64,000 bases of DNA from Actinoplanes sichuanensis (GTDB lineage: Bacteria > Actinomycetota > Actinomycetes > Mycobacteriales > Micromonosporaceae), in contig NZ_AP028461.1 in NCBI RefSeq assembly GCF_033097365.1, positions 8,742,001-8,806,000 on the forward strand, given 5' to 3'. The notes beneath the pieces were generated by a model. It saw only the letters and a program-made list of their open reading frames with translations, searched no databases and had not been told where the DNA came from. Below are positions 1-64,000 of the stretch, in pieces; the stretch's first letter is position 1, and every line of letters begins with the position of its first letter. Both the position numbers and the translations under genes were made by a program.

Positions 1-1973
1 TAGAGCCGCTGCCGGGCCCGGGTGATCCCGACGTAGGCCAGCCGGCGCTCCTCCTCCAGCTCGGAGTTGTCGCCGAGCGCCCGCATGTGCGGGAACACGC
101 CGTCCTCCAGGCCGGTCAGGAACACCACCGGGAACTCCAGGCCCTTGGCCGTGTGCAGGGTCATCAGAGTGACCACGCCCTGGTGGTCGGGGTCGTCGTC
201 GGGGATCTGGTCGGCGTCGGCGACCAACGCCACCTGCTCCAGGAACCCGGCCAGGGTCGCGACCTGCTCCTCCCCCTCGTCGGCCAATGACTCGACCCGC
301 TCGGTGTACTCCCGGGCGACGCTGACGAGCTCCTGAAGGTTCTCCACGCGGCCCTGATCCTGCGGGTCGAGGCTCTCCTCCAACTCGCTGAGCAGGCCGG
401 AGCGTTGCAACACCGCCTCCAGCACCTCCTCCGGCGGGGCGGTCAGCGTGAGAGCCCGCAGGTCGTCGAGGAGCTGCACGAAGTCGTTGATGCTGTTCAC
501 CGCTCGGGTGGAGATGCCCGGCGCGTCCTTGGCTCGGCGCAGCGCCTGGCCGAAGGAGACCCGGTCGCGCGACGACAGCGCCTCGATGCACGCCTCGGCC
601 CGGTCGCCGATGCCGCGTTTCGGCGTGTTGAGGACCCGCCGGATGCTGACGGTGTCGTCGTCGTTCACGATCGCGCGCAGGTAGCCCAACGCGTCGCGGA
701 CCTCCTTGCGCTCGTAGAAGCGCACCCCGCCGACCACCTTGTAGGGCAGGCCGACCCGGATGAACACCTCCTCGAACACCCGGGACTGCGCGTTGGTCCG
801 GTAGAAGACCGCCACGTCACCGGGGCGCACGTCGTGGTTGTCGGTGAGCCGGTCGATCTCGCGGGCCACCCAGTCGGCCTCGGAGTGCTCGGTGTCGGCC
901 ACGTAGCCGACGATCTGCTCGCCCTGGCCCTGGTCGCTCCAGAGCCGCTTGGGCTTGCGTGACGTGTTCCGGTCGATCACCGCGTTGGCGGCGGTCAGGA
1001 TGGTCTGGGTGGACCGGTAGTTCTGCTCCAGCAGGATGGTCCGGGCGGCCGGGTAGTCGCGCTCGAACTCCAGGATGTTGCGGATGGTCGCGCCCCGGAA
1101 CGCGTAGATCGACTGGTCGGCGTCACCGACCACGCACAGCTCGGACGGGTTCTCCAGGCCGACCAGCTCGCGGATCAACGTGTACTGCGCGTGGTTGGTG
1201 TCCTGATACTCGTCGACCATGACGTGCCGGAACCGGCGACGATACGCCTCGGCGACGTGCGGGTGCGACTGGAACAGGTGCACCACGGTCATGATGATGT
1301 CGTCGAAGTCCAGCGCGTGCGCCTCACGCAGCCGGCGCTGATACAACTCGTACGCCTCGGCGACGGCCCGCTCGTTGGGCCCCTTCGCGTTCGCCTTGTA
1401 CTCGTCCGGCTCGACCAGCTCGTTCTTCAGGTTCGACACCTGGGCGGCCAGGCCCCGTGCGGTGTACCGCTTCGGATCCAGGTCGAGCTCACGGGCCACC
1501 AGCGTCATCAGGCGGCGCGAGTCGTCGGCGTCGTAGATGGAGAACGTGCTCTTCAGCCCGGCGTGCTCGTGCTCGGCGCGCAGGATGCGCACGCACGCCG
1601 AGTGGAAGGTCGACACCCACATCATCCGGGCACGTGGCCCGACCAGATGGGCGACCCGCTCCTTCATCTCACCGGCGGCCTTGTTGGTGAACGTGATCGC
1701 CATGATCTCGCCGGGATGCACGTTGCGCTCGGCCAGCAGGTAGGCGATCCGGTGGGTCAGCACCCGGGTCTTGCCCGAACCGGCGCCGGCCACGATGAGC
1801 AGCGGCCCCCCGGAGTGGGTGACCGCGTCCCGCTGAGGGCCGTTCAGGCCGGTCAGCAGTGCCTCCGGATCGAGCCGGGGCGCCGCTGGGCGCGGCGTCG
1901 GCCGGGGTGCCTCCGGAGTCCGCACCGCGGGCAGGGGGAACAGGGCGTCGGAAGGTTCTGAGGAAGGTCGCAT
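1..1973 (-). CDS. pcrA: ATP-dependent DNA helicase, UvrD/PcrA type (3' part missing)
   Basis: SF1A 3'-5' DNA helicase used in excision repair and replication-associated unwinding. The first 657 codons are visible; the C-terminus runs off the left edge. Read from ATG at 1973, a Pro-rich N-terminal tail (about 35 residues) leads to motif Q (LNGPQRDAV) and Walker A GAGSGKT (residues 63-69). The motif II sequence VDEYQDT lies near 1197-1217, and motif VI (YVGITRARQRL) sits at the window edge in the same frame, so the gene is intact as far as seen. No strong ribosome binding site is visible before the ATG. The nearby AroQ chorismate mutase matches the uvrD1/chorismate mutase neighbourhood of Mycobacterium (from memory). 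UvrD versus PcrA naming is interchangeable in this phylum. Confidence 0.93.
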   Translation of the reverse strand, partial: MRPSSEPSDALFPLPAVRTPEAPRPTPRPAAPRLDPEALLTGLNGPQRDAVTHSGGPLLIVAGAGSGKTRVLTHRIAYLLAERNVHPGEIMAITFTNKAAGEMKERVAHLVGPRARMMWVSTFHSACVRILRAEHEHAGLKSTFSIYDADDSRRLMTLVARELDLDPKRYTARGLAAQVSNLKNELVEPDEYKANAKGPNERAVAEAYELYQRRLREAHALDFDDIIMTVVHLFQSHPHVAEAYRRRFRHVMVDEYQDTNHAQYTLIRELVGLENPSELCVVGDADQSIYAFRGATIRNILEFERDYPAARTILLEQNYRSTQTILTAANAVIDRNTSRKPKRLWSDQGQGEQIVGYVADTEHSEADWVAREIDRLTDNHDVRPGDVAVFYRTNAQSRVFEEVFIRVGLPYKVVGGVRFYERKEVRDALGYLRAIVNDDDTVSIRRVLNTPKRGIGDRAEACIEALSSRDRVSFGQALRRAKDAPGISTRAVNSINDFVQLLDDLRALTLTAPPEEVLEAVLQRSGLLSELEESLDPQDQGRVENLQELVSVAREYTERVESLADEGEEQVATLAGFLEQVALVADADQIPDDDPDHQGVVTLMTLHTAKGLEFPVVFLTGLEDGVFPHMRALGDNSELEEERRLAYVGITRARQRL

Positions 1974-2111
1974 CGCGGGGAACAGTGTATGCCGCACCCC
2001 CGACACGAATTCGCCACCGACCGGCCCGTACATCAGCGGTGAACTATGCATGTCATCCCTTTAGGCTGACCCGGTTGGTGAAGAAGTCTCTCCGATCGGG
2101 GGATCGATCCC

Positions 2112-3953
2112 ATGCAACTTCCGAAGCGTCGGCAACTCGCCGCGCCGATAGCCCTGCTGGCCGCGGCCGCCCTGCTCACCACCGTCACACCGGCGCAGAC
2201 CGCGGCCGCCGCGCCGCCACCCGAGTTCGCTCCGGTCTCGGCGTCCTACGGGGTGCCGAAGGGCGCGACCGTGAAGGGCCAGTTCCTCAGCTACAACGAC
2301 TTCCACGGCGCCATCGACCCACCGACCGGCAGCGGCGCGGTGGTCAACGCCGGCGGCACCAGCACGCCCGCCGGTGGCGTGGAGTACCTGGCCACCTACC
2401 TGAAGAAGCTGCGCGCCGAGGCTCAGGCCGAGGGGCGGTCGACGATCACCGCCGGCGCCGGCGACCTGATCGGTGGCACGCCGCTGGTCAGTGCCGCCTT
2501 CCACGACGAGCCGACGATCGAGCTGATGAACCAGGTCGGGCTCCAGGTGAGCTCGGTCGGCAACCACGAGTTCGACGAGGGCGTGACCGAGCTGCTCCGG
2601 ATCCAGCGGGGCGGCTGCCATCCGGTCGACGGGTGCCAGGACGGCGACCCCTACCGGGGCGCGAAGTTCACCTACCTGGCCGCCAACACGATCAGCAAGA
2701 AGACGAAGCTGCCGATCCTGCCGCCGATCGACATCAGGTATGTGAACGGCGTACCGGTCGGGTTCATCGGCATGACGCTGGAGGGTACGCCGAGCATCGT
2801 CAACCCGGCCGGGATCAAGGACGTCACCTTCACCGACGAGGTGGAGACGGCCAACAAGTGGAGCTCCGTGCTGCGGCTCTTCGGGGTTAAGGCGCAGGTG
2901 CTGCTGCTGCACGAGGGCGGCTCGCAGGGTTCGGCCACGCCGACGCCCGGCGTGTCGGACTGCAACAACTTCACCGGACCGCTGGTGCCGATCGTGGCCG
3001 GGCTCAACCCGGAGATCAGCGTGGTGATCTCCGGTCACACGCACCGCTTCTACTCGTGCAAGCTGCCGAACAGCAAGGGTGCCGACACCGTCGTCACCAG
3101 TGCCGGCAGCAACGGGCAGCTGATCACCGACATCGACTACACGCTGGACCGGCGGACCGGCCGGTTCACCGAGATCACCGCGAAGAACGTGATCGTCGAG
3201 AACGGGGTGCCGGACGGCAACGGCGGCTGGAAGCGGGACGCCGCCGGGGCGTTCCTGAAGAACCCGGACACCGTCGACGCCGCCACCAAGAAGGTGGCCG
3301 ACAAGTACCGCACCGCGGTCGCCCCGATCGCGAACAAACTGGTCGGCAGCATCAGCGCGGACATCGTCCGGACCACGACGGCGGCTGGTGAGAGCCCGCT
3401 CGGTGACGTGATCGCCGACGCTCAGCTCGCCTACACGCAGTCGGCCGGCGCACAGATCGCGTTCATGAACCCGGGTGGCATCCGTGCCGACCTGGACGCC
3501 GACCAGTCCAGCGGCGGCGAGGTCTACGGCCAGGTGACGTACGGCGAGGCGTTCACCGTTCAGCCGTTCAACAACCTGGTCGTCACTCAGACCTTCACCG
3601 GCGCCGAGATCAAGGAGGTCCTGGAGCAGCAGTTCGTCGGTTTCGCCGGGCAGACCACCCAGCGGATCCTGCAGGTGTCGGCCGGCCTGACCTACACCTG
3701 GAGCGCATCGGCGGCGCCCGGCTCCAAGATCAGCAACCTGGCCCTGAACGGGACGCCGATCGACCCGGCCGCGAACTACCTGGTCACCACGAACGACTTC
3801 CTGGCCAACGGCGGTGACGGGTTCACCAACCTGAACCAGGGACCGGACGGCCGGGTCACCGCACCCGGGTTCGACGTGGACGCGCTCGTGGCGCACCTGG
3901 CCACCGGACCGATCGCGCCGGGGCCGGCCGACCGGATCTCGACGACCTCCTGA
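2112..3953 (+). CDS. Secreted bifunctional metallophosphatase/5'-nucleotidase
   Basis: Exported enzyme expected to dephosphorylate extracellular nucleotides for nucleoside and phosphate salvage. 613 aa. A Sec-type signal peptide (residues 1 to about 33: KRR, hydrophobic core, AxA-like run) precedes a calcineurin-like metallophosphoesterase domain. Metal-binding motifs visible are YNDFHG (about 61-66), GD at 117-118, GNHE at 150-153 and SGHTH near residue 305. The C-terminal half is the 5'-nucleotidase substrate-binding domain (FMNPGGIRADL, then NDFLANGGDGF). It ends without an LPxTG anchor or terminal membrane segment, so it is probably free in the medium. A GGGGA ribosome binding site lies just before the ATG. 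Monocistronic; 138 bp from the divergent helicase. Confidence 0.93.
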   Translation: MQLPKRRQLAAPIALLAAAALLTTVTPAQTAAAAPPPEFAPVSASYGVPKGATVKGQFLSYNDFHGAIDPPTGSGAVVNAGGTSTPAGGVEYLATYLKKLRAEAQAEGRSTITAGAGDLIGGTPLVSAAFHDEPTIELMNQVGLQVSSVGNHEFDEGVTELLRIQRGGCHPVDGCQDGDPYRGAKFTYLAANTISKKTKLPILPPIDIRYVNGVPVGFIGMTLEGTPSIVNPAGIKDVTFTDEVETANKWSSVLRLFGVKAQVLLLHEGGSQGSATPTPGVSDCNNFTGPLVPIVAGLNPEISVVISGHTHRFYSCKLPNSKGADTVVTSAGSNGQLITDIDYTLDRRTGRFTEITAKNVIVENGVPDGNGGWKRDAAGAFLKNPDTVDAATKKVADKYRTAVAPIANKLVGSISADIVRTTTAAGESPLGDVIADAQLAYTQSAGAQIAFMNPGGIRADLDADQSSGGEVYGQVTYGEAFTVQPFNNLVVTQTFTGAEIKEVLEQQFVGFAGQTTQRILQVSAGLTYTWSASAAPGSKISNLALNGTPIDPAANYLVTTNDFLANGGDGFTNLNQGPDGRVTAPGFDVDALVAHLATGPIAPGPADRISTTS

Positions 3954-3991
3954 TCAGCGCCGACTTTCGTCCCAACACTCGGGCGGTTTCC

Positions 3992-4021
3992 TTGCGGGAC
4001 CGTCCGAGCCGGGGGCATACT
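3992..4021 (+). promoter_or_regulatory. Putative promoter of the aroQ leader transcript
   Basis: A -35-like TTGCGG (3992-3997) and a -10-like CATACT (4016-4021) are separated by 18 nt. The GTG of the leader peptide starts 6 nt after the -10, the geometry of an actinobacterial leaderless transcript. Inferred from sequence only. Confidence 0.5.
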
Positions 4022-4027
4022 CGGCTC

Positions 4028-4093
4028 GTGATCCAGCAGGCGCGATTTTTTACCTATGGCACCGGACGCCCGGCAGCCGTAGGTCGCTCCTGA
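4028..4093 (+). CDS. Putative 21-aa leader peptide rich in Phe/Tyr, upstream of aroQ
   Basis: Short ORF from GTG at 4028 to TGA at 4091-4093; the peptide begins MIQQARFFTYG. Residues 7-8 are Phe-Phe, both TTT, and residue 10 is Tyr as TAT, codons unusual in this GC-rich sequence. Chorismate mutase commits chorismate to Phe and Tyr, so the residues match the pathway product. The Thr-Tyr codons lie in the left arm of a 9-bp hairpin (4052-4060 with 4076-4084, one G-U pair). The right arm can instead pair 4079-4085 with 4100-4106. These two structures are mutually exclusive. A strong third hairpin follows at 4106-4141. The whole arrangement resembles ribosome-mediated attenuation; translation has not been shown. 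Confidence 0.55.
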   Translation: MIQQARFFTYGTGRPAAVGRS

Positions 4094-4105
4094 ACCCCAG
4101 ACCTA

Positions 4106-4141
4106 CATCAAGCCCCGGGCCTCCCAGCCCGGGGCTTGATG
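4106..4141 (+). terminator. Perfect 15-bp hairpin in the aroQ leader (candidate attenuator)
   Basis: Arms 4106-4120 and 4127-4141 are perfectly complementary around a 6-nt loop (ctccca). It lies between the leader peptide stop (4093) and the aroQ ribosome binding site (4177-4182). No U-tract follows, so termination is inferred from stem strength, as is common for GC-rich actinobacterial terminators. It could instead be the end of an upstream transcript. Confidence 0.6.
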
Positions 4142-4188
4142 CTGTCCGGGCCGGGGTGGCCGGGACCCCAGCACCCGAGGAGCAGGAC

Positions 4189-4479
4189 ATGACCGCCGAC
4201 GTGATGGACCAGACCACAGGCGCGGGCGAGGACGAGGCCGCCACGAAGATCCTTGCCATTCGCGAGCGCATCAACGAGATCGACAAGACGATCATCGAGT
4301 TGTGGCAGGAACGCGCCGCCCTCTCCCAGGAGGTCGGCAAGACCCGGATGGCCAGCGGCGGCACCCGCCTCGTGCTGGCCCGGGAGCGGGAGATCATCGA
4401 GCACTTCCGCGAGGCGCTGGGGCCGGACGGCACCCAGGTCGCGCTGCTTCTGCTGCGGTCCGGCCGCGGCCCGCTCTGA
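4189..4479 (+). CDS. aroQ: Chorismate mutase, AroQ class (actinobacterial type)
   Basis: Converts chorismate to prephenate for Phe/Tyr synthesis; cytoplasmic. 96 aa, all-helical. The visible pattern is RERINEID in helix 1, then VGKTRMASGGTR, then a LLLRSGRG C-terminus. This strongly resembles the small Mycobacterium tuberculosis enzyme Rv0948c, which is activated by complex formation with DAHP synthase; the same partnership is inferred here. ATG 4189 is chosen because GAGGAG (4177-4182) sits 6 nt upstream; the in-frame GTG at 4156 has no such site. Probably controlled by the upstream Phe/Tyr leader. A strong hairpin at 4493-4523 ends the transcript. Confidence 0.92.
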   Translation: MTADVMDQTTGAGEDEAATKILAIRERINEIDKTIIELWQERAALSQEVGKTRMASGGTRLVLAREREIIEHFREALGPDGTQVALLLLRSGRGPL

Positions 4480-4492
4480 GCGGCGGAAACGA

Positions 4493-4523
4493 CTGCAGCC
4501 GGGCCCTGAGGACCCGGCTGCAG
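4493..4523 (+). terminator. Terminator hairpin after aroQ
   Basis: ctgcagccggg (4493-4503) pairs with cccggctgcag (4513-4523), 14 nt after the aroQ stop codon. Extra inner GG/CC pairs are possible. No U-tract. Confidence 0.65.
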
Positions 4524-4622
4524 CAAGCAACCACCGTTGAAGGTGTACTCACGGAAGAGGCGTCAGGCCGAGGTTTCCGGCTTTGACGCCATCTCCGTGA
4601 CTTCTATCCCGTTGCTACCTCC

Positions 4623-5450
4623 TTAGTTGCTGCCACCACGGCCGCCGCCGAAGCCGCCGTTGTTGCCGCCACCGTTGTTGCCGCCGCCGCCACGGCCACC
4701 GGCGATCGCACCGGCGATGGTGCCGCCGTTGCCGCCGCCGATCGCACCGGCGATCACGCCACCGTTGCCGCCGCCACGGCCACCGCCGAAGCCGCCGCCA
4801 CGGTTACCACCGAAGCCGCCGCCGTGGTGGCCGCCGCCGAAGCCGCCGCCGTGGTGGCCGCCGCCAAAGCCGCCGCCGTACCAGCCGCCACCGTGGCCCC
4901 AGCCACCCGGGTGACCCCAGCGACCGCCCCAGCCGTGGCCACGGTTACCGAACCGCCACCAGTGGTTGAACCCACCGACGCGGTAGCCGAACGGGCTGAT
5001 CCCGATCGGGCTCGCGACCCACGAACGCCACACCGGGCCGTACGCCAGGAAGGTGTCACCGGCGAAGCGGAACGACTGGCTGGTGTAGTAGCTCTGGAAG
5101 CCCGCCGCACCCCAGTTGCAGTCGTCCGGGTCGACCGCGAGGGCGTACGAGCCCACGCGAACCCCGACAACCCCGACCGGAACGACCGAAACGGTGTTGC
5201 AGCTGTAGGCCGAGGTGGCCCAGAAGCTACGGCGCGCACCGAACACGGCGGCCTGGTTGCAGCCGGAACGCGAGCCGTAATACCCGACGACGGTGTTGCC
5301 GTAGGGGATGTACTGCTGGACCCCGGTCTTCTCCGGCTTCGCCACACCGGTGGTGGTGCTGCCGGTGGCCAGCGCCGGCGCGGTCGCGACAGTGGCACCG
5401 GCAAGGAGGCCGAGCCCGGCCATCGTCACCGAACGCATAGTCCTGTTCAT
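4623..5450 (-). CDS. Secreted Gly/His-rich repeat protein of unknown function
   Basis: 275 aa. An N-terminal signal peptide (residues 1 to about 29, ending ALA-T) is followed by a moderately complex domain of about 130 residues with paired Cys (SGCN, YSCN, DDCN) and many aromatic residues. The last about 110 residues are almost pure Gly with His, Asn, Arg and Phe. The tail holds two 9-residue GGGHHGGGF-type repeats (27-bp DNA units at 4812-4865) and a duplicated GG-(V/T)IAGAI block. No known family recognised. The Gly-rich tail suggests a surface, spore-coat or matrix protein; the HH pairs could bind metal (speculative). Monocistronic, between convergent aroQ and the importer operon. Confidence 0.75.
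   Translation of the reverse strand: MNRTMRSVTMAGLGLLAGATVATAPALATGSTTTGVAKPEKTGVQQYIPYGNTVVGYYGSRSGCNQAAVFGARRSFWATSAYSCNTVSVVPVGVVGVRVGSYALAVDPDDCNWGAAGFQSYYTSQSFRFAGDTFLAYGPVWRSWVASPIGISPFGYRVGGFNHWWRFGNRGHGWGGRWGHPGGWGHGGGWYGGGFGGGHHGGGFGGGHHGGGFGGNRGGGFGGGRGGGNGGVIAGAIGGGNGGTIAGAIAGGRGGGGNNGGGNNGGFGGGRGGSN
4812..4877. repeat. 27-bp tandem repeat inside the Gly-rich gene
   Basis: Two identical 27-bp units (4812-4838 and 4839-4865) plus a 12-bp near-copy (4866-4877, first base changed). They encode GGGHHGGGF-type units and are prone to slippage. Confidence 0.85.
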
Positions 5451-5619
5451 GCTGTTTACCGTTTTCCTCTCAGGTAGGTAACTCGGTAAACAGACGGTGC
5501 CATATCGGACTAACTAGTCAAAGACCCTGAAGTAGCGCTTTCGTCTAGCAAATTATGAGCTTTCACTCGACCCCGAACGTAGCGTCGATCGACAACCCGT
5601 TCTCGTTGTGGAGACACAT

Positions 5620-5650
5620 CGGGCCGGGAGATCTGCGATCTCCCGGCCCG
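5620..5650 (-). terminator. Terminator after the dipeptide importer operon
   Basis: Perfect 14-bp stem (5620-5633 with 5637-5650) and a 3-nt loop, 20 bp beyond the last gene of the leftward importer operon. It also shields the divergent Gly-rich gene promoter. Confidence 0.7.
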
Positions 5651-5669
5651 AATTTTCACATTTTCTTAC

Positions 5670-6641
5670 TCAACGTCCGCGGAGGACACCGCCGATCTCA
5701 GCAAAATGGCAGGCGCTCGGGTGCGGTGACCGCTCCCTGATCTGCAGCACCGGCTCCTGCTCGGAGCAGACGTGCTGCGCCTTCCAGCAGCGGGTACGGA
5801 ACCGGCATCCGGACGGCGGATTCGCCGGCGACGGAACGTCGCCGTCCAGAATGATCTGCTTGCGGTGGCCACGCAGGCGCGGGTCCGGGACGGGCACGGC
5901 CGAGAGCAGAGCCTGGGTGTACGGGTGAGTCGGCTGGTCGTAGATGGCCACGTCGTGCCCCTGCTCGACGATCTTGCCGAGGTACATGACGGCGACCCGG
6001 TCGGAGATGTGCCGGACCACGGACAGGTCGTGGGCGATGAAGATGTAGGACAGCCCGAAGTCGTCCTGCAGCCGTTCCAGCAGGTTGATCACCTGCGCCT
6101 GGATGGACACGTCGAGCGCCGACACCGGCTCGTCGCAGACGATGATCTCCGGCTTGAGCGCCAGCGCCCGGGCGATGCCGATGCGCTGCCGCTGGCCACC
6201 GGAGAACTGGTGCGGGTAGCGGTTGATGTGGTCCGGGTTCAGGCCGACCGTGTCGAGCAGGTCCTGTACCGCCTGCTGCCGCTTGCCCTTCGGCACCACC
6301 TCGGAGTGGATCTCGAACGGCTCGCCGATGATGTCGCCGACGGTCATCCGCGGGTTGAGCGAGGTGTACGGGTCCTGCAGCACCATCTGGATGTTGCGGC
6401 GGGCCCGGCGCAGGTCGCCGCCCTTGAGCCGGGTGATGTCCTGGCCGCGCACCGCGACCGCCCCGGAGGTCGGCTTCTCCAGCCCGACCAGCATCTTGGC
6501 CAGCGTCGACTTGCCGCAGCCGGACTCACCGACCACGCCGAGCGTCTCGCCCCGACGCAGCTGGAGATTCACCCCGTCGACCGCCCGGACCTCCTTGAAG
6601 TGCTTGACCAGGTCGCGGGTCTCGAGAACGACGTCACTCAC
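5670..6641 (-). CDS. dppF: Dipeptide/oligopeptide ABC transporter ATPase (DppF/OppF type)
   Basis: Second ATPase subunit of a peptide importer. 323 aa from GTG 6641, which overlaps the dppD stop by 8 nt and follows GGGAGG; the longer in-frame extension lies inside dppD and is not used. Motifs: Walker A GESGCGKS, signature FSGGQRQRIGIARAL, Walker B IIVCDEPVSALD, then the C-terminal oligopeptide-transporter extension with the CRFRTRCWKA Cys cluster. Pairs with DppD on DppB/DppC. Last gene of the operon. Confidence 0.93.
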   Translation of the reverse strand: MSDVVLETRDLVKHFKEVRAVDGVNLQLRRGETLGVVGESGCGKSTLAKMLVGLEKPTSGAVAVRGQDITRLKGGDLRRARRNIQMVLQDPYTSLNPRMTVGDIIGEPFEIHSEVVPKGKRQQAVQDLLDTVGLNPDHINRYPHQFSGGQRQRIGIARALALKPEIIVCDEPVSALDVSIQAQVINLLERLQDDFGLSYIFIAHDLSVVRHISDRVAVMYLGKIVEQGHDVAIYDQPTHPYTQALLSAVPVPDPRLRGHRKQIILDGDVPSPANPPSGCRFRTRCWKAQHVCSEQEPVLQIRERSPHPSACHFAEIGGVLRGR

Positions 6642-7665
6642 CGAGGACCTCCCGGAAGAAGTGGCAGCGGGCGGTGCGGCGGGGCGCGATCGCGTACGCC
6701 GGTGGCGTCGGATCCTGCCGGCACGGTTCCTTGGCATAACCACACCGCGGGTTGAACGCGCAGCCGGTGGGGATGTCGGTCAACGCGGGCGGCAGGCCGC
6801 GGATCGCGGTGAGCGGCTGCCCCTTGCGGTCGAGCCGGGGAATCGACTCGAGCAACGCCCGCGTGTACGGGTGCCCGGGCCGCTCGTAGATGTCGTAGAC
6901 CGGGGCCTCCTCGACGACCCGGCCCGCATACATCACCGAGATCCGGTCGGCCACGTCCGCGACCACGCCCATGTCGTGGGTGATCAGGACCAGGCCCATG
7001 TTGCGTTGCCGCTGCAACTCGGCGAGCAGGCCCATGATCTGCGCCTGCACGGTCACGTCGAGCGCCGTGGTGGGTTCGTCGGCGATCAGCACCTCGGGGT
7101 CGAGGGCCAGCGCCATGGCGATCATGACGCGCTGGCGCATACCTCCGGAGAACTGGTGCGGGTAGTCGCTGAACCTGGATCGGGCGGCGGGTATCCGTAC
7201 CTGATCAAGAAGCTCGATGGCCTTGTTCTTGGCGTCCGCCCGGGACGTGCCGCGATGCGCCCGGAACAACTCGGCCAACTGGAAGCCGACCGAGTAGACC
7301 GGGTTCAGAGCGGACAACGCGTCCTGGAAGATCATCGCGATCTTGTTGGCCCGGACCCGGCGGCGCTCCTCCTCCCGCAGTTTCAGCAGGTCGACGCCGC
7401 GGTACCGGACCTCACCGCGGGTGATGTGCCCGGGTGGAGTCTCCAGGATGCCCATGATCGCCTGAGCGGTCACCGACTTGCCGCAGCCCGACTCACCGAG
7501 GATCGCCAGCGTCTCGCCGGGGTTCAGCCAGAAGCTCGCCCCGTTCACCGCCTTCGCCACGCCGTCCCGGGTGCGGAACTCCACGTGCAGGTCGTTGACC
7601 TGGAGCAGGGGCGCGCGGGGATCCAGTCCGGGTAGGACGTCCAGATGCGCCTTGATGTCGGTCAT
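6634..7665 (-). CDS. dppD: Dipeptide/oligopeptide ABC transporter ATPase (DppD/OppD type)
   Basis: First ATPase subunit. 343 aa from ATG 7665 (protein starts [10 protein letters not shown]), 7 nt after the dppC stop. Motifs: Walker A GESGCGKS, signature [15 protein letters not shown], Walker [13 protein letters not shown] and a C-terminal Cys-containing extension ([14 protein letters not shown]). Order and overlaps indicate co-translation with dppC and dppF. Confidence 0.93.
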
Positions 7666-7672
7666 ACCGGTA

Positions 7673-8554
7673 TCACCGCAGCTTCGGGTCGAAGGCGTCG
7701 CGGATCGCGTCGCCCAGCATGATGAAGGCCAACACGGTGGCCGCGAGAAAGACGGACGGCCAGACCAGTGGGGCGGCCGCCACCCGGGCGTGTTTCTGGG
7801 CGTCGGCGATCTGCAGCCCCCAGCTGATCGCGTCACCCTTCAGCCCCACCCCGAGGTAGGACAGCGTCGCCTCGGCCGCGATGTTGGCGCCCAGCAGCAC
7901 CGTCGACACCACGATGAACGGGGCGATCGCGTTCGGCAGGATGTGCCGGAACATCAGCCGGGCCGGGCTCGCGCCGAGCATCCGGGCCGCCGCCACGTAG
8001 TCCTGCCCCTTCGCCGCGACCACCGACGAGCGCATCACCCGGGCGGCCGAGGTCCAGGTCAGCAGACCGAGGGTGAGGGTCACCGCGGTGACGCCGTCGT
8101 CGCCGGAGCCGGAGAGCCGGGCGGAGAAGACCACGGCGCCGAGCAGCACCGGGATGCCGAGCACGATGTCGATGCCGCGGGACAGGACGGCGTCGATCGC
8201 ACCGCCGAAATAGCCCGCGGCCATCCCGAAGGCCAGCCCGATCAGTCCGGCCAGCAGGGTGGAGAACAGTCCGACCTGGATCGAGTTCCCGGTGCCGTGC
8301 ACGGTACGGGCGAACACGTCACAGCCCTGGAAGTCGTACCCGAACAGGGCGCCGCCGGAGGGACCGTCATGCTGCCGCGACAGGACACAGTCGGTGGGAT
8401 CGGCCGAGGTGAACAGCGTCGGGAACAGCGCCATCAGCAGCAGCAACAGAACCAGTGCGGAGGAGGCCCAGAAGATCTTGTTGCGACGCAGATCATTCCA
8501 CGCGTCGCCGGCGAGGCTACGCGGGCGGCTGTCGAGCGTGGTCGGGTCACTCAT
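7673..8554 (-). CDS. dppC: Peptide ABC transporter permease (DppC/OppC type)
   Basis: 293-aa inner-membrane subunit. A hydrophobic N-terminal segment (FWASSALVLLLLLMALFP) precedes an extracytoplasmic loop, then the binding-protein-dependent transport core with about five more membrane segments. The EAA loop reads AARMLGASPARLMFRHILPN, where the ATPases dock. ATG 8554 overlaps the dppB stop by 8 nt. Confidence 0.92.
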   Translation of the reverse strand: MSDPTTLDSRPRSLAGDAWNDLRRNKIFWASSALVLLLLLMALFPTLFTSADPTDCVLSRQHDGPSGGALFGYDFQGCDVFARTVHGTGNSIQVGLFSTLLAGLIGLAFGMAAGYFGGAIDAVLSRGIDIVLGIPVLLGAVVFSARLSGSGDDGVTAVTLTLGLLTWTSAARVMRSSVVAAKGQDYVAAARMLGASPARLMFRHILPNAIAPFIVVSTVLLGANIAAEATLSYLGVGLKGDAISWGLQIADAQKHARVAAAPLVWPSVFLAATVLAFIMLGDAIRDAFDPKLR

Positions 8555-9473
8555 AGCGGATCCTGGGGTCGAGGGCGGCGTAGAGCAGGTCGACGACGAG
8601 GTTCATCACCAGGAAGACGATCACCAGGACACTGACGAAGCCGACCACCATCGGCCCATCCTCGGTCCGGATCCCCTGGGCGAGCTTGGAACCGACGCCC
8701 GGGATGTTGAAGACCTCCTCGGTGACCAGCGCGCCGGACATCAGCACACCCAGGTCGACACCGATCAGGGTGATGAGCGGGATCAGCGAGTTGCGCAGCA
8801 CGTGCACCCAGATGATCCGGCGTGGCGCCAGGCCCTTGGCCCGGGCGGTCCGGACGTAGTCGGCACCCAGGTTCTCCACCACCGAGGTACGGGTGACCCG
8901 GAGCTGGGTGGCCACCACCGTGGTGGCCAGCACGATGGCCGGCAGCAGCAGTGCGTAGAAGGAGGCGTTGCGGGACGCGGTGGCCGGGAACCAGTCCAGT
9001 TCCATGGCGAAGATCCACTGGGCGACCGGGGCGAGGACGACGATCGGCAGGGCCAGCAGCAGGAGCGTGAAGGCCAGGGCGCCGTTGTCGAAGACGCCGC
9101 CGCGGCGGATGGCCGACCAGACGCCGGCGGCGAGCGCGAGTACACCCGCGATGACCAGGGCCATCAGCGCCAGCCGTACGGTCACCGGCCAGGCGGTCTC
9201 GAGCAGGGCGGAGATCTCCCGCCCGGAGATCGACTCGCCGAGATCACCGGTGAGCAGGTTCGTCATGTAGTGCCAGTACTGACCGAGAAAACCCTCGTCG
9301 AGATGGTAACGCTCAGTGAGGGCTTCTCGCAGAGAGTCACTGACTGGTTTCTCGCCCGCCAGCGCCTGGATGGGGTCGTCCTGGTTGGCGAACATCAGCG
9401 CGAATACCACGAAGGTGGCCCCGAAGAACGTCAGGATCATCTGCAGTAGGCGCCGCACGATGTAGCGGAACAT
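8547..9473 (-). CDS. dppB: Peptide ABC transporter permease (DppB/OppB type)
   Basis: 308 aa from ATG 9473 (starts MFRYIVRRLL, the usual DppB N-terminus). An in-frame upstream ATG at 9542 would add 23 residues and cannot be excluded. Six hydrophobic segments, with EAA loop YVRTARAKGLAPRRIIWVHVLRN. Forms the membrane pore with DppC. It is 129 bp downstream of dppA, with a hairpin in between. Confidence 0.92.
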   Translation of the reverse strand: MFRYIVRRLLQMILTFFGATFVVFALMFANQDDPIQALAGEKPVSDSLREALTERYHLDEGFLGQYWHYMTNLLTGDLGESISGREISALLETAWPVTVRLALMALVIAGVLALAAGVWSAIRRGGVFDNGALAFTLLLLALPIVVLAPVAQWIFAMELDWFPATASRNASFYALLLPAIVLATTVVATQLRVTRTSVVENLGADYVRTARAKGLAPRRIIWVHVLRNSLIPLITLIGVDLGVLMSGALVTEEVFNIPGVGSKLAQGIRTEDGPMVVGFVSVLVIVFLVMNLVVDLLYAALDPRIRYE

Positions 9474-9548
9474 ACGGATTCGAACTTCTTCCGCGGAGGG
9501 AGCGCCGGCCTCGTGAGCCGGCGACGGGAAAGGTCGGGTCACACAGTA

Positions 9549-9583
9549 GTGGCGTCACGGTCGCATACGCTCCGTGACGCCAC
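9549..9583 (-). terminator. Intra-operon hairpin between dppA and dppB
   Basis: Perfect 12-bp stem (9549-9560 with 9572-9583) and an 11-nt loop in the 129-bp dppA-dppB spacer. Such hairpins commonly let the binding protein be made in excess of the membrane complex by partial termination or 3'-end protection. Function inferred. Confidence 0.6.
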
Positions 9584-9602
9584 CAGTGTGCAATCGGTCA
9601 GA

Positions 9603-11237
9603 TCAGGCGACCGTTTCGATCTCGTACAGGTCGACCTTGCTGAACAGGTCCATCTCGACGTTCGCGACCCGCTCGGAGTAGCCGAACACGTTCTGGCCGT
9701 ACCGCAGCGGGATGACCGGCATCTCCTCGGCGAGAATGTCCTCGGCCGCCTGCCACTTCTTGATCGACGCCTCGGGGGTGGGCGCCGCCGAGCCCTGCTT
9801 GACCAGGGTGTCGAACGCGGTGTTGGACCAGCCGTAGTAGTTCGAGCCGCCGTTGGTGCCGTACAGCGGGTTGAGGTAGTTCTCCATCAGCGGGTAGTCC
9901 ATGATCCAGCCGAGACGGATCAGCCCGATGTCCTGGTGGTTCTGCAGCTTCTCCTGCATGACCGCGAACTTCGGCTCCTGCTCGCCGATGCACTTGACCT
10001 GCAGCGACGCACGGATCTGGTTGCAGGTCGCGTCGACCCAGGACTTGTGACCACCGTCGACGTTGTAGGTGATCTTGATTTCTTCCGGGCCGCCGTTCTC
10101 CCGGTACAGATCACGGGCCTTCGTCGGGCTGTAGTCGCAGGCCTCGCCGCAACTGCCCTCTCGGAAGCCGGCCACCACGGGCGAGACGAACGACTTCGCG
10201 GCGGTACGGGACCCGAGGAAGATCTGCGACGCGATCTCCTCCCGGTTGATCGCCATCGAGATCGCCTTACGCACGTTGGCGTTCTTGTACTGCGGGAGGA
10301 AGGTCGGGAAGCCGATGAACTCGAAGACCGAGTTCTCGCTCTTCTGGAACCGCTCACCGAGGTCGGCCGGCGCGTTGGCCAGGGCGTCCGTCGGGATGGT
10401 GGTCTGCACGTCGAGGTTGTTGCTGACCAGGTCGGCGTACGCCGCCATCTGGTCGCCGTAGATCTTCCAGGTGACGCCGTCGATCTTCGGGACCACACCC
10501 TTGAAGTCGGCGTACTTCTCCACGACGATCTTGTCGTCGTGCTCCCAACTGCCCTTCATCTTGAAGGGACCGTTGCCGATCAGCTTCTCCTCGAACCCCT
10601 TGGCGATCACGCCGTCAGAGGAGAAGGCCGCGTTGGGCAGCGGGTAGAACACGGAGTAGGCGATCACCGACTTGAAACTGGCGAACGGGGCGGAGAGCGT
10701 CACGCTGAAGGTCAGGTCGTCGATCTTCTTCAGGCCGGACATCTTGTTGGTGGTCGGCTCCGGCGCCTTCTCCGGACCATCACCGTCGGGGTCGAGCGGG
10801 TTCAGGTCGGTGTACCCGGCGATCCGATCGAAGAAGTAGCCGCCGCCCTGGGCGTTGGGCTTGTAGGCGCCGTAGTTCCACGCGTTGATGTAGTTGTCCG
10901 CGGTGACCGGCTCGCCGTTGTGGAAGGTGAAGCCCGGCTTGAGCTTGATGGTCCACACCCGGTTGTTCTTCGTCACCGAGATCTTCTCGGCCGCGATCTC
11001 GACCGGCTTCTTCTCCGCGTCGAAGCTGACCAGCGGGTAGAAGAGGGAGTTGAGCACCTGCGCGCTGCTGCTGTCGGTGGCGTTGGTGGGAAGAAGGTGC
11101 TGCGGCTCAGCAATGCCGATCACGACCGTGTTGGCGGTGTTCGTCGGATCCTCCGAGTCCCCACCGCCACAACCTGCGACCAACAAGGAGATGGCGGCCG
11201 CTACGGCCGCCATCTTCCACGGGCGTTTCCCAAGCAT
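9603..11237 (-). CDS. dppA: Peptide ABC transporter substrate-binding lipoprotein (DppA/OppA type)
   Basis: 544-aa family 5 extracellular solute-binding protein that captures peptides and delivers them to DppBC. ATG 11237 is preceded by GGAGG; the in-frame upstream extension lacks this. A lipoprotein signal with lipobox LVAGC near residue 21 is followed by a Gly/Ser/Asp linker. Family features include WTIKLKPGFTFHNGEPVTA and the RKAISMAINREEI segment. First gene of the leftward dppABCDF operon. Substrate class is inferred from family only. Confidence 0.93.
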   Translation of the reverse strand: MLGKRPWKMAAVAAAISLLVAGCGGGDSEDPTNTANTVVIGIAEPQHLLPTNATDSSSAQVLNSLFYPLVSFDAEKKPVEIAAEKISVTKNNRVWTIKLKPGFTFHNGEPVTADNYINAWNYGAYKPNAQGGGYFFDRIAGYTDLNPLDPDGDGPEKAPEPTTNKMSGLKKIDDLTFSVTLSAPFASFKSVIAYSVFYPLPNAAFSSDGVIAKGFEEKLIGNGPFKMKGSWEHDDKIVVEKYADFKGVVPKIDGVTWKIYGDQMAAYADLVSNNLDVQTTIPTDALANAPADLGERFQKSENSVFEFIGFPTFLPQYKNANVRKAISMAINREEIASQIFLGSRTAAKSFVSPVVAGFREGSCGEACDYSPTKARDLYRENGGPEEIKITYNVDGGHKSWVDATCNQIRASLQVKCIGEQEPKFAVMQEKLQNHQDIGLIRLGWIMDYPLMENYLNPLYGTNGGSNYYGWSNTAFDTLVKQGSAAPTPEASIKKWQAAEDILAEEMPVIPLRYGQNVFGYSERVANVEMDLFSKVDLYEIETVA

Positions 11238-11480
11238 GGGAGAGCCTCCTTCAGGGGCGCTCACGAGGGGTGTGTGAGTAGCAGCCACTGTGACACAGAG
11301 GCATCAAAACCCGGAGCGCCGTTACCAAGCCGATATTGGGCGTCTACGTGCGCAGAAATCCGCATGAGCGACCGTTTAGGCGGGTTTACCCACTCTGAAC
11401 AGGGATAACTCCATGCGGCTTCCAGCGCAGCACGGAGCGCAGCCTATCTGAAAAACCCTCAAGAAACCTGCCCGGAAGGG

Positions 11481-12149
11481 TCAGACCAGACGCCGATCGG
11501 CGGCCCATCGTGACAGTTCGTAACGGTTACTCATCTGCAATTTACGCAGAACGTTCGAAACGTGCGTCTCGACGGTCTTGATGGAGATGAACAACTCCTT
11601 GGCGATCTCCTTGTACGCATACCCCCGGGCCAGCAGGCGCAGAACCTCACGCTCGCGGTTGGTGAGCTGGTCCAGCTCCGGGTCGGCCACCGGCACGTCG
11701 GGCCGGGAGGCGAACGCGTCCAGCACGAACCCGGCCAGCCGCGGGCTGAACACCGCGTCGCCGTCGGCCACCCGGCGCACCGCGGCGGCCAGCTCGTCCG
11801 GCGAGATCGTCTTGGTCACATAACCACGGGCGCCGGCCCGGATGAGACCGATCACATCCTCCGCGGCGTCGGACACCGACAGAGCCAGGAACTTGACCTG
11901 CGGGTGGGAACGGCGCACCGACTCCAGCACCGCCCGGCCACCGCCATCGGGCATGTGCACGTCGAGCAACACCACATCCGGCTGCACCGCGGCGATCCGG
12001 CTGATCGCCTCGCTCACCGTGCTCGCCTCCCCCACCACGTCGACGTGCACGCCCAGTTCGGCGCGCACCCCGGCGCGGAACATCGCGTGGTCGTCGACCA
12101 GGAAGACGTTGAGCCGACGGGCTTCCGGCTCGGTCACGGGCTCGCTCAT
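11481..12149 (-). CDS. Two-component response regulator, NarL/LuxR family
   Basis: 222 aa. Receiver domain with acidic pair D19-D20 and phosphoacceptor D63 (VVLLDVHMPDGGG); C-terminal LuxR-type HTH (LTNREREVLRLLARG...YKEIAKELFISIKTVETHVSNVLRKL). It is translationally coupled (ATGA) to the kinase just upstream. By analogy with other PspC-kinase pairs it probably controls cell-envelope stress genes, perhaps including the divergent PspC membrane operon; the targets are not visible. Confidence 0.9.
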   Translation of the reverse strand: MSEPVTEPEARRLNVFLVDDHAMFRAGVRAELGVHVDVVGEASTVSEAISRIAAVQPDVVLLDVHMPDGGGRAVLESVRRSHPQVKFLALSVSDAAEDVIGLIRAGARGYVTKTISPDELAAAVRRVADGDAVFSPRLAGFVLDAFASRPDVPVADPELDQLTNREREVLRLLARGYAYKEIAKELFISIKTVETHVSNVLRKLQMSNRYELSRWAADRRLV

Positions 12150-13405
12150 CGCACAGACTCCTTACCAGCGGTCACACTCTCCCGCGACACGGGAAGCATG
12201 AGCCGCACCTCCGTACCGTCTCCGGGGGCGCTGCGGATCTCGGCTCGCCCACCGTGACGCTGCATGCGCCCGATGATCGACCCCCGCACCCCGTGCCGGG
12301 TGTCCGCCACGCCGCTGAGATCGAAGCCGGCGCCGCGGTCCCGTACGAAGACGCTCAATTCATCCTCCTCCACCTCGGCGTAGAGGGAAACCGTCTGCAC
12401 ACCCGCGTGCCGGGCGGCGTTGACGAGCGCCTCCCGCCCCGCCGCGACCAGTGCGGCCACCCGCTCGTCGCACTGGGTGTCACCGACCACGACGGTCTCC
12501 ACGGTGATCGCGTAGGTGTCCTCCACCTCGGCGGCGGCCTGCTCCAGCGCGGCGGCGAACCGCTCGGTCGGCGAGGCGGTCGGCTTGTAGAGCCAGTTGC
12601 GGAGGCTGCGCTCCTGCCCGCGGGCCAGGCGCTGCACCTCCTTGATGTCGGTGGAGTTGCGCTGGATCAGGGCGAGCGTGTGCAGCACCTGGTCGTGGAT
12701 CATGGCGGCCAGCTCGGCTCGCTCCTGTTCCCGGATCCGGCCCTCACGCTCGGCGCGCAACTGGCCGAAGGTACGCCAGACCAGCGGCGCGACCACCACA
12801 CCGACACCGAGCAACCCGACGAAGGCGAAGATCACACCGTTGAAGACGGCGGAGAACGAGTCGGTGGGCGAATAGACCGCCACCACGCCGATGATGCCGA
12901 CGGCGACCAGGATGCCGCCGCCGATGAACCGGAAGACGAACGAACGCCTGTCGGTCTCCGACACCATCGCCGTGAACCACGGGGTGGAAGCGAGATTCTC
13001 CGACTGCGCGTCGCGGCGGCTCGGGTCCGACTGGTGCCAGATCACACCGGCACCGACCGCGATCACCGCGATCATCCAGCCGGCCGTGGTGGCGCCCTGA
13101 TCCTCGAAGAGCTGGGCCTGCAACAGGATCACGCCCATGCCGATCGCCGCGAACGGCATCAGCGCACCCAGGTCACGGCGGGCCGGCACCTCCTGGTTAC
13201 GCGCCTCCTGCGGCAGGACCGCCCAGTAGGCCGCGTAGAGCAGCAGGCCGAGGGCGTTGAAACCGAGCAGGACGACGAGCGTGATCCGGACAGCCAGCAC
13301 CGGCACGCCGAGGTGGCGCGCCAGACCGGCGGCGACCCCGGCCACGATGCGGTGGTCACGCGGCCGGTACAGCCGGCGCGGCGGTGGTGCGGCAGCGGTA
13401 CTCAC
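12146..13405 (-). CDS. Sensor histidine kinase with N-terminal PspC domain
   Basis: 419 aa from GTG 13405. PspC domain (RLYRPRDHRIVAGVAAGLARHLG, then a membrane segment) at residues about 10-70, further membrane segments to about residue 215, then a HisKA_3-type helix with the phospho-His in AAMIHDQVLHTL. The C-terminal HATPase domain contains HGVRGSIIGRM and GDGTEV. The start is uncertain: an in-frame ATG at 13450 would add 15 residues. GGAGG abuts GTG 13405 too closely to be a normal ribosome binding site, so a leaderless start is possible. ATGA-coupled to the regulator. Confidence 0.87.
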   Translation of the reverse strand: MSTAAAPPPRRLYRPRDHRIVAGVAAGLARHLGVPVLAVRITLVVLLGFNALGLLLYAAYWAVLPQEARNQEVPARRDLGALMPFAAIGMGVILLQAQLFEDQGATTAGWMIAVIAVGAGVIWHQSDPSRRDAQSENLASTPWFTAMVSETDRRSFVFRFIGGGILVAVGIIGVVAVYSPTDSFSAVFNGVIFAFVGLLGVGVVVAPLVWRTFGQLRAEREGRIREQERAELAAMIHDQVLHTLALIQRNSTDIKEVQRLARGQERSLRNWLYKPTASPTERFAAALEQAAAEVEDTYAITVETVVVGDTQCDERVAALVAAGREALVNAARHAGVQTVSLYAEVEEDELSVFVRDRGAGFDLSGVADTRHGVRGSIIGRMQRHGGRAEIRSAPGDGTEVRLMLPVSRESVTAGKESVR

Positions 13406-13537
13406 CCTCCGATCGTCACACGTGAGGCAAGAGCGGGCCACGGGGAACATCCCGGGTACTCGCGCCGGATATCTCAGGGTGCCCTCAGGGTCGGTGCCGG
13501 AAGCGGCTGGGGTGGTCGGGCGAGCAGGATCGAGAAC

Positions 13538-14899
13538 ATGAACGACGAACCGTCCGGTGCCGGTCCCAAGAAGGATGACCAGGCGCCTTCCGACCAGCCC
13601 GGCGGCGGCTTCCCGCCCGGATCCAACGTTCCCCCCTGGGTCTCCGCGGCCTCCGCCGCCTGGGCCCGCCAGCAGCTGATCCGTCCCCGGCAGGGGCGAT
13701 ACGTGGCAGGCGTCTGCGGCGCCGTGGCCCGGGCGACCAACACCGACCCGATCCTGTGGCGGGTCCTGCTCGGCGTTCTGGCCGTCCTCGGCGGCAGCGG
13801 TGTCCTGCTCTACCTGATCGGCTGGCTGATCATGCCGTCCGAGGGCGACACCGCCTCACCCGTCGAGTCACTGCTCGGCAAGGGTCGCTCCGGCATGCAA
13901 CCGCTCTCGGTGATGCTGCTCGGCGGGGCCGCACTGATCACCTTCGCCTTCATCGTCAACACCACAGCGCAGTCCGTCGTGCTCGCCGCGGCGGTGATCG
14001 TGGGTGCGTTCCTGCTGGTCAAAAGGGGTGCAGTGCCCTCCTCCCCGGCCGCTCCACCGCCGCCCGGCGCACCACCCGCCCCGCCGGCGCCGGGCGCCGA
14101 GGAGCCGACGGTGGCGTTCGTGGCGGCGCCCGCGGCCGCACCGGCCGGTGAACAGGTGAGCCCGCCTTCGGCGTACATCCCGCCCGCGCCGCCGCCCCCG
14201 CCGACCGGAGGCTTCCGGCCGCCGTTCGCGCCGCACGGCCCGTTCGCCGGGCCCACCCCACCGCCGCCCCCGCCACCCGCACCGCCCCGCCCGCCGAAAC
14301 CGCCGAAGGAGCGGTCGATCCTCGGCCGCCTCACGTTCTTCGCCGTCGTCATGGTCACCGGCCTGATCGGTGCGGTGGACATGAGCGGGGTGGATGTGGA
14401 CATCTCCGCCTACTTCGCGGCCGCGCTGGTCACCACCGCGCTCGGGCTGATCGTCGGCGCCTGGTTCGGCCGGGCCCGCGGGCTGATCGCGCTTGCCATC
14501 GTGCTGAGCTTCGCGCTGGGCGTGTCGTCCGGGCTGGAGCGCTTCGGCAGTGACTGGGCGCCGAGTGTCTACCGGCCGACCACGCTGGCCGGGGTCGCCG
14601 ACGGCTACCAGTTCGATGTCGGCAACGTCACCCTGGACCTGCGTCAGGTCGACTTCACCGGGCAGACCCAGGCCACCTCCATCGACATGAAGCTCGGCCA
14701 GCTCAAGGTGCTGCTGCCGGCGAATGTCGACGCCACCGTCGAGGCCGGTGTCGAGGGCGGCCGGCTGGTGCTCTTCAACCAGGAGTACGCCGACAGTTCG
14801 TACCGTCAGGCCACCGACCTGGGTCGGGACGGCGCCGGCGGCGGCACTCTCAACCTGGACATCCGTCTCGAGGCCGGAAACGTGGAGGTGATCCGATGA
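13538..14899 (+). CDS. PspC-domain multi-pass membrane protein with LiaF-like C-terminal domain
   Basis: 453 aa from ATG 13538 (starts MNDEPSGAG). The N-terminus is hydrophilic; a PspC domain follows at about residues 45-110 (RYVAGVCGAVARATNTDPILWRV and a membrane helix), with more membrane helices and a Pro/Ala-rich cytoplasmic linker (about 165-255, several poly-Pro runs). Three further hydrophobic segments precede a C-terminal beta-rich domain (NVTLDLRQVDFTG...IDMKLGQLKVLLP) resembling the LiaF/toastrack output domain. It is divergent from the PspC kinase with 132 bp between, suggesting a membrane-stress sensing module. Confidence 0.85.
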   Translation: MNDEPSGAGPKKDDQAPSDQPGGGFPPGSNVPPWVSAASAAWARQQLIRPRQGRYVAGVCGAVARATNTDPILWRVLLGVLAVLGGSGVLLYLIGWLIMPSEGDTASPVESLLGKGRSGMQPLSVMLLGGAALITFAFIVNTTAQSVVLAAAVIVGAFLLVKRGAVPSSPAAPPPPGAPPAPPAPGAEEPTVAFVAAPAAAPAGEQVSPPSAYIPPAPPPPPTGGFRPPFAPHGPFAGPTPPPPPPPAPPRPPKPPKERSILGRLTFFAVVMVTGLIGAVDMSGVDVDISAYFAAALVTTALGLIVGAWFGRARGLIALAIVLSFALGVSSGLERFGSDWAPSVYRPTTLAGVADGYQFDVGNVTLDLRQVDFTGQTQATSIDMKLGQLKVLLPANVDATVEAGVEGGRLVLFNQEYADSSYRQATDLGRDGAGGGTLNLDIRLEAGNVEVIR

Positions 14900-15240
14900 A
14901 GCCGCACCGGATGGACGGGGTGTCGCTGACCTTCGGCCTGATCTTCCTGCTGATCCCGCTCTGGTGGGCGGCCTCCCAGGTGATCACCCTGCAGTTGCCG
15001 GCGGTCGGCTGGATCGTGGCCGGTGGGCTCATCTTCTTCGGCGTGGTCGGCCTGCTCGGGGCGATCCGCTCGGGCCGTCGCGAGATGCCGCCGGCCCCGG
15101 TCCCGGCCACCGCCACGGTCGAGACACACGGTGATCTGCCGCCCGAGATGCACGCCGAGATCGTGCAGGAGCTGCTCGACGACCCGGCCGACAGGTTCGC
15201 CCGGGAGCAGCATTCCACCGAGCAGCCCCGCCGGGATTGA
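14896..15240 (+). CDS. Small two-helix membrane protein
   Basis: 114 aa; ATGA overlap with the preceding PspC gene. Two hydrophobic segments (about 10-28 and 36-58) and an acidic C-terminal cytoplasmic tail. No family recognised; probably an accessory to the adjacent PspC protein. Confidence 0.8.
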   Translation: MKPHRMDGVSLTFGLIFLLIPLWWAASQVITLQLPAVGWIVAGGLIFFGVVGLLGAIRSGRREMPPAPVPATATVETHGDLPPEMHAEIVQELLDDPADRFAREQHSTEQPRRD

Positions 15241-15258
15241 GCTTTTCGACAGGGCAAG

Positions 15259-15293
15259 GCCCCGCCCACGGGACGACCATCCGTGGGCGGGGC
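15259..15293 (+). terminator. Terminator of the PspC membrane operon
   Basis: Perfect 13-bp stem gccccgcccacgg (15259-15271) with its complement at 15281-15293 and a 9-nt loop, 19 bp after the stop codon. Confidence 0.75.
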
Positions 15294-15295
15294 AA

Positions 15296-15301
15296 TATGC
15301 T
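15296..15301 (+). promoter_or_regulatory. -10 box for a leaderless psd transcript
   Basis: TATGCT ends 6 nt before the psd ATG, and no ribosome binding site is present; this is typical of a leaderless start. It sits immediately after the upstream terminator. Confidence 0.5.
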
Positions 15302-15307
15302 CGCTTA

Positions 15308-16555
15308 ATGACCGCGTTTCCGACCGTTTCCGTGGCGCCCGTCCCCGGCGTGGGTGACCGGGCCGCCCGCGCCCTGACCGCCGAGTTCGCCCGGCAGAAC
15401 GCGGCCACGTCCGCTCTGCTGGTCGGCGCCGACCACGCCTCGACCGTGGTGGCCGTGGCCGTCGAGGCCCTGCTTCCGGGTGACACGCTCACCCTCGTTC
15501 CCGGCGTCAACAGCAGCACCGATCTGCTCCGTGGCCACATCACCGGCCTCGGCAGCTGGGTCGCCGACCGGGTGAAGGTCGTGGAGTCCCTCGACGAGGC
15601 CCAGCCGGCCGACGTGGTGATCGTCGGCGAGCCGCTGACCGGCACCGCCGAGGAGGCCCGCAGCCTGATCGACCGGCTCGGTAAGTACCTCGCCGACGGT
15701 GCCGTCCTGTCGCTGGCCGCTCCGGCCGGCCCGGGCCGCACCCAGGGTGCCGCCGCCGAGCTGTTCCGGCAGGGCGCCCTGTTCGGTGTCGGCTCCGACC
15801 TGGTGGTCCGCAACCAGCCGCCGCTGCGCGTGCACAAGCTGCGGTTCAGTCCGGCCGAGGTGTCCACCGCGGCGAAACTGGCTCCCGCCTTCCGCACGTC
15901 GAGCGTGCCGCTGACCCGCACCATGCACATCGACTCCAACGGCGTCGCCGCCGCCGGCATCGCGCTCGGCCTCGCCGCACTGACCCGCCGCGCCCGGCCG
16001 AAATCGAAGCTCTGGCTGGTTCCGGCCCTGCTCGCGGCTCCGGTGGCGGCGTTCTTCCGCGACCCGGAGCGGGACGTCCCGGGCGACCCGACGGCGATCA
16101 CCTCGGCCGCCGACGGCAAGGTCCTCTCGGTCGAGCGGATGCGTGACGAGCGCTTCGGCCCCGACGAGTTCCTCCGGATCGCGGTCTTCCTCTCCGTCTT
16201 CGACGTGCACGTCAACCGGGCGCCGGTGGCCGGCCGGGTCGCCGACTACTTCGTCGAGGAGGGCGGTTACGCCAACGCGGCGACCGCGGCGGCCGAGCAC
16301 AACGTGGCGGCCTACACGGTGCTCGACACCGAACACGGCACGGTCGCGATCGCGCAGCGGACCGGTCTGATCGCCCGCCGAATCGTCCAGCGGGCGCCGG
16401 TCGGCACCCTCCTGGCGAAGGGCGAGCGCTACGGCCTGATCCGATTCGGCTCCCGCACCGACGTCTACCTCCCCGCCGACCGCGCCGAATCCCTGGTCTC
16501 CGTCGGCGAGCGCGTGGTGGGCGGCTCCACCGTGATCGCCCGCTTCAAAAACTGA
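15308..16555 (+). CDS. psd: Phosphatidylserine decarboxylase with extra N-terminal domain
   Basis: Makes phosphatidylethanolamine from phosphatidylserine at the membrane. 415 aa. The C-terminal about 190 residues are the decarboxylase: FFRDPER, the SAADGKVLSVE strand, FDVHVNRAP (catalytic His) and RFGSR with the Gly-Ser autocleavage site near residue 382, which yields the pyruvoyl group and a C-terminal alpha chain of about 34 residues. The N-terminal about 200 residues are not part of PSD; they alternate beta/alpha (SALLVGADHAST, ADVVIVGEPLTG, AVLSLAAPAG) and look like a Rossmann or methyltransferase-type fold without a clear GxGxG. The partner pssA lies convergently downstream. Confidence 0.88.
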   Translation: MTAFPTVSVAPVPGVGDRAARALTAEFARQNAATSALLVGADHASTVVAVAVEALLPGDTLTLVPGVNSSTDLLRGHITGLGSWVADRVKVVESLDEAQPADVVIVGEPLTGTAEEARSLIDRLGKYLADGAVLSLAAPAGPGRTQGAAAELFRQGALFGVGSDLVVRNQPPLRVHKLRFSPAEVSTAAKLAPAFRTSSVPLTRTMHIDSNGVAAAGIALGLAALTRRARPKSKLWLVPALLAAPVAAFFRDPERDVPGDPTAITSAADGKVLSVERMRDERFGPDEFLRIAVFLSVFDVHVNRAPVAGRVADYFVEEGGYANAATAAAEHNVAAYTVLDTEHGTVAIAQRTGLIARRIVQRAPVGTLLAKGERYGLIRFGSRTDVYLPADRAESLVSVGERVVGGSTVIARFKN

Positions 16556-16572
16556 CATTCGGTACGACCAGT

Positions 16573-16603
16573 AAGGCGGCCGTGGCTACCCCGCGGCCGC
16601 CTT
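16573..16603 (+). terminator. Terminator after psd
   Basis: aaggcggccg (16573-16582) pairs with cggccgcctt (16594-16603), 18 bp after the psd stop. The 11-nt loop is GC-rich, and TCTCGTCTC follows. Confidence 0.7.
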
Positions 16604-16739
16604 CTCGTCTCAAGACCAAACCGCGACCGCCGGGCTGATCCGGTGCCCACCACCCCACCCCGCCGGCCGCCACCTTCCAGACACCCACCCACACCTCACT
16701 CACGGCCGCCGCCTCGGGGCACCGCTCCGACGCGGATTG

Positions 16740-16846
16740 CGGACGCCCGCCAACCTCGCAGGTGCCTCACCAACATCCCATCCCGGACACCCGGCCTCCG
16801 TGCAGGCACCCCACCCCGGACCGCGCCTCCTTGCAAGCGCCCCACC
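16740..16846. repeat. Three degenerate ~33-bp direct repeats
   Basis: Starting near 16740, 16783 and 16816, each unit reads roughly cggac-(cc/gcc)-gcctcc-(g/t)tgcaggc-ccccacc. Units 2 and 3 are the closest match. They do not encode a consistent peptide. Confidence 0.45.
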
Positions 16847-17245
16847 GACACCCGCCTGACATTTCGCCGCCTCGAAGGTGCCACCTCGCACGGCTTTGAG
16901 CGTCGACCCAGCTCACATCGCCTCCCGGCGTCACGCTGGAGTTTCTTGGGACTTCGCCTCGACCAGGCAATTCGCAAGATTCACTTCGGATGAGGGCCCA
17001 ACCTTCTCGTGGAGGAGGAGAAGCTCGAGATCCCCTGCCCGACCACAAGCTCACAAGATCAATAGCGTGGGCGAGGTTTATCCGCTTAGCGGCTTCCGGC
17101 ATGGCGAATCCGCTGCGGGCGAGGCTGGACCGGATGACATCGAGACACCCTGGTCAGTAAACCTTCGGGAGCCGTGAACGGAAGCACCCGGACACCGAGC
17201 GGTCCGGCAACGCACCGCAGGGGTCTAGACCGCGGGGAACGCTCG

Positions 17246-17283
17246 ACCCCGCCAGCGCGGTGGCTCGACCGCACCAGCGGGGT
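17246..17283. other. Two-tier hairpin, possible structured RNA
   Basis: Outer stem accccgc/gcggggt (17246-17252 with 17277-17283), a symmetric 4x4 internal loop, then an inner stem gcggt/accgc around ggctcg. There is no promoter or T-tract next to it. The neighbouring ggttcgag is not a tRNA T-arm. Confidence 0.3.
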
Positions 17284-17360
17284 GACCCGCGGTTCGAGCC
17301 GCGCTGCAATATCGAGCCGCAACCGCTTTGCGGGTCCGTGCCGTGGGGCGGAACAAGGCG

Positions 17361-17395
17361 AAAGGCCGCCTCCCTAAAGCAGGGAGCCGGCCTTT
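17361..17395 (-). terminator. Terminator after pssA
   Basis: 15-bp stem with one mismatch (17361-17375 with 17381-17395) around a 5-nt loop, 13 bp beyond the pssA stop. Confidence 0.65.
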
Positions 17396-17408
17396 CGGAT
17401 GGCTGGGA

Positions 17409-18071
17409 TCAAACAGTGCGGCGGGTGCGCATCCACAGGATCGGGCCGCTGGCCAGGTATGCCGCGACGATCAGCACGAACGTCATGCGGGGCTGGAGGA
17501 GCGCTCCGACGATCGGGAGCAGCCACAGCCACGGCGGGAGCTTCAGGAGACGGGCGAGCTTCGCGTACGGGAAGCTGGACACCATCGCGAAGGCGAGCAG
17601 CGTCACCCCGGCCAGCTGGACCATGCCGGGGAGCGGCAGGCCGATCAGCACGGTGAGGGCGAGGACCGCGGCCGCCATCGTGGTGGGGACGCCGCAGAAG
17701 AAGCGCCCGTCCTTCGGCGAGACGTTGAACCGGGCCAACCGGATCGCGGCGCAACCGGCGACCAGGGCGGTCGCGATGGCGGCGGCGGCCTGCGGCACCT
17801 GGTCGGCCAGCGAGGCGTAGACCACGACGGGCGCGGCGAGACCGAACGAGCACATGTCGGCGAGCGAGTCCATCTGCGCGCCGAACGGGCTGGCCACCCC
17901 GAGCTTGCGGGCGAGCGCGCCGTCCAGGCCGTCGAAGATGACACAGGCGACCAGGCAGGCCGCGGCGATCTGCACCTGACCGTCCATGGCCAGGAAGATC
18001 GCCAGCAGGCCGAGGCCGAGGCTGGACAGGGTGCAGGCGTTGACGAGCGCGAAGCTCGCACGGCGGGACAT
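17409..18071 (-). CDS. pssA: CDP-diacylglycerol-serine O-phosphatidyltransferase
   Basis: Makes phosphatidylserine from CDP-diacylglycerol and serine; its product feeds Psd. 220 aa from ATG 18071 (MSRRASFALV). The CDP-alcohol phosphatidyltransferase signature DGLDGALAR...GAQMDSLAD is complete near residues 46-70. Multiple membrane helices. The frame stays open upstream, and GTG 18140 would add 23 plausible residues (VDVSVAEPDP to PGERT). Neither start has a strong ribosome binding site, so the N-terminus is uncertain. Confidence 0.88.
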   Translation of the reverse strand: MSRRASFALVNACTLSSLGLGLLAIFLAMDGQVQIAAACLVACVIFDGLDGALARKLGVASPFGAQMDSLADMCSFGLAAPVVVYASLADQVPQAAAAIATALVAGCAAIRLARFNVSPKDGRFFCGVPTTMAAAVLALTVLIGLPLPGMVQLAGVTLLAFAMVSSFPYAKLARLLKLPPWLWLLPIVGALLQPRMTFVLIVAAYLASGPILWMRTRRTV

Positions 18072-18564
18072 GGTGCGCTCACCGGGAAGCAGGGGAATGG
18101 AAGCCGGCGCCGGGTCTGGCTCGGCGACGGAGACGTCCACAGGAACCCCCGGCGCGGGAATCGTGAGAGTCCGCACCGGGTCGGAACCGATGTGCAGCAC
18201 CTCGGCCCGGGTCGCGGTTGCGGCCCGCCCGGTTTCGGCGGAGCGGCGGCCCACCCGAACCATCAGGGCCTGCCGGGCGAGACTTCCGCCCCGGCGCAGC
18301 CGGCCAGCCCAACGACGTCCGGCGGGACGAGGACTATCCGTCGATCGACGCCGGCGCCAAGGGGTACTCGGCACGTGCTTCCTCCATGGAGTTCGGTTGT
18401 TCCGCCGGGGACTCGCGAGCCCGGCGAAATTGCGGGTTACACCATCGCACAGCCGGACGGCCTTGGCGAGAGGTCGAACGATCCAGAGGTTCAACCGCGA
18501 GACCTGACGGTTTCATTCCCCGAGCGGATCGACGGACACGTCCTCAACCTTCCGAGTTTCGATT
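18072..18564. other. Upstream region of pssA
   Basis: About 490 bp between pssA and the leftward NUDIX gene. The pssA frame remains open to 18494, so part may encode an N-terminal extension. No other credible gene, repeat or clear terminator was seen; it presumably holds the pssA promoter. Confidence 0.45.
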
Positions 18565-19467
18565 TTAGCCCGTCCGGCCGAGCGCAGCCCGGGTCAGCTC
18601 GGTGAGGGGTAGGTTGCCGACCTGCTCAGGGGTGAACCAGGCGGCCTCCGAGGTCGATCCGCCGGCCGCCTCGGTGACCGCGGCGGGGGTCGGTTCAGGC
18701 ACCGTGACCTGGTAGACGACCCGGATCACGTGCCATTGGAGGGGCACCCCTTCGGGTCCGACGGCGGCCGGGTCGTACCGATGGGAGACGCCGACCAGCC
18801 CGGTGATCCGTCCGCGCTGGGAGGTCTCCTCGTAGAGCTCGCGGGCGAGGGCGTCTTCGGGTGTCTCGCCGAAGTCGGTGCCGCCGCCGGCCAGATGCCA
18901 GAGGCCGCCGCCGGGATAGCCGTCAGCGATCCGGGTCAGCAGGATTCGCCCGTCCGGGTCGGTGGCCAGGGCATATGCTCCGAATCGCTGCACCGGGCCG
19001 GTCCGGTCCGACGCGACGGGAAACGGGGCGGCGCGCAAAGCCGGGTCGGCCGACTCGAAACCGACGCCGAGGACCCCGGCGGTGAAGGGCAGTAGAGGCA
19101 GTACGGCCACCTCGGCGGGGGCGACCCGATCGACGAGGTCGGTGGTGCCCGCCGTCTCGGGGGTCAGCTCGCCGCCTGTCACCTCTACGTCGTAGATGAT
19201 CCGGTCGGTGTGCTCGATGGTGCCGTCCGGCAGGCGGGCCAGGTCGGCGACGACCGTCCGCAGCCCGGTGATCCGGACGGTGAGGCCGGTCTCCTCGGCG
19301 AACTCCCGGACGACCGTGTCATCCGGGTGCTCGCCGTGGTCGATGCCGCCGCCGGGCAGGGACCACACGCCGGGGAACGCGCTGGCGTCGGATCCGCGGG
19401 TGAGCAGGACACCGCCGTCGGCGGAGCGGCTCACCCCGTACGCCGCCGCCCGTCTATTGATCTTCAC
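18565..19467 (-). CDS. Protein with two tandem NUDIX hydrolase domains
   Basis: 300 aa from GTG 19467, 5 nt after the stop of the preceding NUDIX gene. Domain 1 (about 8-135) has a NUDIX box GGGIDHGEHPDDTVVREFAEETG; domain 2 (about 155-290) has GGTDFGETPEDALARELYEETS. Each follows the Gx5Ex7REUxEEx pattern, so both could be active pyrophosphohydrolases on nucleoside diphosphate-X substrates. Substrate unknown. A paralogue of the upstream neighbour, probably from a gene duplication, and co-transcribed with it. Confidence 0.85.
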   Translation of the reverse strand: MKINRRAAAYGVSRSADGGVLLTRGSDASAFPGVWSLPGGGIDHGEHPDDTVVREFAEETGLTVRITGLRTVVADLARLPDGTIEHTDRIIYDVEVTGGELTPETAGTTDLVDRVAPAEVAVLPLLPFTAGVLGVGFESADPALRAAPFPVASDRTGPVQRFGAYALATDPDGRILLTRIADGYPGGGLWHLAGGGTDFGETPEDALARELYEETSQRGRITGLVGVSHRYDPAAVGPEGVPLQWHVIRVVYQVTVPEPTPAAVTEAAGGSTSEAAWFTPEQVGNLPLTELTRAALGRTG

Positions 19468-19472
19468 CCGCT

Positions 19473-20420
19473 CTAGATTAGCTTCGCCGCCCGGAGCGCA
19501 TCGGCCGTCACCTCGGTGATCTGGTCGGGGCCGAGCGCCGCGACCTCGGTCAGCGGCATCCATCGCGCCTCGGAGGTGGAGCCGCCGACGTCGTGGATGG
19601 TGACCTCGGTCGGCTTGTCCACGACGACCCGGTAGAAGGCCCGGACACCGTGCCAGTCGATCGGGTAGCCCTCGGGGCCGAGGGAGGCGGCGTCGCGGTG
19701 GCTGGCCACGCCGAGCAACTCGACGAGGTGGCCTTCCTGGCCGGTCTCCTCGACGAGTTCGCGGATCAGGGCGGTGCCGGGCTGTTCGCCGTAGTCGGTG
19801 CCGCCGCCGGGCAGATGCCAGCAACCGGCCCCCGGGTAGCCGTCGGAGATCCGGGTGAGCAGCAGGTTCTCGTACGGGTCGGTGGCGATCGCGTAGGCCG
19901 CGAAGCGCTGTGCCCGGTGCAGGCCGTCCGGTCCCTCGTAGGCGTAGAAGGACGGGAAGACCGGCGCCTCCTCGGGCCGCAGGTCACCGGCGTCGGCGGA
20001 GAGCCCGAGCGCGGCCGCGGTGAACGGCCGGAGTTTGAGCTTCTCGGCCTCTTCGAGGGTGTGCCAGCGGGCCAGGTCGGTGTTGTGGCCGACCCGGTCG
20101 ATCAGGTTGCCGCCGCGCACCGACACCGAGTAGATCAGCCGGTCGGTGTGGATGGTGACGCCGCGGTGCGGCATCGAGCGCATGTCGGCGAGCACGTCGT
20201 GTAGCCCCGAGACGGCGACGGAGAGGCCGGTCTCCGCCGCGGTCTCGCGGACGACGGTGTGGTTGGGATCTTCGCCGTGGTCGACGGCGCCTCCGGGCAG
20301 CGACCAGACTCCGGGGGTACCGGATTTGGACGATGCCCGGACCAGGAGCACGCGGCCATCGCCGTCGCGGGCGACGGCGTAGGCGGCGATCCGGCGGAGC
20401 GGTTCGAGTGCGGGGGTCAC
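19473..20420 (-). CDS. Protein with two tandem NUDIX hydrolase domains (paralogue)
   Basis: 315 aa from GTG 20420. Box 1 is GGAVDHGEDPNHTVVRETAAETG, in which the first Glu of the REUxEE core is Ala (TAAE), a possible weakening. Box 2, GGTDYGEQPGTALIRELVEETG, is complete. Same architecture and loop phrases (ISDGYPGAGCWHLPGGGTDYGE) as the downstream protein. A TTG at 20456 would add 12 residues. A promoter with a palindrome lies just upstream. Confidence 0.85.
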   Translation of the reverse strand: MTPALEPLRRIAAYAVARDGDGRVLLVRASSKSGTPGVWSLPGGAVDHGEDPNHTVVRETAAETGLSVAVSGLHDVLADMRSMPHRGVTIHTDRLIYSVSVRGGNLIDRVGHNTDLARWHTLEEAEKLKLRPFTAAALGLSADAGDLRPEEAPVFPSFYAYEGPDGLHRAQRFAAYAIATDPYENLLLTRISDGYPGAGCWHLPGGGTDYGEQPGTALIRELVEETGQEGHLVELLGVASHRDAASLGPEGYPIDWHGVRAFYRVVVDKPTEVTIHDVGGSTSEARWMPLTEVAALGPDQITEVTADALRAAKLI

Positions 20421-20442
20421 GGGCCGCAATTCTGCCCGCGAT

Positions 20443-20480
20443 TTGTTACCTCTCAAGAACTTCTGTCAAATTCCTGACAG
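20443..20480 (-). promoter_or_regulatory. Promoter with palindromic operator-like site for the NUDIX pair
   Basis: On the minus strand, TTGACA (20469-20464) is followed after about 15-17 nt by TAACAAAT. The -35 lies within an inverted repeat, ctgtca-N6-tgacag (20463-20480), a plausible repressor site. The repressor is unknown. Confidence 0.4.
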
Positions 20481-20496
20481 TGGGATAGCGGTGAGT

Positions 20497-20535
20497 AATC
20501 GCAGCTCAGGGCGGGTTACGCCGCCCTGGGCGATT
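20497..20535 (-). terminator. Terminator after guaA
   Basis: cagggcgg (20507-20514) pairs with ccgccctg (20521-20528); outer pairing aatcgc/gcgatt extends the structure to 20497-20535 with a small bulge. It lies 17 bp past the guaA stop. Confidence 0.6.
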
Positions 20536-20551
20536 GATCCACTACTGACCG

Positions 20552-22099
20552 TCACTCCCACTCGATGGTGCCCGGAGGCTTGCTCGTGACGTCCAGGACG
20601 ACCCGGTTGATCTCCCGAACCTCGTTCGTGATCCGGTTCGAGATCTTGGCGATCAGGTCGTACGGCAGACGCGACCAGTCCGCGGTCATGGCGTCCTCGG
20701 ACGACACCGGCCGCAGCACCACCGGGTGCCCATAGGTCCGGCCGTCACCCTGCACACCCACGCTGCGCACGTCGGCCAGCAGCACCACCGGGAACTGCCA
20801 GACACTACGGTCGAGGCCGGCCGCGGTGAGTTCCTCGCGGGCGATCAGGTCGGCCTGACGAAGGATGTCGAGCCGCTCGCGGTCCACCGCGCCGATGATC
20901 CGGATCGCCAGACCCGGCCCGGGGAACGGCTGCCGCTGCACGATCTCGTCGGGCAGGCCGAGCTCCTTGCCGATCGCCCGCACCTCGTCCTTGAACAGGG
21001 TGCGCAGCGGCTCGATCAACGAGAACTGCAGGTCGTCGGGAAGACCGCCCACGTTGTGGTGCGACTTGATGTTGGCCGTGCCGGTGCCGCCACCGGACTC
21101 CACCACGTCGGGGTAGAGCGTGCCCTGGACGAGGAACTCGATGTGCCGCTCGGCGTCGAGCTCACGAGCGGCCGCCTCGAAGGTACGGATGAACTCCCGG
21201 CCGATGATCTTGCGCTTCTGCTCCGGGTCGGTCACCCCGGCCAGGTGACCCAGGAACTGCTCCTCGACGTTCTTCACCACGAGCCGGACGCCGGTCACCG
21301 CGACGTAGTCCTTCTCGACCTGCTCCGCCTCGCCCGACCGCAGCAGGCCGTGGTCGACGAAGACGCAGGTGAGCTGATCGCCGATCGCGCGTTGCACGAG
21401 GGCCGCAGCCACCGCCGAGTCGACGCCACCGGAGAGCGCGCAGAGCACCTGCTTGTCACCGACCTGGGCGCGGATGGCGGCGACCTGGTCCTCGATGATG
21501 TTGCCGGGCGTCCAGGTGGGCTCGATGCCGGCGATGTCGTAGAGGAATCGCTTCAGCATCTCCTGGCCCTGCTCGGTGTGTGCCACCTCGGGGTGGAACT
21601 GCACACCGGCACGCTTCGACGCGAGATCCTCGAAGGCGGCGACCGGGGCGCCGGGGGTGGAGGCGGTGACCTCGAAACCCGACGGCGCGATCGAGACGCT
21701 GTCGCCGTGGCTCATCCAGACCGGCAGGTCGGCGGGCAGCTCGCGGAGCAGGGTGCCGCCCTCGACCGACAGGACGGTCCGCCCATACTCCCGGGAACCG
21801 GTGTGGGCCACCGTGCCGCCGAGCGCCTGGGCCATCGCCTGGAAGCCGTAGCAGATGCCGAAGACCGGCACGTCACTGTCGAACAGGCCGGCGTCGAGCG
21901 TGGGCGCTCCGGGCTCGTAAACGCTGGAGGGGCCACCGGAGAGGATGATCGCGGCGGGATTCTTCGCCAGCATCTCGGCCACCGGCATCGAGTGCGGGAC
22001 GATCTCGGAGTAGACACGGGCCTCGCGGACCCGGCGGGCGATCAACTGAGCGTACTGGGCGCCGAAGTCGACGACGAGAACGGGACGCGGGGTACTCAC
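20552..22099 (-). CDS. guaA: GMP synthase (glutamine-hydrolysing)
   Basis: Converts XMP to GMP using ATP and glutamine, the last step of de novo guanine nucleotide synthesis. 515 aa from GTG 22099. N-terminal glutamine amidotransferase ([13 protein letters not shown]; nucleophile Cys in [10 protein letters not shown]; His/Glu in [11 protein letters not shown]), central ATP-pyrophosphatase P-loop ([15 protein letters not shown]), and a C-terminal dimerisation domain ending PPGTIEWE. Same strand as guaB and guaB3 about 5 kb away, consistent with the conserved gua region. Confidence 0.97.
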
Positions 22100-22136
22100 C
22101 CGGCGAGTTTACCGACGGGTGAGCACCCCGAACCGG

Positions 22137-23966
22137 TCAGGCTCGGTAGTACGTGCGGATCGTCGTGTACCTCACGTTGCCCGCCATGTCGTACGCCCGG
22201 ATCCGGACCTTCATGGTCTTCTTCTGGCTCGCGACCTTGAAGCTGAGCACGTAGCCCGCCGTCCGGTCGGTCGCCACGACCTTCCCGTTCACGATCAGCT
22301 CGACCTTGCTGATCCCGGATTTGTCGGCAGCCTTGGCGTACACCTTGACCGTGCCCTTGACCTTGGCCTTGTTGGCCGGAGCCTTGGTGATCGAGACCGA
22401 GGGCGCGAGGTTGTCCGCGGTATACCACCGGGCCGGCAGCCAGAGGTGGTTGCCGGCCTTGTCGTAGACCAGCAGCTGGACCTTCATCGCGCCGTTACGG
22501 GTGCCCGTCTTGAGGACCGGGGTGAACGGGGCGACGTAGTCCCAGTTGTGCCACTTGCCGTCGACGTAGAGGTTCACGTTGCGGACGCCGGACCAGTCGT
22601 CGGTCAGCCCGTACAGGCTCATCGTCACGTTGCCGCGGACCTTGGCGTTCGCCGACGGCCAGAAGCCGGTGGCGGTGGGCGCCTTGGTGTCGCTGCCGGT
22701 GTTGATCGCACGGACCGCGTCGACCGAGCCGAACTGGGTCCAGGTGTTGTCCCGACGGCCGGAGTTGGTGATCGCGTAACGCAGGCCACCGCCCGAGTAG
22801 TTCGGGTGCGCCGAGGCCACGAGCGCGGCCACACCGGACACCAACGGCGCCGAGAAGGACGTGCCCTGCACCTCGTAGTCGTCCATCAGCCGGCCGGTCA
22901 CCGGATCGGTCCAGTAGACCCAGCAGGAGATGGGGTCGTCGTAGCAGTAGGTGCCGTTGGACTTCATGGCCGCGGTGATGCCCGGGGCCGCGACGTCCAC
23001 CCAGCTGCCGTAGTTGGAGAACTCGGCCCGCGCCCGGCCACCCGTGCTGCGGGTGTCGGTCGCACCGACGGCGAGCACGTCCGCGTACGCCGCCGGGTAG
23101 CTCTTCTGACTGGTGTTCTCGTTGCCGGCGGCCGCGACCACCAGGGCGCCCTTGCCGTTGGCGTAGGCCACCGCGTCCTGCAGCACGGCGGAGGTGCTGT
23201 AACCGCCGAGCGACATGTTGATGATCTTCGCGTTGTTCTGGGCGGCCCAGATGATGCCCTTGGCGATGTTCGAGTGGTACCCGACACCTGTCGCGCTGAG
23301 CACCTTCACCGGCAGGATCTTGCACTGGGCGCAGACGCCGGCCATGCCCTTGCCGTTGTTCGGCGTAGCGGCGATCAGCGAGGACACCATGGTGCCGTGG
23401 CCCTCGTCGTCGCTCGGGTACGCGTCGCCGTTGTGGAAGTCGTACCCGGGCAGGACCTTGCCGGCCAGGTCACCGACCGCGTTCACGCCGGTGTCCACGA
23501 CCGCGACGGTCACTGCCGACCCGGTCGTGGTGTCCCACGCCGCGGGCACGTTCATCTGCGCCAGCTCGGGCTGCCGGTTCTGTGTGATCCAGGGGTCGTT
23601 CGGTGTGACGTCGGCCTTCTCCACCTGCGGGTCGACCTGGACGTACTCGACGTTCGGGTCGGCCTTGAGGGCCGCGGTCACGGCGGCCGCGCGGGCGCCG
23701 GGCACCTCGATCGCCTTGGCCCGGATCTCACCGAGCAGGCGGCGGGTGGTGCTGTCGCCGTCGGCCGTCGGCAGGCCGAGGCGCTGAAGGCTGGGCAGAG
23801 CGACGTCGGTGGCCACGCCGGAGCGCAGGCCGACCAGGAGACGAACCGGAAGTGCGCGGGCGGAACCGGTCACCGACGCTCCCGCGACCGGGGCCAGAAC
23901 GACTCCGGCGGTCAGCGTGGTGACGGCGGCGAGGCCTACGATGACCCGCCGTCGAGTGGATTTCAT
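22137..23966 (-). CDS. Secreted subtilisin-like serine protease (S8) with C-terminal Ig-like domains
   Basis: 609 aa from ATG 23966, preceded by GGGGAGG. Signal peptide (1 to about 30), an inhibitor-like propeptide (about 35-110), then the S8 catalytic domain with Asp in VAVVDTGVN, His in DEGHGTMVSS and Ser in GTSFSAPLVSGVAAL. The last about 180 residues hold two or three repeats (ATGFWPSANAKVRGNVTM..., VSITKAPANKAKVKGTVKVYA...) of bacterial Ig-like type, probably for binding to wall or substrate. All triad residues are present. Monocistronic, divergent from the LCP gene. Confidence 0.93.
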   Translation of the reverse strand: MKSTRRRVIVGLAAVTTLTAGVVLAPVAGASVTGSARALPVRLLVGLRSGVATDVALPSLQRLGLPTADGDSTTRRLLGEIRAKAIEVPGARAAAVTAALKADPNVEYVQVDPQVEKADVTPNDPWITQNRQPELAQMNVPAAWDTTTGSAVTVAVVDTGVNAVGDLAGKVLPGYDFHNGDAYPSDDEGHGTMVSSLIAATPNNGKGMAGVCAQCKILPVKVLSATGVGYHSNIAKGIIWAAQNNAKIINMSLGGYSTSAVLQDAVAYANGKGALVVAAAGNENTSQKSYPAAYADVLAVGATDTRSTGGRARAEFSNYGSWVDVAAPGITAAMKSNGTYCYDDPISCWVYWTDPVTGRLMDDYEVQGTSFSAPLVSGVAALVASAHPNYSGGGLRYAITNSGRRDNTWTQFGSVDAVRAINTGSDTKAPTATGFWPSANAKVRGNVTMSLYGLTDDWSGVRNVNLYVDGKWHNWDYVAPFTPVLKTGTRNGAMKVQLLVYDKAGNHLWLPARWYTADNLAPSVSITKAPANKAKVKGTVKVYAKAADKSGISKVELIVNGKVVATDRTAGYVLSFKVASQKKTMKVRIRAYDMAGNVRYTTIRTYYRA

Positions 23967-24083
23967 TCTCGGACTGCCTCCCCGTAGGCGACCCGCCGCG
24001 GACCGGCGAATCGCCGAGCCAGCGTACCGGTGATCTTGAATTTGGCAATAGCCCACGGCATTGAGCGTTACCGCGATGTCATT

Positions 24084-24089
24084 TATGGT
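24084..24089 (+). promoter_or_regulatory. -10 box for leaderless LCP transcript
   Basis: TATGGT ends 7 nt before ATG 24097; no ribosome binding site is seen. This supports the chosen start over three upstream in-frame candidates. Confidence 0.5.
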
Positions 24090-24096
24090 TCGCGCT

Positions 24097-25197
24097 ATGC
24101 GGAACAGCAAGATCACCTGGTCGATCGTGGCCGGCGTCGCATTGGCCCTGATCGTCGGAATCGGTGTCGCCATCGCGGTGGGCCGAGGTTCGTCCGAACC
24201 GGCTGCCGCGCCTGCCGTATCGGCCAGTGTCGTCCCGCTGCCGAGCGGCACACCGAGCGTGTCGGCCGCCCCGGCGCCGTCGCCCGGCGCGGACATCAAG
24301 GGACCGCTCGATCTGGTGCTGATCGGCGTCGACACCCGGGTGAGCATCCCCGACTGGGAGCCGCACGCCGACACGATCATGCTGTTGCACGTGGAGGCGG
24401 ATCTCAAGTCCGCGTATCTGTATTCGCTGCCTCGAGACCTGCGGGTGGACATTCCGGCGTACAAAAAGGCGGGTTTCGGCGGCGGGAAACACAAGATCAC
24501 CGAGGCGATGAGTCGAGGTTCCCGGATTCCGGGGTCGCCGAAGAAAAGCGTCGAGCAGGGTTACGAGCTGCTCACGAAAACTCTCAGTGCGTATACCGGG
24601 ATCAAGACCTTCCACGGCGGCGCGATCCTGAATTTCGGCGGCCTGGACAAGCTGGTCGACCAACTCGGCGGCATCGACATGAAGATCGACCAGAAGGTGA
24701 AGTCCCGGCACCGCAAGCCGGACGGTTCGATGCGGACCCTCTCCGGCGGCGACTACATCGGACCGCAGGCCACCTATCAGCCCGGCACCCGGCACCTGGT
24801 CGGCTGGCAGGCGATCGACTACGCCCGGCAGCGGTACGGGCTGCCCAACGGCGACTACGACAGGCAGCGGCACCAGCGGCAGATGGTCGAGGCGATCCTG
24901 GCCAAGGCCCTGACCCAGGGGCTGAGCGACCCGGCGAGACTCGGCTCGGTGATCAACGCGCTCGGAAAGTCACTGGTCTACGTGGGCGGGCGTACCCCGT
25001 TCGAGTACGCCTACGCGCTCCGTGACCTCGCCCCCGACAAGATCACCACGGTGACGCTGCCCGGCGCCGGGGTCGGCAGTGGCGGCGGCTACCTCGGTGA
25101 GCAGCTCAAGGAGGAGGGCCGCGGGTTCGTCAAGGCGCTCGCCAAGGGCACCCACCGCGCATACCTCGCAGCACACCCCAAACTGGTCGACAAGTGA
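24097..25197 (+). CDS. LytR-CpsA-Psr (LCP) family cell-wall glycopolymer ligase
   Basis: Family members attach teichoic acid or arabinogalactan-type polymers to peptidoglycan outside the membrane. 366 aa: short cytoplasmic N-terminus, one membrane helix (about 5-27), a Ser/Pro/Ala linker, then the LCP domain. Key features are VLIGVDTR, HADTIMLLHVE, LYSLPRDLRVDIP (active-site Arg/Asp) and IDYARQRYGLPNGDYDRQRHQRQMVEAI. 19 bp upstream of the M1-like lipoprotein gene. Confidence 0.92.
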   Translation: MRNSKITWSIVAGVALALIVGIGVAIAVGRGSSEPAAAPAVSASVVPLPSGTPSVSAAPAPSPGADIKGPLDLVLIGVDTRVSIPDWEPHADTIMLLHVEADLKSAYLYSLPRDLRVDIPAYKKAGFGGGKHKITEAMSRGSRIPGSPKKSVEQGYELLTKTLSAYTGIKTFHGGAILNFGGLDKLVDQLGGIDMKIDQKVKSRHRKPDGSMRTLSGGDYIGPQATYQPGTRHLVGWQAIDYARQRYGLPNGDYDRQRHQRQMVEAILAKALTQGLSDPARLGSVINALGKSLVYVGGRTPFEYAYALRDLAPDKITTVTLPGAGVGSGGGYLGEQLKEEGRGFVKALAKGTHRAYLAAHPKLVDK

Positions 25198-25203
25198 TGG
25201 CCG

Positions 25204-25209
25204 TACCCT
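25204..25209 (+). promoter_or_regulatory. -10 box for leaderless M1 peptidase transcript
   Basis: TACCCT ends 7 nt before ATG 25217. It could give this gene its own start in addition to read-through from the LCP gene. Confidence 0.4.
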
Positions 25210-25216
25210 CGATGAC

Positions 25217-26605
25217 ATGAGGGTCTGGATGTACGGGCTGGTTCTGCTGCTGGTGGGTTGCTCCTCCGCGCCCGCCCCGGTCACCCCGGTGTTCGGTCCG
25301 GGCGCCGACGGGGCCGGCGACCCGTACTACCCGAAGTACGGCAACGGCGGCTACGACGTCGGCGGTTACGACCTGGCGCTGAGCTACGACCCGTCATCCG
25401 GCCGACTGGAGGGCGCCGCGACCATCACCGCGACCGCCACCCAGGACCTGTCCCGGTTCAACCTCGACCTGGACGGCCTCCGTGTCACCAAGGTCACTGT
25501 GGACGGTTCCGCCGCCACCTCGACCACCGAGGACGCCGAGCTGGTGATCACCCCGGCCGCCGGGATCCCGAAGGGCACCGGCTTCACCGTCGTCGTCGCC
25601 TACGGCGGCACCCCCGCGCCCGCCGGCAACGACACGCTCGGCACCAGCGGCTGGCTACGCGACAGCGACAGCAAGGGCGCGGTGGCCCTCGGCCAGCCGG
25701 AGTCGGCGAGCACCTGGTTCCCGGTCAACGACCACCCCTCCGACAAGGCGACGTTCAAGCTGGCGATGACCGTGCCGGACGGTGTCGAGGTGATCAGCAA
25801 CGGCGCACCCGGCCCGAAGGACACCGTGGACGGCCGGACCACCTGGCGCTGGACCGAGTCGTCGCCGATGGCCAGCTACCTCGCCACGGTCGTGATCGGG
25901 CAGTATCGGATCACCGAGAGCACCCACGCCGGACGCCCGATGGTCATCGCGGTCCCCGAGTCGATGCCGGCCGGCGGTGCGGCCGCCAAGTCGCTGGCCC
26001 GGACCGGCGAGATCACCGACTTCCTGGAGACACAGTTCGGGCCGTACCCGTTCAGCGCCAACGGCGGGGTGGTCGTGGACGAGGAGCGGATCCGCTATGC
26101 GCTGGAGACGCAGTCCCGCCCGGTCTACGGCAACACGTTCTTCCTCTCCGGCGAGAACACCGGCGTCGTCGCGCACGAACTCGCCCACCAGTGGTTCGGC
26201 GACAGCGTCGCACTCGCCCGCTGGCAGGACATCTGGCTCAACGAGGGCTTCGCGACGTACGCCGAGTGGCTCTGGTCGGAACACATCGGCTCACTGACCG
26301 CCCAACAGCTCTTCGACCGGCGCTACAACGGTTTCAACTGGTCCGAGGCACCGGGCGACCCGACGCCGAAAGGCCTCTTCGGCAACGCCGTCTACCAGCG
26401 GGGCGGCATGACCGTCCACGCGCTCCGCAAGACTCTCGGCGACGAGGCCTTCTTCAAGCTGGTCAAATCCTGGACCACCGAACACCGCGACGGAAACGTC
26501 ACCACGGACCAGTTCATCAAGGCGGCCTCCGCCGCTGCGGGCCGCGATCTGAGCCCGTTCTTCAACGCCTGGCTCACGGCGAAGACCCAACCCCCGAAAC
26601 CCTGA
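25217..26605 (+). CDS. M1-family zinc metallopeptidase, lipoprotein
   Basis: 462 aa from ATG 25217. Lipoprotein signal MRVWMYGLVLLLVGC with lipobox LVGC near residue 15. N-terminal beta domain, then a gluzincin catalytic domain with HELAHQWFGD and a downstream Glu in WLNEGFATYAE, the complete HExxH-18-E zinc site. The GxMEN exopeptidase motif of aminopeptidase N is not evident, and the C-terminal ERAP-like helical domain is missing, so it is a short M1 form. Expected to work on peptides at the outer membrane face. Confidence 0.9.
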   Translation: MRVWMYGLVLLLVGCSSAPAPVTPVFGPGADGAGDPYYPKYGNGGYDVGGYDLALSYDPSSGRLEGAATITATATQDLSRFNLDLDGLRVTKVTVDGSAATSTTEDAELVITPAAGIPKGTGFTVVVAYGGTPAPAGNDTLGTSGWLRDSDSKGAVALGQPESASTWFPVNDHPSDKATFKLAMTVPDGVEVISNGAPGPKDTVDGRTTWRWTESSPMASYLATVVIGQYRITESTHAGRPMVIAVPESMPAGGAAAKSLARTGEITDFLETQFGPYPFSANGGVVVDEERIRYALETQSRPVYGNTFFLSGENTGVVAHELAHQWFGDSVALARWQDIWLNEGFATYAEWLWSEHIGSLTAQQLFDRRYNGFNWSEAPGDPTPKGLFGNAVYQRGGMTVHALRKTLGDEAFFKLVKSWTTEHRDGNVTTDQFIKAASAAAGRDLSPFFNAWLTAKTQPPKP

Positions 26606-26717
26606 TTTCGTACGGCTACGCAAAGTCCCGAGCCTGTCCACGCGACGCGGTCCCGGCACCGGACCGTCCGGCGACCGCCGGGCCGGATGCGGCTCTCACC
26701 CATGACACACTGCCGCC

Positions 26718-27389
26718 GTGGATCACGAACTGTCACCGGCCGCACAGGCGACGCGTGACCATCTGGCCGCACAGTTTCCCGATGCTGAGCTGACGATGCT
26801 GCCGCCCACCCCGGGCCCGATCAGTGGGCGGATGTCTCTGCATGTGGCCCGGCTGAAGTTGCCGCGGTTCGGATGGATCTACGCCACCACCGGGCTGTGG
26901 GACGCCACTCAAAAGCACGGGCATGCCCTGGAGTTCGTGCTCTATGCCTCGATTCCCGAGGACGACCTGCACGTCGAGACGTTGACGATGACCGCCTGGT
27001 ATCACGCTCTCGGCGGCGACCACGAGCTCGGCCTCGGCCACACCGTCCCGATCGGCCGCCCCTGGCTGCCCGGTTCCTCCTGCGACCACCTGTTGGTCAG
27101 CCTGCCCTATCCGTGGGGGCCCGAGCTGGAGGAGTGCGAACTCCCGGGCGGGCACGCCCGGGTGCTGTGGCTGTTGCCGATCACCGAGGCTGAGAAGATC
27201 TACCGCCATCAGAACGATCTCGAAGCCCTGGAGCAGCGTCTGGAGGACGCCGAGATGAACCCCGTCGACCCGCACCGGGCCTCGGTGGTCTCCGAAGACG
27301 AAATCGGCGGACTCCCGAAGAAGGGAGCCCGCCGATTCCTCAGGCGATTCAGTGGTCGAGGACCAGGGCGACCTTCTGGAACTCCTTGA
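26718..27389 (+). CDS. Suppressor-of-fused (SUFU) domain protein
   Basis: 223 aa from GTG 26718. The middle carries SUFU-like phrases (GHALEFVLYASIPEDDLHVETLTMTAWYH, HTVPIGRPWLPGSSCDHLLVSLPYPWGPEL, VLWLLPITEAEKIYRH). Bacterial members are often immunity-like or of unknown role; none is assigned here. The 3' end is odd: residues after about 195 are encoded by the guaB3 terminator hairpin, and the ORF overlaps the end of guaB3 by 41 bp. The native stop may have been lost, or the tail may be dispensable. Confidence 0.8.
   Translation: MDHELSPAAQATRDHLAAQFPDAELTMLPPTPGPISGRMSLHVARLKLPRFGWIYATTGLWDATQKHGHALEFVLYASIPEDDLHVETLTMTAWYHALGGDHELGLGHTVPIGRPWLPGSSCDHLLVSLPYPWGPELEECELPGGHARVLWLLPITEAEKIYRHQNDLEALEQRLEDAEMNPVDPHRASVVSEDEIGGLPKKGARRFLRRFSGRGPGRPSGTP
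27302..27337 (-). terminator. guaB3 terminator, embedded in the SUFU gene
   Basis: 15-bp stem with one mismatch (27302-27316 with 27323-27337) and a 6-nt loop, 11 bp beyond the guaB3 stop. On the minus strand it is followed by a T-rich tcgtcttc. Confidence 0.65.
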
Positions 27390-28467
27390 CGTCCCGGTAA
27401 CCGCACTTGGCCATCGCCCGCTTCAGGCCGCCGAAGAGGTTCAGCTGGCCGTTGGCGCTGTTGGCCGGACCGTAGAGGACCTCCTCCAGCGTGCCGTCCG
27501 GCTCGCCGGCGATGCAGAAACCGCCACGCGGCAGCGCCGGGTGCGACGCCGCCGAGTGCCACCACGCGCCACCGGCCGGGGCACCCTCGGCGAGGGAGAG
27601 CGGCTCGCCGAGCATGACCGCGTCGGCGCCGCAGCCGATCGCCTTGGCGATGTCACCGCTGGTGGCGATGCCGCCGTCGGCGATCAGGTGCACATAACGG
27701 CCACCGGTCTCGTCGAGGTAGTCGCGGCGGGCGGCCGCGGCGTCGGCGATCGCGGTGGCCATCGGCACCCGGATGCCGAGGACGGTGTCGGTCGTGGACC
27801 ACTCGTCGGCGCCGACACCGACGATGACGCCGGCCGCCCCGGTCCGCATCAGGTGCAGCGCCGTCTTGTAGTCGGTGCAGCCGCCGACGATGACCGGCAG
27901 GTCGAGGTCGGCGATGAACTCCTTGAGGTTGAGCGGCTCGTCCGTCGTGGACACGTGCTCGGCCGACACCAGGGTGCCCTGGATGACCAGCAGGTCGACG
28001 CCGGCGTCCAGCACGACCGGCGCGAGGGCCAGCGTGTGCTGCGGCGACACCCGGACCGCGGTGGTGACGCCGGATGCGCGGATCTCACGGACCCGCTCGG
28101 CGATCAGCTCCGGCTTGATCGGCTCGGCGTAGACCTCCTGCAGACGCCGGGTGGCGTCGGCGTCCTCGTCGAGCGAGGCCAGCTCTTCGAGGATCTTGGT
28201 GGGGTCTTCATACCGTGTCCAGAGGCCCTCGGCGTTGAGCACGCCCAGTCCGCCGAGGCGGCCCAGGGCGATCACCGAATCCGGGCTCTGGGTGGCGTCC
28301 GAGGGGTGCGCGACGCAGGGGATCTTGAAGGGGTACGCGTCGAGTTTCCACTCGGTCGACACGTCGTCGACGTCGCGGGTCCGACGGCTCGGAACGATGG
28401 CGATGTCGTCCAGGTGGTAGCCGCGCTGGGCGGTCTTACCGAGGCCGATCTCCACGACGTCACGCAT
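27349..28467 (-). CDS. guaB3: GuaB3 family IMP dehydrogenase-related protein
   Basis: 372 aa, (beta/alpha)8 barrel. It resembles IMPDH/GMP reductase but lacks the CBS pair. Visible: phosphate-binding LIADGGIATSGDIAKAIGCGADAVMLG and N-terminal YHLDDIAIVPSRRTRD. The usual catalytic Cys loop is replaced (GVGADEWSTTDTVLGI), typical of actinobacterial GuaB3, whose in vivo reaction is still debated. Directly downstream of guaB on the same strand, as in Mycobacterium (Rv3410c/Rv3411c, from memory). Confidence 0.92.
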   Translation of the reverse strand: MRDVVEIGLGKTAQRGYHLDDIAIVPSRRTRDVDDVSTEWKLDAYPFKIPCVAHPSDATQSPDSVIALGRLGGLGVLNAEGLWTRYEDPTKILEELASLDEDADATRRLQEVYAEPIKPELIAERVREIRASGVTTAVRVSPQHTLALAPVVLDAGVDLLVIQGTLVSAEHVSTTDEPLNLKEFIADLDLPVIVGGCTDYKTALHLMRTGAAGVIVGVGADEWSTTDTVLGIRVPMATAIADAAAARRDYLDETGGRYVHLIADGGIATSGDIAKAIGCGADAVMLGEPLSLAEGAPAGGAWWHSAASHPALPRGGFCIAGEPDGTLEEVLYGPANSANGQLNLFGGLKRAMAKCGYRDVKEFQKVALVLDH

Positions 28468-28546
28468 GATCGAACGCCTTCAATCCTTTTTTCGGGTGGC
28501 GGGTGGGGCGGTTGGAGGGCAGTCCTTCGATGGAGGGCGCGGGGAA

Positions 28547-30037
<1,491 letters not shown>

Positions 30038-30148
30038 TCATTCCCTAGAGAAGAGGCGGAGTTCATCATCCTACCCATCCCGGGCGGGGCACCCGGGTGG
30101 CGGACAGAACGTGCGGGCCAGCACACACGCTCGGGAGGTGAGTACGGT

Positions 30149-30553
30149 ATGGGGGTGCAAGATGAGCCGATCGACCCGTTCAACGGCGACCCGACCGACC
30201 CGGCCGCCGGTCTCGACGACCTCAACGAGGACGCCGAGTCCGAACCGCTGACCGAGGACGAGCGGCAGGACGTCCTGGAGGACCTCTCCGACCTGGAGAT
30301 CTACCAGGCGCTGCTCAGTCCGACGGGCATCCGCGGGCTGGTGATCGAGTGCGAGGACTGCCACGAGCCGCACTACTTCGACTGGGATCTGTTGCGCGGC
30401 AACCTGCGTCACCTGCTGAGTAGCGGGCGGCCGCGGGTGCACGAGCCCGCCTACGACCCCGACCCGGACCACTACGTCACGTGGGAGTATGCGCGGGGTT
30501 ACGCGGACGGCGTCCACGACACCCTCACTGAGGGTAGTGACGACGAGAATTAG
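30149..30553 (+). CDS. DUF5319 family protein
   Basis: 134-aa acidic cytoplasmic protein found next to guaB across Actinobacteria (Rv3412-like). ATG 30149 follows GGGAGG by 10 nt; a GTG 6 nt later is an alternative. Features: a very acidic N-terminal half, CEDCHEPHYFDWDLL with CxxCH (possible metal site), and HEPAYDPDPDHYVTWEYARGYADGV. Function unknown. The sigD and anti-sigma-D genes usually next to it are not present here. Confidence 0.9.
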   Translation: MGVQDEPIDPFNGDPTDPAAGLDDLNEDAESEPLTEDERQDVLEDLSDLEIYQALLSPTGIRGLVIECEDCHEPHYFDWDLLRGNLRHLLSSGRPRVHEPAYDPDPDHYVTWEYARGYADGVHDTLTEGSDDEN

Positions 30554-30652
30554 AGCCACCGCATTCAGCCCGGCGGTCGCGTTTCGGTCCGGGCAGACAG
30601 AAACGCCGCGGCGATTGCCACGGCGCTCTGCGTAGTTCGTACAAAAATCTGG

Positions 30653-31501
30653 TTATGCGACAAGCCCTGCCCGGAAACCTGCCGCAACCGCGTGTGCCCG
30701 GTCTCGGGCGCCGAGTTTGCGGAAGAGACGCCGTGCGTGGGTTTTGACGGTGTCCTCGGAGACGAAGAGTTCGCGGCCGATTTCGGCGTTGCTCTTACCG
30801 TCCGCCATCCCGCGCAGCACCTGAAGCTCACGCTCGGTAAGCGTCAGCCGCCGCCCGGCCGGCTGCGCGTCGGTCATGCCGACGCCCGCCTCGTTGCCCG
30901 GCCAGGCCACCATCGGCCGGCCGGTCGCCGGGTCGATGGGTGCGTCGCCACGCTGGGCCGGGACCATCGGTGCATTGGGCCCGAGCATGGCCGGGACCGC
31001 AGCCGCGTTGTGCACGCCGATGCCGCCCTGCTGATACTGCCCCCGGGCCGCCGGGGAGTTGTTGTTGCGCACACCGCCGGCCACGGTGGCCGGCTGAGCG
31101 TTGGCGCCGTTGATCGGCATGCCCTGCGGGCGGACCGGCAACAGTAGTAGGAGCAGCGCCTTGGCTACGACGCTGACCAGGTCATGTTCGACGCCACGGA
31201 TGACGCCTCGGGCACCGGCGGCGACCGCCGCGGCGGCGACCCGCGGGTCTTCCGCTCCGAAGAGCACCACCTGCGCCTGGGGGGCACGGGCGAGCACACG
31301 TCGGGTGAAACCGACGCTGTCGGGCCGGGTCACGGCGGTGTCGGCCAGGACCACTTCGGCGGGCCGTTCCGCCAGTCGGATCATGGCCTCGGTCTCGCTG
31401 ACCGCTGTCCGGACGACGCCGGTCATGCCGAGCCGGGCCGCGGTGGACGCGACGGTCTGGGCCGCCAGCGGGGTTCGGACGCACACGAGGACGGTACGCA
31501 C
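30653..31501 (-). CDS. BldM-like orphan response regulator
   Basis: 282 aa from GTG 31501, with AGGAGG upstream. The C-terminal HTH (GKSNAEIGRELFVSEDTVKTHARRLFRKLGARDRAHAV) is nearly that of Streptomyces BldM, a developmental regulator. The receiver is degenerate: the acidic pair is missing (CVRTPLA at residues 7-13) although an Asp remains at 54, so activation is probably phosphorylation-independent. A 70-residue Asn/Gln/Pro/Gly-rich linker (about 128-210) separates the domains and makes it longer than BldM (about 200 aa). Divergent from the whiB-family gene, as bldM is beside whiD in Streptomyces. Confidence 0.85.
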   Translation of the reverse strand: MRTVLVCVRTPLAAQTVASTAARLGMTGVVRTAVSETEAMIRLAERPAEVVLADTAVTRPDSVGFTRRVLARAPQAQVVLFGAEDPRVAAAAVAAGARGVIRGVEHDLVSVVAKALLLLLLPVRPQGMPINGANAQPATVAGGVRNNNSPAARGQYQQGGIGVHNAAAVPAMLGPNAPMVPAQRGDAPIDPATGRPMVAWPGNEAGVGMTDAQPAGRRLTLTERELQVLRGMADGKSNAEIGRELFVSEDTVKTHARRLFRKLGARDRAHAVAAGFRAGLVA

Positions 31502-31732
31502 AGTGATCCTCCTTCTCTCTCAGAGGAGATCACGCGAGGGCCGCAGCATTACGCGCTTTAGATGGAAAAAACGGGAAAGAAAGGTATGACTTGCCACCCC
31601 TTTGCCATACCGCTCGCGAAGACATCGACATGGTGCGTGTGAGGTTGGTGTTGCCTGGGTACACCGGCAAAAGGCCGGTTCCTGGCCCCTCACGACGAAC
31701 GCTCCGCGGTGCCGCGCGGGAGGAGGGTGTTG

Positions 31733-32119
31733 ATGTCGAACGTTCGCAGGCTGCCCGGTCCCATCGCCGATCTCTGGGATTGGCAGAGACTGGGGCTCTG
31801 CCGGGGCCGGGACAGCGCGCAGTTCTTTCACCCCGACGGCGAACGCGGGTCGTCCCGCAATCGCCGGGAGGCCAAGGCGAAGACCATGTGCGGCGCCTGC
31901 CCGGTCCGGGCGGAGTGTGCCGCGCACGCCCTCGCCGTTCGCGAGCCGTACGGAGTATGGGGAGGTTTCAGCGAATCGGAGCGGCTGCGGCTGCTCGCGG
32001 TCGGCTGGGAGGATCTGGCGGACCGTCACGGACGGGTCGACCTGCTCCGGCTCGAGGCGCGCCTCGGCCGGCCCCACAAGACGGCGGTGCCCGCACAACG
32101 GCAGGCACCAGCGGCCTGA
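31733..32119 (+). CDS. WhiB-family iron-sulfur regulator (WhiD/WhiB3-like)
   Basis: 128 aa from ATG 31733 with GGAGG at ideal spacing. Four Cys for a [4Fe-4S] cluster: LGLC, then TMCGACPVRAEC (CxxC-x5-C). The G-x-W-G-G turn (YGVWGGFSESERLR) and a basic C-terminus are present. Family members bind principal sigma factor region 4. Synteny (guaB/DUF5319 on one side, groESL on the other) suggests orthology to WhiB3/WhiD. Expected to act with the divergent BldM-like regulator in development and redox response. Confidence 0.9.
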   Translation: MSNVRRLPGPIADLWDWQRLGLCRGRDSAQFFHPDGERGSSRNRREAKAKTMCGACPVRAECAAHALAVREPYGVWGGFSESERLRLLAVGWEDLADRHGRVDLLRLEARLGRPHKTAVPAQRQAPAA

Positions 32120-32156
32120 CGCCGCCCGGCACGCGGCATCACCACACGGCTTCCGG

Positions 32157-32180
32157 CACGGTCCTCCAACGAGGACCGTG
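32157..32180 (+). terminator. Terminator after the whiB-family gene
   Basis: cacggtcctc (32157-32166) pairs with gaggaccgtg (32171-32180) around a 4-nt loop, 37 bp after the stop. Confidence 0.6.
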
Positions 32181-32278
32181 TCGAGTGGTTCAGCGGTTCT
32201 TCAACCGCATTGGTGGACATGCAAGCCACCGTATGAGCGACTTGCTTTCCCGAGTCGGACCGAAAGTGCGGCTTTCAA

Positions 32279-33805
32279 CTACCCGATGTCGAGGGTCACC
32301 TGGTGCAGTCCGGTGGCTCCGTCGGGGGCCGGCGGCGCCTCCACGGGGGTCTGAGTCACCCCATCGAGATCGGTCGCACGTACCCGAAGGGTGTGCCGCC
32401 CGGCGGAGGCGGCCCAGGTCAGGCTCCACTGCCGCCAGGTGTCCGCGGAAACCGCCTCGGCGAGTCGAGCGGTCTGCCAGGGACCGTCGTCGACCTGCAC
32501 CTCGACCGTGGCGATCCCTCGATGTGTCGCCCATGCGACTCCGGCCACCGTCACGTCGCCCACCGGTTTCCGGCTCCCGTCGCGGGGGCTGTCGATTCGT
32601 GACTGGGTCTTCACCGGGGCCAGTGCCGACCATCCACGCGGCACCCAGTAGGCGTCGAAGTCGGCGAACCGGGTCAGCTCGATCTCGGTGATCCACTTGC
32701 AGGCGGAGACGTAGCCGTACAGTCCGGGAACGATCATCCGGGCCGGGAAGCCGTGATCGACCGGCAGCGGCTCGCCGTTCATCCCGATCGCGAGTAGCGC
32801 GTCCCGGCCGTCACGCAGCACCGCGGTCGGCGCGCCACAGGTCCAACCGTCCACCGACCGCTGCACCACCTGATCGGCCTCGGGCAGCGGGTCGGCCTCA
32901 GCGAGCAGGTCCTTGATCGGGGTGCCGAGCCACAGCGCGTTGCCGATCAGGTCGCCGCCGACCTCGTTGGAGACGCACGCGATCGTCACGTACCGCTCGA
33001 CCATCGGCCGCTTCAGCAGGTCGGCCCAGGTGATGGTGATCGGGTTGCGAACCATCCCGTGGATCCGCAACTGCCAGGCCTCCGGGTCGACCTGCGGCGT
33101 GACCAGGGCGGTGTCGATCCGATAGAAGGACCGGTTGGGGGTGACATAGGGGGTGGTACCGGGCACGTCCACCCCGGTCGGCAGCACCGGGCGGGGCTCG
33201 GCGGCCGCGGGCAACGCGACCGATTGCCGGGCCACGGTCACCGCGCGGCGCGAGGTCAGCATCCGGCCGGCGACACCCGCCACCGCGGCGGCCGCGGCGA
33301 CGATCCCCAGGTCACGGAGAAAACGGCGACGGCTTTCCTCGATCTGGTACGGCTGCCCGGCCCCGTCGTCGATTTCGGCCGCGCCGGCCCGCCCCCGGAG
33401 GTGATGAAGCACCAGCACGGCCACCGCCGCACCGACCACCGACGGGATCACCGAGGTGACGCCGGCACCCGGCCGAGTCGCCGCGGCCACCGCTCCGGCC
33501 AGTCCGAACAGCACGACCCCGGCGACCGCCGGTGCCCATCGGCGCCGGGCCAGCACACCCACCCCGAAGGCGTAGCCGGCGAGCAGCAGGACCGTACCGA
33601 CGATCAGGGCGGTCTTGTCGTGCACCCCGAAGACGGCGATGCCGAAGTCCTTGACCGGGGCCGGCACGTGATCGACCACCACGCCGCCGACCGCGACGAT
33701 CGGGGCCGAGCGCGCCCCGGTCGCGAGGGCGACCAGCTCGGCCACCCCGAGAGCGGCCGCGGCCGCCGCCACTCCGCCGAGCCCGGACCTGATCAACGCC
33801 TTCAC
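32279..33805 (-). CDS. Membrane-anchored molybdopterin-dependent oxidoreductase (sulfite oxidase family)
   Basis: 508 aa from GTG 33805 (VKALIRSGLGG); GTG 33820 would add 5 residues. The N-terminal about 190 residues contain roughly five membrane helices. A basic RRRFLRDLG stretch with another hydrophobic segment may act as a Tat-like or membrane-reentry element. The soluble part is the oxidoreductase molybdopterin-binding fold: PNRSFYRIDTAL, TIACVSNEVGG with the likely Mo-ligand Cys, and VDHGFPARMIVPGLYGYVSACKWI. A C-terminal Mo-co dimerisation domain (VTVAGVAWATHRGIATVEVQVDD) ends the protein. Substrate unknown. 73 bp downstream of the M16 gene, possibly in its operon. Confidence 0.88.
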   Translation of the reverse strand: MKALIRSGLGGVAAAAAALGVAELVALATGARSAPIVAVGGVVVDHVPAPVKDFGIAVFGVHDKTALIVGTVLLLAGYAFGVGVLARRRWAPAVAGVVLFGLAGAVAAATRPGAGVTSVIPSVVGAAVAVLVLHHLRGRAGAAEIDDGAGQPYQIEESRRRFLRDLGIVAAAAAVAGVAGRMLTSRRAVTVARQSVALPAAAEPRPVLPTGVDVPGTTPYVTPNRSFYRIDTALVTPQVDPEAWQLRIHGMVRNPITITWADLLKRPMVERYVTIACVSNEVGGDLIGNALWLGTPIKDLLAEADPLPEADQVVQRSVDGWTCGAPTAVLRDGRDALLAIGMNGEPLPVDHGFPARMIVPGLYGYVSACKWITEIELTRFADFDAYWVPRGWSALAPVKTQSRIDSPRDGSRKPVGDVTVAGVAWATHRGIATVEVQVDDGPWQTARLAEAVSADTWRQWSLTWAASAGRHTLRVRATDLDGVTQTPVEAPPAPDGATGLHQVTLDIG

Positions 33806-33878
33806 CCTGCCATCGTCCACGCTGATCGCCGCGGCGGATACCTCCGCGGTCCTTACGGATTCGTGACGTCGCCGTGCC

Positions 33879-35396
33879 TCAGCCGCCCCGGATCCGGCGC
33901 AGCGCACGGGCGAGAACCGATCCGGTGGGCGCGGTCGGCTCCGGTTCCGGCGGGCGGGGGATCCGGTCCGGCTCGCGGGCCGGCATCGGGATCCGCAGCT
34001 CCGGCCGGGTCCGTGCGTCCAGGGCGGCCACCAGCGCCGGCCCGTCCGGGTAGAGGGTCGGCTCGACCCGCAGCTGGGCGGCGTCGTGACCGATGAAGAT
34101 CCGGCCGCCGTCCGGCCAGGCGAGCACGGCCGAGCACTCGTCGAAGAGCACGGTGATCGTCGAGCCCTGTCGGATCAGGCTGAACCCGCGCTCACCGGCG
34201 ACCAGGCTCGGCGCCGAACCCCCGAGCGCCCGGTAGGTCACCCCGTCGACCAGCGGCACCGACGAGACCGGCGCGTCGACGAACCCGGCCCAGTCGGCCT
34301 GGGTCTCCCCCGGTGTCATCAGCAGGCCGTCGGCGTAGGCCTCGGCGGCGACCGTGACCACATCGCCGAGCGTGACCGCGTCCAGCTCGGCCAGCACCTC
34401 GTCGAGCTCGCGCACCGGCCGGCCGTCGAGCAGATCGAAGGCCTGGCCGGGCAGCCGTCCCCCGGTGGTGTCGGCCTGCCTGAGTTCCTCGCGGCGCTTG
34501 TTGACGACCGCGGTCACCTCGGCCTCGTCGATCATGCCGAGGCGGACCGCGGCCAGGACGTCGATCAACCCGCCGAGTACCGCACCCTGCTTCTCGGGCA
34601 GCGAGTCGGCGGCCGCCATGATCACGGCACGGCCGTCGGCCCGAGGTGTGTAGTCGGTCACCACGTTGTAGGAGAGGCCACCCTCCTGCCGCAGCGAGCG
34701 GAACATCGACCGGCGCAGCACCTCGGCGAAGACCGCCGCCGGCTCACCGCGGTCGACCACGGCGTCCCAGGCGACCGCGTCCTCGGAGCCGGGGAAGTAC
34801 GCCGGGCGTACCGGAAGGATCGAAGAAGGCACCGGGGCCGGCTGACGCGTGCCGTCCGGCAGATCGAGCCGCAGGCCGGCGGGTACGCCGGGCCCGGCGA
34901 TCCAGAGCACCGCGTTGCCCCGATGGAAGTAGCGGGCCACCCAGGCGCGCAGATCGTCGGGGGTGATCGCCGCGAGGCCCCACTCCGGGTAGCTGGCCAG
35001 GCCGTAGTCACGGGCGCCGTGCCGCCACAGGGCCAGCCGCCCGGCCGGGCCCTCGCCCCGGGAGTTCTGCTCGGTCCGCAGGATCTCCTTCTCCACGGCG
35101 AGCCGCTGCATCGGCAGATCGGCCAGGCCGGCGCAGACGCCGTGCAGGAACGCCACGATGTCGGCCTCGGCGCCCTGCATGTGGAAGACGGTGTGCTCGA
35201 CACCGGTGGCCCCGTTGAAGTGGTAGTCGGCGACCCCGAGCGAGTGCAGTGCCAGGTGCTCGATCAGGTGTGTGATGCCGCGCCGGGACAGTGACTCGTC
35301 GACGAAACCGACCCGGAAGGCGAGGCCGGCGGTCATCGGCCCGGTGGTCGGCGCGATCAGCACCGGTACGCCGTCCACCTCCTGCCGAAGTGTCAT
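33879..35396 (-). CDS. M16 (pitrilysin) family zinc peptidase, apparently active
   Basis: 505 aa from ATG 35396 (MTLRQEVDGV), ATGA-coupled to the helical paralogue just upstream. Inverted zinc motif HLIEH (His43, Glu46, His47) with a plausible third ligand in the VEKEIL helix about 75 residues later. A second M16 domain follows (about 185-370), then a C-terminal segment (VLAWPDGGRIFIGHDAAQLRVEPTLY, PMPAREPDRIPRPPEPEP) shared with the paired homologue at 36356-38002. No signal peptide or membrane helix. Family members degrade peptides inside a clamshell chamber and often work as active/inactive pairs. Substrate unknown. Confidence 0.85.
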   Translation of the reverse strand: MTLRQEVDGVPVLIAPTTGPMTAGLAFRVGFVDESLSRRGITHLIEHLALHSLGVADYHFNGATGVEHTVFHMQGAEADIVAFLHGVCAGLADLPMQRLAVEKEILRTEQNSRGEGPAGRLALWRHGARDYGLASYPEWGLAAITPDDLRAWVARYFHRGNAVLWIAGPGVPAGLRLDLPDGTRQPAPVPSSILPVRPAYFPGSEDAVAWDAVVDRGEPAAVFAEVLRRSMFRSLRQEGGLSYNVVTDYTPRADGRAVIMAAADSLPEKQGAVLGGLIDVLAAVRLGMIDEAEVTAVVNKRREELRQADTTGGRLPGQAFDLLDGRPVRELDEVLAELDAVTLGDVVTVAAEAYADGLLMTPGETQADWAGFVDAPVSSVPLVDGVTYRALGGSAPSLVAGERGFSLIRQGSTITVLFDECSAVLAWPDGGRIFIGHDAAQLRVEPTLYPDGPALVAALDARTRPELRIPMPAREPDRIPRPPEPEPTAPTGSVLARALRRIRGG

Positions 35397-36334
35397 GGTG
35401 TCCCCTCGTACGCCCAAGCCCGAGCCTCCCGAATCTGCGCATTCACGTCATTGCCGATCTGGTTCCACGGGTACTCCGCGGCCAGGTTGCCGAGCCGGGT
35501 GAACGCGGTCGCCGCGGACCGCCGATCGTCGAGCATCGTGAAGATCAGCGCGAACGCGTTCAACGCCTGCACCCAGCCCGGCCCGGTCCGGAACTCCGGA
35601 TGCCAGATCGACCGGTGCGCCGCCTCGTAGATCTCGGTACGGACCGCGTCGCCCGCCAGATACCGGAAGACGTCCGTGTCGTCGTCGCCGAAGATGTGCT
35701 CGACATGCGCGTGGACGACCAGTACCGCGTGCGGCGAACCGGGCGGGGCGGCCAGCATCGCGTCCCGGGCGAACTCGTGCAGCAGCTCCCAGGTGCCGTC
35801 CCACTTCGGGCAGGCGGTCTGCAGGAACTGGAGCTGGGCCGGCAGGTGGTGGGGCTGGGCGGCCAGCGCCCGGTCCAGCCGGCGACGCGACTCGGCCAGG
35901 CCCAGTTGCAGGCCGCGTGCGGTGAGCAGCCGAGCGGTCCAGATCGCCGGGTCCCTCGGATGGCGGGCGGCCGCGTCGATCAGGACCAGTTCGGCCTTGC
36001 GCAACCAGTCGTGGAACATGCGGAACTGCCCGGAACTCACGTGCTCGGCATACCGCCCGGAGCGGATCTCCCAACCGTTGTGGATCAGGTGGTGGCCGAG
36101 CAGCGCGGCGGCGGCGGCATCGGTGACGTCGGCGGCGAGCACACCACGGAGGAACTCCTCCAGCCCGGGCTCACCCGCGCAGGCCTGCAGAGCGGCGCTG
36201 CGGGCCATCGGCTCCAACTGGTCGAGCAGGGCCCGGCCGCCCGGCCAGTCTCGGCGGTGGAGCGCCGCCCGCAGCCCGGCGATCTCCGGGTACGCGGCCG
36301 CCCCGTCGAGCACCACGTCGCTGGATCCGATCAT
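35393..36334 (-). CDS. Helical-repeat-like protein of unknown function (paralogue B)
   Basis: 313 aa from ATG 36334, which has TATAGT 7 nt upstream and no ribosome binding site. One of three paralogues here sharing AAYP, DW..(C/G)RA.LD..EP, HPRDPAIWTARL-type, CPKW.G.W, H.H.E, RSIWHPEFR, GWV..LN.FA and a C-terminal PW. Mostly alpha-helical, TPR-like spacing. The phrasing recalls DUF4034-type proteins but I cannot confirm this. No signal or membrane segment. ATGA-coupled to the active M16 peptidase, so it probably works with it as substrate, adaptor or regulator. Confidence 0.8.
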   Translation of the reverse strand: MIGSSDVVLDGAAAYPEIAGLRAALHRRDWPGGRALLDQLEPMARSAALQACAGEPGLEEFLRGVLAADVTDAAAAALLGHHLIHNGWEIRSGRYAEHVSSGQFRMFHDWLRKAELVLIDAAARHPRDPAIWTARLLTARGLQLGLAESRRRLDRALAAQPHHLPAQLQFLQTACPKWDGTWELLHEFARDAMLAAPPGSPHAVLVVHAHVEHIFGDDDTDVFRYLAGDAVRTEIYEAAHRSIWHPEFRTGPGWVQALNAFALIFTMLDDRRSAATAFTRLGNLAAEYPWNQIGNDVNAQIREARAWAYEGTP

Positions 36335-36341
36335 GGCGCGC

Positions 36342-36347
36342 ACTATA
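36342..36347 (-). promoter_or_regulatory. -10 box for leaderless transcript of paralogue B
   Basis: TATAGT on the minus strand, 7 nt before ATG 36334, lying in the 21-bp gap after the preceding M16-like gene. Confidence 0.55.
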
Positions 36348-36355
36348 GAGCCACT

Positions 36356-38002
36356 TCACCCGCGGCGGCTGCCCAGTTCCCGTGCGGCGGCCCAGCTGTA
36401 GCGGCCGAAGAGGATGCCGAAGACGACCGATCCGCCGAGTGCCAGCAGGTCCTCGCCGCGTGGGTTGCCGGTGCCCGGACCGGCCAGCAACTGGGTCAGG
36501 ATCCAGACACCACCGCTGACGAAGAAGAGCGCGAGCAGACCGCAGAGGATCGCCGCGACGTATCGCCGCACCACGCCGTCCCGGGGTGCGGGCTCCGGCT
36601 GCGGGATCCGGTCGCGGTCGCGGGCCGGCATCTCGATCCGCAGTCGCTCCGGGATTCGGGCGTCCACCTCGCGCACCACCCGGTCGGCGTGCCGATAGAG
36701 GGTCGGCTCGACCCGGACCGTCACGGCGTCCTCGCCGATCAGGTGGCGGCCGCCGTCCGGCCAGGCCAGCAGGGCCGCGCACGCGTCCCAGCGGACTGCG
36801 GCGACCATGTCGCGGCCGGTCACGCCGATCCCTTCGGAGCCGCTGATCAGCCGTCGGGACCGGTCCCGACGGCCACGATGGACCCGGCCGGCCGGCACGC
36901 TGTCGGACATCGCCGGGGCGGCGGTGTACCCGGCCCACTCGGCGGTGCTGCCGGGCGGGGTCATCAGCAGGCCGGCGTCGTACGCCTCCTCGGCGACCCG
37001 GGCCACCTCGGCCGCGGTGACCGCCCGCACCTCGGCGAGCGCCTCCTCCAGGGGTTGCACCTCGCGTCCGGCGAGCAGGTTGAACGCCTGGCCGGGCAGG
37101 CGTGCGCCACGCGACTCGGACTGGCGCAGGCCCTCGCACGTGAGCTTCACCACGGCGGCCACCTCGTCCGGGTCGATCCGGCCGGCCCGCATCGAGGCCA
37201 GCACGTCGACCAGACCGCCGTGGGCGGCTTCCGGCTCCGCCGGCAGCGGCTCGGCGATCGTCAGGATCCGCGCGGTGCCGTCGGCCCGGGGGACGTACTC
37301 GGTACGGGTGTGGGTGGTGAGGTCGCGCAGATCGCGGCGGACCCGGCGCTCCAGAACGTTGGCGAAGACCGCCGCACCCGGACTCCGGGCGATCACCGTG
37401 TCCCAGCCGACCCCGCCGGTGAACCAGGCCGGTGTGACCGGCAGGGTGGTGGCGACGGACGGTGGCGGCTGCCGCTCGCCGGTCGGGAGATTCAGGCTCA
37501 GCCCTTCGGGGACCTCGTCGCCGGCCACCCAGAGCGCCGCATTCTCCCTGGTGAAATAGCGGGCGATCCACTCCCGGAGGTGGTCGGCGGTGAGCCCGGG
37601 CAGTGCCCACTCGGGATAGCTGACGACACCGAATCCACGGGCGCCGTGCCGCCACATCGGCAGCGGGTCACGCTCCGGCTGAGCACCCTGGACCAGGTCG
37701 CGCACCTCGGCGAGCCGCCCGGTCGGCGGGTCACGCAACGCGTCGCAGACGCCGGTGAGGAATTCGGTGATCTCGGTGGCCGAACCCTGCACGTGGAAGT
37801 AGGTGTGTTCCGGCCCGGTCGTCCAGCTCGTCTGTCCGGTCGCGCCGAGACCGTCGGTCACCAGGTGCTCGACCAGGCGGGTGATGCCACGCCGGGCCAG
37901 CGGCTCGTCCGCCGTGCCGACCCGGAAGACCAGACCGGCGTGGGCCGGGCCGGTCACCTGCGCGAGCACCGCCGGGATGCCGTCGACCTCCATCCGTCTC
38001 AT
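36356..38002 (-). CDS. M16 peptidase homologue with lost zinc motif, membrane-anchored
   Basis: 548 aa from ATG 38002, ATGA-coupled to paralogue A. It aligns with the neighbouring M16 enzyme along its length (GITRLVEHLV against GITHLIEHLA). The first zinc His is Arg42, and the acidic third-ligand helix (AEVRDLVQGA) is altered, so it should be catalytically dead. The shared C-terminal block (RVEPTLY, EMPARDRDRIPQPEP) is followed by two membrane helices absent from the active partner (about 470-495 and 510-535). Best read as the inactive, membrane-anchoring half of an M16 heterodimer; the pairing is inferred. Confidence 0.85.
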   Translation of the reverse strand: MRRMEVDGIPAVLAQVTGPAHAGLVFRVGTADEPLARRGITRLVEHLVTDGLGATGQTSWTTGPEHTYFHVQGSATEITEFLTGVCDALRDPPTGRLAEVRDLVQGAQPERDPLPMWRHGARGFGVVSYPEWALPGLTADHLREWIARYFTRENAALWVAGDEVPEGLSLNLPTGERQPPPSVATTLPVTPAWFTGGVGWDTVIARSPGAAVFANVLERRVRRDLRDLTTHTRTEYVPRADGTARILTIAEPLPAEPEAAHGGLVDVLASMRAGRIDPDEVAAVVKLTCEGLRQSESRGARLPGQAFNLLAGREVQPLEEALAEVRAVTAAEVARVAEEAYDAGLLMTPPGSTAEWAGYTAAPAMSDSVPAGRVHRGRRDRSRRLISGSEGIGVTGRDMVAAVRWDACAALLAWPDGGRHLIGEDAVTVRVEPTLYRHADRVVREVDARIPERLRIEMPARDRDRIPQPEPAPRDGVVRRYVAAILCGLLALFFVSGGVWILTQLLAGPGTGNPRGEDLLALGGSVVFGILFGRYSWAAARELGSRRG

Positions 38003-38922
38003 GTGCCGCCTCCCGCCGCCCGCTTCCGATACTTCACGATCACCGATCCCGGGTCACCGAGGTAGTCCCAGGGACGTTCGGAACCGAGATCGCCGAGCTC
38101 GGTGAAGAGCGAATCAGCCGCCGGCCGATCGTCGAGCAGCGCGAACGCCATCGCGAACGTGCTCACCACCCGGACCCAGCCGTGGGTGTGCCGGAAGTCG
38201 GCATGCCACACCGAGCGGCGGGCCGCCTCGTGCAGATCGGCCCGGACCTGGTCGGCGGTGAGATAGCGGACGCCGGCCTCCAGCCAGTGCTCCAGATGCG
38301 CCTCGGCGATCAGCACCGGCCCGAACGACCCGCGCGGTGCGGCCTCGGCGGTCTCCCGGGCGAAGGCGTGCGCCCGCGCCCAGTCACCGCCCGACTTCGG
38401 GCACAACTGCTGGAGGAACTGCCACTGTCCGGGCAGGTGGTGCGGGTCGATCTCGGCCAGCCGGGCGTATCGGCGGTGCGCCTCGGACAGACCGAGCCGC
38501 AGGCCGCGCGCGGTGATCAGCCGGGCCGTCCAGATCGCCGGGTCGTGCGGGCTGCGGGCGGCGGCGTCGACGAGGAGCCGTTCGGCGGTCACCAGCCCGT
38601 CGGTGAACGCGGCCAGCCGTTCCGGGCTGACCTGCTCGGCCCGGGCGCTGGTCCGGATCCGCCAGGCCGCGCCGATCAGGTGCTGACCGAGCAGCGCGGC
38701 GGCCGCGCCGTCGCCGGGATCCCCGTCGAGCACGCCGCGCAGGAACGTCTCCAGGCCCGGCTCGGCGAAAGCGATCATGGTGAGTTCGGTGCGCTCGACG
38801 GGCTCGGCGGCGTCGAGGACGGCACGGCAGGCCGGCCAGTCCCCGGAGTCCAGGGCATCCCGCAGACCGGTGATCCGCGGGTAGGCGGCCGCCGGGTCCA
38901 GAACTGGTTGTCGCGGGAGCAT
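37999..38922 (-). CDS. Helical-repeat-like protein of unknown function (paralogue A)
   Basis: 307 aa from ATG 38922 (MLPRQPVLDPAAAYP). Same family as the proteins at 35393-36334 and 38985-39926; the closest match is to the latter at the N-terminus (VLDxAEPVERTEL). Conserved HLPGQWQFLQQLCPK, AEAHLEHW and RSVWHADFRHTHGWV. ATGA-coupled to the inactive M16 homologue, mirroring the paralogue B/active M16 pair. No signal peptide. Confidence 0.8.
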   Translation of the reverse strand: MLPRQPVLDPAAAYPRITGLRDALDSGDWPACRAVLDAAEPVERTELTMIAFAEPGLETFLRGVLDGDPGDGAAAALLGQHLIGAAWRIRTSARAEQVSPERLAAFTDGLVTAERLLVDAAARSPHDPAIWTARLITARGLRLGLSEAHRRYARLAEIDPHHLPGQWQFLQQLCPKSGGDWARAHAFARETAEAAPRGSFGPVLIAEAHLEHWLEAGVRYLTADQVRADLHEAARRSVWHADFRHTHGWVRVVSTFAMAFALLDDRPAADSLFTELGDLGSERPWDYLGDPGSVIVKYRKRAAGGGT

Positions 38923-38929
38923 GGCGGGC

Positions 38930-38935
38930 AGCATA
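38930..38935 (-). promoter_or_regulatory. -10 box for leaderless transcript of paralogue A
   Basis: TATGCT on the minus strand, 7 nt before ATG 38922; no ribosome binding site. Confidence 0.5.
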
Positions 38936-38984
38936 GATCTTCGGTGCGAGCGCCCACTCACGACGGTGGTCCTCGACCGTCCGA

Positions 38985-39926
38985 TCAGGACTCGCGGACG
39001 AAGGCGGTACGGAGTTTGTGCAGCCAGATGGTGGAGGCCGGGCTCGGCGCGAGGCTGCCCCACGGGTATTCGCTACCGAAGTCGCCGAGCATCCGGAACA
39101 TCGACTTGGCCGAGCGCAGATCGCCGCCCAGACTGAACGCCGCCGCGAACGTGTTCAGCACCAGCACCCAGCCGTGGCTGCGGCGGAACTCGGGATGCCA
39201 CACCGACCGGTTCGCCGCTTCCTTGATCACCGCCTGCACGCCGGCGACCGAGAGCCGGCGCCGGGCGCTGCCCCAGTCGTCATCGGTCGCCTCCTCGATG
39301 TGCGCCTCGGCGATGATCATGTGGTTGTGTGCGCCGAACGGGGCGGTGCCGGCCACCCGACCGACGAAGTCCCACACCGCCGGCCACGAGCCGCCCCATT
39401 TCGGGCAGAGCTGTTGCAGCAGCTGGAGCTGGCCGGGCAGGTGCTGAGGATCGATCTCGGCCAGCCTGTCGTAGCGGCGGCGGGCCTCGTCCTGACCCAA
39501 CTCCAGACCTCGGGCGACGGTGAGGCGGATCACCCACAGGGCCGGGTCGTCGGGCCGCCGTTCGGTCGCCGGATACAGCACATGCTCGGCCTGGCGCAGC
39601 TTCTCGTGGAACGCCTCGAACTGCTTACGGCTGACGTGCCGGGCCCGGTACGAACTACGGATCTCCCACCCGACGCGGACCAGGTACGAGCCGAGCACGG
39701 CGGCGGCGGTGCTGTCCTCGGGGTCCCGGTCGAGTACCTGCCGCAGCAACGGCTCGATGCCGTCGGTGTCCGAAGCGGACCGGATCAGCTCGGTACGCTC
39801 CACCGGCTCCGCCGAGTCCAGAACCGCCCGGCAGGCCGCCCAGTCACCGGCACGCAGCCCGGTCCGCAGCGTGGTCAGTTTCGGGTAGGCGGCGGCCGGA
39901 TCCATCACCGGTGGGCGCAGCAGCAT
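38985..39926 (-). CDS. Helical-repeat-like protein of unknown function (paralogue C)
   Basis: 313 aa from ATG 39926 (MLLRPPVMDPAAAYP). Third member of the local family, with CPKWGGSW, AEAHIEEA, RSVWHPEFRRSHGWVLVLNTFA and SEYPWGSL. Unlike A and B it has no M16 partner immediately downstream; paralogue A follows after 62 bp. It may be the remnant of a third pair or a free subunit. Confidence 0.78.
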   Translation of the reverse strand: MLLRPPVMDPAAAYPKLTTLRTGLRAGDWAACRAVLDSAEPVERTELIRSASDTDGIEPLLRQVLDRDPEDSTAAAVLGSYLVRVGWEIRSSYRARHVSRKQFEAFHEKLRQAEHVLYPATERRPDDPALWVIRLTVARGLELGQDEARRRYDRLAEIDPQHLPGQLQLLQQLCPKWGGSWPAVWDFVGRVAGTAPFGAHNHMIIAEAHIEEATDDDWGSARRRLSVAGVQAVIKEAANRSVWHPEFRRSHGWVLVLNTFAAAFSLGGDLRSAKSMFRMLGDFGSEYPWGSLAPSPASTIWLHKLRTAFVRES

Positions 39927-39932
39927 AGCCGC

Positions 39933-39938
39933 AGCGTA
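39933..39938 (-). promoter_or_regulatory. -10 box for leaderless transcript of paralogue C
   Basis: TACGCT on the minus strand, 6 nt before ATG 39926. Confidence 0.45.
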
Positions 39939-39950
39939 GAACCAGAATCG

Positions 39951-41129
39951 TCAGGGCACGAGGGGATCGTCGAGCAGATGCTCGAAGGCCAGTTCGGCCG
40001 CACCGATCAGGGCCGCGTCCGGGCCCAGCTCAGGGGTACGCAACCGGACGTGCTCACGGCAGGCGGGCAGCCCGACCGCGTTGAGTCGGCTGCGGATCTG
40101 TGCCGCCGCGCCGAGGTAGACGTCCCGCAGCGTGCCACCGAAGATCACGACTTCCGGGTTGAAGATGTTCACCAGGTTGCCGACCCCGAACCCGACCCAG
40201 TCGCCCACCTGCCGCAACGCGTGCTGGGCCGAACTGTCTCCGCGCATCGCGGCGTCCACCACGGCCAGCACCGCCTCCCGGCCGCTGCGGTCCTCCCGCC
40301 CGGCCAGGCGCAGCAGCGCGTGCTCGCCGATCTCGGTCTCCCAGCAGCCCCGGGAGCCACAGCTGCACGTCCGGCCGTACGGGTTGACGACCATGTGGCC
40401 GACCTCGCCGCCGTAGCCGCCGTGCCCGTGCACCCGACGTCCACCGGCCACGATCCCGGCCCCGACACCCACGTCGCCGTACAGGTAGATGACGTTGTCC
40501 GAGCCGACCGCGGCCCCGCGGGAATGCTCGGCGAGCGCGCACACGTCGGCGTGGTTGCCGACGCTGAGTGGGCCGAACTCCTCCAGCTCGGAACGCAGCG
40601 CCGCACCGATCGGTTCGTCCACCCAGCCGATCGTCGGCGCCAGGCGGATCATGCCGTCCTCCAGGCGCACCATCCCGGCCACGGCGACGGCGCTGCCCAC
40701 GCACCGACCGTCGGCGGGCACGCCGGAGCGCATGGTGCGGACGTAACGGGCCAGCGGGCGGACCGCCTCGCCGGCGCTCATGCCTCGGGGGCGCTCGGTC
40801 TCGTACTGCTCCAGGATCCGGCCGCCCAGCCCGACCCGGGCCGCGCGCAGCCGGTCCACCTCGATGCTGAGCGCGTAGGCGTACACCCGCCCGGACTCGG
40901 GCCGGACGACCAGTGACGGTCGTCCGGCCCGGCCGGTCTCGCGTGGAGCCGCCTCGCTGACCAGGCCCGCGCCGATCAGGTCGGCGGTGAGCGCGCCGAT
41001 CGTGCTGCGGTTGAGGCCGAGCCGGGTGGTGAGCTCAGCCCGGGACGTCGCGCCGTGCATGTGCACGTAACGCAGCAACGTACCGAGGTTGTGCTTGCGT
41101 ACCTCTTCCTGACTCGGGCCGGCCCGCAT
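39951..41129 (-). CDS. ROK-family transcriptional repressor
   Basis: 392 aa. N-terminal winged HTH (RAELTTRLGLNRSTIGALTADLIGAGLV), then a ROK sugar-kinase-like domain with YLYGDVGVGAGIVAGG and the zinc motif GHMVVNPYGRTCSCGSRGCWE. Without a clear kinase role, this XylR/NagC-like type senses a sugar and represses uptake genes. It lies 42 bp after the permease gene of the sugar importer on the same strand, so it is probably co-transcribed and regulates that operon. Confidence 0.9.
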   Translation of the reverse strand: MRAGPSQEEVRKHNLGTLLRYVHMHGATSRAELTTRLGLNRSTIGALTADLIGAGLVSEAAPRETGRAGRPSLVVRPESGRVYAYALSIEVDRLRAARVGLGGRILEQYETERPRGMSAGEAVRPLARYVRTMRSGVPADGRCVGSAVAVAGMVRLEDGMIRLAPTIGWVDEPIGAALRSELEEFGPLSVGNHADVCALAEHSRGAAVGSDNVIYLYGDVGVGAGIVAGGRRVHGHGGYGGEVGHMVVNPYGRTCSCGSRGCWETEIGEHALLRLAGREDRSGREAVLAVVDAAMRGDSSAQHALRQVGDWVGFGVGNLVNIFNPEVVIFGGTLRDVYLGAAAQIRSRLNAVGLPACREHVRLRTPELGPDAALIGAAELAFEHLLDDPLVP

Positions 41130-41171
41130 CAGCGCCCCGCCCTCTGCCCCATCGTCTCCATCGGGCCCTGG

Positions 41172-42428
41172 TTACCGGTTGCCGGTCGCCGCCGCGCGGC
41201 GACGGGCCAGCGCATCGACACCCGCGGCGATGAGCAGGATCACACCGGTGAAGATGTAGCGCGTCCCGGAGGAGAAGTCCATCAGGAACATGCCGTTGTC
41301 GATGACCGCGATCACCGCGCCACCGATCACCGCGTGGATGACCTTGCCCTTGCCGCCGAAGAGGCTGGTGCCACCGATGACCGCGGCGCCGACCGAGTAG
41401 AGCAGCGTGCTGCTGCCACCGGTGTTCGGGTCCACCGACCCGGCTCGGCTGACCAGCATGATGCCACCGACCGCGGCCATGAACGAGCCGATCACGAAAA
41501 CCGAGATGCGGATCCGGTCGACCGGGATGCCGGCCCGGCGGGCGGCCTCGGCGTTGCCGCCGACCGCGTAGACGTGCCGGCCGTACGAGGTGCGGCCCAG
41601 CACGAACGTCCACAGCACCAGGAAGCCGCCGATCACCGGCGCGGCGATCGGGACGCCCTTGAGCGAGGCGACGTTCGGGTTGATCGCCCGCTCCTGGGTG
41701 AGGATCGCGGTGGTGATCAGGAGCAGTGCCGCGATGCCGCCGATCCGGAGCAGGATGATCCCGATCGGCTCGTTGACCAGGCCGCGCCCGGCCCGGCCGC
41801 GGTAACGCAGGAACTGGATCAGGGCGAAGACGGCGACCGCACCGATGGCCAGGGCCCAGCTCCAGCCGACCGGAAGGCTGTCCTTGTTCAGCGACTTGAT
41901 GAAGCCGTCCGGGATCGAGATGTTCTTGCCCTCGCCGAGCAGGTTCAGCAGAACACCCTGGAAGGCGAGGAACGCCGCGAGCGTGACCACGAAGGACGGG
42001 ATGCCGACCTTCGCCACCAGGAAGCCGAGCACCAGGCCGATCACGGCACCGGCGGCCAGCGACGCGATGAGCGCGACGGGCTCGGAGTAGCTCTTCTCGG
42101 TGAGCAGGATCGCCATCACCGCGCCGCAGACGCCCGCCGCGTAACCGGCGGAGAGGTCGATCTCGCCCAGCAGCAGGACGAAGATCAGGCCCATCGCGAT
42201 CATGGTGAGGCCGGCGGCCTGGTTGAACAGGTTCGCGAAGTTGCCGGCGCTGAAGAACGTCTCCGGCCGGGCGGTACCGAAGATCAGGGTGAGGATGACC
42301 AGGCCCAGCACGGCGGGCATGGCGCCGAGGTCACCGCCACGTATCCGGCCCACGTAGTCGCGGAAGTGGCTGGCGACGGTCGGCTTGACTACCTTGACGC
42401 CACCGGCGGTCTCGAGGGTCGTGGTCAC
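41172..42428 (-). CDS. Sugar ABC transporter permease (XylH/RbsC family)
   Basis: 418-aa membrane subunit with about ten hydrophobic segments. Family marks: GLTMIAMGLIFVLLLGEIDLSAG, GIPSFVVTLAAFLAFQGV, GRHVYAVGGNAEAARRAGI (EAA-like loop) and GGTSLFGGKGKV near the end. Length and the long loop between helices 5 and 7 favour the xylose-type XylH branch. ATGA-coupled to the ATPase gene. Confidence 0.9.
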   Translation of the reverse strand: MTTTLETAGGVKVVKPTVASHFRDYVGRIRGGDLGAMPAVLGLVILTLIFGTARPETFFSAGNFANLFNQAAGLTMIAMGLIFVLLLGEIDLSAGYAAGVCGAVMAILLTEKSYSEPVALIASLAAGAVIGLVLGFLVAKVGIPSFVVTLAAFLAFQGVLLNLLGEGKNISIPDGFIKSLNKDSLPVGWSWALAIGAVAVFALIQFLRYRGRAGRGLVNEPIGIILLRIGGIAALLLITTAILTQERAINPNVASLKGVPIAAPVIGGFLVLWTFVLGRTSYGRHVYAVGGNAEAARRAGIPVDRIRISVFVIGSFMAAVGGIMLVSRAGSVDPNTGGSSTLLYSVGAAVIGGTSLFGGKGKVIHAVIGGAVIAVIDNGMFLMDFSSGTRYIFTGVILLIAAGVDALARRRAAATGNR

Positions 42429-43228
42429 TTCGAAACTCCCGGCGTGATGTCTGCGAAGTCGGTGGGGTGCTCCGGCGGAAGGCCCAGGTTGCCGCTGCGC
42501 CCACCGGTGATCAGCTCAACGACCTGGGCGTGGGTGACGTCGCTCGCCTTCACCTGGGCGGCCATCCGGCCGAGGTAGAGGGCGGCGATCCGGTCCGAGA
42601 CCGCGAAGACGTCGTTCATGTTGTGCGAGATGAGCACCACGCCGAGACCGTTGTCGGCCAGGCGGCGGACCAGCTCCAGGACCTGGGCGGTCTGTGCCAC
42701 GCCGAGCGCCGCGGTCGGTTCGTCGAGGATGACGACCCGGCTGTTCCAGAGCACCGCCTTGGCGATCGCCACGGTCTGCCGCTGGCCGCCGGAGAGGCTG
42801 GCCACGAGCTGCCGCAGCGACTTCACGGTACGTACCGAGAGGCTGGCGAGGGTCTCGCCGGCCATCTGCTCCATGGTCGGTTCGTCCAGGACGATGCCGC
42901 GCTTCTTCTCCCGGCCGAGGAACATGTTCTGGACGATGTCCAGGTTGTCGCAGAGCGCGAGGTCCTGGTAGACGACCTCGATGCCGAGGTCGGCGGCGTC
43001 CCGGGGGCTGTGGACCGAGACCTGCTTGCCGTCGAAGGTCACCGTGCCCGCGTCGATGGTGTAGATGCCGCTGATGCACTTGACCAGCGTCGACTTGCCG
43101 GCGCCGTTGTCACCGACCAGCGCGGTGACCTCGCCGGGGTAGACGCTGAGGCCGACATTGTGCAGCACCTGGACAGGACCGAAGCTCTTGTCGATCCCGC
43201 GCAGTTCCAGTAGGGGTGTCGCGGCCAC
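42425..43228 (-). CDS. Sugar ABC transporter ATP-binding protein (single NBD)
   Basis: 267 aa from GTG 43228 with AGGAG about 9 nt upstream; the longer in-frame ATG at 43294 lacks a site. Walker A GDNGAGKST, signature SLSGGQRQTVAIAKAV, Walker B VVILDEPTAALG. Half the length of RbsA/XylG, so it is a single-domain ATPase that would act as a homodimer, common in actinobacterial CUT2-like importers. Confidence 0.9.
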   Translation of the reverse strand: MAATPLLELRGIDKSFGPVQVLHNVGLSVYPGEVTALVGDNGAGKSTLVKCISGIYTIDAGTVTFDGKQVSVHSPRDAADLGIEVVYQDLALCDNLDIVQNMFLGREKKRGIVLDEPTMEQMAGETLASLSVRTVKSLRQLVASLSGGQRQTVAIAKAVLWNSRVVILDEPTAALGVAQTAQVLELVRRLADNGLGVVLISHNMNDVFAVSDRIAALYLGRMAAQVKASDVTHAQVVELITGGRSGNLGLPPEHPTDFADITPGVSK

Positions 43229-43281
43229 GGATGTTTCTCCTTCGTTCGGTGACCGACCGGTTCCGTCCGCGGAACCGACTC

Positions 43282-43315
43282 CGGCGCCGCCCACGTGGTG
43301 ACGTGGGCGACGCCG
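43282..43315 (-). terminator. Hairpin between the sugar-binding protein and ATPase genes
   Basis: cgcccacgt (43288-43296) pairs with acgtgggcg (43301-43309) around ggtg; an outer cggcg/cgccg stem extends it after a 1x1 mismatch. Likely partial terminator or mRNA stabiliser, giving more binding protein than transporter. Confidence 0.6.
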
Positions 43316-43344
43316 TCGTCGAATTCAGCGGGGGGTGCTGAGGA

Positions 43345-44445
43345 TCAGCTGATGCCCGCGTCGGTGCAGGCCTTCGTGAAGGCGGCGGTGCAGAGCTCGG
43401 CCTTGGTGACGAAGCCGTCGTCGACGACCGCCTTGACGTTCGCCTTGGTGATCGCCTCCGGCTTGAGCAGCACGGACTTGACGGTGGCCTTCGACTCGGG
43501 GTCGGTCACGGTACCGGTGGCCGTGGTCGGGGTCTCACCCTTGGCCAGCGCGATGGCCAGCGCGGCGGCCGCGTCGGCCTCCTTCTTGATCGCCTTGTAG
43601 ACGGTCATGCACTGGTCGCCCGCGAGGATGTTCTGCAGGCCCTGAACGGTGGCGTCCTGGCCGGTGACCGGGACGGTGCCGTTCAGCTTGTTCTTCTTCA
43701 GGACCTCGATGGCCGCGTTGCCGAGGCCGTCGTTCGCGGCGAGCACGCCGGCGATCTTGTTGTCCTTGGTGAGCTGCTGCTCGAAGATCGTGCCGCCCTT
43801 GGCGTTGTCCCAGTCCGGAACCGCGTCGTCCGGGCCCTTGGTGTACTCGCCCGAGTCGAACTTCGGCTTGAGAACCGAGTCGTAGCCCTCCTTGAACAGG
43901 GTGGCGTTGTTGTCGGTGGGCGAACCGTTGAGGTAGGAGACGACCGGCTTGGTCACCTTCTTCTCGGTGAGGCAGTCCACCAGGCCCTGGCCCTGCAGCT
44001 TGCCGACCTCGACGTTGTCGAAGGAGACGTAGTAGTCGGCGCCGCCGCTCAGCGTGAGACGGTCGTAGTCGATCGTGTTGATGCCCGCCTTCTTGGCGTT
44101 CTCCAGCACGTTCTTGCCGGTGCCGGAGTCCAGGTTGACGATCATCAGGACCTTGACGCCGCTCTGGATCATGCCGTCGGCGATGGTCTGGAACGAGGCC
44201 TTGTCGCCCTGGGCGTTCTTGATGTCGGCCTTGACGCCCGCGGCGTTGAACGCGTCGGTGAGGTACTTCAGGTCCGCCGTCTCCCAGCGGGCCGAGCTCT
44301 TGGTATCGGGCAGGATCACGCCGACCGTGGCGCCGCCGCCCGAGGAGCCGGTGCCGGTGCCGGAGTTGCTCTCGGTGCCGCAGGCGGACAGGCTTCCCGT
44401 GGCCAGCAGGCCGGCCGCGGCAAGGGCGAACATTCCCTTACGCAT
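43345..44445 (-). CDS. Sugar ABC transporter substrate-binding lipoprotein (XylF-like)
   Basis: 366 aa. Lipoprotein signal with lipobox LSAC near residue 22 and a Ser/Gly linker, then a periplasmic-binding-protein type I fold (VGVILPDTKSSARWETADLKYL, VLMIVNLDSGTGKN, YDRLTLSGGADYYVSFDN, GVLAANDGLGNAAIEVL, TGQDATVQGLQNILAGDQCMTVYK). The YDR and TGQDA phrases resemble XylF, so D-xylose is the best guess. First gene of the importer operon with the ROK regulator at its end. Confidence 0.9.
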   Translation of the reverse strand: MRKGMFALAAAGLLATGSLSACGTESNSGTGTGSSGGGATVGVILPDTKSSARWETADLKYLTDAFNAAGVKADIKNAQGDKASFQTIADGMIQSGVKVLMIVNLDSGTGKNVLENAKKAGINTIDYDRLTLSGGADYYVSFDNVEVGKLQGQGLVDCLTEKKVTKPVVSYLNGSPTDNNATLFKEGYDSVLKPKFDSGEYTKGPDDAVPDWDNAKGGTIFEQQLTKDNKIAGVLAANDGLGNAAIEVLKKNKLNGTVPVTGQDATVQGLQNILAGDQCMTVYKAIKKEADAAAALAIALAKGETPTTATGTVTDPESKATVKSVLLKPEAITKANVKAVVDDGFVTKAELCTAAFTKACTDAGIS

Positions 44446-44490
44446 CCCTATATGTCCTTTCGGGGGGTAAATCCGGAGCCTTGTTCGGAT

Positions 44491-44502
44491 TTGTCAGGAC
44501 AA
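44491..44502. promoter_or_regulatory. Palindrome upstream of the sugar-binding protein gene
   Basis: ttgtcaggacaa, perfect TTGTC/GACAA half-sites with a 2-nt centre, 46 bp before the start codon. A candidate operator for the ROK protein, or the -35 region. Confidence 0.35.
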
Positions 44503-44566
44503 GCAGCGCCTGGGAGAACCACTGCTGAGCCATGACGCCGATGGATCAGGTACCGGTTTGTTGTGC

Positions 44567-44683
44567 CCGGCAACGTATTCCCATGGTGGCGGAGAACACA
44601 AGCGGCAACGACGGTCTATCTCGTAACGAGGGATAACAATCCGGCAACATGGCCGTTCCCCGAGGTCGCGGCAGGGTTGCCGG
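44567..44683. promoter_or_regulatory. Four spaced CGGCAAC motifs, candidate operator array
   Basis: ccggcaac at 44567-44574 and 44641-44648, gcggcaac at 44602-44609, and the inverted gttgccgg at 44676-44683. Start-to-start spacings are 35, 39 and 35 bp. This regular spacing suggests cooperative binding or DNA looping by a regulator; it could also be chance in GC-rich DNA. Confidence 0.4.
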
Positions 44684-44774
44684 ATTCGCCTGGCGTTCCG
44701 CACAAAGTAACGCTAAGTAGTTTCAGCCTAAGAAGTTGGCGGAAACCAGAAGAACAGACTTTTATCCACCCGTA

Positions 44775-45266
44775 CTAGGATGCGCCCGCCCGGATCGGGG
44801 CGACGATCGCGCTGGTCAGCCGGATCAGGTCGGCGGGGGCGAGCGACACCTGCAGTCCGCGACGGCCGGCCGACACATACATCAGGTCGAGCCCGGCCGC
44901 CGTGTCGTCGATCACGGTGGGGAGTCGCTTGCGCTGTCCGAGCGGGCTGATCCCGCCCCGGACATAACCGCTGCTGCGCTCCGCGGCGGCCCGGTCGGCC
45001 AACGCGGCCCGCTTGCCGCCCGCGGCCGATGCCAACGCCTTCAGGTCCAGGTCGCCGGTGACCGGCACGACACCGACCACGAGACCGCCGTCCACCTCGG
45101 CCACCAGGGTCTTGAACAGCCGCTCCGGCGCGACACCCAGGGCCTCGGCGACCAGGGCGCCGTAGTTGGGGGCGTCCGGCGACACCTCGTACGGATGCAG
45201 GGCGTGCGCCACCCGCTCGGTGGTCAGCAGCACGGTCGCCGGCGTTCCGGCCGCCTTCTTGGCCAT
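44775..45266 (-). CDS. ybaK: YbaK/EbsC-type aminoacyl-tRNA deacylase
   Basis: 163 aa from ATG 45266. Removes Cys from mischarged Cys-tRNA(Pro) or a related error. Family marks: LFKTLVAEVDGGLVVGVVPVTGDLDLKALA, the conserved Lys, and GYVRGGISPLGQRKRLPTVID. TAGTTT 7 nt upstream of the ATG suggests a leaderless transcript. Confidence 0.9.
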   Translation of the reverse strand: MAKKAAGTPATVLLTTERVAHALHPYEVSPDAPNYGALVAEALGVAPERLFKTLVAEVDGGLVVGVVPVTGDLDLKALASAAGGKRAALADRAAAERSSGYVRGGISPLGQRKRLPTVIDDTAAGLDLMYVSAGRRGLQVSLAPADLIRLTSAIVAPIRAGAS

Positions 45267-45273
45267 GCGCGGA

Positions 45274-45279
45274 AAACTA
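45274..45279 (-). promoter_or_regulatory. -10 box for leaderless ybaK transcript
   Basis: TAGTTT on the minus strand, 7 nt before ATG 45266, in the 53-bp gap after the methyltransferase gene. Confidence 0.5.
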
Positions 45280-45319
45280 CCTCGCGGCAGACTTCCGCTT
45301 GTCGTCGCCGTGCCGGGAA

Positions 45320-46504
45320 CTACATCGCCGCCGTGGTGATCAAGGCGACAGGGGCGCCCTCCACCCGGGTCAACACCAATCCGGCGGTGTTCGGCCCGGA
45401 CAACCGGAGGTCTTTGCGCAGCTGGTCGGGCACCAGCGCGGAGCCGCGCTTGCGAATCTCCAGGACACCGACGCCACGCTCGCGCAACAGCGCACGCAGC
45501 CGTTTCAGTGAGAACGGCAGTACCTCGGTGACCCCGAGCCGGCGAGCGAACGGCGTGTCCACCGGGTCGTCGGTGTAAACGTAGGCGATCTCCGGGTCGG
45601 CCAGCCGGCCGCCGATCGACTCGGCGAACTCTGCCACCAGATGCGAGCGGACCACCGCCGGGTCCGGGTCGTAGATCCAGGCACCAATTGGGCCGACCGC
45701 CGCGGTTTTGTTGCCGGACCCGGTCAAACCGACGTCCGGGCCGAGCAGCGTGGCCCGCCGGGGCGCCTCGGCGAGCGGGCCGCACCAGAACGCGGCCTCG
45801 ACGAGGTCGCCGCCGACGCTCACCCACTCCCCTTCGGCGCCCGGCGGGAGCAGCGCGTGATCGATGCCCGGCGCGAGTTTCAGCACCGTGCGCGGGGTCC
45901 GCCCGGGCAGCCCGGCGATGAAGTCCCAGGGCGGGGAGTAGGCCTTCGGGTCGAACACCCGGCCGCGACCGACCTGGCGGCGGGCCGGGTCGGCGAAGAC
46001 CGCGTCGTACCGCTCGACCGGGACCGTGGTGGCGTCGGCGCAGGCCACGGTGATCCGGTCGGCGAGCCCGGCCGCCTCCGCGTTCGCGGTCGCCATCGCC
46101 GCGGTGACCGGGTCGGCGTCCACGGCGTACACGGTGATGCCCCGCCGGGCCGCGGCGAGCGCGTCCGAACCCAGCCCGCAGCCCAGGTCGGCCAGCGTCT
46201 CGACACCCGCCGCGGCGAGCCGCGCGGCCCGTCGATCGGCGACCACGGCTCGGGTCGCCTGCTCCAGGCCGGCCCGGGTGAAGAACATCCCGGCAGCGTC
46301 CGGGCCGAACTTCATCGCGGCGCGCTCGCGCAAACTAGCCTGGGTCAAGGCGGCCGCGGAGAGCTCCGCGCCGAAGCCCCGGGCCCGCAGGGCCGAGGCC
46401 GCGGCGAGCGGCTCACCGCCGGTCACCTCAGCCGCCGCGGCCAGGGCTTTCAACCCTTCAGGGGTACGCAACAGTTGCAACAACTCGGGGGTCACGAGAG
46501 GCAT
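45320..46504 (-). CDS. Class I SAM methyltransferase with THUMP-like C-terminal domain
   Basis: 394 aa from ATG 46504 (MPLVTPELLQLL). N-terminal helical region, then a Rossmann core with motif I LADLGCGLGSDALAAA, acidic VYAVDADP and DAVFADPARRQVGRG (DPAR motif IV), and a C-terminal THUMP-like domain. Probably methylates an RNA substrate; the target is unknown. Divergent from groES, with the CIRCE promoter region in between. Confidence 0.87.
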   Translation of the reverse strand: MPLVTPELLQLLRTPEGLKALAAAAEVTGGEPLAAASALRARGFGAELSAAALTQASLRERAAMKFGPDAAGMFFTRAGLEQATRAVVADRRAARLAAAGVETLADLGCGLGSDALAAARRGITVYAVDADPVTAAMATANAEAAGLADRITVACADATTVPVERYDAVFADPARRQVGRGRVFDPKAYSPPWDFIAGLPGRTPRTVLKLAPGIDHALLPPGAEGEWVSVGGDLVEAAFWCGPLAEAPRRATLLGPDVGLTGSGNKTAAVGPIGAWIYDPDPAVVRSHLVAEFAESIGGRLADPEIAYVYTDDPVDTPFARRLGVTEVLPFSLKRLRALLRERGVGVLEIRKRGSALVPDQLRKDLRLSGPNTAGLVLTRVEGAPVALITTAAM

Positions 46505-46522
46505 TCTCCCTGGCGTGACAGG

Positions 46523-46549
46523 TTGGCACTCTGGTTGACGGAGTGCTAG
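46523..46549. promoter_or_regulatory. CIRCE element 1 (HrcA operator)
   Basis: TTGGCACTC (46523-46531) and GAGTGCTAG (46541-46549) separated by 9 nt, close to the TTAGCACTC-N9-GAGTGCTAA consensus. It overlaps the -35 of the groES promoter, so HrcA should repress groESL except under heat stress. Confidence 0.9.
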
Positions 46550-46563
46550 TTCCGGCATAGTCT
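46535..46563 (+). promoter_or_regulatory. groESL promoter
   Basis: TTGACG (46535-46540), 17-nt spacer, TAGTCT (46558-46563): a good vegetative sigma promoter placed between and across the two CIRCE sites. The 5' UTR would be about 155 nt. Confidence 0.75.
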
Positions 46564-46567
46564 CCGG

Positions 46568-46594
46568 TTAGCACTCTCGACATGAGGGTGCCAG
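46568..46594. promoter_or_regulatory. CIRCE element 2 (degenerate)
   Basis: TTAGCACTC (46568-46576, perfect left arm), N9, GGGTGCCAG (46586-46594; 6 of 9 right-arm matches). It sits at the expected transcription start, a second HrcA contact. Confidence 0.75.
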
Positions 46595-46725
46595 CCGCCC
46601 GGGTCCTCCGTGGCGGTTAGGCACCAGGCGGACCGGCACCCGCGACGACGGCCCCGCCCGGTGGCATGAGGCATTGACCGGCCTGGTTCATGGCCGGCGA
46701 AACCTGTACCCAGGAGGGTATGCCC

Positions 46726-47034
46726 GTGACTACCGCGACCAAGGTTGCGATCAAGCCGCTCGAGGACCGCATCGTGGTCCAGGCGAACGAGGCTGAGACC
46801 ACGACCGCTTCCGGCATCGTGATCCCCGACACCGCCAAGGAGAAGCCCCAGGAGGGCACCGTCCTCGCCGTCGGCCCCGGCCGGATCGACGACAAGGGCA
46901 ACCGCGTCCCGCTCGACGTGAAGGTCGGCGACGTCGTCCTCTACTCGAAGTACGGCGGCACCGAGGTCAAGTACGCCGGCGAGGAGTACCTGGTGCTCTC
47001 CGCCCGCGACGTCCTCGCGGTCATCGAGAAGTAA
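46726..47034 (+). CDS. groES: Co-chaperonin GroES
   Basis: 102 aa. Forms the heptameric lid of GroEL. GTG 46726 is chosen because GGAGG (46713-46717) is 8 nt upstream; ATG 46720, two codons earlier, would leave only 2 nt. Contains the mobile loop ([15 protein letters not shown]) and [12 protein letters not shown]. 71 bp before groEL1. Confidence 0.96.
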
Positions 47035-47069
47035 GACCAACTGATTGCGCTTGCGCCCTGTTCCGATAG

Positions 47070-48761
<1,692 letters not shown>

Positions 48762-48774
48762 TCGGTCGATCGGT

Positions 48775-50553
48775 TCAGGGAAAGGGCGCGCCTTCCGGGC
48801 GCGCCTTTTTCATGCCGTCGCCCTGCCACGAGTTCCACAGCTCGGCGTACGCCCCACCCGCCGCCACCAGCTCGTCGTGTGACCCCAGCTCGACGATCCG
48901 CCCGTCGGCCATCACCGCGACCCGGTCGGCGTCGTGTGCCGCGAACAGCCGGTGCGCGATCGCCACCACGGTCCGCCCGCTGACCACGGCGGCGAGGGAG
49001 CGTTCCAGATCCCGGGCGGCCCGCGGGTCGAGCATCGCGGTCGCCTCGTCGAGCACCAGCGTGTGCGGGTCGGCGATCACCAGCCGGGCCAGTGCCACCT
49101 GCTGCGCCTGTGCCGGTGTCAGTGGCCGGCCACCCGAGCCGACCACCGTGTCCAGCCCGTCCGGCAGCGCGTCGACCCAGGTGAGGGCCTGGACCGCGGT
49201 GAGCGCGGCCCGGATCTCGCCCTCCTGCGCGCCGGGCCGGACCATCGCCACGTTGTCGCGCAGGGTGCCGATGAAGACGTGGTGCTCCTGGGTGACCAGG
49301 GCGACCTCGGTACGCAGCCGGTCGGGCGGCAGCGCGTCCAACGGCACGCCGCCGATCGTGATGCTGCCCGACGTGGGCCGGTGCACTCCGGCGAGGAGCC
49401 GGCCCAGGGTGGACTTGCCCGCCCCGGAGACCCCGACGACGGCGAGCCGTTCACCCGGTTCCAGCACCAGGTCGACGCTGTGCAGCACCTCACGTCCCGG
49501 TTCGTAGGCGAACCGCACGTCGCGTACCTCGATCCGGGTGCCGACCGGCTTCGGGACGTCGGTGATCGCCGGCGCCGGATCGGCCGTGACACCCAGCAGC
49601 CGGGCCAGGGCGGCCGCGCCGACCTCCAGTTCGTCGAGCCAGCCGACCAGCCGGTCCAGGGGGTCGACCAACTGCTGCACGTAGATCAACGCGGCGGTGA
49701 GCGCACCGAGGGTCACCCGGCCGTCAAGGTAGAGCCGGCCGCCGATGAGCAGGGTCAGCACCATCGGCACCACGTAGCTGATCTCGATCACCGGCCACCA
49801 CACGGTCCGCAGGTGCAGCGTGTACCGCTCGGCCCGCCAGGAGCGCCGCAGGTCCAGGTCGGTACGGGCGACCCGCTGCCGCTGCCGGCCGAGCGCCTCG
49901 ACGGTTCGGGCGCTGTCCACCGTCTCGGTCAGTCCCTCGGTCACGTCCGAGTAGGCGGCGTTCTGTCGCAGGTAGCCGCGGGGCGCGTACCGCAGGTACC
50001 ACCGGGTTCCGGCCGCCATGATCGGTACCCCGATCAGCAACGGCACCGCGAAGACCGGACTGACCAGCAGCAACGCCCCGACCACGAGCCCCAGAGTGAT
50101 CAGGGCGATGAGCGTCTCCGGCACCGCGAACCTGACGCATTTGGACAGTGCGTCCACGTCCCGGGTGGTGCGGGTCAGCAGGTCCCCCGAACCTGCGCGC
50201 TCCACCGTGGACAGCGGCAGCGCGAGCACCCGGCCGACGAACTCCTCCCGCAGCCGGGTCAGCACCCGTTCCCCCAGCCGCGCCGATGCCACGTGCGCGA
50301 ACCTGATCAGTACCGTCTGCACCAGCACGAACCCGCCGATCGCCAGGGCCAACCGGTCCAGTTCGGACATCGGTGCCCGGTCGTGGACGCCCTGCACCAG
50401 CTCACCGAGGAGGCGGGGAGCGGCCAGGCCGGCCAGCGCGGCGGCCACGTGCAGGCTGATCGTGGCCCGGAACAGGCCCGGGTACTGGTGAATCAGGTCA
50501 CGGGCGTAGCGACGGGCCTGCGCGGCGCTCGCAACCGGGAGCAGCCGGGTCAC
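48775..50553 (-). CDS. ABC exporter half-transporter, canonical Walker A, degenerate signature
   Basis: 592 aa from GTG 50553, which overlaps the stop of the upstream exporter gene (GTGA). N-terminal six-helix exporter domain (about 20-310), C-terminal NBD with Walker A GVSGAGKST and Walker B TLVLDEATAMLD. The signature is LTPAQ in place of LSGGQ. The upstream partner has the reverse pattern, so the two should form a heterodimer with one functional ATP site. The last codons (KKARPEGAPFP) coincide with the groEL1 terminator. Substrate unknown; drugs or lipids are typical. Confidence 0.9.
   Translation of the reverse strand: MTRLLPVASAAQARRYARDLIHQYPGLFRATISLHVAAALAGLAAPRLLGELVQGVHDRAPMSELDRLALAIGGFVLVQTVLIRFAHVASARLGERVLTRLREEFVGRVLALPLSTVERAGSGDLLTRTTRDVDALSKCVRFAVPETLIALITLGLVVGALLLVSPVFAVPLLIGVPIMAAGTRWYLRYAPRGYLRQNAAYSDVTEGLTETVDSARTVEALGRQRQRVARTDLDLRRSWRAERYTLHLRTVWWPVIEISYVVPMVLTLLIGGRLYLDGRVTLGALTAALIYVQQLVDPLDRLVGWLDELEVGAAALARLLGVTADPAPAITDVPKPVGTRIEVRDVRFAYEPGREVLHSVDLVLEPGERLAVVGVSGAGKSTLGRLLAGVHRPTSGSITIGGVPLDALPPDRLRTEVALVTQEHHVFIGTLRDNVAMVRPGAQEGEIRAALTAVQALTWVDALPDGLDTVVGSGGRPLTPAQAQQVALARLVIADPHTLVLDEATAMLDPRAARDLERSLAAVVSGRTVVAIAHRLFAAHDADRVAVMADGRIVELGSHDELVAAGGAYAELWNSWQGDGMKKARPEGAPFP
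48784..48810 (+). terminator. groESL intrinsic terminator
   Basis: ggcgcgcc (48785-48792) pairs with ggcgcgcc (48798-48805), flanked by AAA on the 5' side and a T5 run (48806-48810): a textbook Rho-independent terminator 23 bp after groEL1, inside the end of the convergent exporter gene. Confidence 0.85.
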
Positions 50554-52262
50554 TTCTCCGCGTCCTCCGGGTCGGACGCCGCCCCGTTCCCGCGGCGGAC
50601 CAGACGGGCGTAGCCGGGTGCGGCGGTCAGCAGGTCGGCGTGGGTGCCGGTCGCCGTCACCAGGCCGTCCTCGACGAAGCAGACATGATCGGCCCGGCTC
50701 AGCAGCAGCGGGCTGTTCGTGCAGATCACCGTGGTCCGGCCGGTCCGGGCGACCCGCAGCCGCTCGGCGATCCGGTCCTCGGTCCACGCGTCGACCGCGT
50801 TCGTCGGCTCCACCAGGACCAGCACCTCCGGGTCGGCGATCAGGGCTCGGGCCAGGCGCAGCCGCTGCTGCTGGCCGCCGGAGAAGCAGCGGCCGCGATC
50901 GGTCACCACGGCGTCCGGGCCGTCCGGCAGTCCCTCGACGATCTCGGTGGCCGCCGCGACTTCCAGAGCGACTTCCAGACCTTCGGCGGCGTACGGGTCG
51001 AGGTCCGCCCGAAGACGGCCGGAGAACAGGCGGGCCTCGTTGTCGGCGACCAGGATCCGTGCGCGCACGTCGAACCGGGCGGCGTCGGCCAGTGGGACAC
51101 CGCCCAGGGTGGCACCGTCGGCGTACCGGCCCAGTCGATCGGCGATCCGGGTCGCATCGGCGGGGGCCGTGGCGGCTATCGCGGTCAGGCGGCCGGGCGT
51201 CACCCGTACCCCCGAAACGGGATCGAAGAGATCACCTGCCGGGAGTGGCGCCGAAACCGGCGGGTCCGGAAGATCGCTGCGCTCGCGCAGCATGGTGACC
51301 ACCCGGCGGCTGGAGACGTGCCCACGGGTCAGCTTGTCGATCGCTTCGGTGAGCTGCCGCAGCGGCGCGACCAGGAACGCGGCATATGCGTAGAACGCCA
51401 CCAACTGCCCCACGGTGATCCGCCCGTCCGCCGCGAACCGCGCGCCCAGCCAGGTGACCAGCACCAGAAACAGCCCGGGCAGCAGCACCTGGGCCGCCTC
51501 CAGCAGCGCCTCGATCCGGGCGGTGTGCACCCCGGCCGCGCCGAGCGCCCGCGACTCGACCCGGTAGCGGGCCGCCATGGTCGCCTCGCCGCCCACCCCG
51601 CGCAGCACTCGCAGGCCGCCGACCAGGTCCGCGGCCCGCCCGGTGAGATGGCCCTGCCGCTCCCGGTAGACCCGCTGCCGCCGGTGCAGGGGCAGGATCA
51701 ACATCGCGACGACGGACATCAGCAGCGGTACGCCCAGCAGCACCACCAGCCCCAGCGGCACCGAGGTGTGTAGCAGCACGACGGTGACCGTGATCACCGC
51801 GAGTAGCGAGCCGATGCCCCGCGAGGTGATGTCGACCGCGCTGCCGATGTGGGTGATGTCCGAGGTGCCGATCGCCACCACCTCACCGGCGTCGAGCCGG
51901 CGCGGCAGCGTGGAGCCCAGCTGGTTCGCCTGCCGGACCACCACCTGCACGGTCCGGAACGCCGCCGACAGCCAGTTGGTGACCGCGAACCGGTGCCGGG
52001 CGATGCCGGTGACCGCCTGCACCAGCCCGACCCCGAGCAGCAGCGCCGCCCAGGCCGCCAGGGTGGTCGTGTCCCGGTCGACGGCGGCGTCCACGGCCCG
52101 GCCGACGACCGCGGGCACCAGCGCCTGACAACCCATCCAGGCGATCGCCAGCAGCGCCGCGACGGCGACCGTCAGGCGCGAACGCCGGATCAGCCAGAGC
52201 AGATATCGGGTGGCAGATCGAAAGTCGGGAATACCGGGATCGTGCACAGGCAGTCTTCGCAT
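50550..52262 (-). CDS. ABC exporter half-transporter, degenerate Walker A, canonical signature
   Basis: 570 aa from ATG 52262. Six-helix exporter domain (about 20-310), then an NBD whose Walker A position reads AATAPADAT (no GxxGxGKS/T) and whose Walker B Asp is Val (VLVLVEPTNAVD), while the signature FSGGQQQRLRLARAL is intact. It complements the downstream partner. Separated from the ABM-like gene upstream by 42 bp, so it is probably the end of the long tsa operon. Confidence 0.9.
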   Translation of the reverse strand: MRRLPVHDPGIPDFRSATRYLLWLIRRSRLTVAVAALLAIAWMGCQALVPAVVGRAVDAAVDRDTTTLAAWAALLLGVGLVQAVTGIARHRFAVTNWLSAAFRTVQVVVRQANQLGSTLPRRLDAGEVVAIGTSDITHIGSAVDITSRGIGSLLAVITVTVVLLHTSVPLGLVVLLGVPLLMSVVAMLILPLHRRQRVYRERQGHLTGRAADLVGGLRVLRGVGGEATMAARYRVESRALGAAGVHTARIEALLEAAQVLLPGLFLVLVTWLGARFAADGRITVGQLVAFYAYAAFLVAPLRQLTEAIDKLTRGHVSSRRVVTMLRERSDLPDPPVSAPLPAGDLFDPVSGVRVTPGRLTAIAATAPADATRIADRLGRYADGATLGGVPLADAARFDVRARILVADNEARLFSGRLRADLDPYAAEGLEVALEVAAATEIVEGLPDGPDAVVTDRGRCFSGGQQQRLRLARALIADPEVLVLVEPTNAVDAWTEDRIAERLRVARTGRTTVICTNSPLLLSRADHVCFVEDGLVTATGTHADLLTAAPGYARLVRRGNGAASDPEDAEK

Positions 52263-52304
52263 CAGGCCCCGACGGTAAGGCCGAGGTGCGACTACTGCGA
52301 CTGG

Positions 52305-52559
52305 TCAGCGATCGACCGGGTGGAAATCCCAGACGTGTGGAGCGCGTGCCACCAGGTTTTCCGGCGGGGTACGCAGGTTCTCCGGGGAGTTGCGCCATTT
52401 GGTGATGACGACGATGCGTTGATCGGTGGACGAATAGACGTCACTCGACACATGTTGTGGCAGTACCTCCAGGGCAGGCACCGCCGTGTCGCAGACCCAG
52501 GCCAGCAGCTCGTTGAAGCCACTGCGCGAGGCCCGCACCTCCCACATCCGCGCGATCAT
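52305..52559 (-). CDS. Small ABM-like (dimeric alpha/beta-barrel) protein
   Basis: 84 aa, 9 bp after tsaD on the same strand. The pattern (MIARMWEVRAS..., helix, PALEVLPQHVSSDVYSST, QRIVVITKW) resembles the antibiotic-biosynthesis monooxygenase/Dabb ferredoxin-like fold. Catalytic role unknown; the assignment rests on style only. Confidence 0.7.
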   Translation of the reverse strand: MIARMWEVRASRSGFNELLAWVCDTAVPALEVLPQHVSSDVYSSTDQRIVVITKWRNSPENLRTPPENLVARAPHVWDFHPVDR

Positions 52560-52568
52560 GAAGGCTTC

Positions 52569-53621
52569 CTACCCCGGGACACTGACCTCGGTCAAACCCA
52601 TGGACGAATCCGCCGGCAGATCGAGACGACTCGGTGCCACGCCGGCTTTCACCAGGTGCGAGCCGAGCGCGGCCACCATGGCGCCGTTGTCGGTGCACAG
52701 ACCCGGCCGGGGTACGCGCACCGCGATCCCGTGTTTCGCGGCCCGCTCCTCGGCCAGCACCCGCAGCCGCGAGTTGGCCGCCACCCCACCACCGATGACC
52801 AGGGTCTGCACTCCGTTCGACAGGCACGCGTCGATCGCTTTCGCGGTCAGCACGTCACAGACCGCCTCCTGGAAACTCGCCGACACATCGGCCACCGGAA
52901 CCGGCTCGCCCGCTCGCTCGCGCGCCTCCACCCAGCGGGCCACCGCTGTCTTCAGCCCCGAGAAGGAGAAGTCGAACCGGTGCGCCACCAGGTCTTTCGC
53001 CGCCGTCAACCCGCGCGGGAAGACGATCGACGCGGGGTCGCCGTCGCGCGCCGACCGGTCGATGATCGGCCCGCCCGGGAAACCCAGCCCGAGCAGCCGG
53101 GCCACCTTGTCGAACGCCTCACCGGCCGCGTCGTCGATGGTCGCGCCGAGCGGCGTCACCCCCGCCGTCAGGTCGTCGACCAGCAGCAGCGACGAATGGC
53201 CGCCGGAGACCAGCATCGCCACCGCCGGCTCGGGCAGCGGCCCGTGCTCCAGGGTGTCCACCGCCACGTGCGCGGCCAGGTGGTTGACGCCGTAGATCGG
53301 CTTCTCGGCGGCCAGCGCATACCCCTTCGCCGCGGCCACCCCGACCAGTAGCGCACCGGCCAGGCCGGGACCGCTCGTCACGGCGATCGCGTCGACGTCG
53401 GCCAGGGTCACCCCGGCCTCGTCCAGCGCCCGCTGCATGGTCGGGACCAGCGCCTCCAGGTGCGCACGGCTGGCCACCTCGGGCACCACCCCACCGAACC
53501 GGGCATGCTGATCCACGCTGGACGCCAGCGCGTCAGCGAGCAGGGTGTGCCCGCGCACGATGCCGACACCCGTCTCGTCGCAGGAGGTCTCGATCCCGAG
53601 GACCAGGGGTTCGTCACGCAT
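52569..53621 (-). CDS. tsaD: tRNA N6-adenosine threonylcarbamoyltransferase subunit TsaD
   Basis: 350 aa. Transfers the threonylcarbamoyl group to A37 of ANN-decoding tRNAs, with TsaB and TsaE (both present in this operon). N-terminal [13 protein letters not shown], metal-binding [16 protein letters not shown] and [13 protein letters not shown], with C-terminal [13 protein letters not shown] and TDNGAMVA. Start overlaps the rimI stop by 8 bp. Confidence 0.97.
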
Positions 53622-54090
53622 CGCGCATCATCACCAGGGCGTCCGTGTTGCTGGGTTGGTAGTAGCCGCGCCGGATGCCGACCGGCTCGAAGTCATGACT
53701 CGCGTAGAGGCGCTGCGCCGGCGCGTTGTCGACGGCCACCTCGAGCAGCGTCTTGCGGGTGCCGCGCCGGGCCGCCTCGGCGAGCAGCGCCTCCAGCAGC
53801 CGCCGGCCGAGGCCGTGCCGCTGGGCGTCGCGCCGGACCGCGATGTTCTGCACCCAGGACTCGTGCTCGTCCACGACGGACAGTCCGGCATATCCGACGA
53901 CCTCTTGACCGTCGAGCGCCGCCAAATAAAACTGGCCGGTCGCCAACTCGTTCCAGAACATCGCGGCGGACCATTTCTCCGGCCCGAAGAGATCCTCCTC
54001 GATCGGCAGCACCTCTTCGATGTGCCACCACCGGAACCGCTCGATCAGCGCCGCCGGCTGCCCGCCGCCGTCGGAGACGTCGCCGATCAC
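53614..54090 (-). CDS. rimI: Ribosomal protein S18-alanine N-acetyltransferase (RimI)
   Basis: 158-aa GNAT acetyltransferase from GTG 54090 (GTGA overlap with tsaB). Acetyl-CoA loop [18 protein letters not shown], then [31 protein letters not shown]. Its place between tsaB and tsaD is conserved in Actinobacteria. Confidence 0.93.
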
Positions 54091-54857
54091 GTCAGCACCG
54101 GCTTGCGGGCCGAGGGCTCGACCGCGTCCGGCCGCCGCAGATACAACGGCGTCAGGATCTCGCTCGGCGCGGCCTCGCGAATGCGATCGGCCGCCAACGC
54201 GACCAGCGCGGCGCCCGGCGGATACAGCAGATGCTCCTCGACCGGTACGCCGAACAGGTCCCCGTATTTCAAGGCACCCTCGCCCGCGGCCCGATCAACG
54301 AGCCCGGCCACCGAGGCTCCCGCATCGTCCCCGCCGCGGGCCGGCCCACCTGCCGCTTCCCCCGCGCCGACCAGCAGCCCCGACGGGAGGGACCCGCCCA
54401 CCGCGCCGTGCAGCAGGCCCGCCACATCGGCCGGTTTCGCCACCTCGGGGCCGGTCACCCGCTCCCCGTCGGCATACGTCGCGAAATACACCTCACGCCG
54501 CCGCGCATCGGTGGCGATCAGCACCCGACCCGGACCGGCGGCCCGACCCAGACCGTCCAGCGAACACACCCCGTAGGTCGGGACGCCCAGCGCCTGCCCC
54601 ATGCTCGCCGCGGTGGCCAGCCCGACCCGGAGACCGGTGAACGGCCCCGGTCCGAGCCCGGCCACGATCGCGGTGAGGTCACGTGGACGCAGCCCGGCAT
54701 CGGCCAGCACGGCGGCGATCTCCGGGGCCAGGCGCTCCCCGTGCGCGCGTGGATCGACGGTGCGGCGCTCGGCGATCCCGGACAACACGTCCGGGGTCAC
54801 CTCGACGAGCGCCGCCGTCGACGCGGGAGTTGCGGTGTCCAAGGCCAGTACCAGCAC
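54087..54857 (-). CDS. tsaB: Threonylcarbamoyladenosine synthesis subunit TsaB
   Basis: 256 aa. Non-catalytic ASKHA-fold scaffold that pairs with TsaD. VLALDTATPASTAAL at the start, then GLGPGPFTGLRVGLATAASMGQAL and DARRREVYFATY. The C-terminal half is longer and more divergent than in gamma-proteobacteria, normal for this phylum. 9 bp after ung. Confidence 0.94.
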   Translation of the reverse strand: MLVLALDTATPASTAALVEVTPDVLSGIAERRTVDPRAHGERLAPEIAAVLADAGLRPRDLTAIVAGLGPGPFTGLRVGLATAASMGQALGVPTYGVCSLDGLGRAAGPGRVLIATDARRREVYFATYADGERVTGPEVAKPADVAGLLHGAVGGSLPSGLLVGAGEAAGGPARGGDDAGASVAGLVDRAAGEGALKYGDLFGVPVEEHLLYPPGAALVALAADRIREAAPSEILTPLYLRRPDAVEPSARKPVLT

Positions 54858-54866
54858 AGCGAAACC

Positions 54867-55549
54867 CTAGACGGTGGCCCGCGGGTCCCAGTCGATGACC
54901 GGCCGTCCACCGTCGGCCAAGGCCTTGTTGGCGGCACTGAACGGACGGCTGCCGAGGAAACCGACCCGGTTCAGCGGGCTCGGGTGGCCCGCCTCCAGGA
55001 CCGCGTGCACCGGGTTGGTGACCAGCGCCGCCTTCTTCTTCGCGTAACTGCCCCAGAGCAGGAACACGATCCGCTCGTCGCGCTCGTTGAGGGCCTTGAT
55101 GGTGGCGTCGGTGAACGCCTCCCAGCCCTTGTTGCCGTGCGACCCGGCCTTGCCCGCCCGGACCGTCAGCACCGCGTTGAGCAGCAGCACACCCTGCTTC
55201 GCCCAGCCGGTCAGGTCGCCACCCGGCGGCTTCGGCACATTCAGGTCCTCGTTGAGCTCCTTGAAGATGTTGCTCAGCGACGGCGGCCGGCGGACCCCCT
55301 CACGAACGCTGAAGCTGAGCCCGTGCGCCTGGCCGGGACCGTGATACGGGTCCTGCCCCAGGATCAGCACCCGGGTCTGCGCCGGGGAGCACAGCCGGTA
55401 GGCCGCGAACAGGTCCTCCACCGGTGGGTAGATCGTCTCCGTGGCGTACTCCCCGGCCACCCACTCACCCAGGGCGGTGGTCGCGGCGGCGTCGAGGTGG
55501 GGGACAGCTCGGCGCGCCACTCGGCCGGCAGCTGCTCGATCAGGTTCAC
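54867..55549 (-). pseudogene. ung: Uracil-DNA glycosylase with a 1-bp frameshift
   Basis: Base-excision repair enzyme removing uracil from DNA. GTG 55549 (overlapping the tsaE stop in ATGTGA) opens VNLIEQLPAEWRAEL, then the frame shifts at a C5 run (G5 on the + strand, 55499-55503). The -1 frame continues as HLDAAATTALGEW to the stop at 54867. Restoring one C gives an intact 227-aa protein, the normal Ung length. Catalytic motifs are intact in the second frame: LGQDPYHGPGQAHGLSFSV and HPSPL. A real loss-of-function mutation or a homopolymer sequencing error are both possible; the intact downstream frame favours a recent event or an error. Confidence 0.85.
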
Positions 55550-55995
55550 ATGGTCTCCAGTCGGTGTGCCCAGTCGCCGCCGTGCGGCAACAGTTCGACA
55601 GTGCGGGTGTCGTCGTCCAGCCGGTCCAGCCGGACCTGCAGGTATTCGTCGTTGAGCTGCTCGACCAAGCCCACGCCCCACTCGACGACGGTGACCGCGT
55701 CGTCGGCCGAGGCGTCCAGGTCCAGGTCGTCGATCTCGGCGCGCGGGTCCGGGCGGTCGCCCAGCCGATACGCGTCGGCATGCACCAGCGGCACCGGGCC
55801 GCGGTGCACCCGGGCGATCACGAAGGTCGGTGAGGTGATCGGGCCCTGCACGCCGAGCCCGGCGCCGATGCCCTGGGTCAGGGCCGTCTTACCGGCCCCC
55901 AGCGGACCGGTGAGCAGCACCAGGTCGCCGGGCCGGAGTAGACCGGCCAGCCGCCGCCCGAACTCACGGGTGTCCTCGACGGTCGCCAGCTTCAC
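55546..55995 (-). CDS. tsaE: tRNA threonylcarbamoyladenosine synthesis ATPase TsaE
   Basis: 149 aa from GTG 55995 (GTGA overlap with the hydrolase). P-loop GPLGAGKTALTQG and SPTFVIARVH, then HADAYRL and VVEWGVGL. ATPase of the TsaBDE complex. Confidence 0.94.
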   Translation of the reverse strand: MKLATVEDTREFGRRLAGLLRPGDLVLLTGPLGAGKTALTQGIGAGLGVQGPITSPTFVIARVHRGPVPLVHADAYRLGDRPDPRAEIDDLDLDASADDAVTVVEWGVGLVEQLNDEYLQVRLDRLDDDTRTVELLPHGGDWAHRLETM

Positions 55996-57059
55996 GTCAG
56001 TTTCTCCAGGAAGGGGATGAGCGCCGCGTTTACCTGATCGGCTTTCTCCAGCATCACCACGTGCCCGCTGTTCTCGATCTTCAACAGCTCGGCCTCGGGC
56101 AGATTCTCGATGATCTGCTCGGAGTGGGTCACCGGGGTGAGGTAGTCACGGTCGCCGACGACCACCAACACCGGGACGCCGCGCAGTGCGGACAGCGCCG
56201 GGATGCGGTTGTGGGTGTAGAGCGTCTGCAGATACTTGGTCAGGGTCTCCGCGGACGTCTTCGAATTCATGCTCTCCACGAACGTGACGAGCGACGGGCT
56301 GGGCTTGGCCTCACCGAACCCATAGCGCCTGGTCAGCAGCCAGGCCAGGTCGGAGGAGGCCACCCGGGCCCGGTCGATGGTGCCGCCGCCGAGTTGGGCC
56401 GCCTTGTCCCACAGCGGGAAGAACGGGGCGCTCACCCGGGCCACCACGTTGGTGATACCGAGTTTCGCCTTGTCGAAGAGACCGGCCGAGGTCGAGATCA
56501 GCACCACGCCGGTCACCCGGTTACCGAACCAGGCCGGGAACTGCTCGGCGAACGCCATGATCGTCATGCCGCCCATCGAGTGTCCGACCAGGATGATCCG
56601 GCCCTCCGGCACGGCCTCGGTCAGCACCGCGGCCAGCGACCGGCCGAGCGCCGCCAGGTCATACGTCCCGGATTTGAGCTTGCTGGACCGGCCGTGACCG
56701 GGCTGGTCGTAGAAGACCATCCGGTGTGAGCCCCGCTCGGCCAGCGCCTTGCGCTGGAAGTAGAAGGTGCCCATGTCCAGCGCGAACCCGTGCACGAAGA
56801 CGATCGTCGGCTCACCCGGCGCACCGGCCGGCTCGATGATCTCCACATGCAGGTCGGTGCCGTCGGCGGCGGTGACCGTCAGCTCCCGGTCGAACGGCTG
56901 GTCACCGAACGGCTCGTCGACGAACGGGTCGCCCGGCGCGTTGACCGAGCGCCGGACCAGCGCCCGCTCCACCGCGAACGCGGTGGCCAGACCGGCCGCG
57001 GCGACACCCACCGCGGCCCCGAATATGCCCGCGCCCTTGACGACGCGTGACCGCTTCAC
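55992..57059 (-). CDS. Alpha/beta hydrolase with N-terminal membrane anchor
   Basis: 355 aa from GTG 57059 (GTGA overlap with alr). An N-terminal hydrophobic segment (about 8-30) may be a signal anchor. Catalytic core: VFVHGFALDMGTFYF (oxyanion), nucleophile elbow VGHSMGGMT, Asp in VVGDRDYLTP, His in ENSGHVVML. Substrate unknown; its position between alr and tsaE is conserved in several Actinobacteria. Confidence 0.9.
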   Translation of the reverse strand: MKRSRVVKGAGIFGAAVGVAAAGLATAFAVERALVRRSVNAPGDPFVDEPFGDQPFDRELTVTAADGTDLHVEIIEPAGAPGEPTIVFVHGFALDMGTFYFQRKALAERGSHRMVFYDQPGHGRSSKLKSGTYDLAALGRSLAAVLTEAVPEGRIILVGHSMGGMTIMAFAEQFPAWFGNRVTGVVLISTSAGLFDKAKLGITNVVARVSAPFFPLWDKAAQLGGGTIDRARVASSDLAWLLTRRYGFGEAKPSPSLVTFVESMNSKTSAETLTKYLQTLYTHNRIPALSALRGVPVLVVVGDRDYLTPVTHSEQIIENLPEAELLKIENSGHVVMLEKADQVNAALIPFLEKLT

Positions 57060-58177
57060 CGGGCGACCTCCCCGACATAGTGGCGTGGCACGCGGCTGCT
57101 GCCGAACCTGGTGACGATCTCGTAGTTGATGGTGCCGGTGGCGGCCGCCCAGTCGTCGGCGGTGGGCTCACCGTCGTCACCCGGGCCGAACAGGATCGCC
57201 ACGTCACCCGGCACCACCGGCTCGTCACCGACGTCGACGACGAACTGATCCATGCAGACCCGCCCGGCGATCCGGGCCGTCGTGCCGCCGACTCGCACCG
57301 GACCGGCGCTCGACGCGTGCCGGGGCACACCGTCGCCGTAGCCGAGCGGGACCACGGCCAGTGTGGTCGCCCGCGAAGTCGAGTAGGTCAGCCCGTAGGA
57401 CACACCCTGACCGGCCGGAACCCGCTTGGCCAGGGTCACCCGGGCCCGGGCCGTCATGGCCGGCCGCAACCCGTAGGTCTCCCCCGCGACCGGCGACAGA
57501 CCGTAGGCCGCGATCCCGGCCCGGACCAGGTCGAAATGTGTGTCGGGCCGGGTCAGTGTGGCCGCCGAGTTGGCGATGTGGCGATAGCGCGGTGTGATGC
57601 CGTAGGTCGCGGCCAGGGCCAACCCCTCGTGGAACGCGGCCAACTGCCTGTCGATCGACTCGTGACCGGGCTCGTCGGCGCAGGCGAAGTGGCTCCACAC
57701 CCCGACCGCCTCGAGGTCACCGTCGGCCTGGGCCTTGGCCGCCGCCTCCAGCAGGGCCGGCCAGTCGGCCCGGCCGGCGCCGCCACGGGCCAGGCCGGTG
57801 TCGAGTTTCAGATGCACGCGGGCCGGACGCCCGGCCCGGCGGGCGGCCGACACCAGCTCGTCGACCAGGCCGGTGGTCGCGGCGCCCAGATCGACGCCGG
57901 CCTCGACCCCCTCGTGCAACGGCAGGCCGGGGCTGAGCAACCAGGCCAGGACCGGTGCCTCGACACCGGCCCGGCGCAGCGTGAGCGCCTCGTCGAGAGT
58001 GGCGACGCCGAGCCAGGTGGCGCCGCCGGCCAGCGCGGCCCGACCGGCCGGCACCAGGCCGTGACCGTAGCCGTCGGCCTTGACCGCCACCAGCACCTCG
58101 GCGGAGGTGCGGGCGCGCAGCATCGCGACGTTGTCCCGGATCGCGTCCAGATCGACACGGACTTCGGCCTGCCACAT
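57056..58177 (-). CDS. alr: Alanine racemase
   Basis: PLP enzyme giving D-alanine for peptidoglycan. 373 aa. PLP Lys33 in VAVKADGYGHG; the catalytic Tyr lies in the SYGLTYSTSRAT region; GRVCMDQFVVDVG in the C-terminal domain. Starts 45 bp after nnr. Confidence 0.96.
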   Translation of the reverse strand: MWQAEVRVDLDAIRDNVAMLRARTSAEVLVAVKADGYGHGLVPAGRAALAGGATWLGVATLDEALTLRRAGVEAPVLAWLLSPGLPLHEGVEAGVDLGAATTGLVDELVSAARRAGRPARVHLKLDTGLARGGAGRADWPALLEAAAKAQADGDLEAVGVWSHFACADEPGHESIDRQLAAFHEGLALAATYGITPRYRHIANSAATLTRPDTHFDLVRAGIAAYGLSPVAGETYGLRPAMTARARVTLAKRVPAGQGVSYGLTYSTSRATTLAVVPLGYGDGVPRHASSAGPVRVGGTTARIAGRVCMDQFVVDVGDEPVVPGDVAILFGPGDDGEPTADDWAAATGTINYEIVTRFGSSRVPRHYVGEVAR

Positions 58178-58222
58178 GCCTCCACCCTACTGAGGCGTAC
58201 GACAATTTCCGCCGGACAGTCC

Positions 58223-59683
58223 TCAGGCCGGGTGAGCCGACAGATCGGCCAGCACCGGACGCAGCGCGGCGGCCACGTCCGACGCCGTGACCGGCCCGTC
58301 CTCGGCGGCCCGGCGACCGGCCAGCCCGTGCACGTAGGCGGCGGCGACCGCGGCCCGAGCCGCCGGCAGCCCGGCCGCCAGCAGCGACCCGAGCAGCCCG
58401 GCCAGCACGTCCCCGCTCCCGGCCGTGGCGAGCGCCGGGCTACCGGTGGGATTGGCCCAGATCTCCCCGGACGGGGTGGCCACGATGGTCCGGTCGCCCT
58501 TGAGGAGCACCACGGCGTTGGTCCAGACGGCCAGTCGCGCGGCCGCACCGGCCCGGTCCGCGGCTGGCGCCTCCCCGGCCAGCCGCTTGAACTCGCCGTC
58601 GTGCGGGGTGAGCACCAGCGGAGCGTCCCGCCGCAGGTCGTCGGCGTGCTCACCCCCGACCAGCAGGTTGATCGCATCCGCGTCCAGCAGCACCGGCAAC
58701 GAGGTGGCGAGGACACTGCGCAGCTCGGTGCGGGCCTCGTCACCGGAGCCGAGCCCGGAGCCGCAGACCCAGGCCTGCACCCGACCGGCGTCGGCGACCC
58801 GGTCCGCGACCACCACCGACGGGTGCGCGCGGACCACCTCACGGTGCGCACTGCCCGCGTACCGCACCATGCCGGACGGGCCGGCCAACGCGCCCGCGGT
58901 GGAGAGCAGGGCCGCGCCGGGGTAGAACGCCGAGCCGGTGGCCAGGCCGACCACGCCGCGGCTGTACTTGTCCGAGGTGGCGTCGGGCCGGGGCCACCAG
59001 GCGGCGATGTCGGCGGCGTCCGGCACCCGCACCGCCGGGTCCCCGGTCAGCGCCGGGCCGAGGCCGATGTCCACCAGGTCCACCTGACCGCAGCGGACCG
59101 TGGCCGGGCCGAGCACATGGGCCGGCTTGAGGCAGCCGAAGGTCACCGTGACGTCGGCGGTCACCGCCTCGCCCGGCACGTCGCCGGTGTCCACGGTCAC
59201 ACCGCTCGGGACGTCGACGGCCACCACCACGGCCCGGTCACCGGTCCGGCCCCGGAGGCCGCCGATCTCCCGCACGATCGCCGCCGCCTCGGACCGCAGC
59301 CCGCCGCCGGCCCCGATCCCGACGATGCCGTCCAGCACCAGGTCAGCCCGGGCCGGCAGGTCACGAGTGGTGAAGCCGCCCGCCTGGCGCAGCGCGGCCA
59401 GGCCGGCCAGGTGCACCCGCCCCGGGGTCAGGAGCAGGGCCCGGACCTGGGCGCCCCGCTTCGCCAGCGCGGCTCCGGCGTAGAGCGTGTCGCCGCCGTT
59501 GTCACCGCTTCCGACCAGCAGCAGGACGCGTGCTCCGTACACCCCGCCGGTCTTCTCCAACAGCAGGGCGCAGCGCCGGGCCAGACCGGCGGCCGCCCGT
59601 TGCATGAGGGTGCCCTCGGGCAGGGTCGCCATCAGGTTCTTCTCGGCCGCCCGCACATCGCTGACCCGCCATGCCTGGCGCAA
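58223..59683 (-). CDS. nnr: Bifunctional NAD(P)HX epimerase/dehydratase
   Basis: Repairs hydrated NAD(P)H. 486 aa. TTG 59683 is taken as start because AGGAGG lies 4 nt upstream; no ATG or GTG nearby has such a site. N-terminal YjeF_N epimerase (VGSGDNGGDTLYAGA) and C-terminal ribokinase-like ADP-dependent dehydratase (KYSRGVVGLATGS, LTPHDGEFKRL, ATAGSGDVLAGLLG). 22 bp after acpS. Confidence 0.95.
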   Translation of the reverse strand: MRQAWRVSDVRAAEKNLMATLPEGTLMQRAAAGLARRCALLLEKTGGVYGARVLLLVGSGDNGGDTLYAGAALAKRGAQVRALLLTPGRVHLAGLAALRQAGGFTTRDLPARADLVLDGIVGIGAGGGLRSEAAAIVREIGGLRGRTGDRAVVVAVDVPSGVTVDTGDVPGEAVTADVTVTFGCLKPAHVLGPATVRCGQVDLVDIGLGPALTGDPAVRVPDAADIAAWWPRPDATSDKYSRGVVGLATGSAFYPGAALLSTAGALAGPSGMVRYAGSAHREVVRAHPSVVVADRVADAGRVQAWVCGSGLGSGDEARTELRSVLATSLPVLLDADAINLLVGGEHADDLRRDAPLVLTPHDGEFKRLAGEAPAADRAGAAARLAVWTNAVVLLKGDRTIVATPSGEIWANPTGSPALATAGSGDVLAGLLGSLLAAGLPAARAAVAAAYVHGLAGRRAAEDGPVTASDVAAALRPVLADLSAHPA

Positions 59684-59705
59684 GGTTCCTCCTAGTTGTC
59701 GGCGA

Positions 59706-60083
59706 TCACTCGCTGCCCGCCTCGGCGACCACCATCGCCGAGGCGATCCCGCCGTCGTGTGACAAGGACAGATGCCATCGACCGATGCCACGCTCGGTCG
59801 CTGCGGCGGCGACCGTACCGGAGACGGTCAACCACGGCCGGCCGTCCGGATCGGTGACGATCTCGCAGTCGTGCCAGCGCATGCCGACGGGTGCGCCGAG
59901 CGCCTTGGCGACCGCCTCCTTGGCCGCGAACCGGGCCGCCAGCGACTCGGCCGACCTCGGGTTCCCGGACCTGGTCAGCCGCTCGGCCTCGGTGAAGAGC
60001 CGGTCCGCGAGCAGCGGGGTCCGGTCCAGCGCACGGGCGAAGCGTTCCACCAGGACGACGTCGATGCCGACAGACACGATCAC
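59706..60083 (-). CDS. acpS: Holo-[acyl-carrier-protein] synthase
   Basis: 125 aa from GTG 60083. Attaches 4'-phosphopantetheine to ACP. Mg-binding Asp8 in [10 protein letters not shown] and Glu in [13 protein letters not shown]-terminal WHLSLSHD. Likely first gene of the operon running to the ABC exporter. Confidence 0.95.
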
Positions 60084-60248
60084 AACGTCACCCTATCGGC
60101 GCATCCGGTCACTTTCCCGGGCCCGCCCGCCTATCAGGACGCTGTCTGCGGGCGCAAGGCCTGTGCACGGTCGTCCACAGGCCGCCCCGGACGACCCTCG
60201 CGGGCCTCTAACGTCGTCGCATCCCCTCGCCCCTAGGAGGTTTGCCCG

Positions 60249-60545
60249 ATGAATCCTGATTTCGAGGTCGACACCGCGGGCCTGCACCGGGAGGCGACGG
60301 CCATCGCCGCCTTCGCCGAGCGGGTCACCGGTGCCGCCGCCTCCGCCCCGGTCGCCGACCCGGCCCCGCACTGGGCGACCACCACCGCCAACCTTCTCGC
60401 CGCCGACTCCGCCCGCCGCATGGTGGGCCTCATCGGCCGGGACACCGCCGAGACCGCGTCCCGGACCGACGCCGCCGCCGCGGCCTACGAGGAGGCCGAC
60501 GCCCGTGCGGCCACCCGCCTCGGCGGCACCCGGCGGGGCCGATGA
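60249..60545 (+). CDS. EspC-like/WXG100-type small helical protein
   Basis: 98 aa from ATG 60249 behind AGGAGG. Two-helix, Ala-rich protein with N-terminal VDTAGLHREATAIAAFAERV, typical of ESX secretion-associated EspC-like proteins; the canonical WxG turn is replaced by HWATT. ATGA-coupled to the DUF1023 hydrolase. Possible type VII secretion substrate or chaperone. Confidence 0.75.
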   Translation: MNPDFEVDTAGLHREATAIAAFAERVTGAAASAPVADPAPHWATTTANLLAADSARRMVGLIGRDTAETASRTDAAAAAYEEADARAATRLGGTRRGR

Positions 60546-62041
60546 ACACCGTCGACTCGCCCGCCGTCACCTACGCCCGGCTCCGGGCCACCGATCCGGG
60601 CCGCTGGCTGGCCACCGCGCTCTCCTGGCGCCGATGGGCGGCCCTGGCCGGGGCGTTGTGCACCGAGTTCGGCACGCTGCTGAGCCGGTTACCCGCGTCC
60701 TGGTCCGGCGCCGCGGCCGAGGCCGCCCTGGCCCGGCTCGGCGGGCTGCGCCGCCGCGCGGCGTTCTTCCGGGTGGTCTGCTGGCGGGCCGACCAGGCAC
60801 TCTGCGAGTTCGCCGCGGCCCTCGGCCGGGCCCGCGCCCTTCTCGACCGGGCAAGCGCGGCGGCGCGAGGTTCAGGCTTGGAAATCGACGATCACGGTAC
60901 GGTCCACGGCCACCCCGGCTCGGAAGAGGCGGTCAGAGCCGTCACCGGTGCTCTGTCCCGCGCCCTGGCCGTCGCCGCCGAGGCCGACCGCACCGCCACC
61001 ACCAGGCTCACCGCCCTGGCCGAGATCCCACCGCACCCGGCCCCGGCCACGTTCCCGCCGTGCACCGCGACCGCCGGCGAGGTCCGCAGCTGGTGGGAGC
61101 GGTTCTCCCCGGCCGAGCGCACGTGGCTGCTGGTCACCTCCCCGGCCGCGTTCGCCGGGGCCGACGGCATCCCGGTCGCCGACCGCGACATCGCGAACCG
61201 GCTCCTGCTCGACGACGCCCGGGTCGAACTGGACCGGATGCGGGCCGCCGGCACCGATCGCGACCGGGTCCGTGACCTGCGCGACGGGCTGGACCGGCTG
61301 ACCGCACGCCTGGAGGAGGAGGGCGCGCCCCGGGCGTACCTGATCGGTCTCGGTCTTGATGGTGAGGGCCGTGCCGTGGTCGCCCTCGGCGACCCGGACC
61401 GCTCCGCGCACGTCCTCACCCATGTTCCCGGCATGACCTCGGATCTGAAGTCGCTGGGCGGCGAGCTGACCCGGGCCGAGCGGGTCGCGGTGCGCGCCGG
61501 TGAGCTGGGCCCGGCCGAGTCGGCGAGCGCGGTGCTGTGGCTCGACTACGACGCCCCGGATTTCGTGCACGAGGCCGCCTCGGACCGTCCGGCGCGGGAC
61601 GGCGCCGCGGAACTGATCCGGTTCCAGGAGGCGCTGCGGGCCACCCATGAGAGCGGGCCCGCGCATCAGACGGTGCTGGGGCACAGCTACGGCTCGCTGG
61701 TGGTGGGTGCGGCGGCGGCCGCCGGTGGGCTGTCCGCCGACACCGTGGTCTTCGTCGGCTCACCCGGCATCGGCGTGGACTCGGCGTCCGAGCTGCGGTT
61801 CCCCGCCGACCGGGTGTGGTCGACGACGTCGTTCACCGACCCGATCCAGTTCGCGGTCGCCCCCAAGGACCTCCTACCGGACGGGCAGAGGCATCTGTGG
61901 TTCGGCCGCGACCCGAGCGAGCCGGGCTTCGGTGCCCGCGTCTTCCCCAGCCAGTTCGACGCGGGCCACCTGGGCTACTGGGACCGGGGCGGGCCGGCTC
62001 TCGACGCCCTCGCCCGACTCACCCTGGGCGGGACGCCGTGA
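60542..62041 (+). CDS. DUF1023 alpha/beta hydrolase with WXG100-like N-terminus
   Basis: 499 aa. The N-terminal helical half contains a WSGAAAEAA turn (about 54-62) like WXG100 proteins; the C-terminal half (about 270-499) is the DUF1023 hydrolase. Nucleophile Ser is in LGHSYGSLV, acid candidates lie near STTSFTDPI, and His is in DAGHLGYW. This fusion and its partner suggest secretion through a type VII system; no ESX core genes are in the window. It ends 20 bp before convergent glmS. Confidence 0.85.
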   Translation: MNTVDSPAVTYARLRATDPGRWLATALSWRRWAALAGALCTEFGTLLSRLPASWSGAAAEAALARLGGLRRRAAFFRVVCWRADQALCEFAAALGRARALLDRASAAARGSGLEIDDHGTVHGHPGSEEAVRAVTGALSRALAVAAEADRTATTRLTALAEIPPHPAPATFPPCTATAGEVRSWWERFSPAERTWLLVTSPAAFAGADGIPVADRDIANRLLLDDARVELDRMRAAGTDRDRVRDLRDGLDRLTARLEEEGAPRAYLIGLGLDGEGRAVVALGDPDRSAHVLTHVPGMTSDLKSLGGELTRAERVAVRAGELGPAESASAVLWLDYDAPDFVHEAASDRPARDGAAELIRFQEALRATHESGPAHQTVLGHSYGSLVVGAAAAAGGLSADTVVFVGSPGIGVDSASELRFPADRVWSTTSFTDPIQFAVAPKDLLPDGQRHLWFGRDPSEPGFGARVFPSQFDAGHLGYWDRGGPALDALARLTLGGTP

Positions 62042-62061
62042 GCCGGCGCCTCAGCGGCTCT

Positions 62062-63945
62062 TCACTCGACGGTGACCGACTTGGCCAGGTTGCGGGGCTG
62101 GTCCACGTCGTAACCGCGGGCCGAGGCGATCTCACAGGCGAGGATCTGCAACGGCACCGTGGTCATCAGCGGGGCGAGCAGCGTCGGCGTGTGCGGCACA
62201 TAGATCAGGTGATCGGCGAACTGCCGGACGTCCTCGTCGCCCTCCTCGGCGATCACGATGGTGCGGGCGCCCCGGGCCCGTACCTCCTGGATGTTGGAGA
62301 CGACCTTGTCCCGCATCACGCCGCGCCCCTGCGGGGACGGCACCACGCAGACCACCGGGGTGCCCTTGTCGATCAGGGCGATCGGGCCGTGCTTGAGCTC
62401 GCCCGCGGCGAAACCCTCGGCGTGGATGTAGGCGAGCTCCTTGAGCTTGAGCGCGCCCTCCAGCGCCACCGGGAAGCCGACGTGCCGGCCGATGAAGAGC
62501 ATCGTCGAGGCGGTCTTGAGATCCCGGCCCAGGGCCCGCACCTCCTCCATCCGGCCGAGCAGGTCACGCAGGTTGTCCGGGGTCCGGCGCAGACGCGACA
62601 CCACGGCGGCGACCTCGTCGGCGTACATGACGCCGCGGATCTGGGCCAGGTGCAGGCCGATCAGGTAGCAGGCGACCAGCATGGTGAGGAACGCCTTGGT
62701 GGACGCCACCGCGATCTCCGGGCCGCCGTGGGTGTAAAGGACGGCGTCCGACTCACGGGGGATGGTGGAGCCGTTGGTGTTGCAGATGGCCAGGACCCGG
62801 GCCTTCTGCTCCTTGGCGTGCCGGATCGCCATCAGGGTGTCCATGGTCTCGCCGGACTGGCTGATCGCGATGACCAGAGTGGACCGGTCCAGGATCGGGT
62901 CGCGGTAGCGGAACTCGCTGGCCAGCTCCACCTCGCACGGGATGCGCACCCAGTGCTCGATGGCGTACTTGGCGACCATGCCGGCGTGGTAGGCGGTACC
63001 GCAGGCGACGATGAACACCTTGTCCACGTCGCGCAGGTCCTGGTCGGTGAGGCGGACCTCGTCCAGGATGATCTCGCCGCGCTCGGAGAGCCGGCCGATC
63101 AGGGTCTCGGCGATCGCCTGCGGCTGCTCGGCGATCTCCTTGAGCATGAAGTACTCGTAGCCGCCCTTCTCCGCGGCCGAGGCGTCCCAGTCGATGTGGA
63201 ACTCGGTGCCGATGGCCGGCGAGCCGTCGAAGCCGGTGATCTCGATACCGGCCGGGGTGATCAGGACGACCTGGTCCTGGCCCAGCTCGATCGCCTCGCG
63301 GGTGTGCTCGATGAACGCGGAGACGTCACTGGCCAGGAAGTTCTCCCCGTTGCCACGGCCGACCACGAGCGGCGAGTTGCGCCGGGCGGCGACGACCGCG
63401 TCGGGTACGTCGACATCGACGGCGAGCAGGGTGAAAGCGCCTTCGAGCCGGTTGGCGACGCGGCGCATGCCCTCGGCGAGCATGGCCGGGCCGTCCTCCG
63501 CACCGGACTCGCGCAGCTTGCGCATCTCGGCGGCGAGCAGGTGGGCCGCGCACTCGGTGTCGGTGTCGCTGCGGAACTCGACGCCGGTGGCTTCGAGCTC
63601 GACGCGCAGACGGGCGAAGTTCTCGATGATGCCGTTGTGGATGACGGCGACCCGGCCGTCGACGGAGACATGGGGGTGGGCGTTACGGTCGGTCGGCCCG
63701 CCATGGGTGGCCCAGCGGGTGTGGCCGATGCCCGTGACGCCGGCCTCGATGCCGTCGCCGGACCGCTCGGCCAGCGCCTTCTCCAGGTTGGCGAGTTTGC
63801 CCGCCTTCTTCTCGGTCTTGAGCAGGCCGCCGTCGACGATGGCGACGCCCGCGGAGTCGTAACCGCGGTATTCAAGGCGGCGGAGCCCGTCGATGACGAT
63901 ACTCAATGCCGGACGATTACCTACGTAACCCACGATCCCACACAT
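62062..63945 (-). CDS. glmS: Glutamine-fructose-6-phosphate aminotransferase
   Basis: Makes glucosamine-6-phosphate for peptidoglycan. 627 aa from ATG 63945, chosen because the mature enzyme needs Cys at position 2 (MCGIVGYVG). N-terminal glutaminase (HTRWATHG, HNGIIEN), two SIS isomerase domains (CGTAYHAGMVAKY, SQSGETMDTL), C-terminal LAKSVTVE. No glmS ribozyme is visible in the 55 bp upstream. Confidence 0.96.
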   Translation of the reverse strand: MCGIVGYVGNRPALSIVIDGLRRLEYRGYDSAGVAIVDGGLLKTEKKAGKLANLEKALAERSGDGIEAGVTGIGHTRWATHGGPTDRNAHPHVSVDGRVAVIHNGIIENFARLRVELEATGVEFRSDTDTECAAHLLAAEMRKLRESGAEDGPAMLAEGMRRVANRLEGAFTLLAVDVDVPDAVVAARRNSPLVVGRGNGENFLASDVSAFIEHTREAIELGQDQVVLITPAGIEITGFDGSPAIGTEFHIDWDASAAEKGGYEYFMLKEIAEQPQAIAETLIGRLSERGEIILDEVRLTDQDLRDVDKVFIVACGTAYHAGMVAKYAIEHWVRIPCEVELASEFRYRDPILDRSTLVIAISQSGETMDTLMAIRHAKEQKARVLAICNTNGSTIPRESDAVLYTHGGPEIAVASTKAFLTMLVACYLIGLHLAQIRGVMYADEVAAVVSRLRRTPDNLRDLLGRMEEVRALGRDLKTASTMLFIGRHVGFPVALEGALKLKELAYIHAEGFAAGELKHGPIALIDKGTPVVCVVPSPQGRGVMRDKVVSNIQEVRARGARTIVIAEEGDEDVRQFADHLIYVPHTPTLLAPLMTTVPLQILACEIASARGYDVDQPRNLAKSVTVE

Positions 63946-64000
63946 GACGGGCAGCCTAACCGACTTTCGCTCATCCGTCATGCTCGGGAGGACCACTTAT

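What the first reader, a model, noticed from the sequence alone, without database searches (positions are those of the whole stretch)
33879..39926. Candidate new system: three paralogous helical proteins interleaved with an active/inactive M16 peptidase pair
Leftward order: paralogue C; paralogue A coupled (ATGA) to an M16 homologue lacking its zinc motif and carrying two membrane helices; paralogue B coupled (ATGA) to an M16 enzyme with an intact HxxEH. The repeated paralogue + M16 unit implies duplication of a two-gene module, followed by specialisation into a catalytic and a membrane-anchoring half. Active/inactive M16 pairing is known (mitochondrial MPP, some bacterial M16B pairs), but I know of no description with these helical partners. 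They might be adaptors, inhibitors, or the peptidase's substrates.
Basis: partly seen in the sequence, partly recalled or inferred. Interest (0 to 1): 0.75.

Follow-up and report, generated by a model that had tools for sequence, protein, structure and literature searches.

The report
TPR partner–M16B peptidase gene module
An actinobacterium (Actinoplanes) carries a duplicated two-gene unit, a helical TPR-type protein plus a zinc-peptidase-like protein, in which one peptidase copy has lost its active site and kept a membrane anchor while the other has kept the active site and lost the anchor.

Summary

Duplication of a whole two-gene unit is supported by both trees, and tandem duplication most simply happened three times. 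In 19 of the 20 tandem loci read, the downstream copy keeps the whole active site and the upstream copy has lost the zinc site, the R/Y pair or both. One array (G022) breaks the rule. "Catalytic half plus anchoring half" fits the window's clade; in seven other loci the intact copy holds the anchor.

Coupling is strong but lineage-bound: 83 of 98 M16 matches in 150 family genomes have a TPR match just upstream; distant M16 kin lack it and distant TPR kin mostly stand alone. Best reading: a cytosol-facing M16B peptidase, membrane-tethered through Mα, with a dedicated TPR partner. Complex formation, activity and substrate are untested.

The parts
38985..39926 (-). TPR paralogue C (313 aa), no M16 partner of its own here
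   Evidence: TPR_14 23.0 bits, just under the cut-off of 23.5; groups with L088 and L064 TPR genes
37999..38922 (-). TPR paralogue A (307 aa), partner of Malpha
   Evidence: clade of 7 A-type genes
36356..38002 (-). Malpha: M16B-like pseudo-peptidase (548 aa) with C-terminal membrane anchor; ATGA overlap with A
37865..37879 (-). RLVEH in place of HxxEH in Malpha
36497..36580 (-). strong membrane helix of Malpha (residues 475-502); weaker second stretch about residue 519
35393..36334 (-). TPR paralogue B (313 aa), partner of Mbeta; AlphaFold pLDDT 95.8, 16 helices
33879..35396 (-). Mbeta: intact M16B peptidase subunit (505 aa), no C-terminal anchor; ATGA overlap with B
35256..35270 (-). HLIEH (residues 43-47) of Mbeta
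35070..35072 (-). Glu109 of Mbeta, candidate third zinc ligand
   Evidence: alignment; ligand role inferred from M16 knowledge
34668..34691 (-). R236-Y243 pair segment of Mbeta
33972..34271 (-). third domain D3 of Mbeta (residues 376-475): seven strands and one helix in the model, no Pfam family
39933..39938 (-). TACGCT, -10 box 6 bases before the ATG of C
38930..38935 (-). TATGCT, -10 box 7 bases before the ATG of A
36342..36347 (-). TATAGT, -10 box 7 bases before the ATG of B

Best explanation
The unit is a two-gene operon, leaderless TPR gene plus translationally coupled M16B gene. It makes a peptidase on the inner (cytosolic) face of the membrane with a dedicated TPR partner. Ancestrally one M16B protein carried everything: zinc site, R/Y pair, third domain D3 and a C-terminal membrane anchor, presumably working as a homodimer with the active site shared between subunits. 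In the window's lineage the unit was duplicated. Mbeta kept the whole catalytic apparatus and lost the anchor; Malpha lost zinc ligands and Tyr243 but kept the anchor and stayed under selection. Malpha most likely binds Mbeta in the usual M16B clam-shell fashion and holds it, or its homodimer, at the membrane. The TPR proteins most likely bind the peptidase and present substrate, each to its own M16 copy; C is the leftover partner of a third, lost unit. Shown: gene order, overlap of the reading frames, motifs, predicted fold of B and Mbeta, duplication, constraint, co-inheritance. Inferred: leaderless transcription, translational coupling, complex formation, topology, adaptor role, peptidase activity, origin of C. 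Unknown: substrate.
Against: No interaction was measured or modelled. Malpha lacks Tyr243, so a Malpha/Mbeta dimer would lack the R/Y pair opposite the zinc. Some units keep only a catalytically incomplete M16 with its TPR partner (L064, L066, L079, L083, L171), so catalysis may not be the whole function. Six intact single copies lack the anchor, so it is not essential. In one of four matched comparisons the upstream copy evolves clearly faster than its downstream partner (G015/G028: dN/dS 0.52 against 0.36; the other three: 0.32/0.38, 0.47/0.45, 0.59/0.53). The TPR-M16 correlation does not correct for shared descent. Distant M16 relatives had no TPR neighbour, and two of them (L087, L140) have HxxGH.
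Confidence: 0.5

Rival explanations
1. Obligate alpha-beta heterodimer with one split active site: zinc from one subunit, R/Y from the other, as in Sph2681/2682 and the lanthipeptide proteases Bcn-gP1/gP2 and PttP1/P2.
For: Upstream copies lose zinc but keep R/Y in L055, L056 and the broken L059; they keep the zinc residues but lose R/Y in 10 other tandem loci. The same asymmetry recurs in tandem loci of three genera. In L055 and L062 the two M16 genes follow each other directly, and in 10 of the 19 loci a single TPR gene was called for two M16 genes (L059, with one 130-aa TPR fragment, not counted). PMC8960859 passages describe pull-down of such pairs.
Against: In 6 of 19 tandem loci, the window among them, the upstream copy has lost both halves; every downstream copy of the 19 keeps both halves, so it could work as a homodimer. 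G022 (L075) has two intact copies. Three of the ten R/Y-losing copies (L166, L168, L169) have also lost Glu102.
Confidence: 0.25
2. The TPR proteins are inhibitors or antitoxin-like partners that keep the coupled peptidase silent until released.
For: TPR gene first in the pair and overlapping the enzyme's start; close co-inheritance.
Against: Loci with only a zinc-dead M16 still keep the TPR gene (L064, L066, L079, L083), where nothing is left to inhibit at that locus; TPR relatives stand alone elsewhere.
Confidence: 0.1
3. The TPR proteins are the peptidase's substrates.
For: Adjacent genes; paired evolution.
Against: B is a compact, confidently predicted superhelix over nearly its whole length (pLDDT 95.8) with no obvious leader or disordered tail; TPR genes are kept next to dead copies.
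Confidence: 0.05
4. A decaying redundant duplicate: Malpha is on its way out and the pattern has no functional meaning.
For: Several loci show broken or truncated members (TPR of L053 and L056, upstream M16 of L059, third copy of L075); upstream copy clearly faster in one of four comparisons.
Against: Malpha dN/dS is close to Mbeta's, and the upstream clade persists in many species as full-length frames; losses hit catalytic positions selectively.
Confidence: 0.1

Closest known systems
Bacterial M16B pairs (Sph2681/2682, TTHA1264/1265, PA0371/0372, AlbF/AlbE)
   Same: M16B subunit fold, HxxEH zinc site, adjacent active and degenerate copies
   Different: Here the M16 genes come with TPR genes, a third C-terminal domain and, in most, a membrane anchor; the window's degenerate copy has lost Tyr of the R/Y pair too; the duplication recurs within one bacterial family
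Mitochondrial processing peptidase alpha/beta
   Same: active copy plus homologous inactive copy; inactive copy without the R/Y pair
   Different: a glycine-rich loop was not looked for here; TPR gene and membrane anchor are features of the present unit
TPR adaptors of membrane-linked proteases (LapB for FtsH, passages of PMC8745692; NlpI for Prc, recalled)
   Same: TPR protein beside a protease at a membrane, role in substrate turnover
   Different: unrelated protease families; the adaptor role here is inferred only
Lanthipeptide M16B proteases (Bcn-gP1/gP2, PttP1/P2; LxmP1/P2 and Cao15)
   Same: bacterial M16B with paired or split active sites, Cao15 in a Streptomyces (passages)
   Different: no lanthipeptide gene among the ten neighbours scanned here; the passages seen mention no TPR partner or anchor for the M16 protein
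DUF4034 / TPR proteins
   Same: 10 of 57 TPR-family members match DUF4034 (best 1.9e-8)
   Different: the window's three show no DUF4034 match at E up to 1; 0 papers in the library hold the word DUF4034

Membership tests
M16B peptidase (Mbeta) | D1-D2 M16B subunit fold | tested here: met
M16B peptidase (Mbeta) | HxxEH plus downstream Glu | tested here: met
   H43, E46, H47, E109; ligand role of E109 by alignment; spacing H47-E109 is 62, against 72-83 in the M16B rows of the review's table
[quoted passage not shown]
   R236, Y243
M16B peptidase (Mbeta) | works as a dimer | not testable with these tools
   no complex prediction available
complementary M16B heterodimer (Malpha with Mbeta, window) | degenerate subunit keeps the R/Y pair | tested here: not met
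   R kept, Tyr replaced by Thr; met in L055 and L056
MPP alpha-type subunit (Malpha) | glycine-rich loop | not tested
   no alignment to MPP alpha was made
TPR superfamily (A, B, C) | TPR superhelix | tested here: met
DUF4034 | match to PF13226 over its cut-off | tested here: inconclusive
   10 of 57 family members match at E up to 0.01, cut-off not shown; the window's three do not at E up to 1
lanthipeptide maturation locus | synthetase or precursor nearby | tested here: not met
   ten neighbours scanned: IMPDH, DUF5319, LuxR, WhiB, molybdopterin oxidoreductase, ROK, ABC permease, ATPase and binding protein, tRNA-editing domain; small precursors and unlinked genes not searched

The most novel reading that the evidence does not exclude
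A membrane-tethered, TPR-partnered M16B peptidase system, not found described under the terms I searched, in which tandem duplication repeatedly drives homodimer-to-heterodimer evolution: in all but one of the arrays read, the promoter-proximal copy has lost one or both halves of the composite active site and the distal copy neither; the anchor may stay with either subunit, and often one TPR partner serves both.
Probability: 0.4. Interest if true: 0.7.

Novelty: new variant of a known kind. Interest (0 to 1): 0.55.

Why it matters
M16B active/inactive pairs are well known, but how a homodimer becomes a heterodimer is rarely caught in the act. Here single-copy, duplicated, zinc-losing and R/Y-losing versions exist side by side in one genus and again in other genera, so the steps can be tested. 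The review passages seen say that data on cellular functions of prokaryotic M16 enzymes are scarce and substrates poorly defined (PMC12731061); a dedicated TPR partner gives a handle for finding one.

Tried and rejected
Pfam and NCBIfam on the five proteins gave little. The extra domain D3 has no Pfam family; its best PDB profile hits are the CPAP G-box at E 0.007-0.03 with no stretch passing on its own, so I do not assign it. Orphan TPR genes next to an M48-like (HELGH) peptidase looked like a second protease link: it lies beside the TPR gene in L092, L095, L101 and L106 and beside an uncalled TPR match in L104; L089 and L094, close kin of the first two, lack it there, so I left it as a lead. 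Ten neighbours of distant M16 genes show no shared pathway. A lanthipeptide role was considered and is not supported at the locus. The origin of C rests on its tree position alone. The 20 tandem loci were picked from search hits, not drawn at random, and I did not check that every tandem was read. The up/down label needs at least three changes on well-supported branches; separate duplications are the simplest cause, but gene conversion inside an older tandem could look alike, most of all for L170. dN/dS is by Nei-Gojobori on a high-GC genome, so absolute values are rough. My gene caller is a simple codon-bias script: it missed the TPR gene of L063 and called no M16 or TPR gene in L086, L091 or L104, and no M16 in L136. 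Literature: DUF4034 gave 0 papers; M16 with tetratricopeptide and Actinoplanes gave 2, seen as passages, neither describing this pair there; M16 peptidase with pleckstrin homology 0; M16, metallopeptidase, Actinoplanes, insulinase (three of four): 25 papers, 10 listed, none of the 10 with Actinoplanes; a few locus tags 0; pseudoenzyme terms 0.
Full report
WHAT IS THERE. The window is bases 8,742,001-8,806,000 of a 12.14-Mb single-contig genome. Names of close relatives place it in Actinoplanes. Five genes run leftward: C 39926-38985, A 38922-37999, Mα 38002-36356, B 36334-35393, Mβ 35396-33879. A/Mα and B/Mβ overlap as ATGA. Upstream lie a ROK regulator and an ABC transporter with a periplasmic-binding-type protein, downstream a molybdopterin oxidoreductase, WhiB and LuxR-type genes. 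The ROK-gene cluster flanks the M16 locus in 21 further loci, each from a different congener (in L069 the oxidoreductase is read in one frame with the M16), so the unit sits in an old, vertically inherited place.

HOW TIGHT IS THE PAIRING? Among 60 relatives, a TPR match was found in 37 and an M16 match in 33 at E 0.001, distant kin included. In loci read in detail, 42 of 62 M16 genes had the TPR gene immediately upstream on the same strand, 31 (32 after correcting one start) overlapping by 4 bases. In 150 genomes of the family, 83 of 98 M16 matches had a TPR match within 350 bases upstream. Seen from the TPR side: 51 of 54 matches of at least 200 bits were linked, 25 of 41 at 150-200, 4 of 30 at 120-150 and 3 of 25 at 70-120. 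In a 197-genome sample of the class, 13 had the M16 (E 1e-10) and 29 a TPR match (E 1e-5). One named Streptomyces locus (L011) has a distant TPR gene without M16. Six more distant M16 loci had no TPR gene (L134, L135, L137-L140), nor had L084, L085 and L087. So the pair is real and conserved in the window's family and in Streptomyces, but the M16 family reaches beyond the pairing and so does the TPR family.

TREES. M16-linked TPR proteins, C included, are one clade, 40 of 40, against 26 orphans (SH-aLRT 99). Upstream-type M16 copies (13) are one clade (99), downstream copies (11) one clade (93; 16 and 14 rows, both 99). A-type TPR genes group together (94). C groups with TPR genes L088_9 and L064_6 (92), whose neighbours are an M16 remnant and a zinc-dead M16. 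I infer that C is the survivor of a third unit. Over 54 pairs, TPR and M16 distances correlate (r 0.65, permutations at most 0.25); pairing in tandem loci agrees in 18 of 21 comparisons. Shared descent explains part of this.

THE ASYMMETRY. One search lists 20 loci with two or more M16 genes. In 19 the downstream copy has the full zinc site and R/Y pair. The upstream copy lacks zinc and R/Y in six (window, L054, L060, L062, L167, L176), zinc only in three (L055, L056 and L059, whose gene is broken into frames; its N-terminal piece reads RLVEH), and R/Y only in ten (L057, L058, L065, L166, L168, L169, L170, L173, L174, L175; three of these also lack Glu102). The exception is G022 (L075): two intact copies upstream and a 255-aa remnant downstream. 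The up/down label needs at least three changes on well-supported branches: Actinoplanes, genus g116, genus g153 — most simply three separate tandem duplications, though gene conversion could mimic this. For g116 the upstream branch is long, so its attachment is unsure. Loss is targeted: of 132 near-invariant positions in 23 intact copies, the seven zinc-dead upstream-type copies share six losses (H43, H59, L94, E102, K103, E109); the five R/Y-losing ones share seven (D57, L99, R150, S242, Y243, D264, K269) (L079, L081 and L082, which stand alone today, are counted as upstream-type). Mα does not look like a pseudogene: dN/dS 0.32 (Mβ 0.38, A 0.18, B 0.37, ROK neighbour 0.06; window/G007); in the other matched comparisons upstream/downstream are 0.47/0.45, 0.59/0.53 and 0.52/0.36. 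The unit evolves faster than the ROK gene beside it.

ANCHORS. In the window, L054, L056, L176 and, in another genus, L170, the intact copy lacks the membrane helix and the degenerate copy has it. In L057, L058, L062, L065, L173, L174, L175 it is the other way; in L055, L060, L166-L169 and the exception L075 both have it. No complete tandem locus lacks it in both. Few independent events lie behind this, so it is suggestive only.

EXPRESSION. TANNNT 6-7 bases before a start codon occurs in 27 of 42 linked TPR genes, 3 of 27 orphans, 8 of 61 M16 genes and 168 of 1236 other genes. PMC7682106 (passages) reports -10 TAnnnT and 1179 leaderless starts (14.03% of all CDS) in Actinoplanes sp. SE50/110. 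So each TPR gene probably starts a leaderless mRNA that also carries its M16 gene (inference).

MECHANISM. [quoted passage not shown] pairs with zinc on one protein and R/Y on the other are described (PMC12731061, PMC8960859, passages). A single-copy M16B of this family has both and could work as a homodimer. After duplication, an upstream copy that keeps one half can still serve in a heterodimer. The window's Mα has neither half complete, so it is most simply a structural partner; its anchor and the missing anchor of Mβ make tethering the simplest role. For the TPR protein, an adaptor role is chosen by analogy with LapB-FtsH (PMC8745692, passages) and because the gene stays beside catalytically dead copies, which argues against inhibitor or substrate.

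NOVELTY. Members of known superfamilies in an arrangement I did not find described in the nine library searches made, most of whose papers I saw only as listings. New variant of a known kind.

Noticed in passing
L053 (own genome, G000:C1:3716500-3736000), 10439-11172: A further TPR-M16 unit of the same genome whose TPR gene matches in two pieces (residues 7-197 and 237-292; only 95 aa called), while its M16 keeps HxxEH, Glu109 and R/Y.
   Followed up: partly
L052 (own genome, G000:C1:3686500-3706000), 9117-11764: A second, intact single TPR-M16 unit with anchor in the same genome.
   Followed up: partly
L079 (G021), 8624-11052: A lone A-type TPR gene with a zinc-dead M16 that has an upstream-type body and a C-terminal end resembling the downstream copy of L056, as if the tandem had collapsed; besides it one search shows only a distant partial M16 match in that genome.
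   Followed up: partly
L092, L095, L101, L104, L106: Distant TPR relatives beside a divergently transcribed M48-like (HELGH) peptidase; named by eye, no family scan made.
   Followed up: no
L069 (G027), 6452-9838: M16 gene and downstream molybdopterin oxidoreductase read as one 1128-aa frame: fusion or sequence error.
   Followed up: no
L177 (G386) and L178 (G326): Close TPR relatives (over 200 bits to C) without an M16 neighbour, possibly counterparts of C; not placed in the tree.
   Followed up: no
L002/L004 and L003/L005 (own genome, 10.39 and 10.68 Mb): Two neighbouring pairs of other M16-family genes elsewhere in the genome.
   Followed up: no
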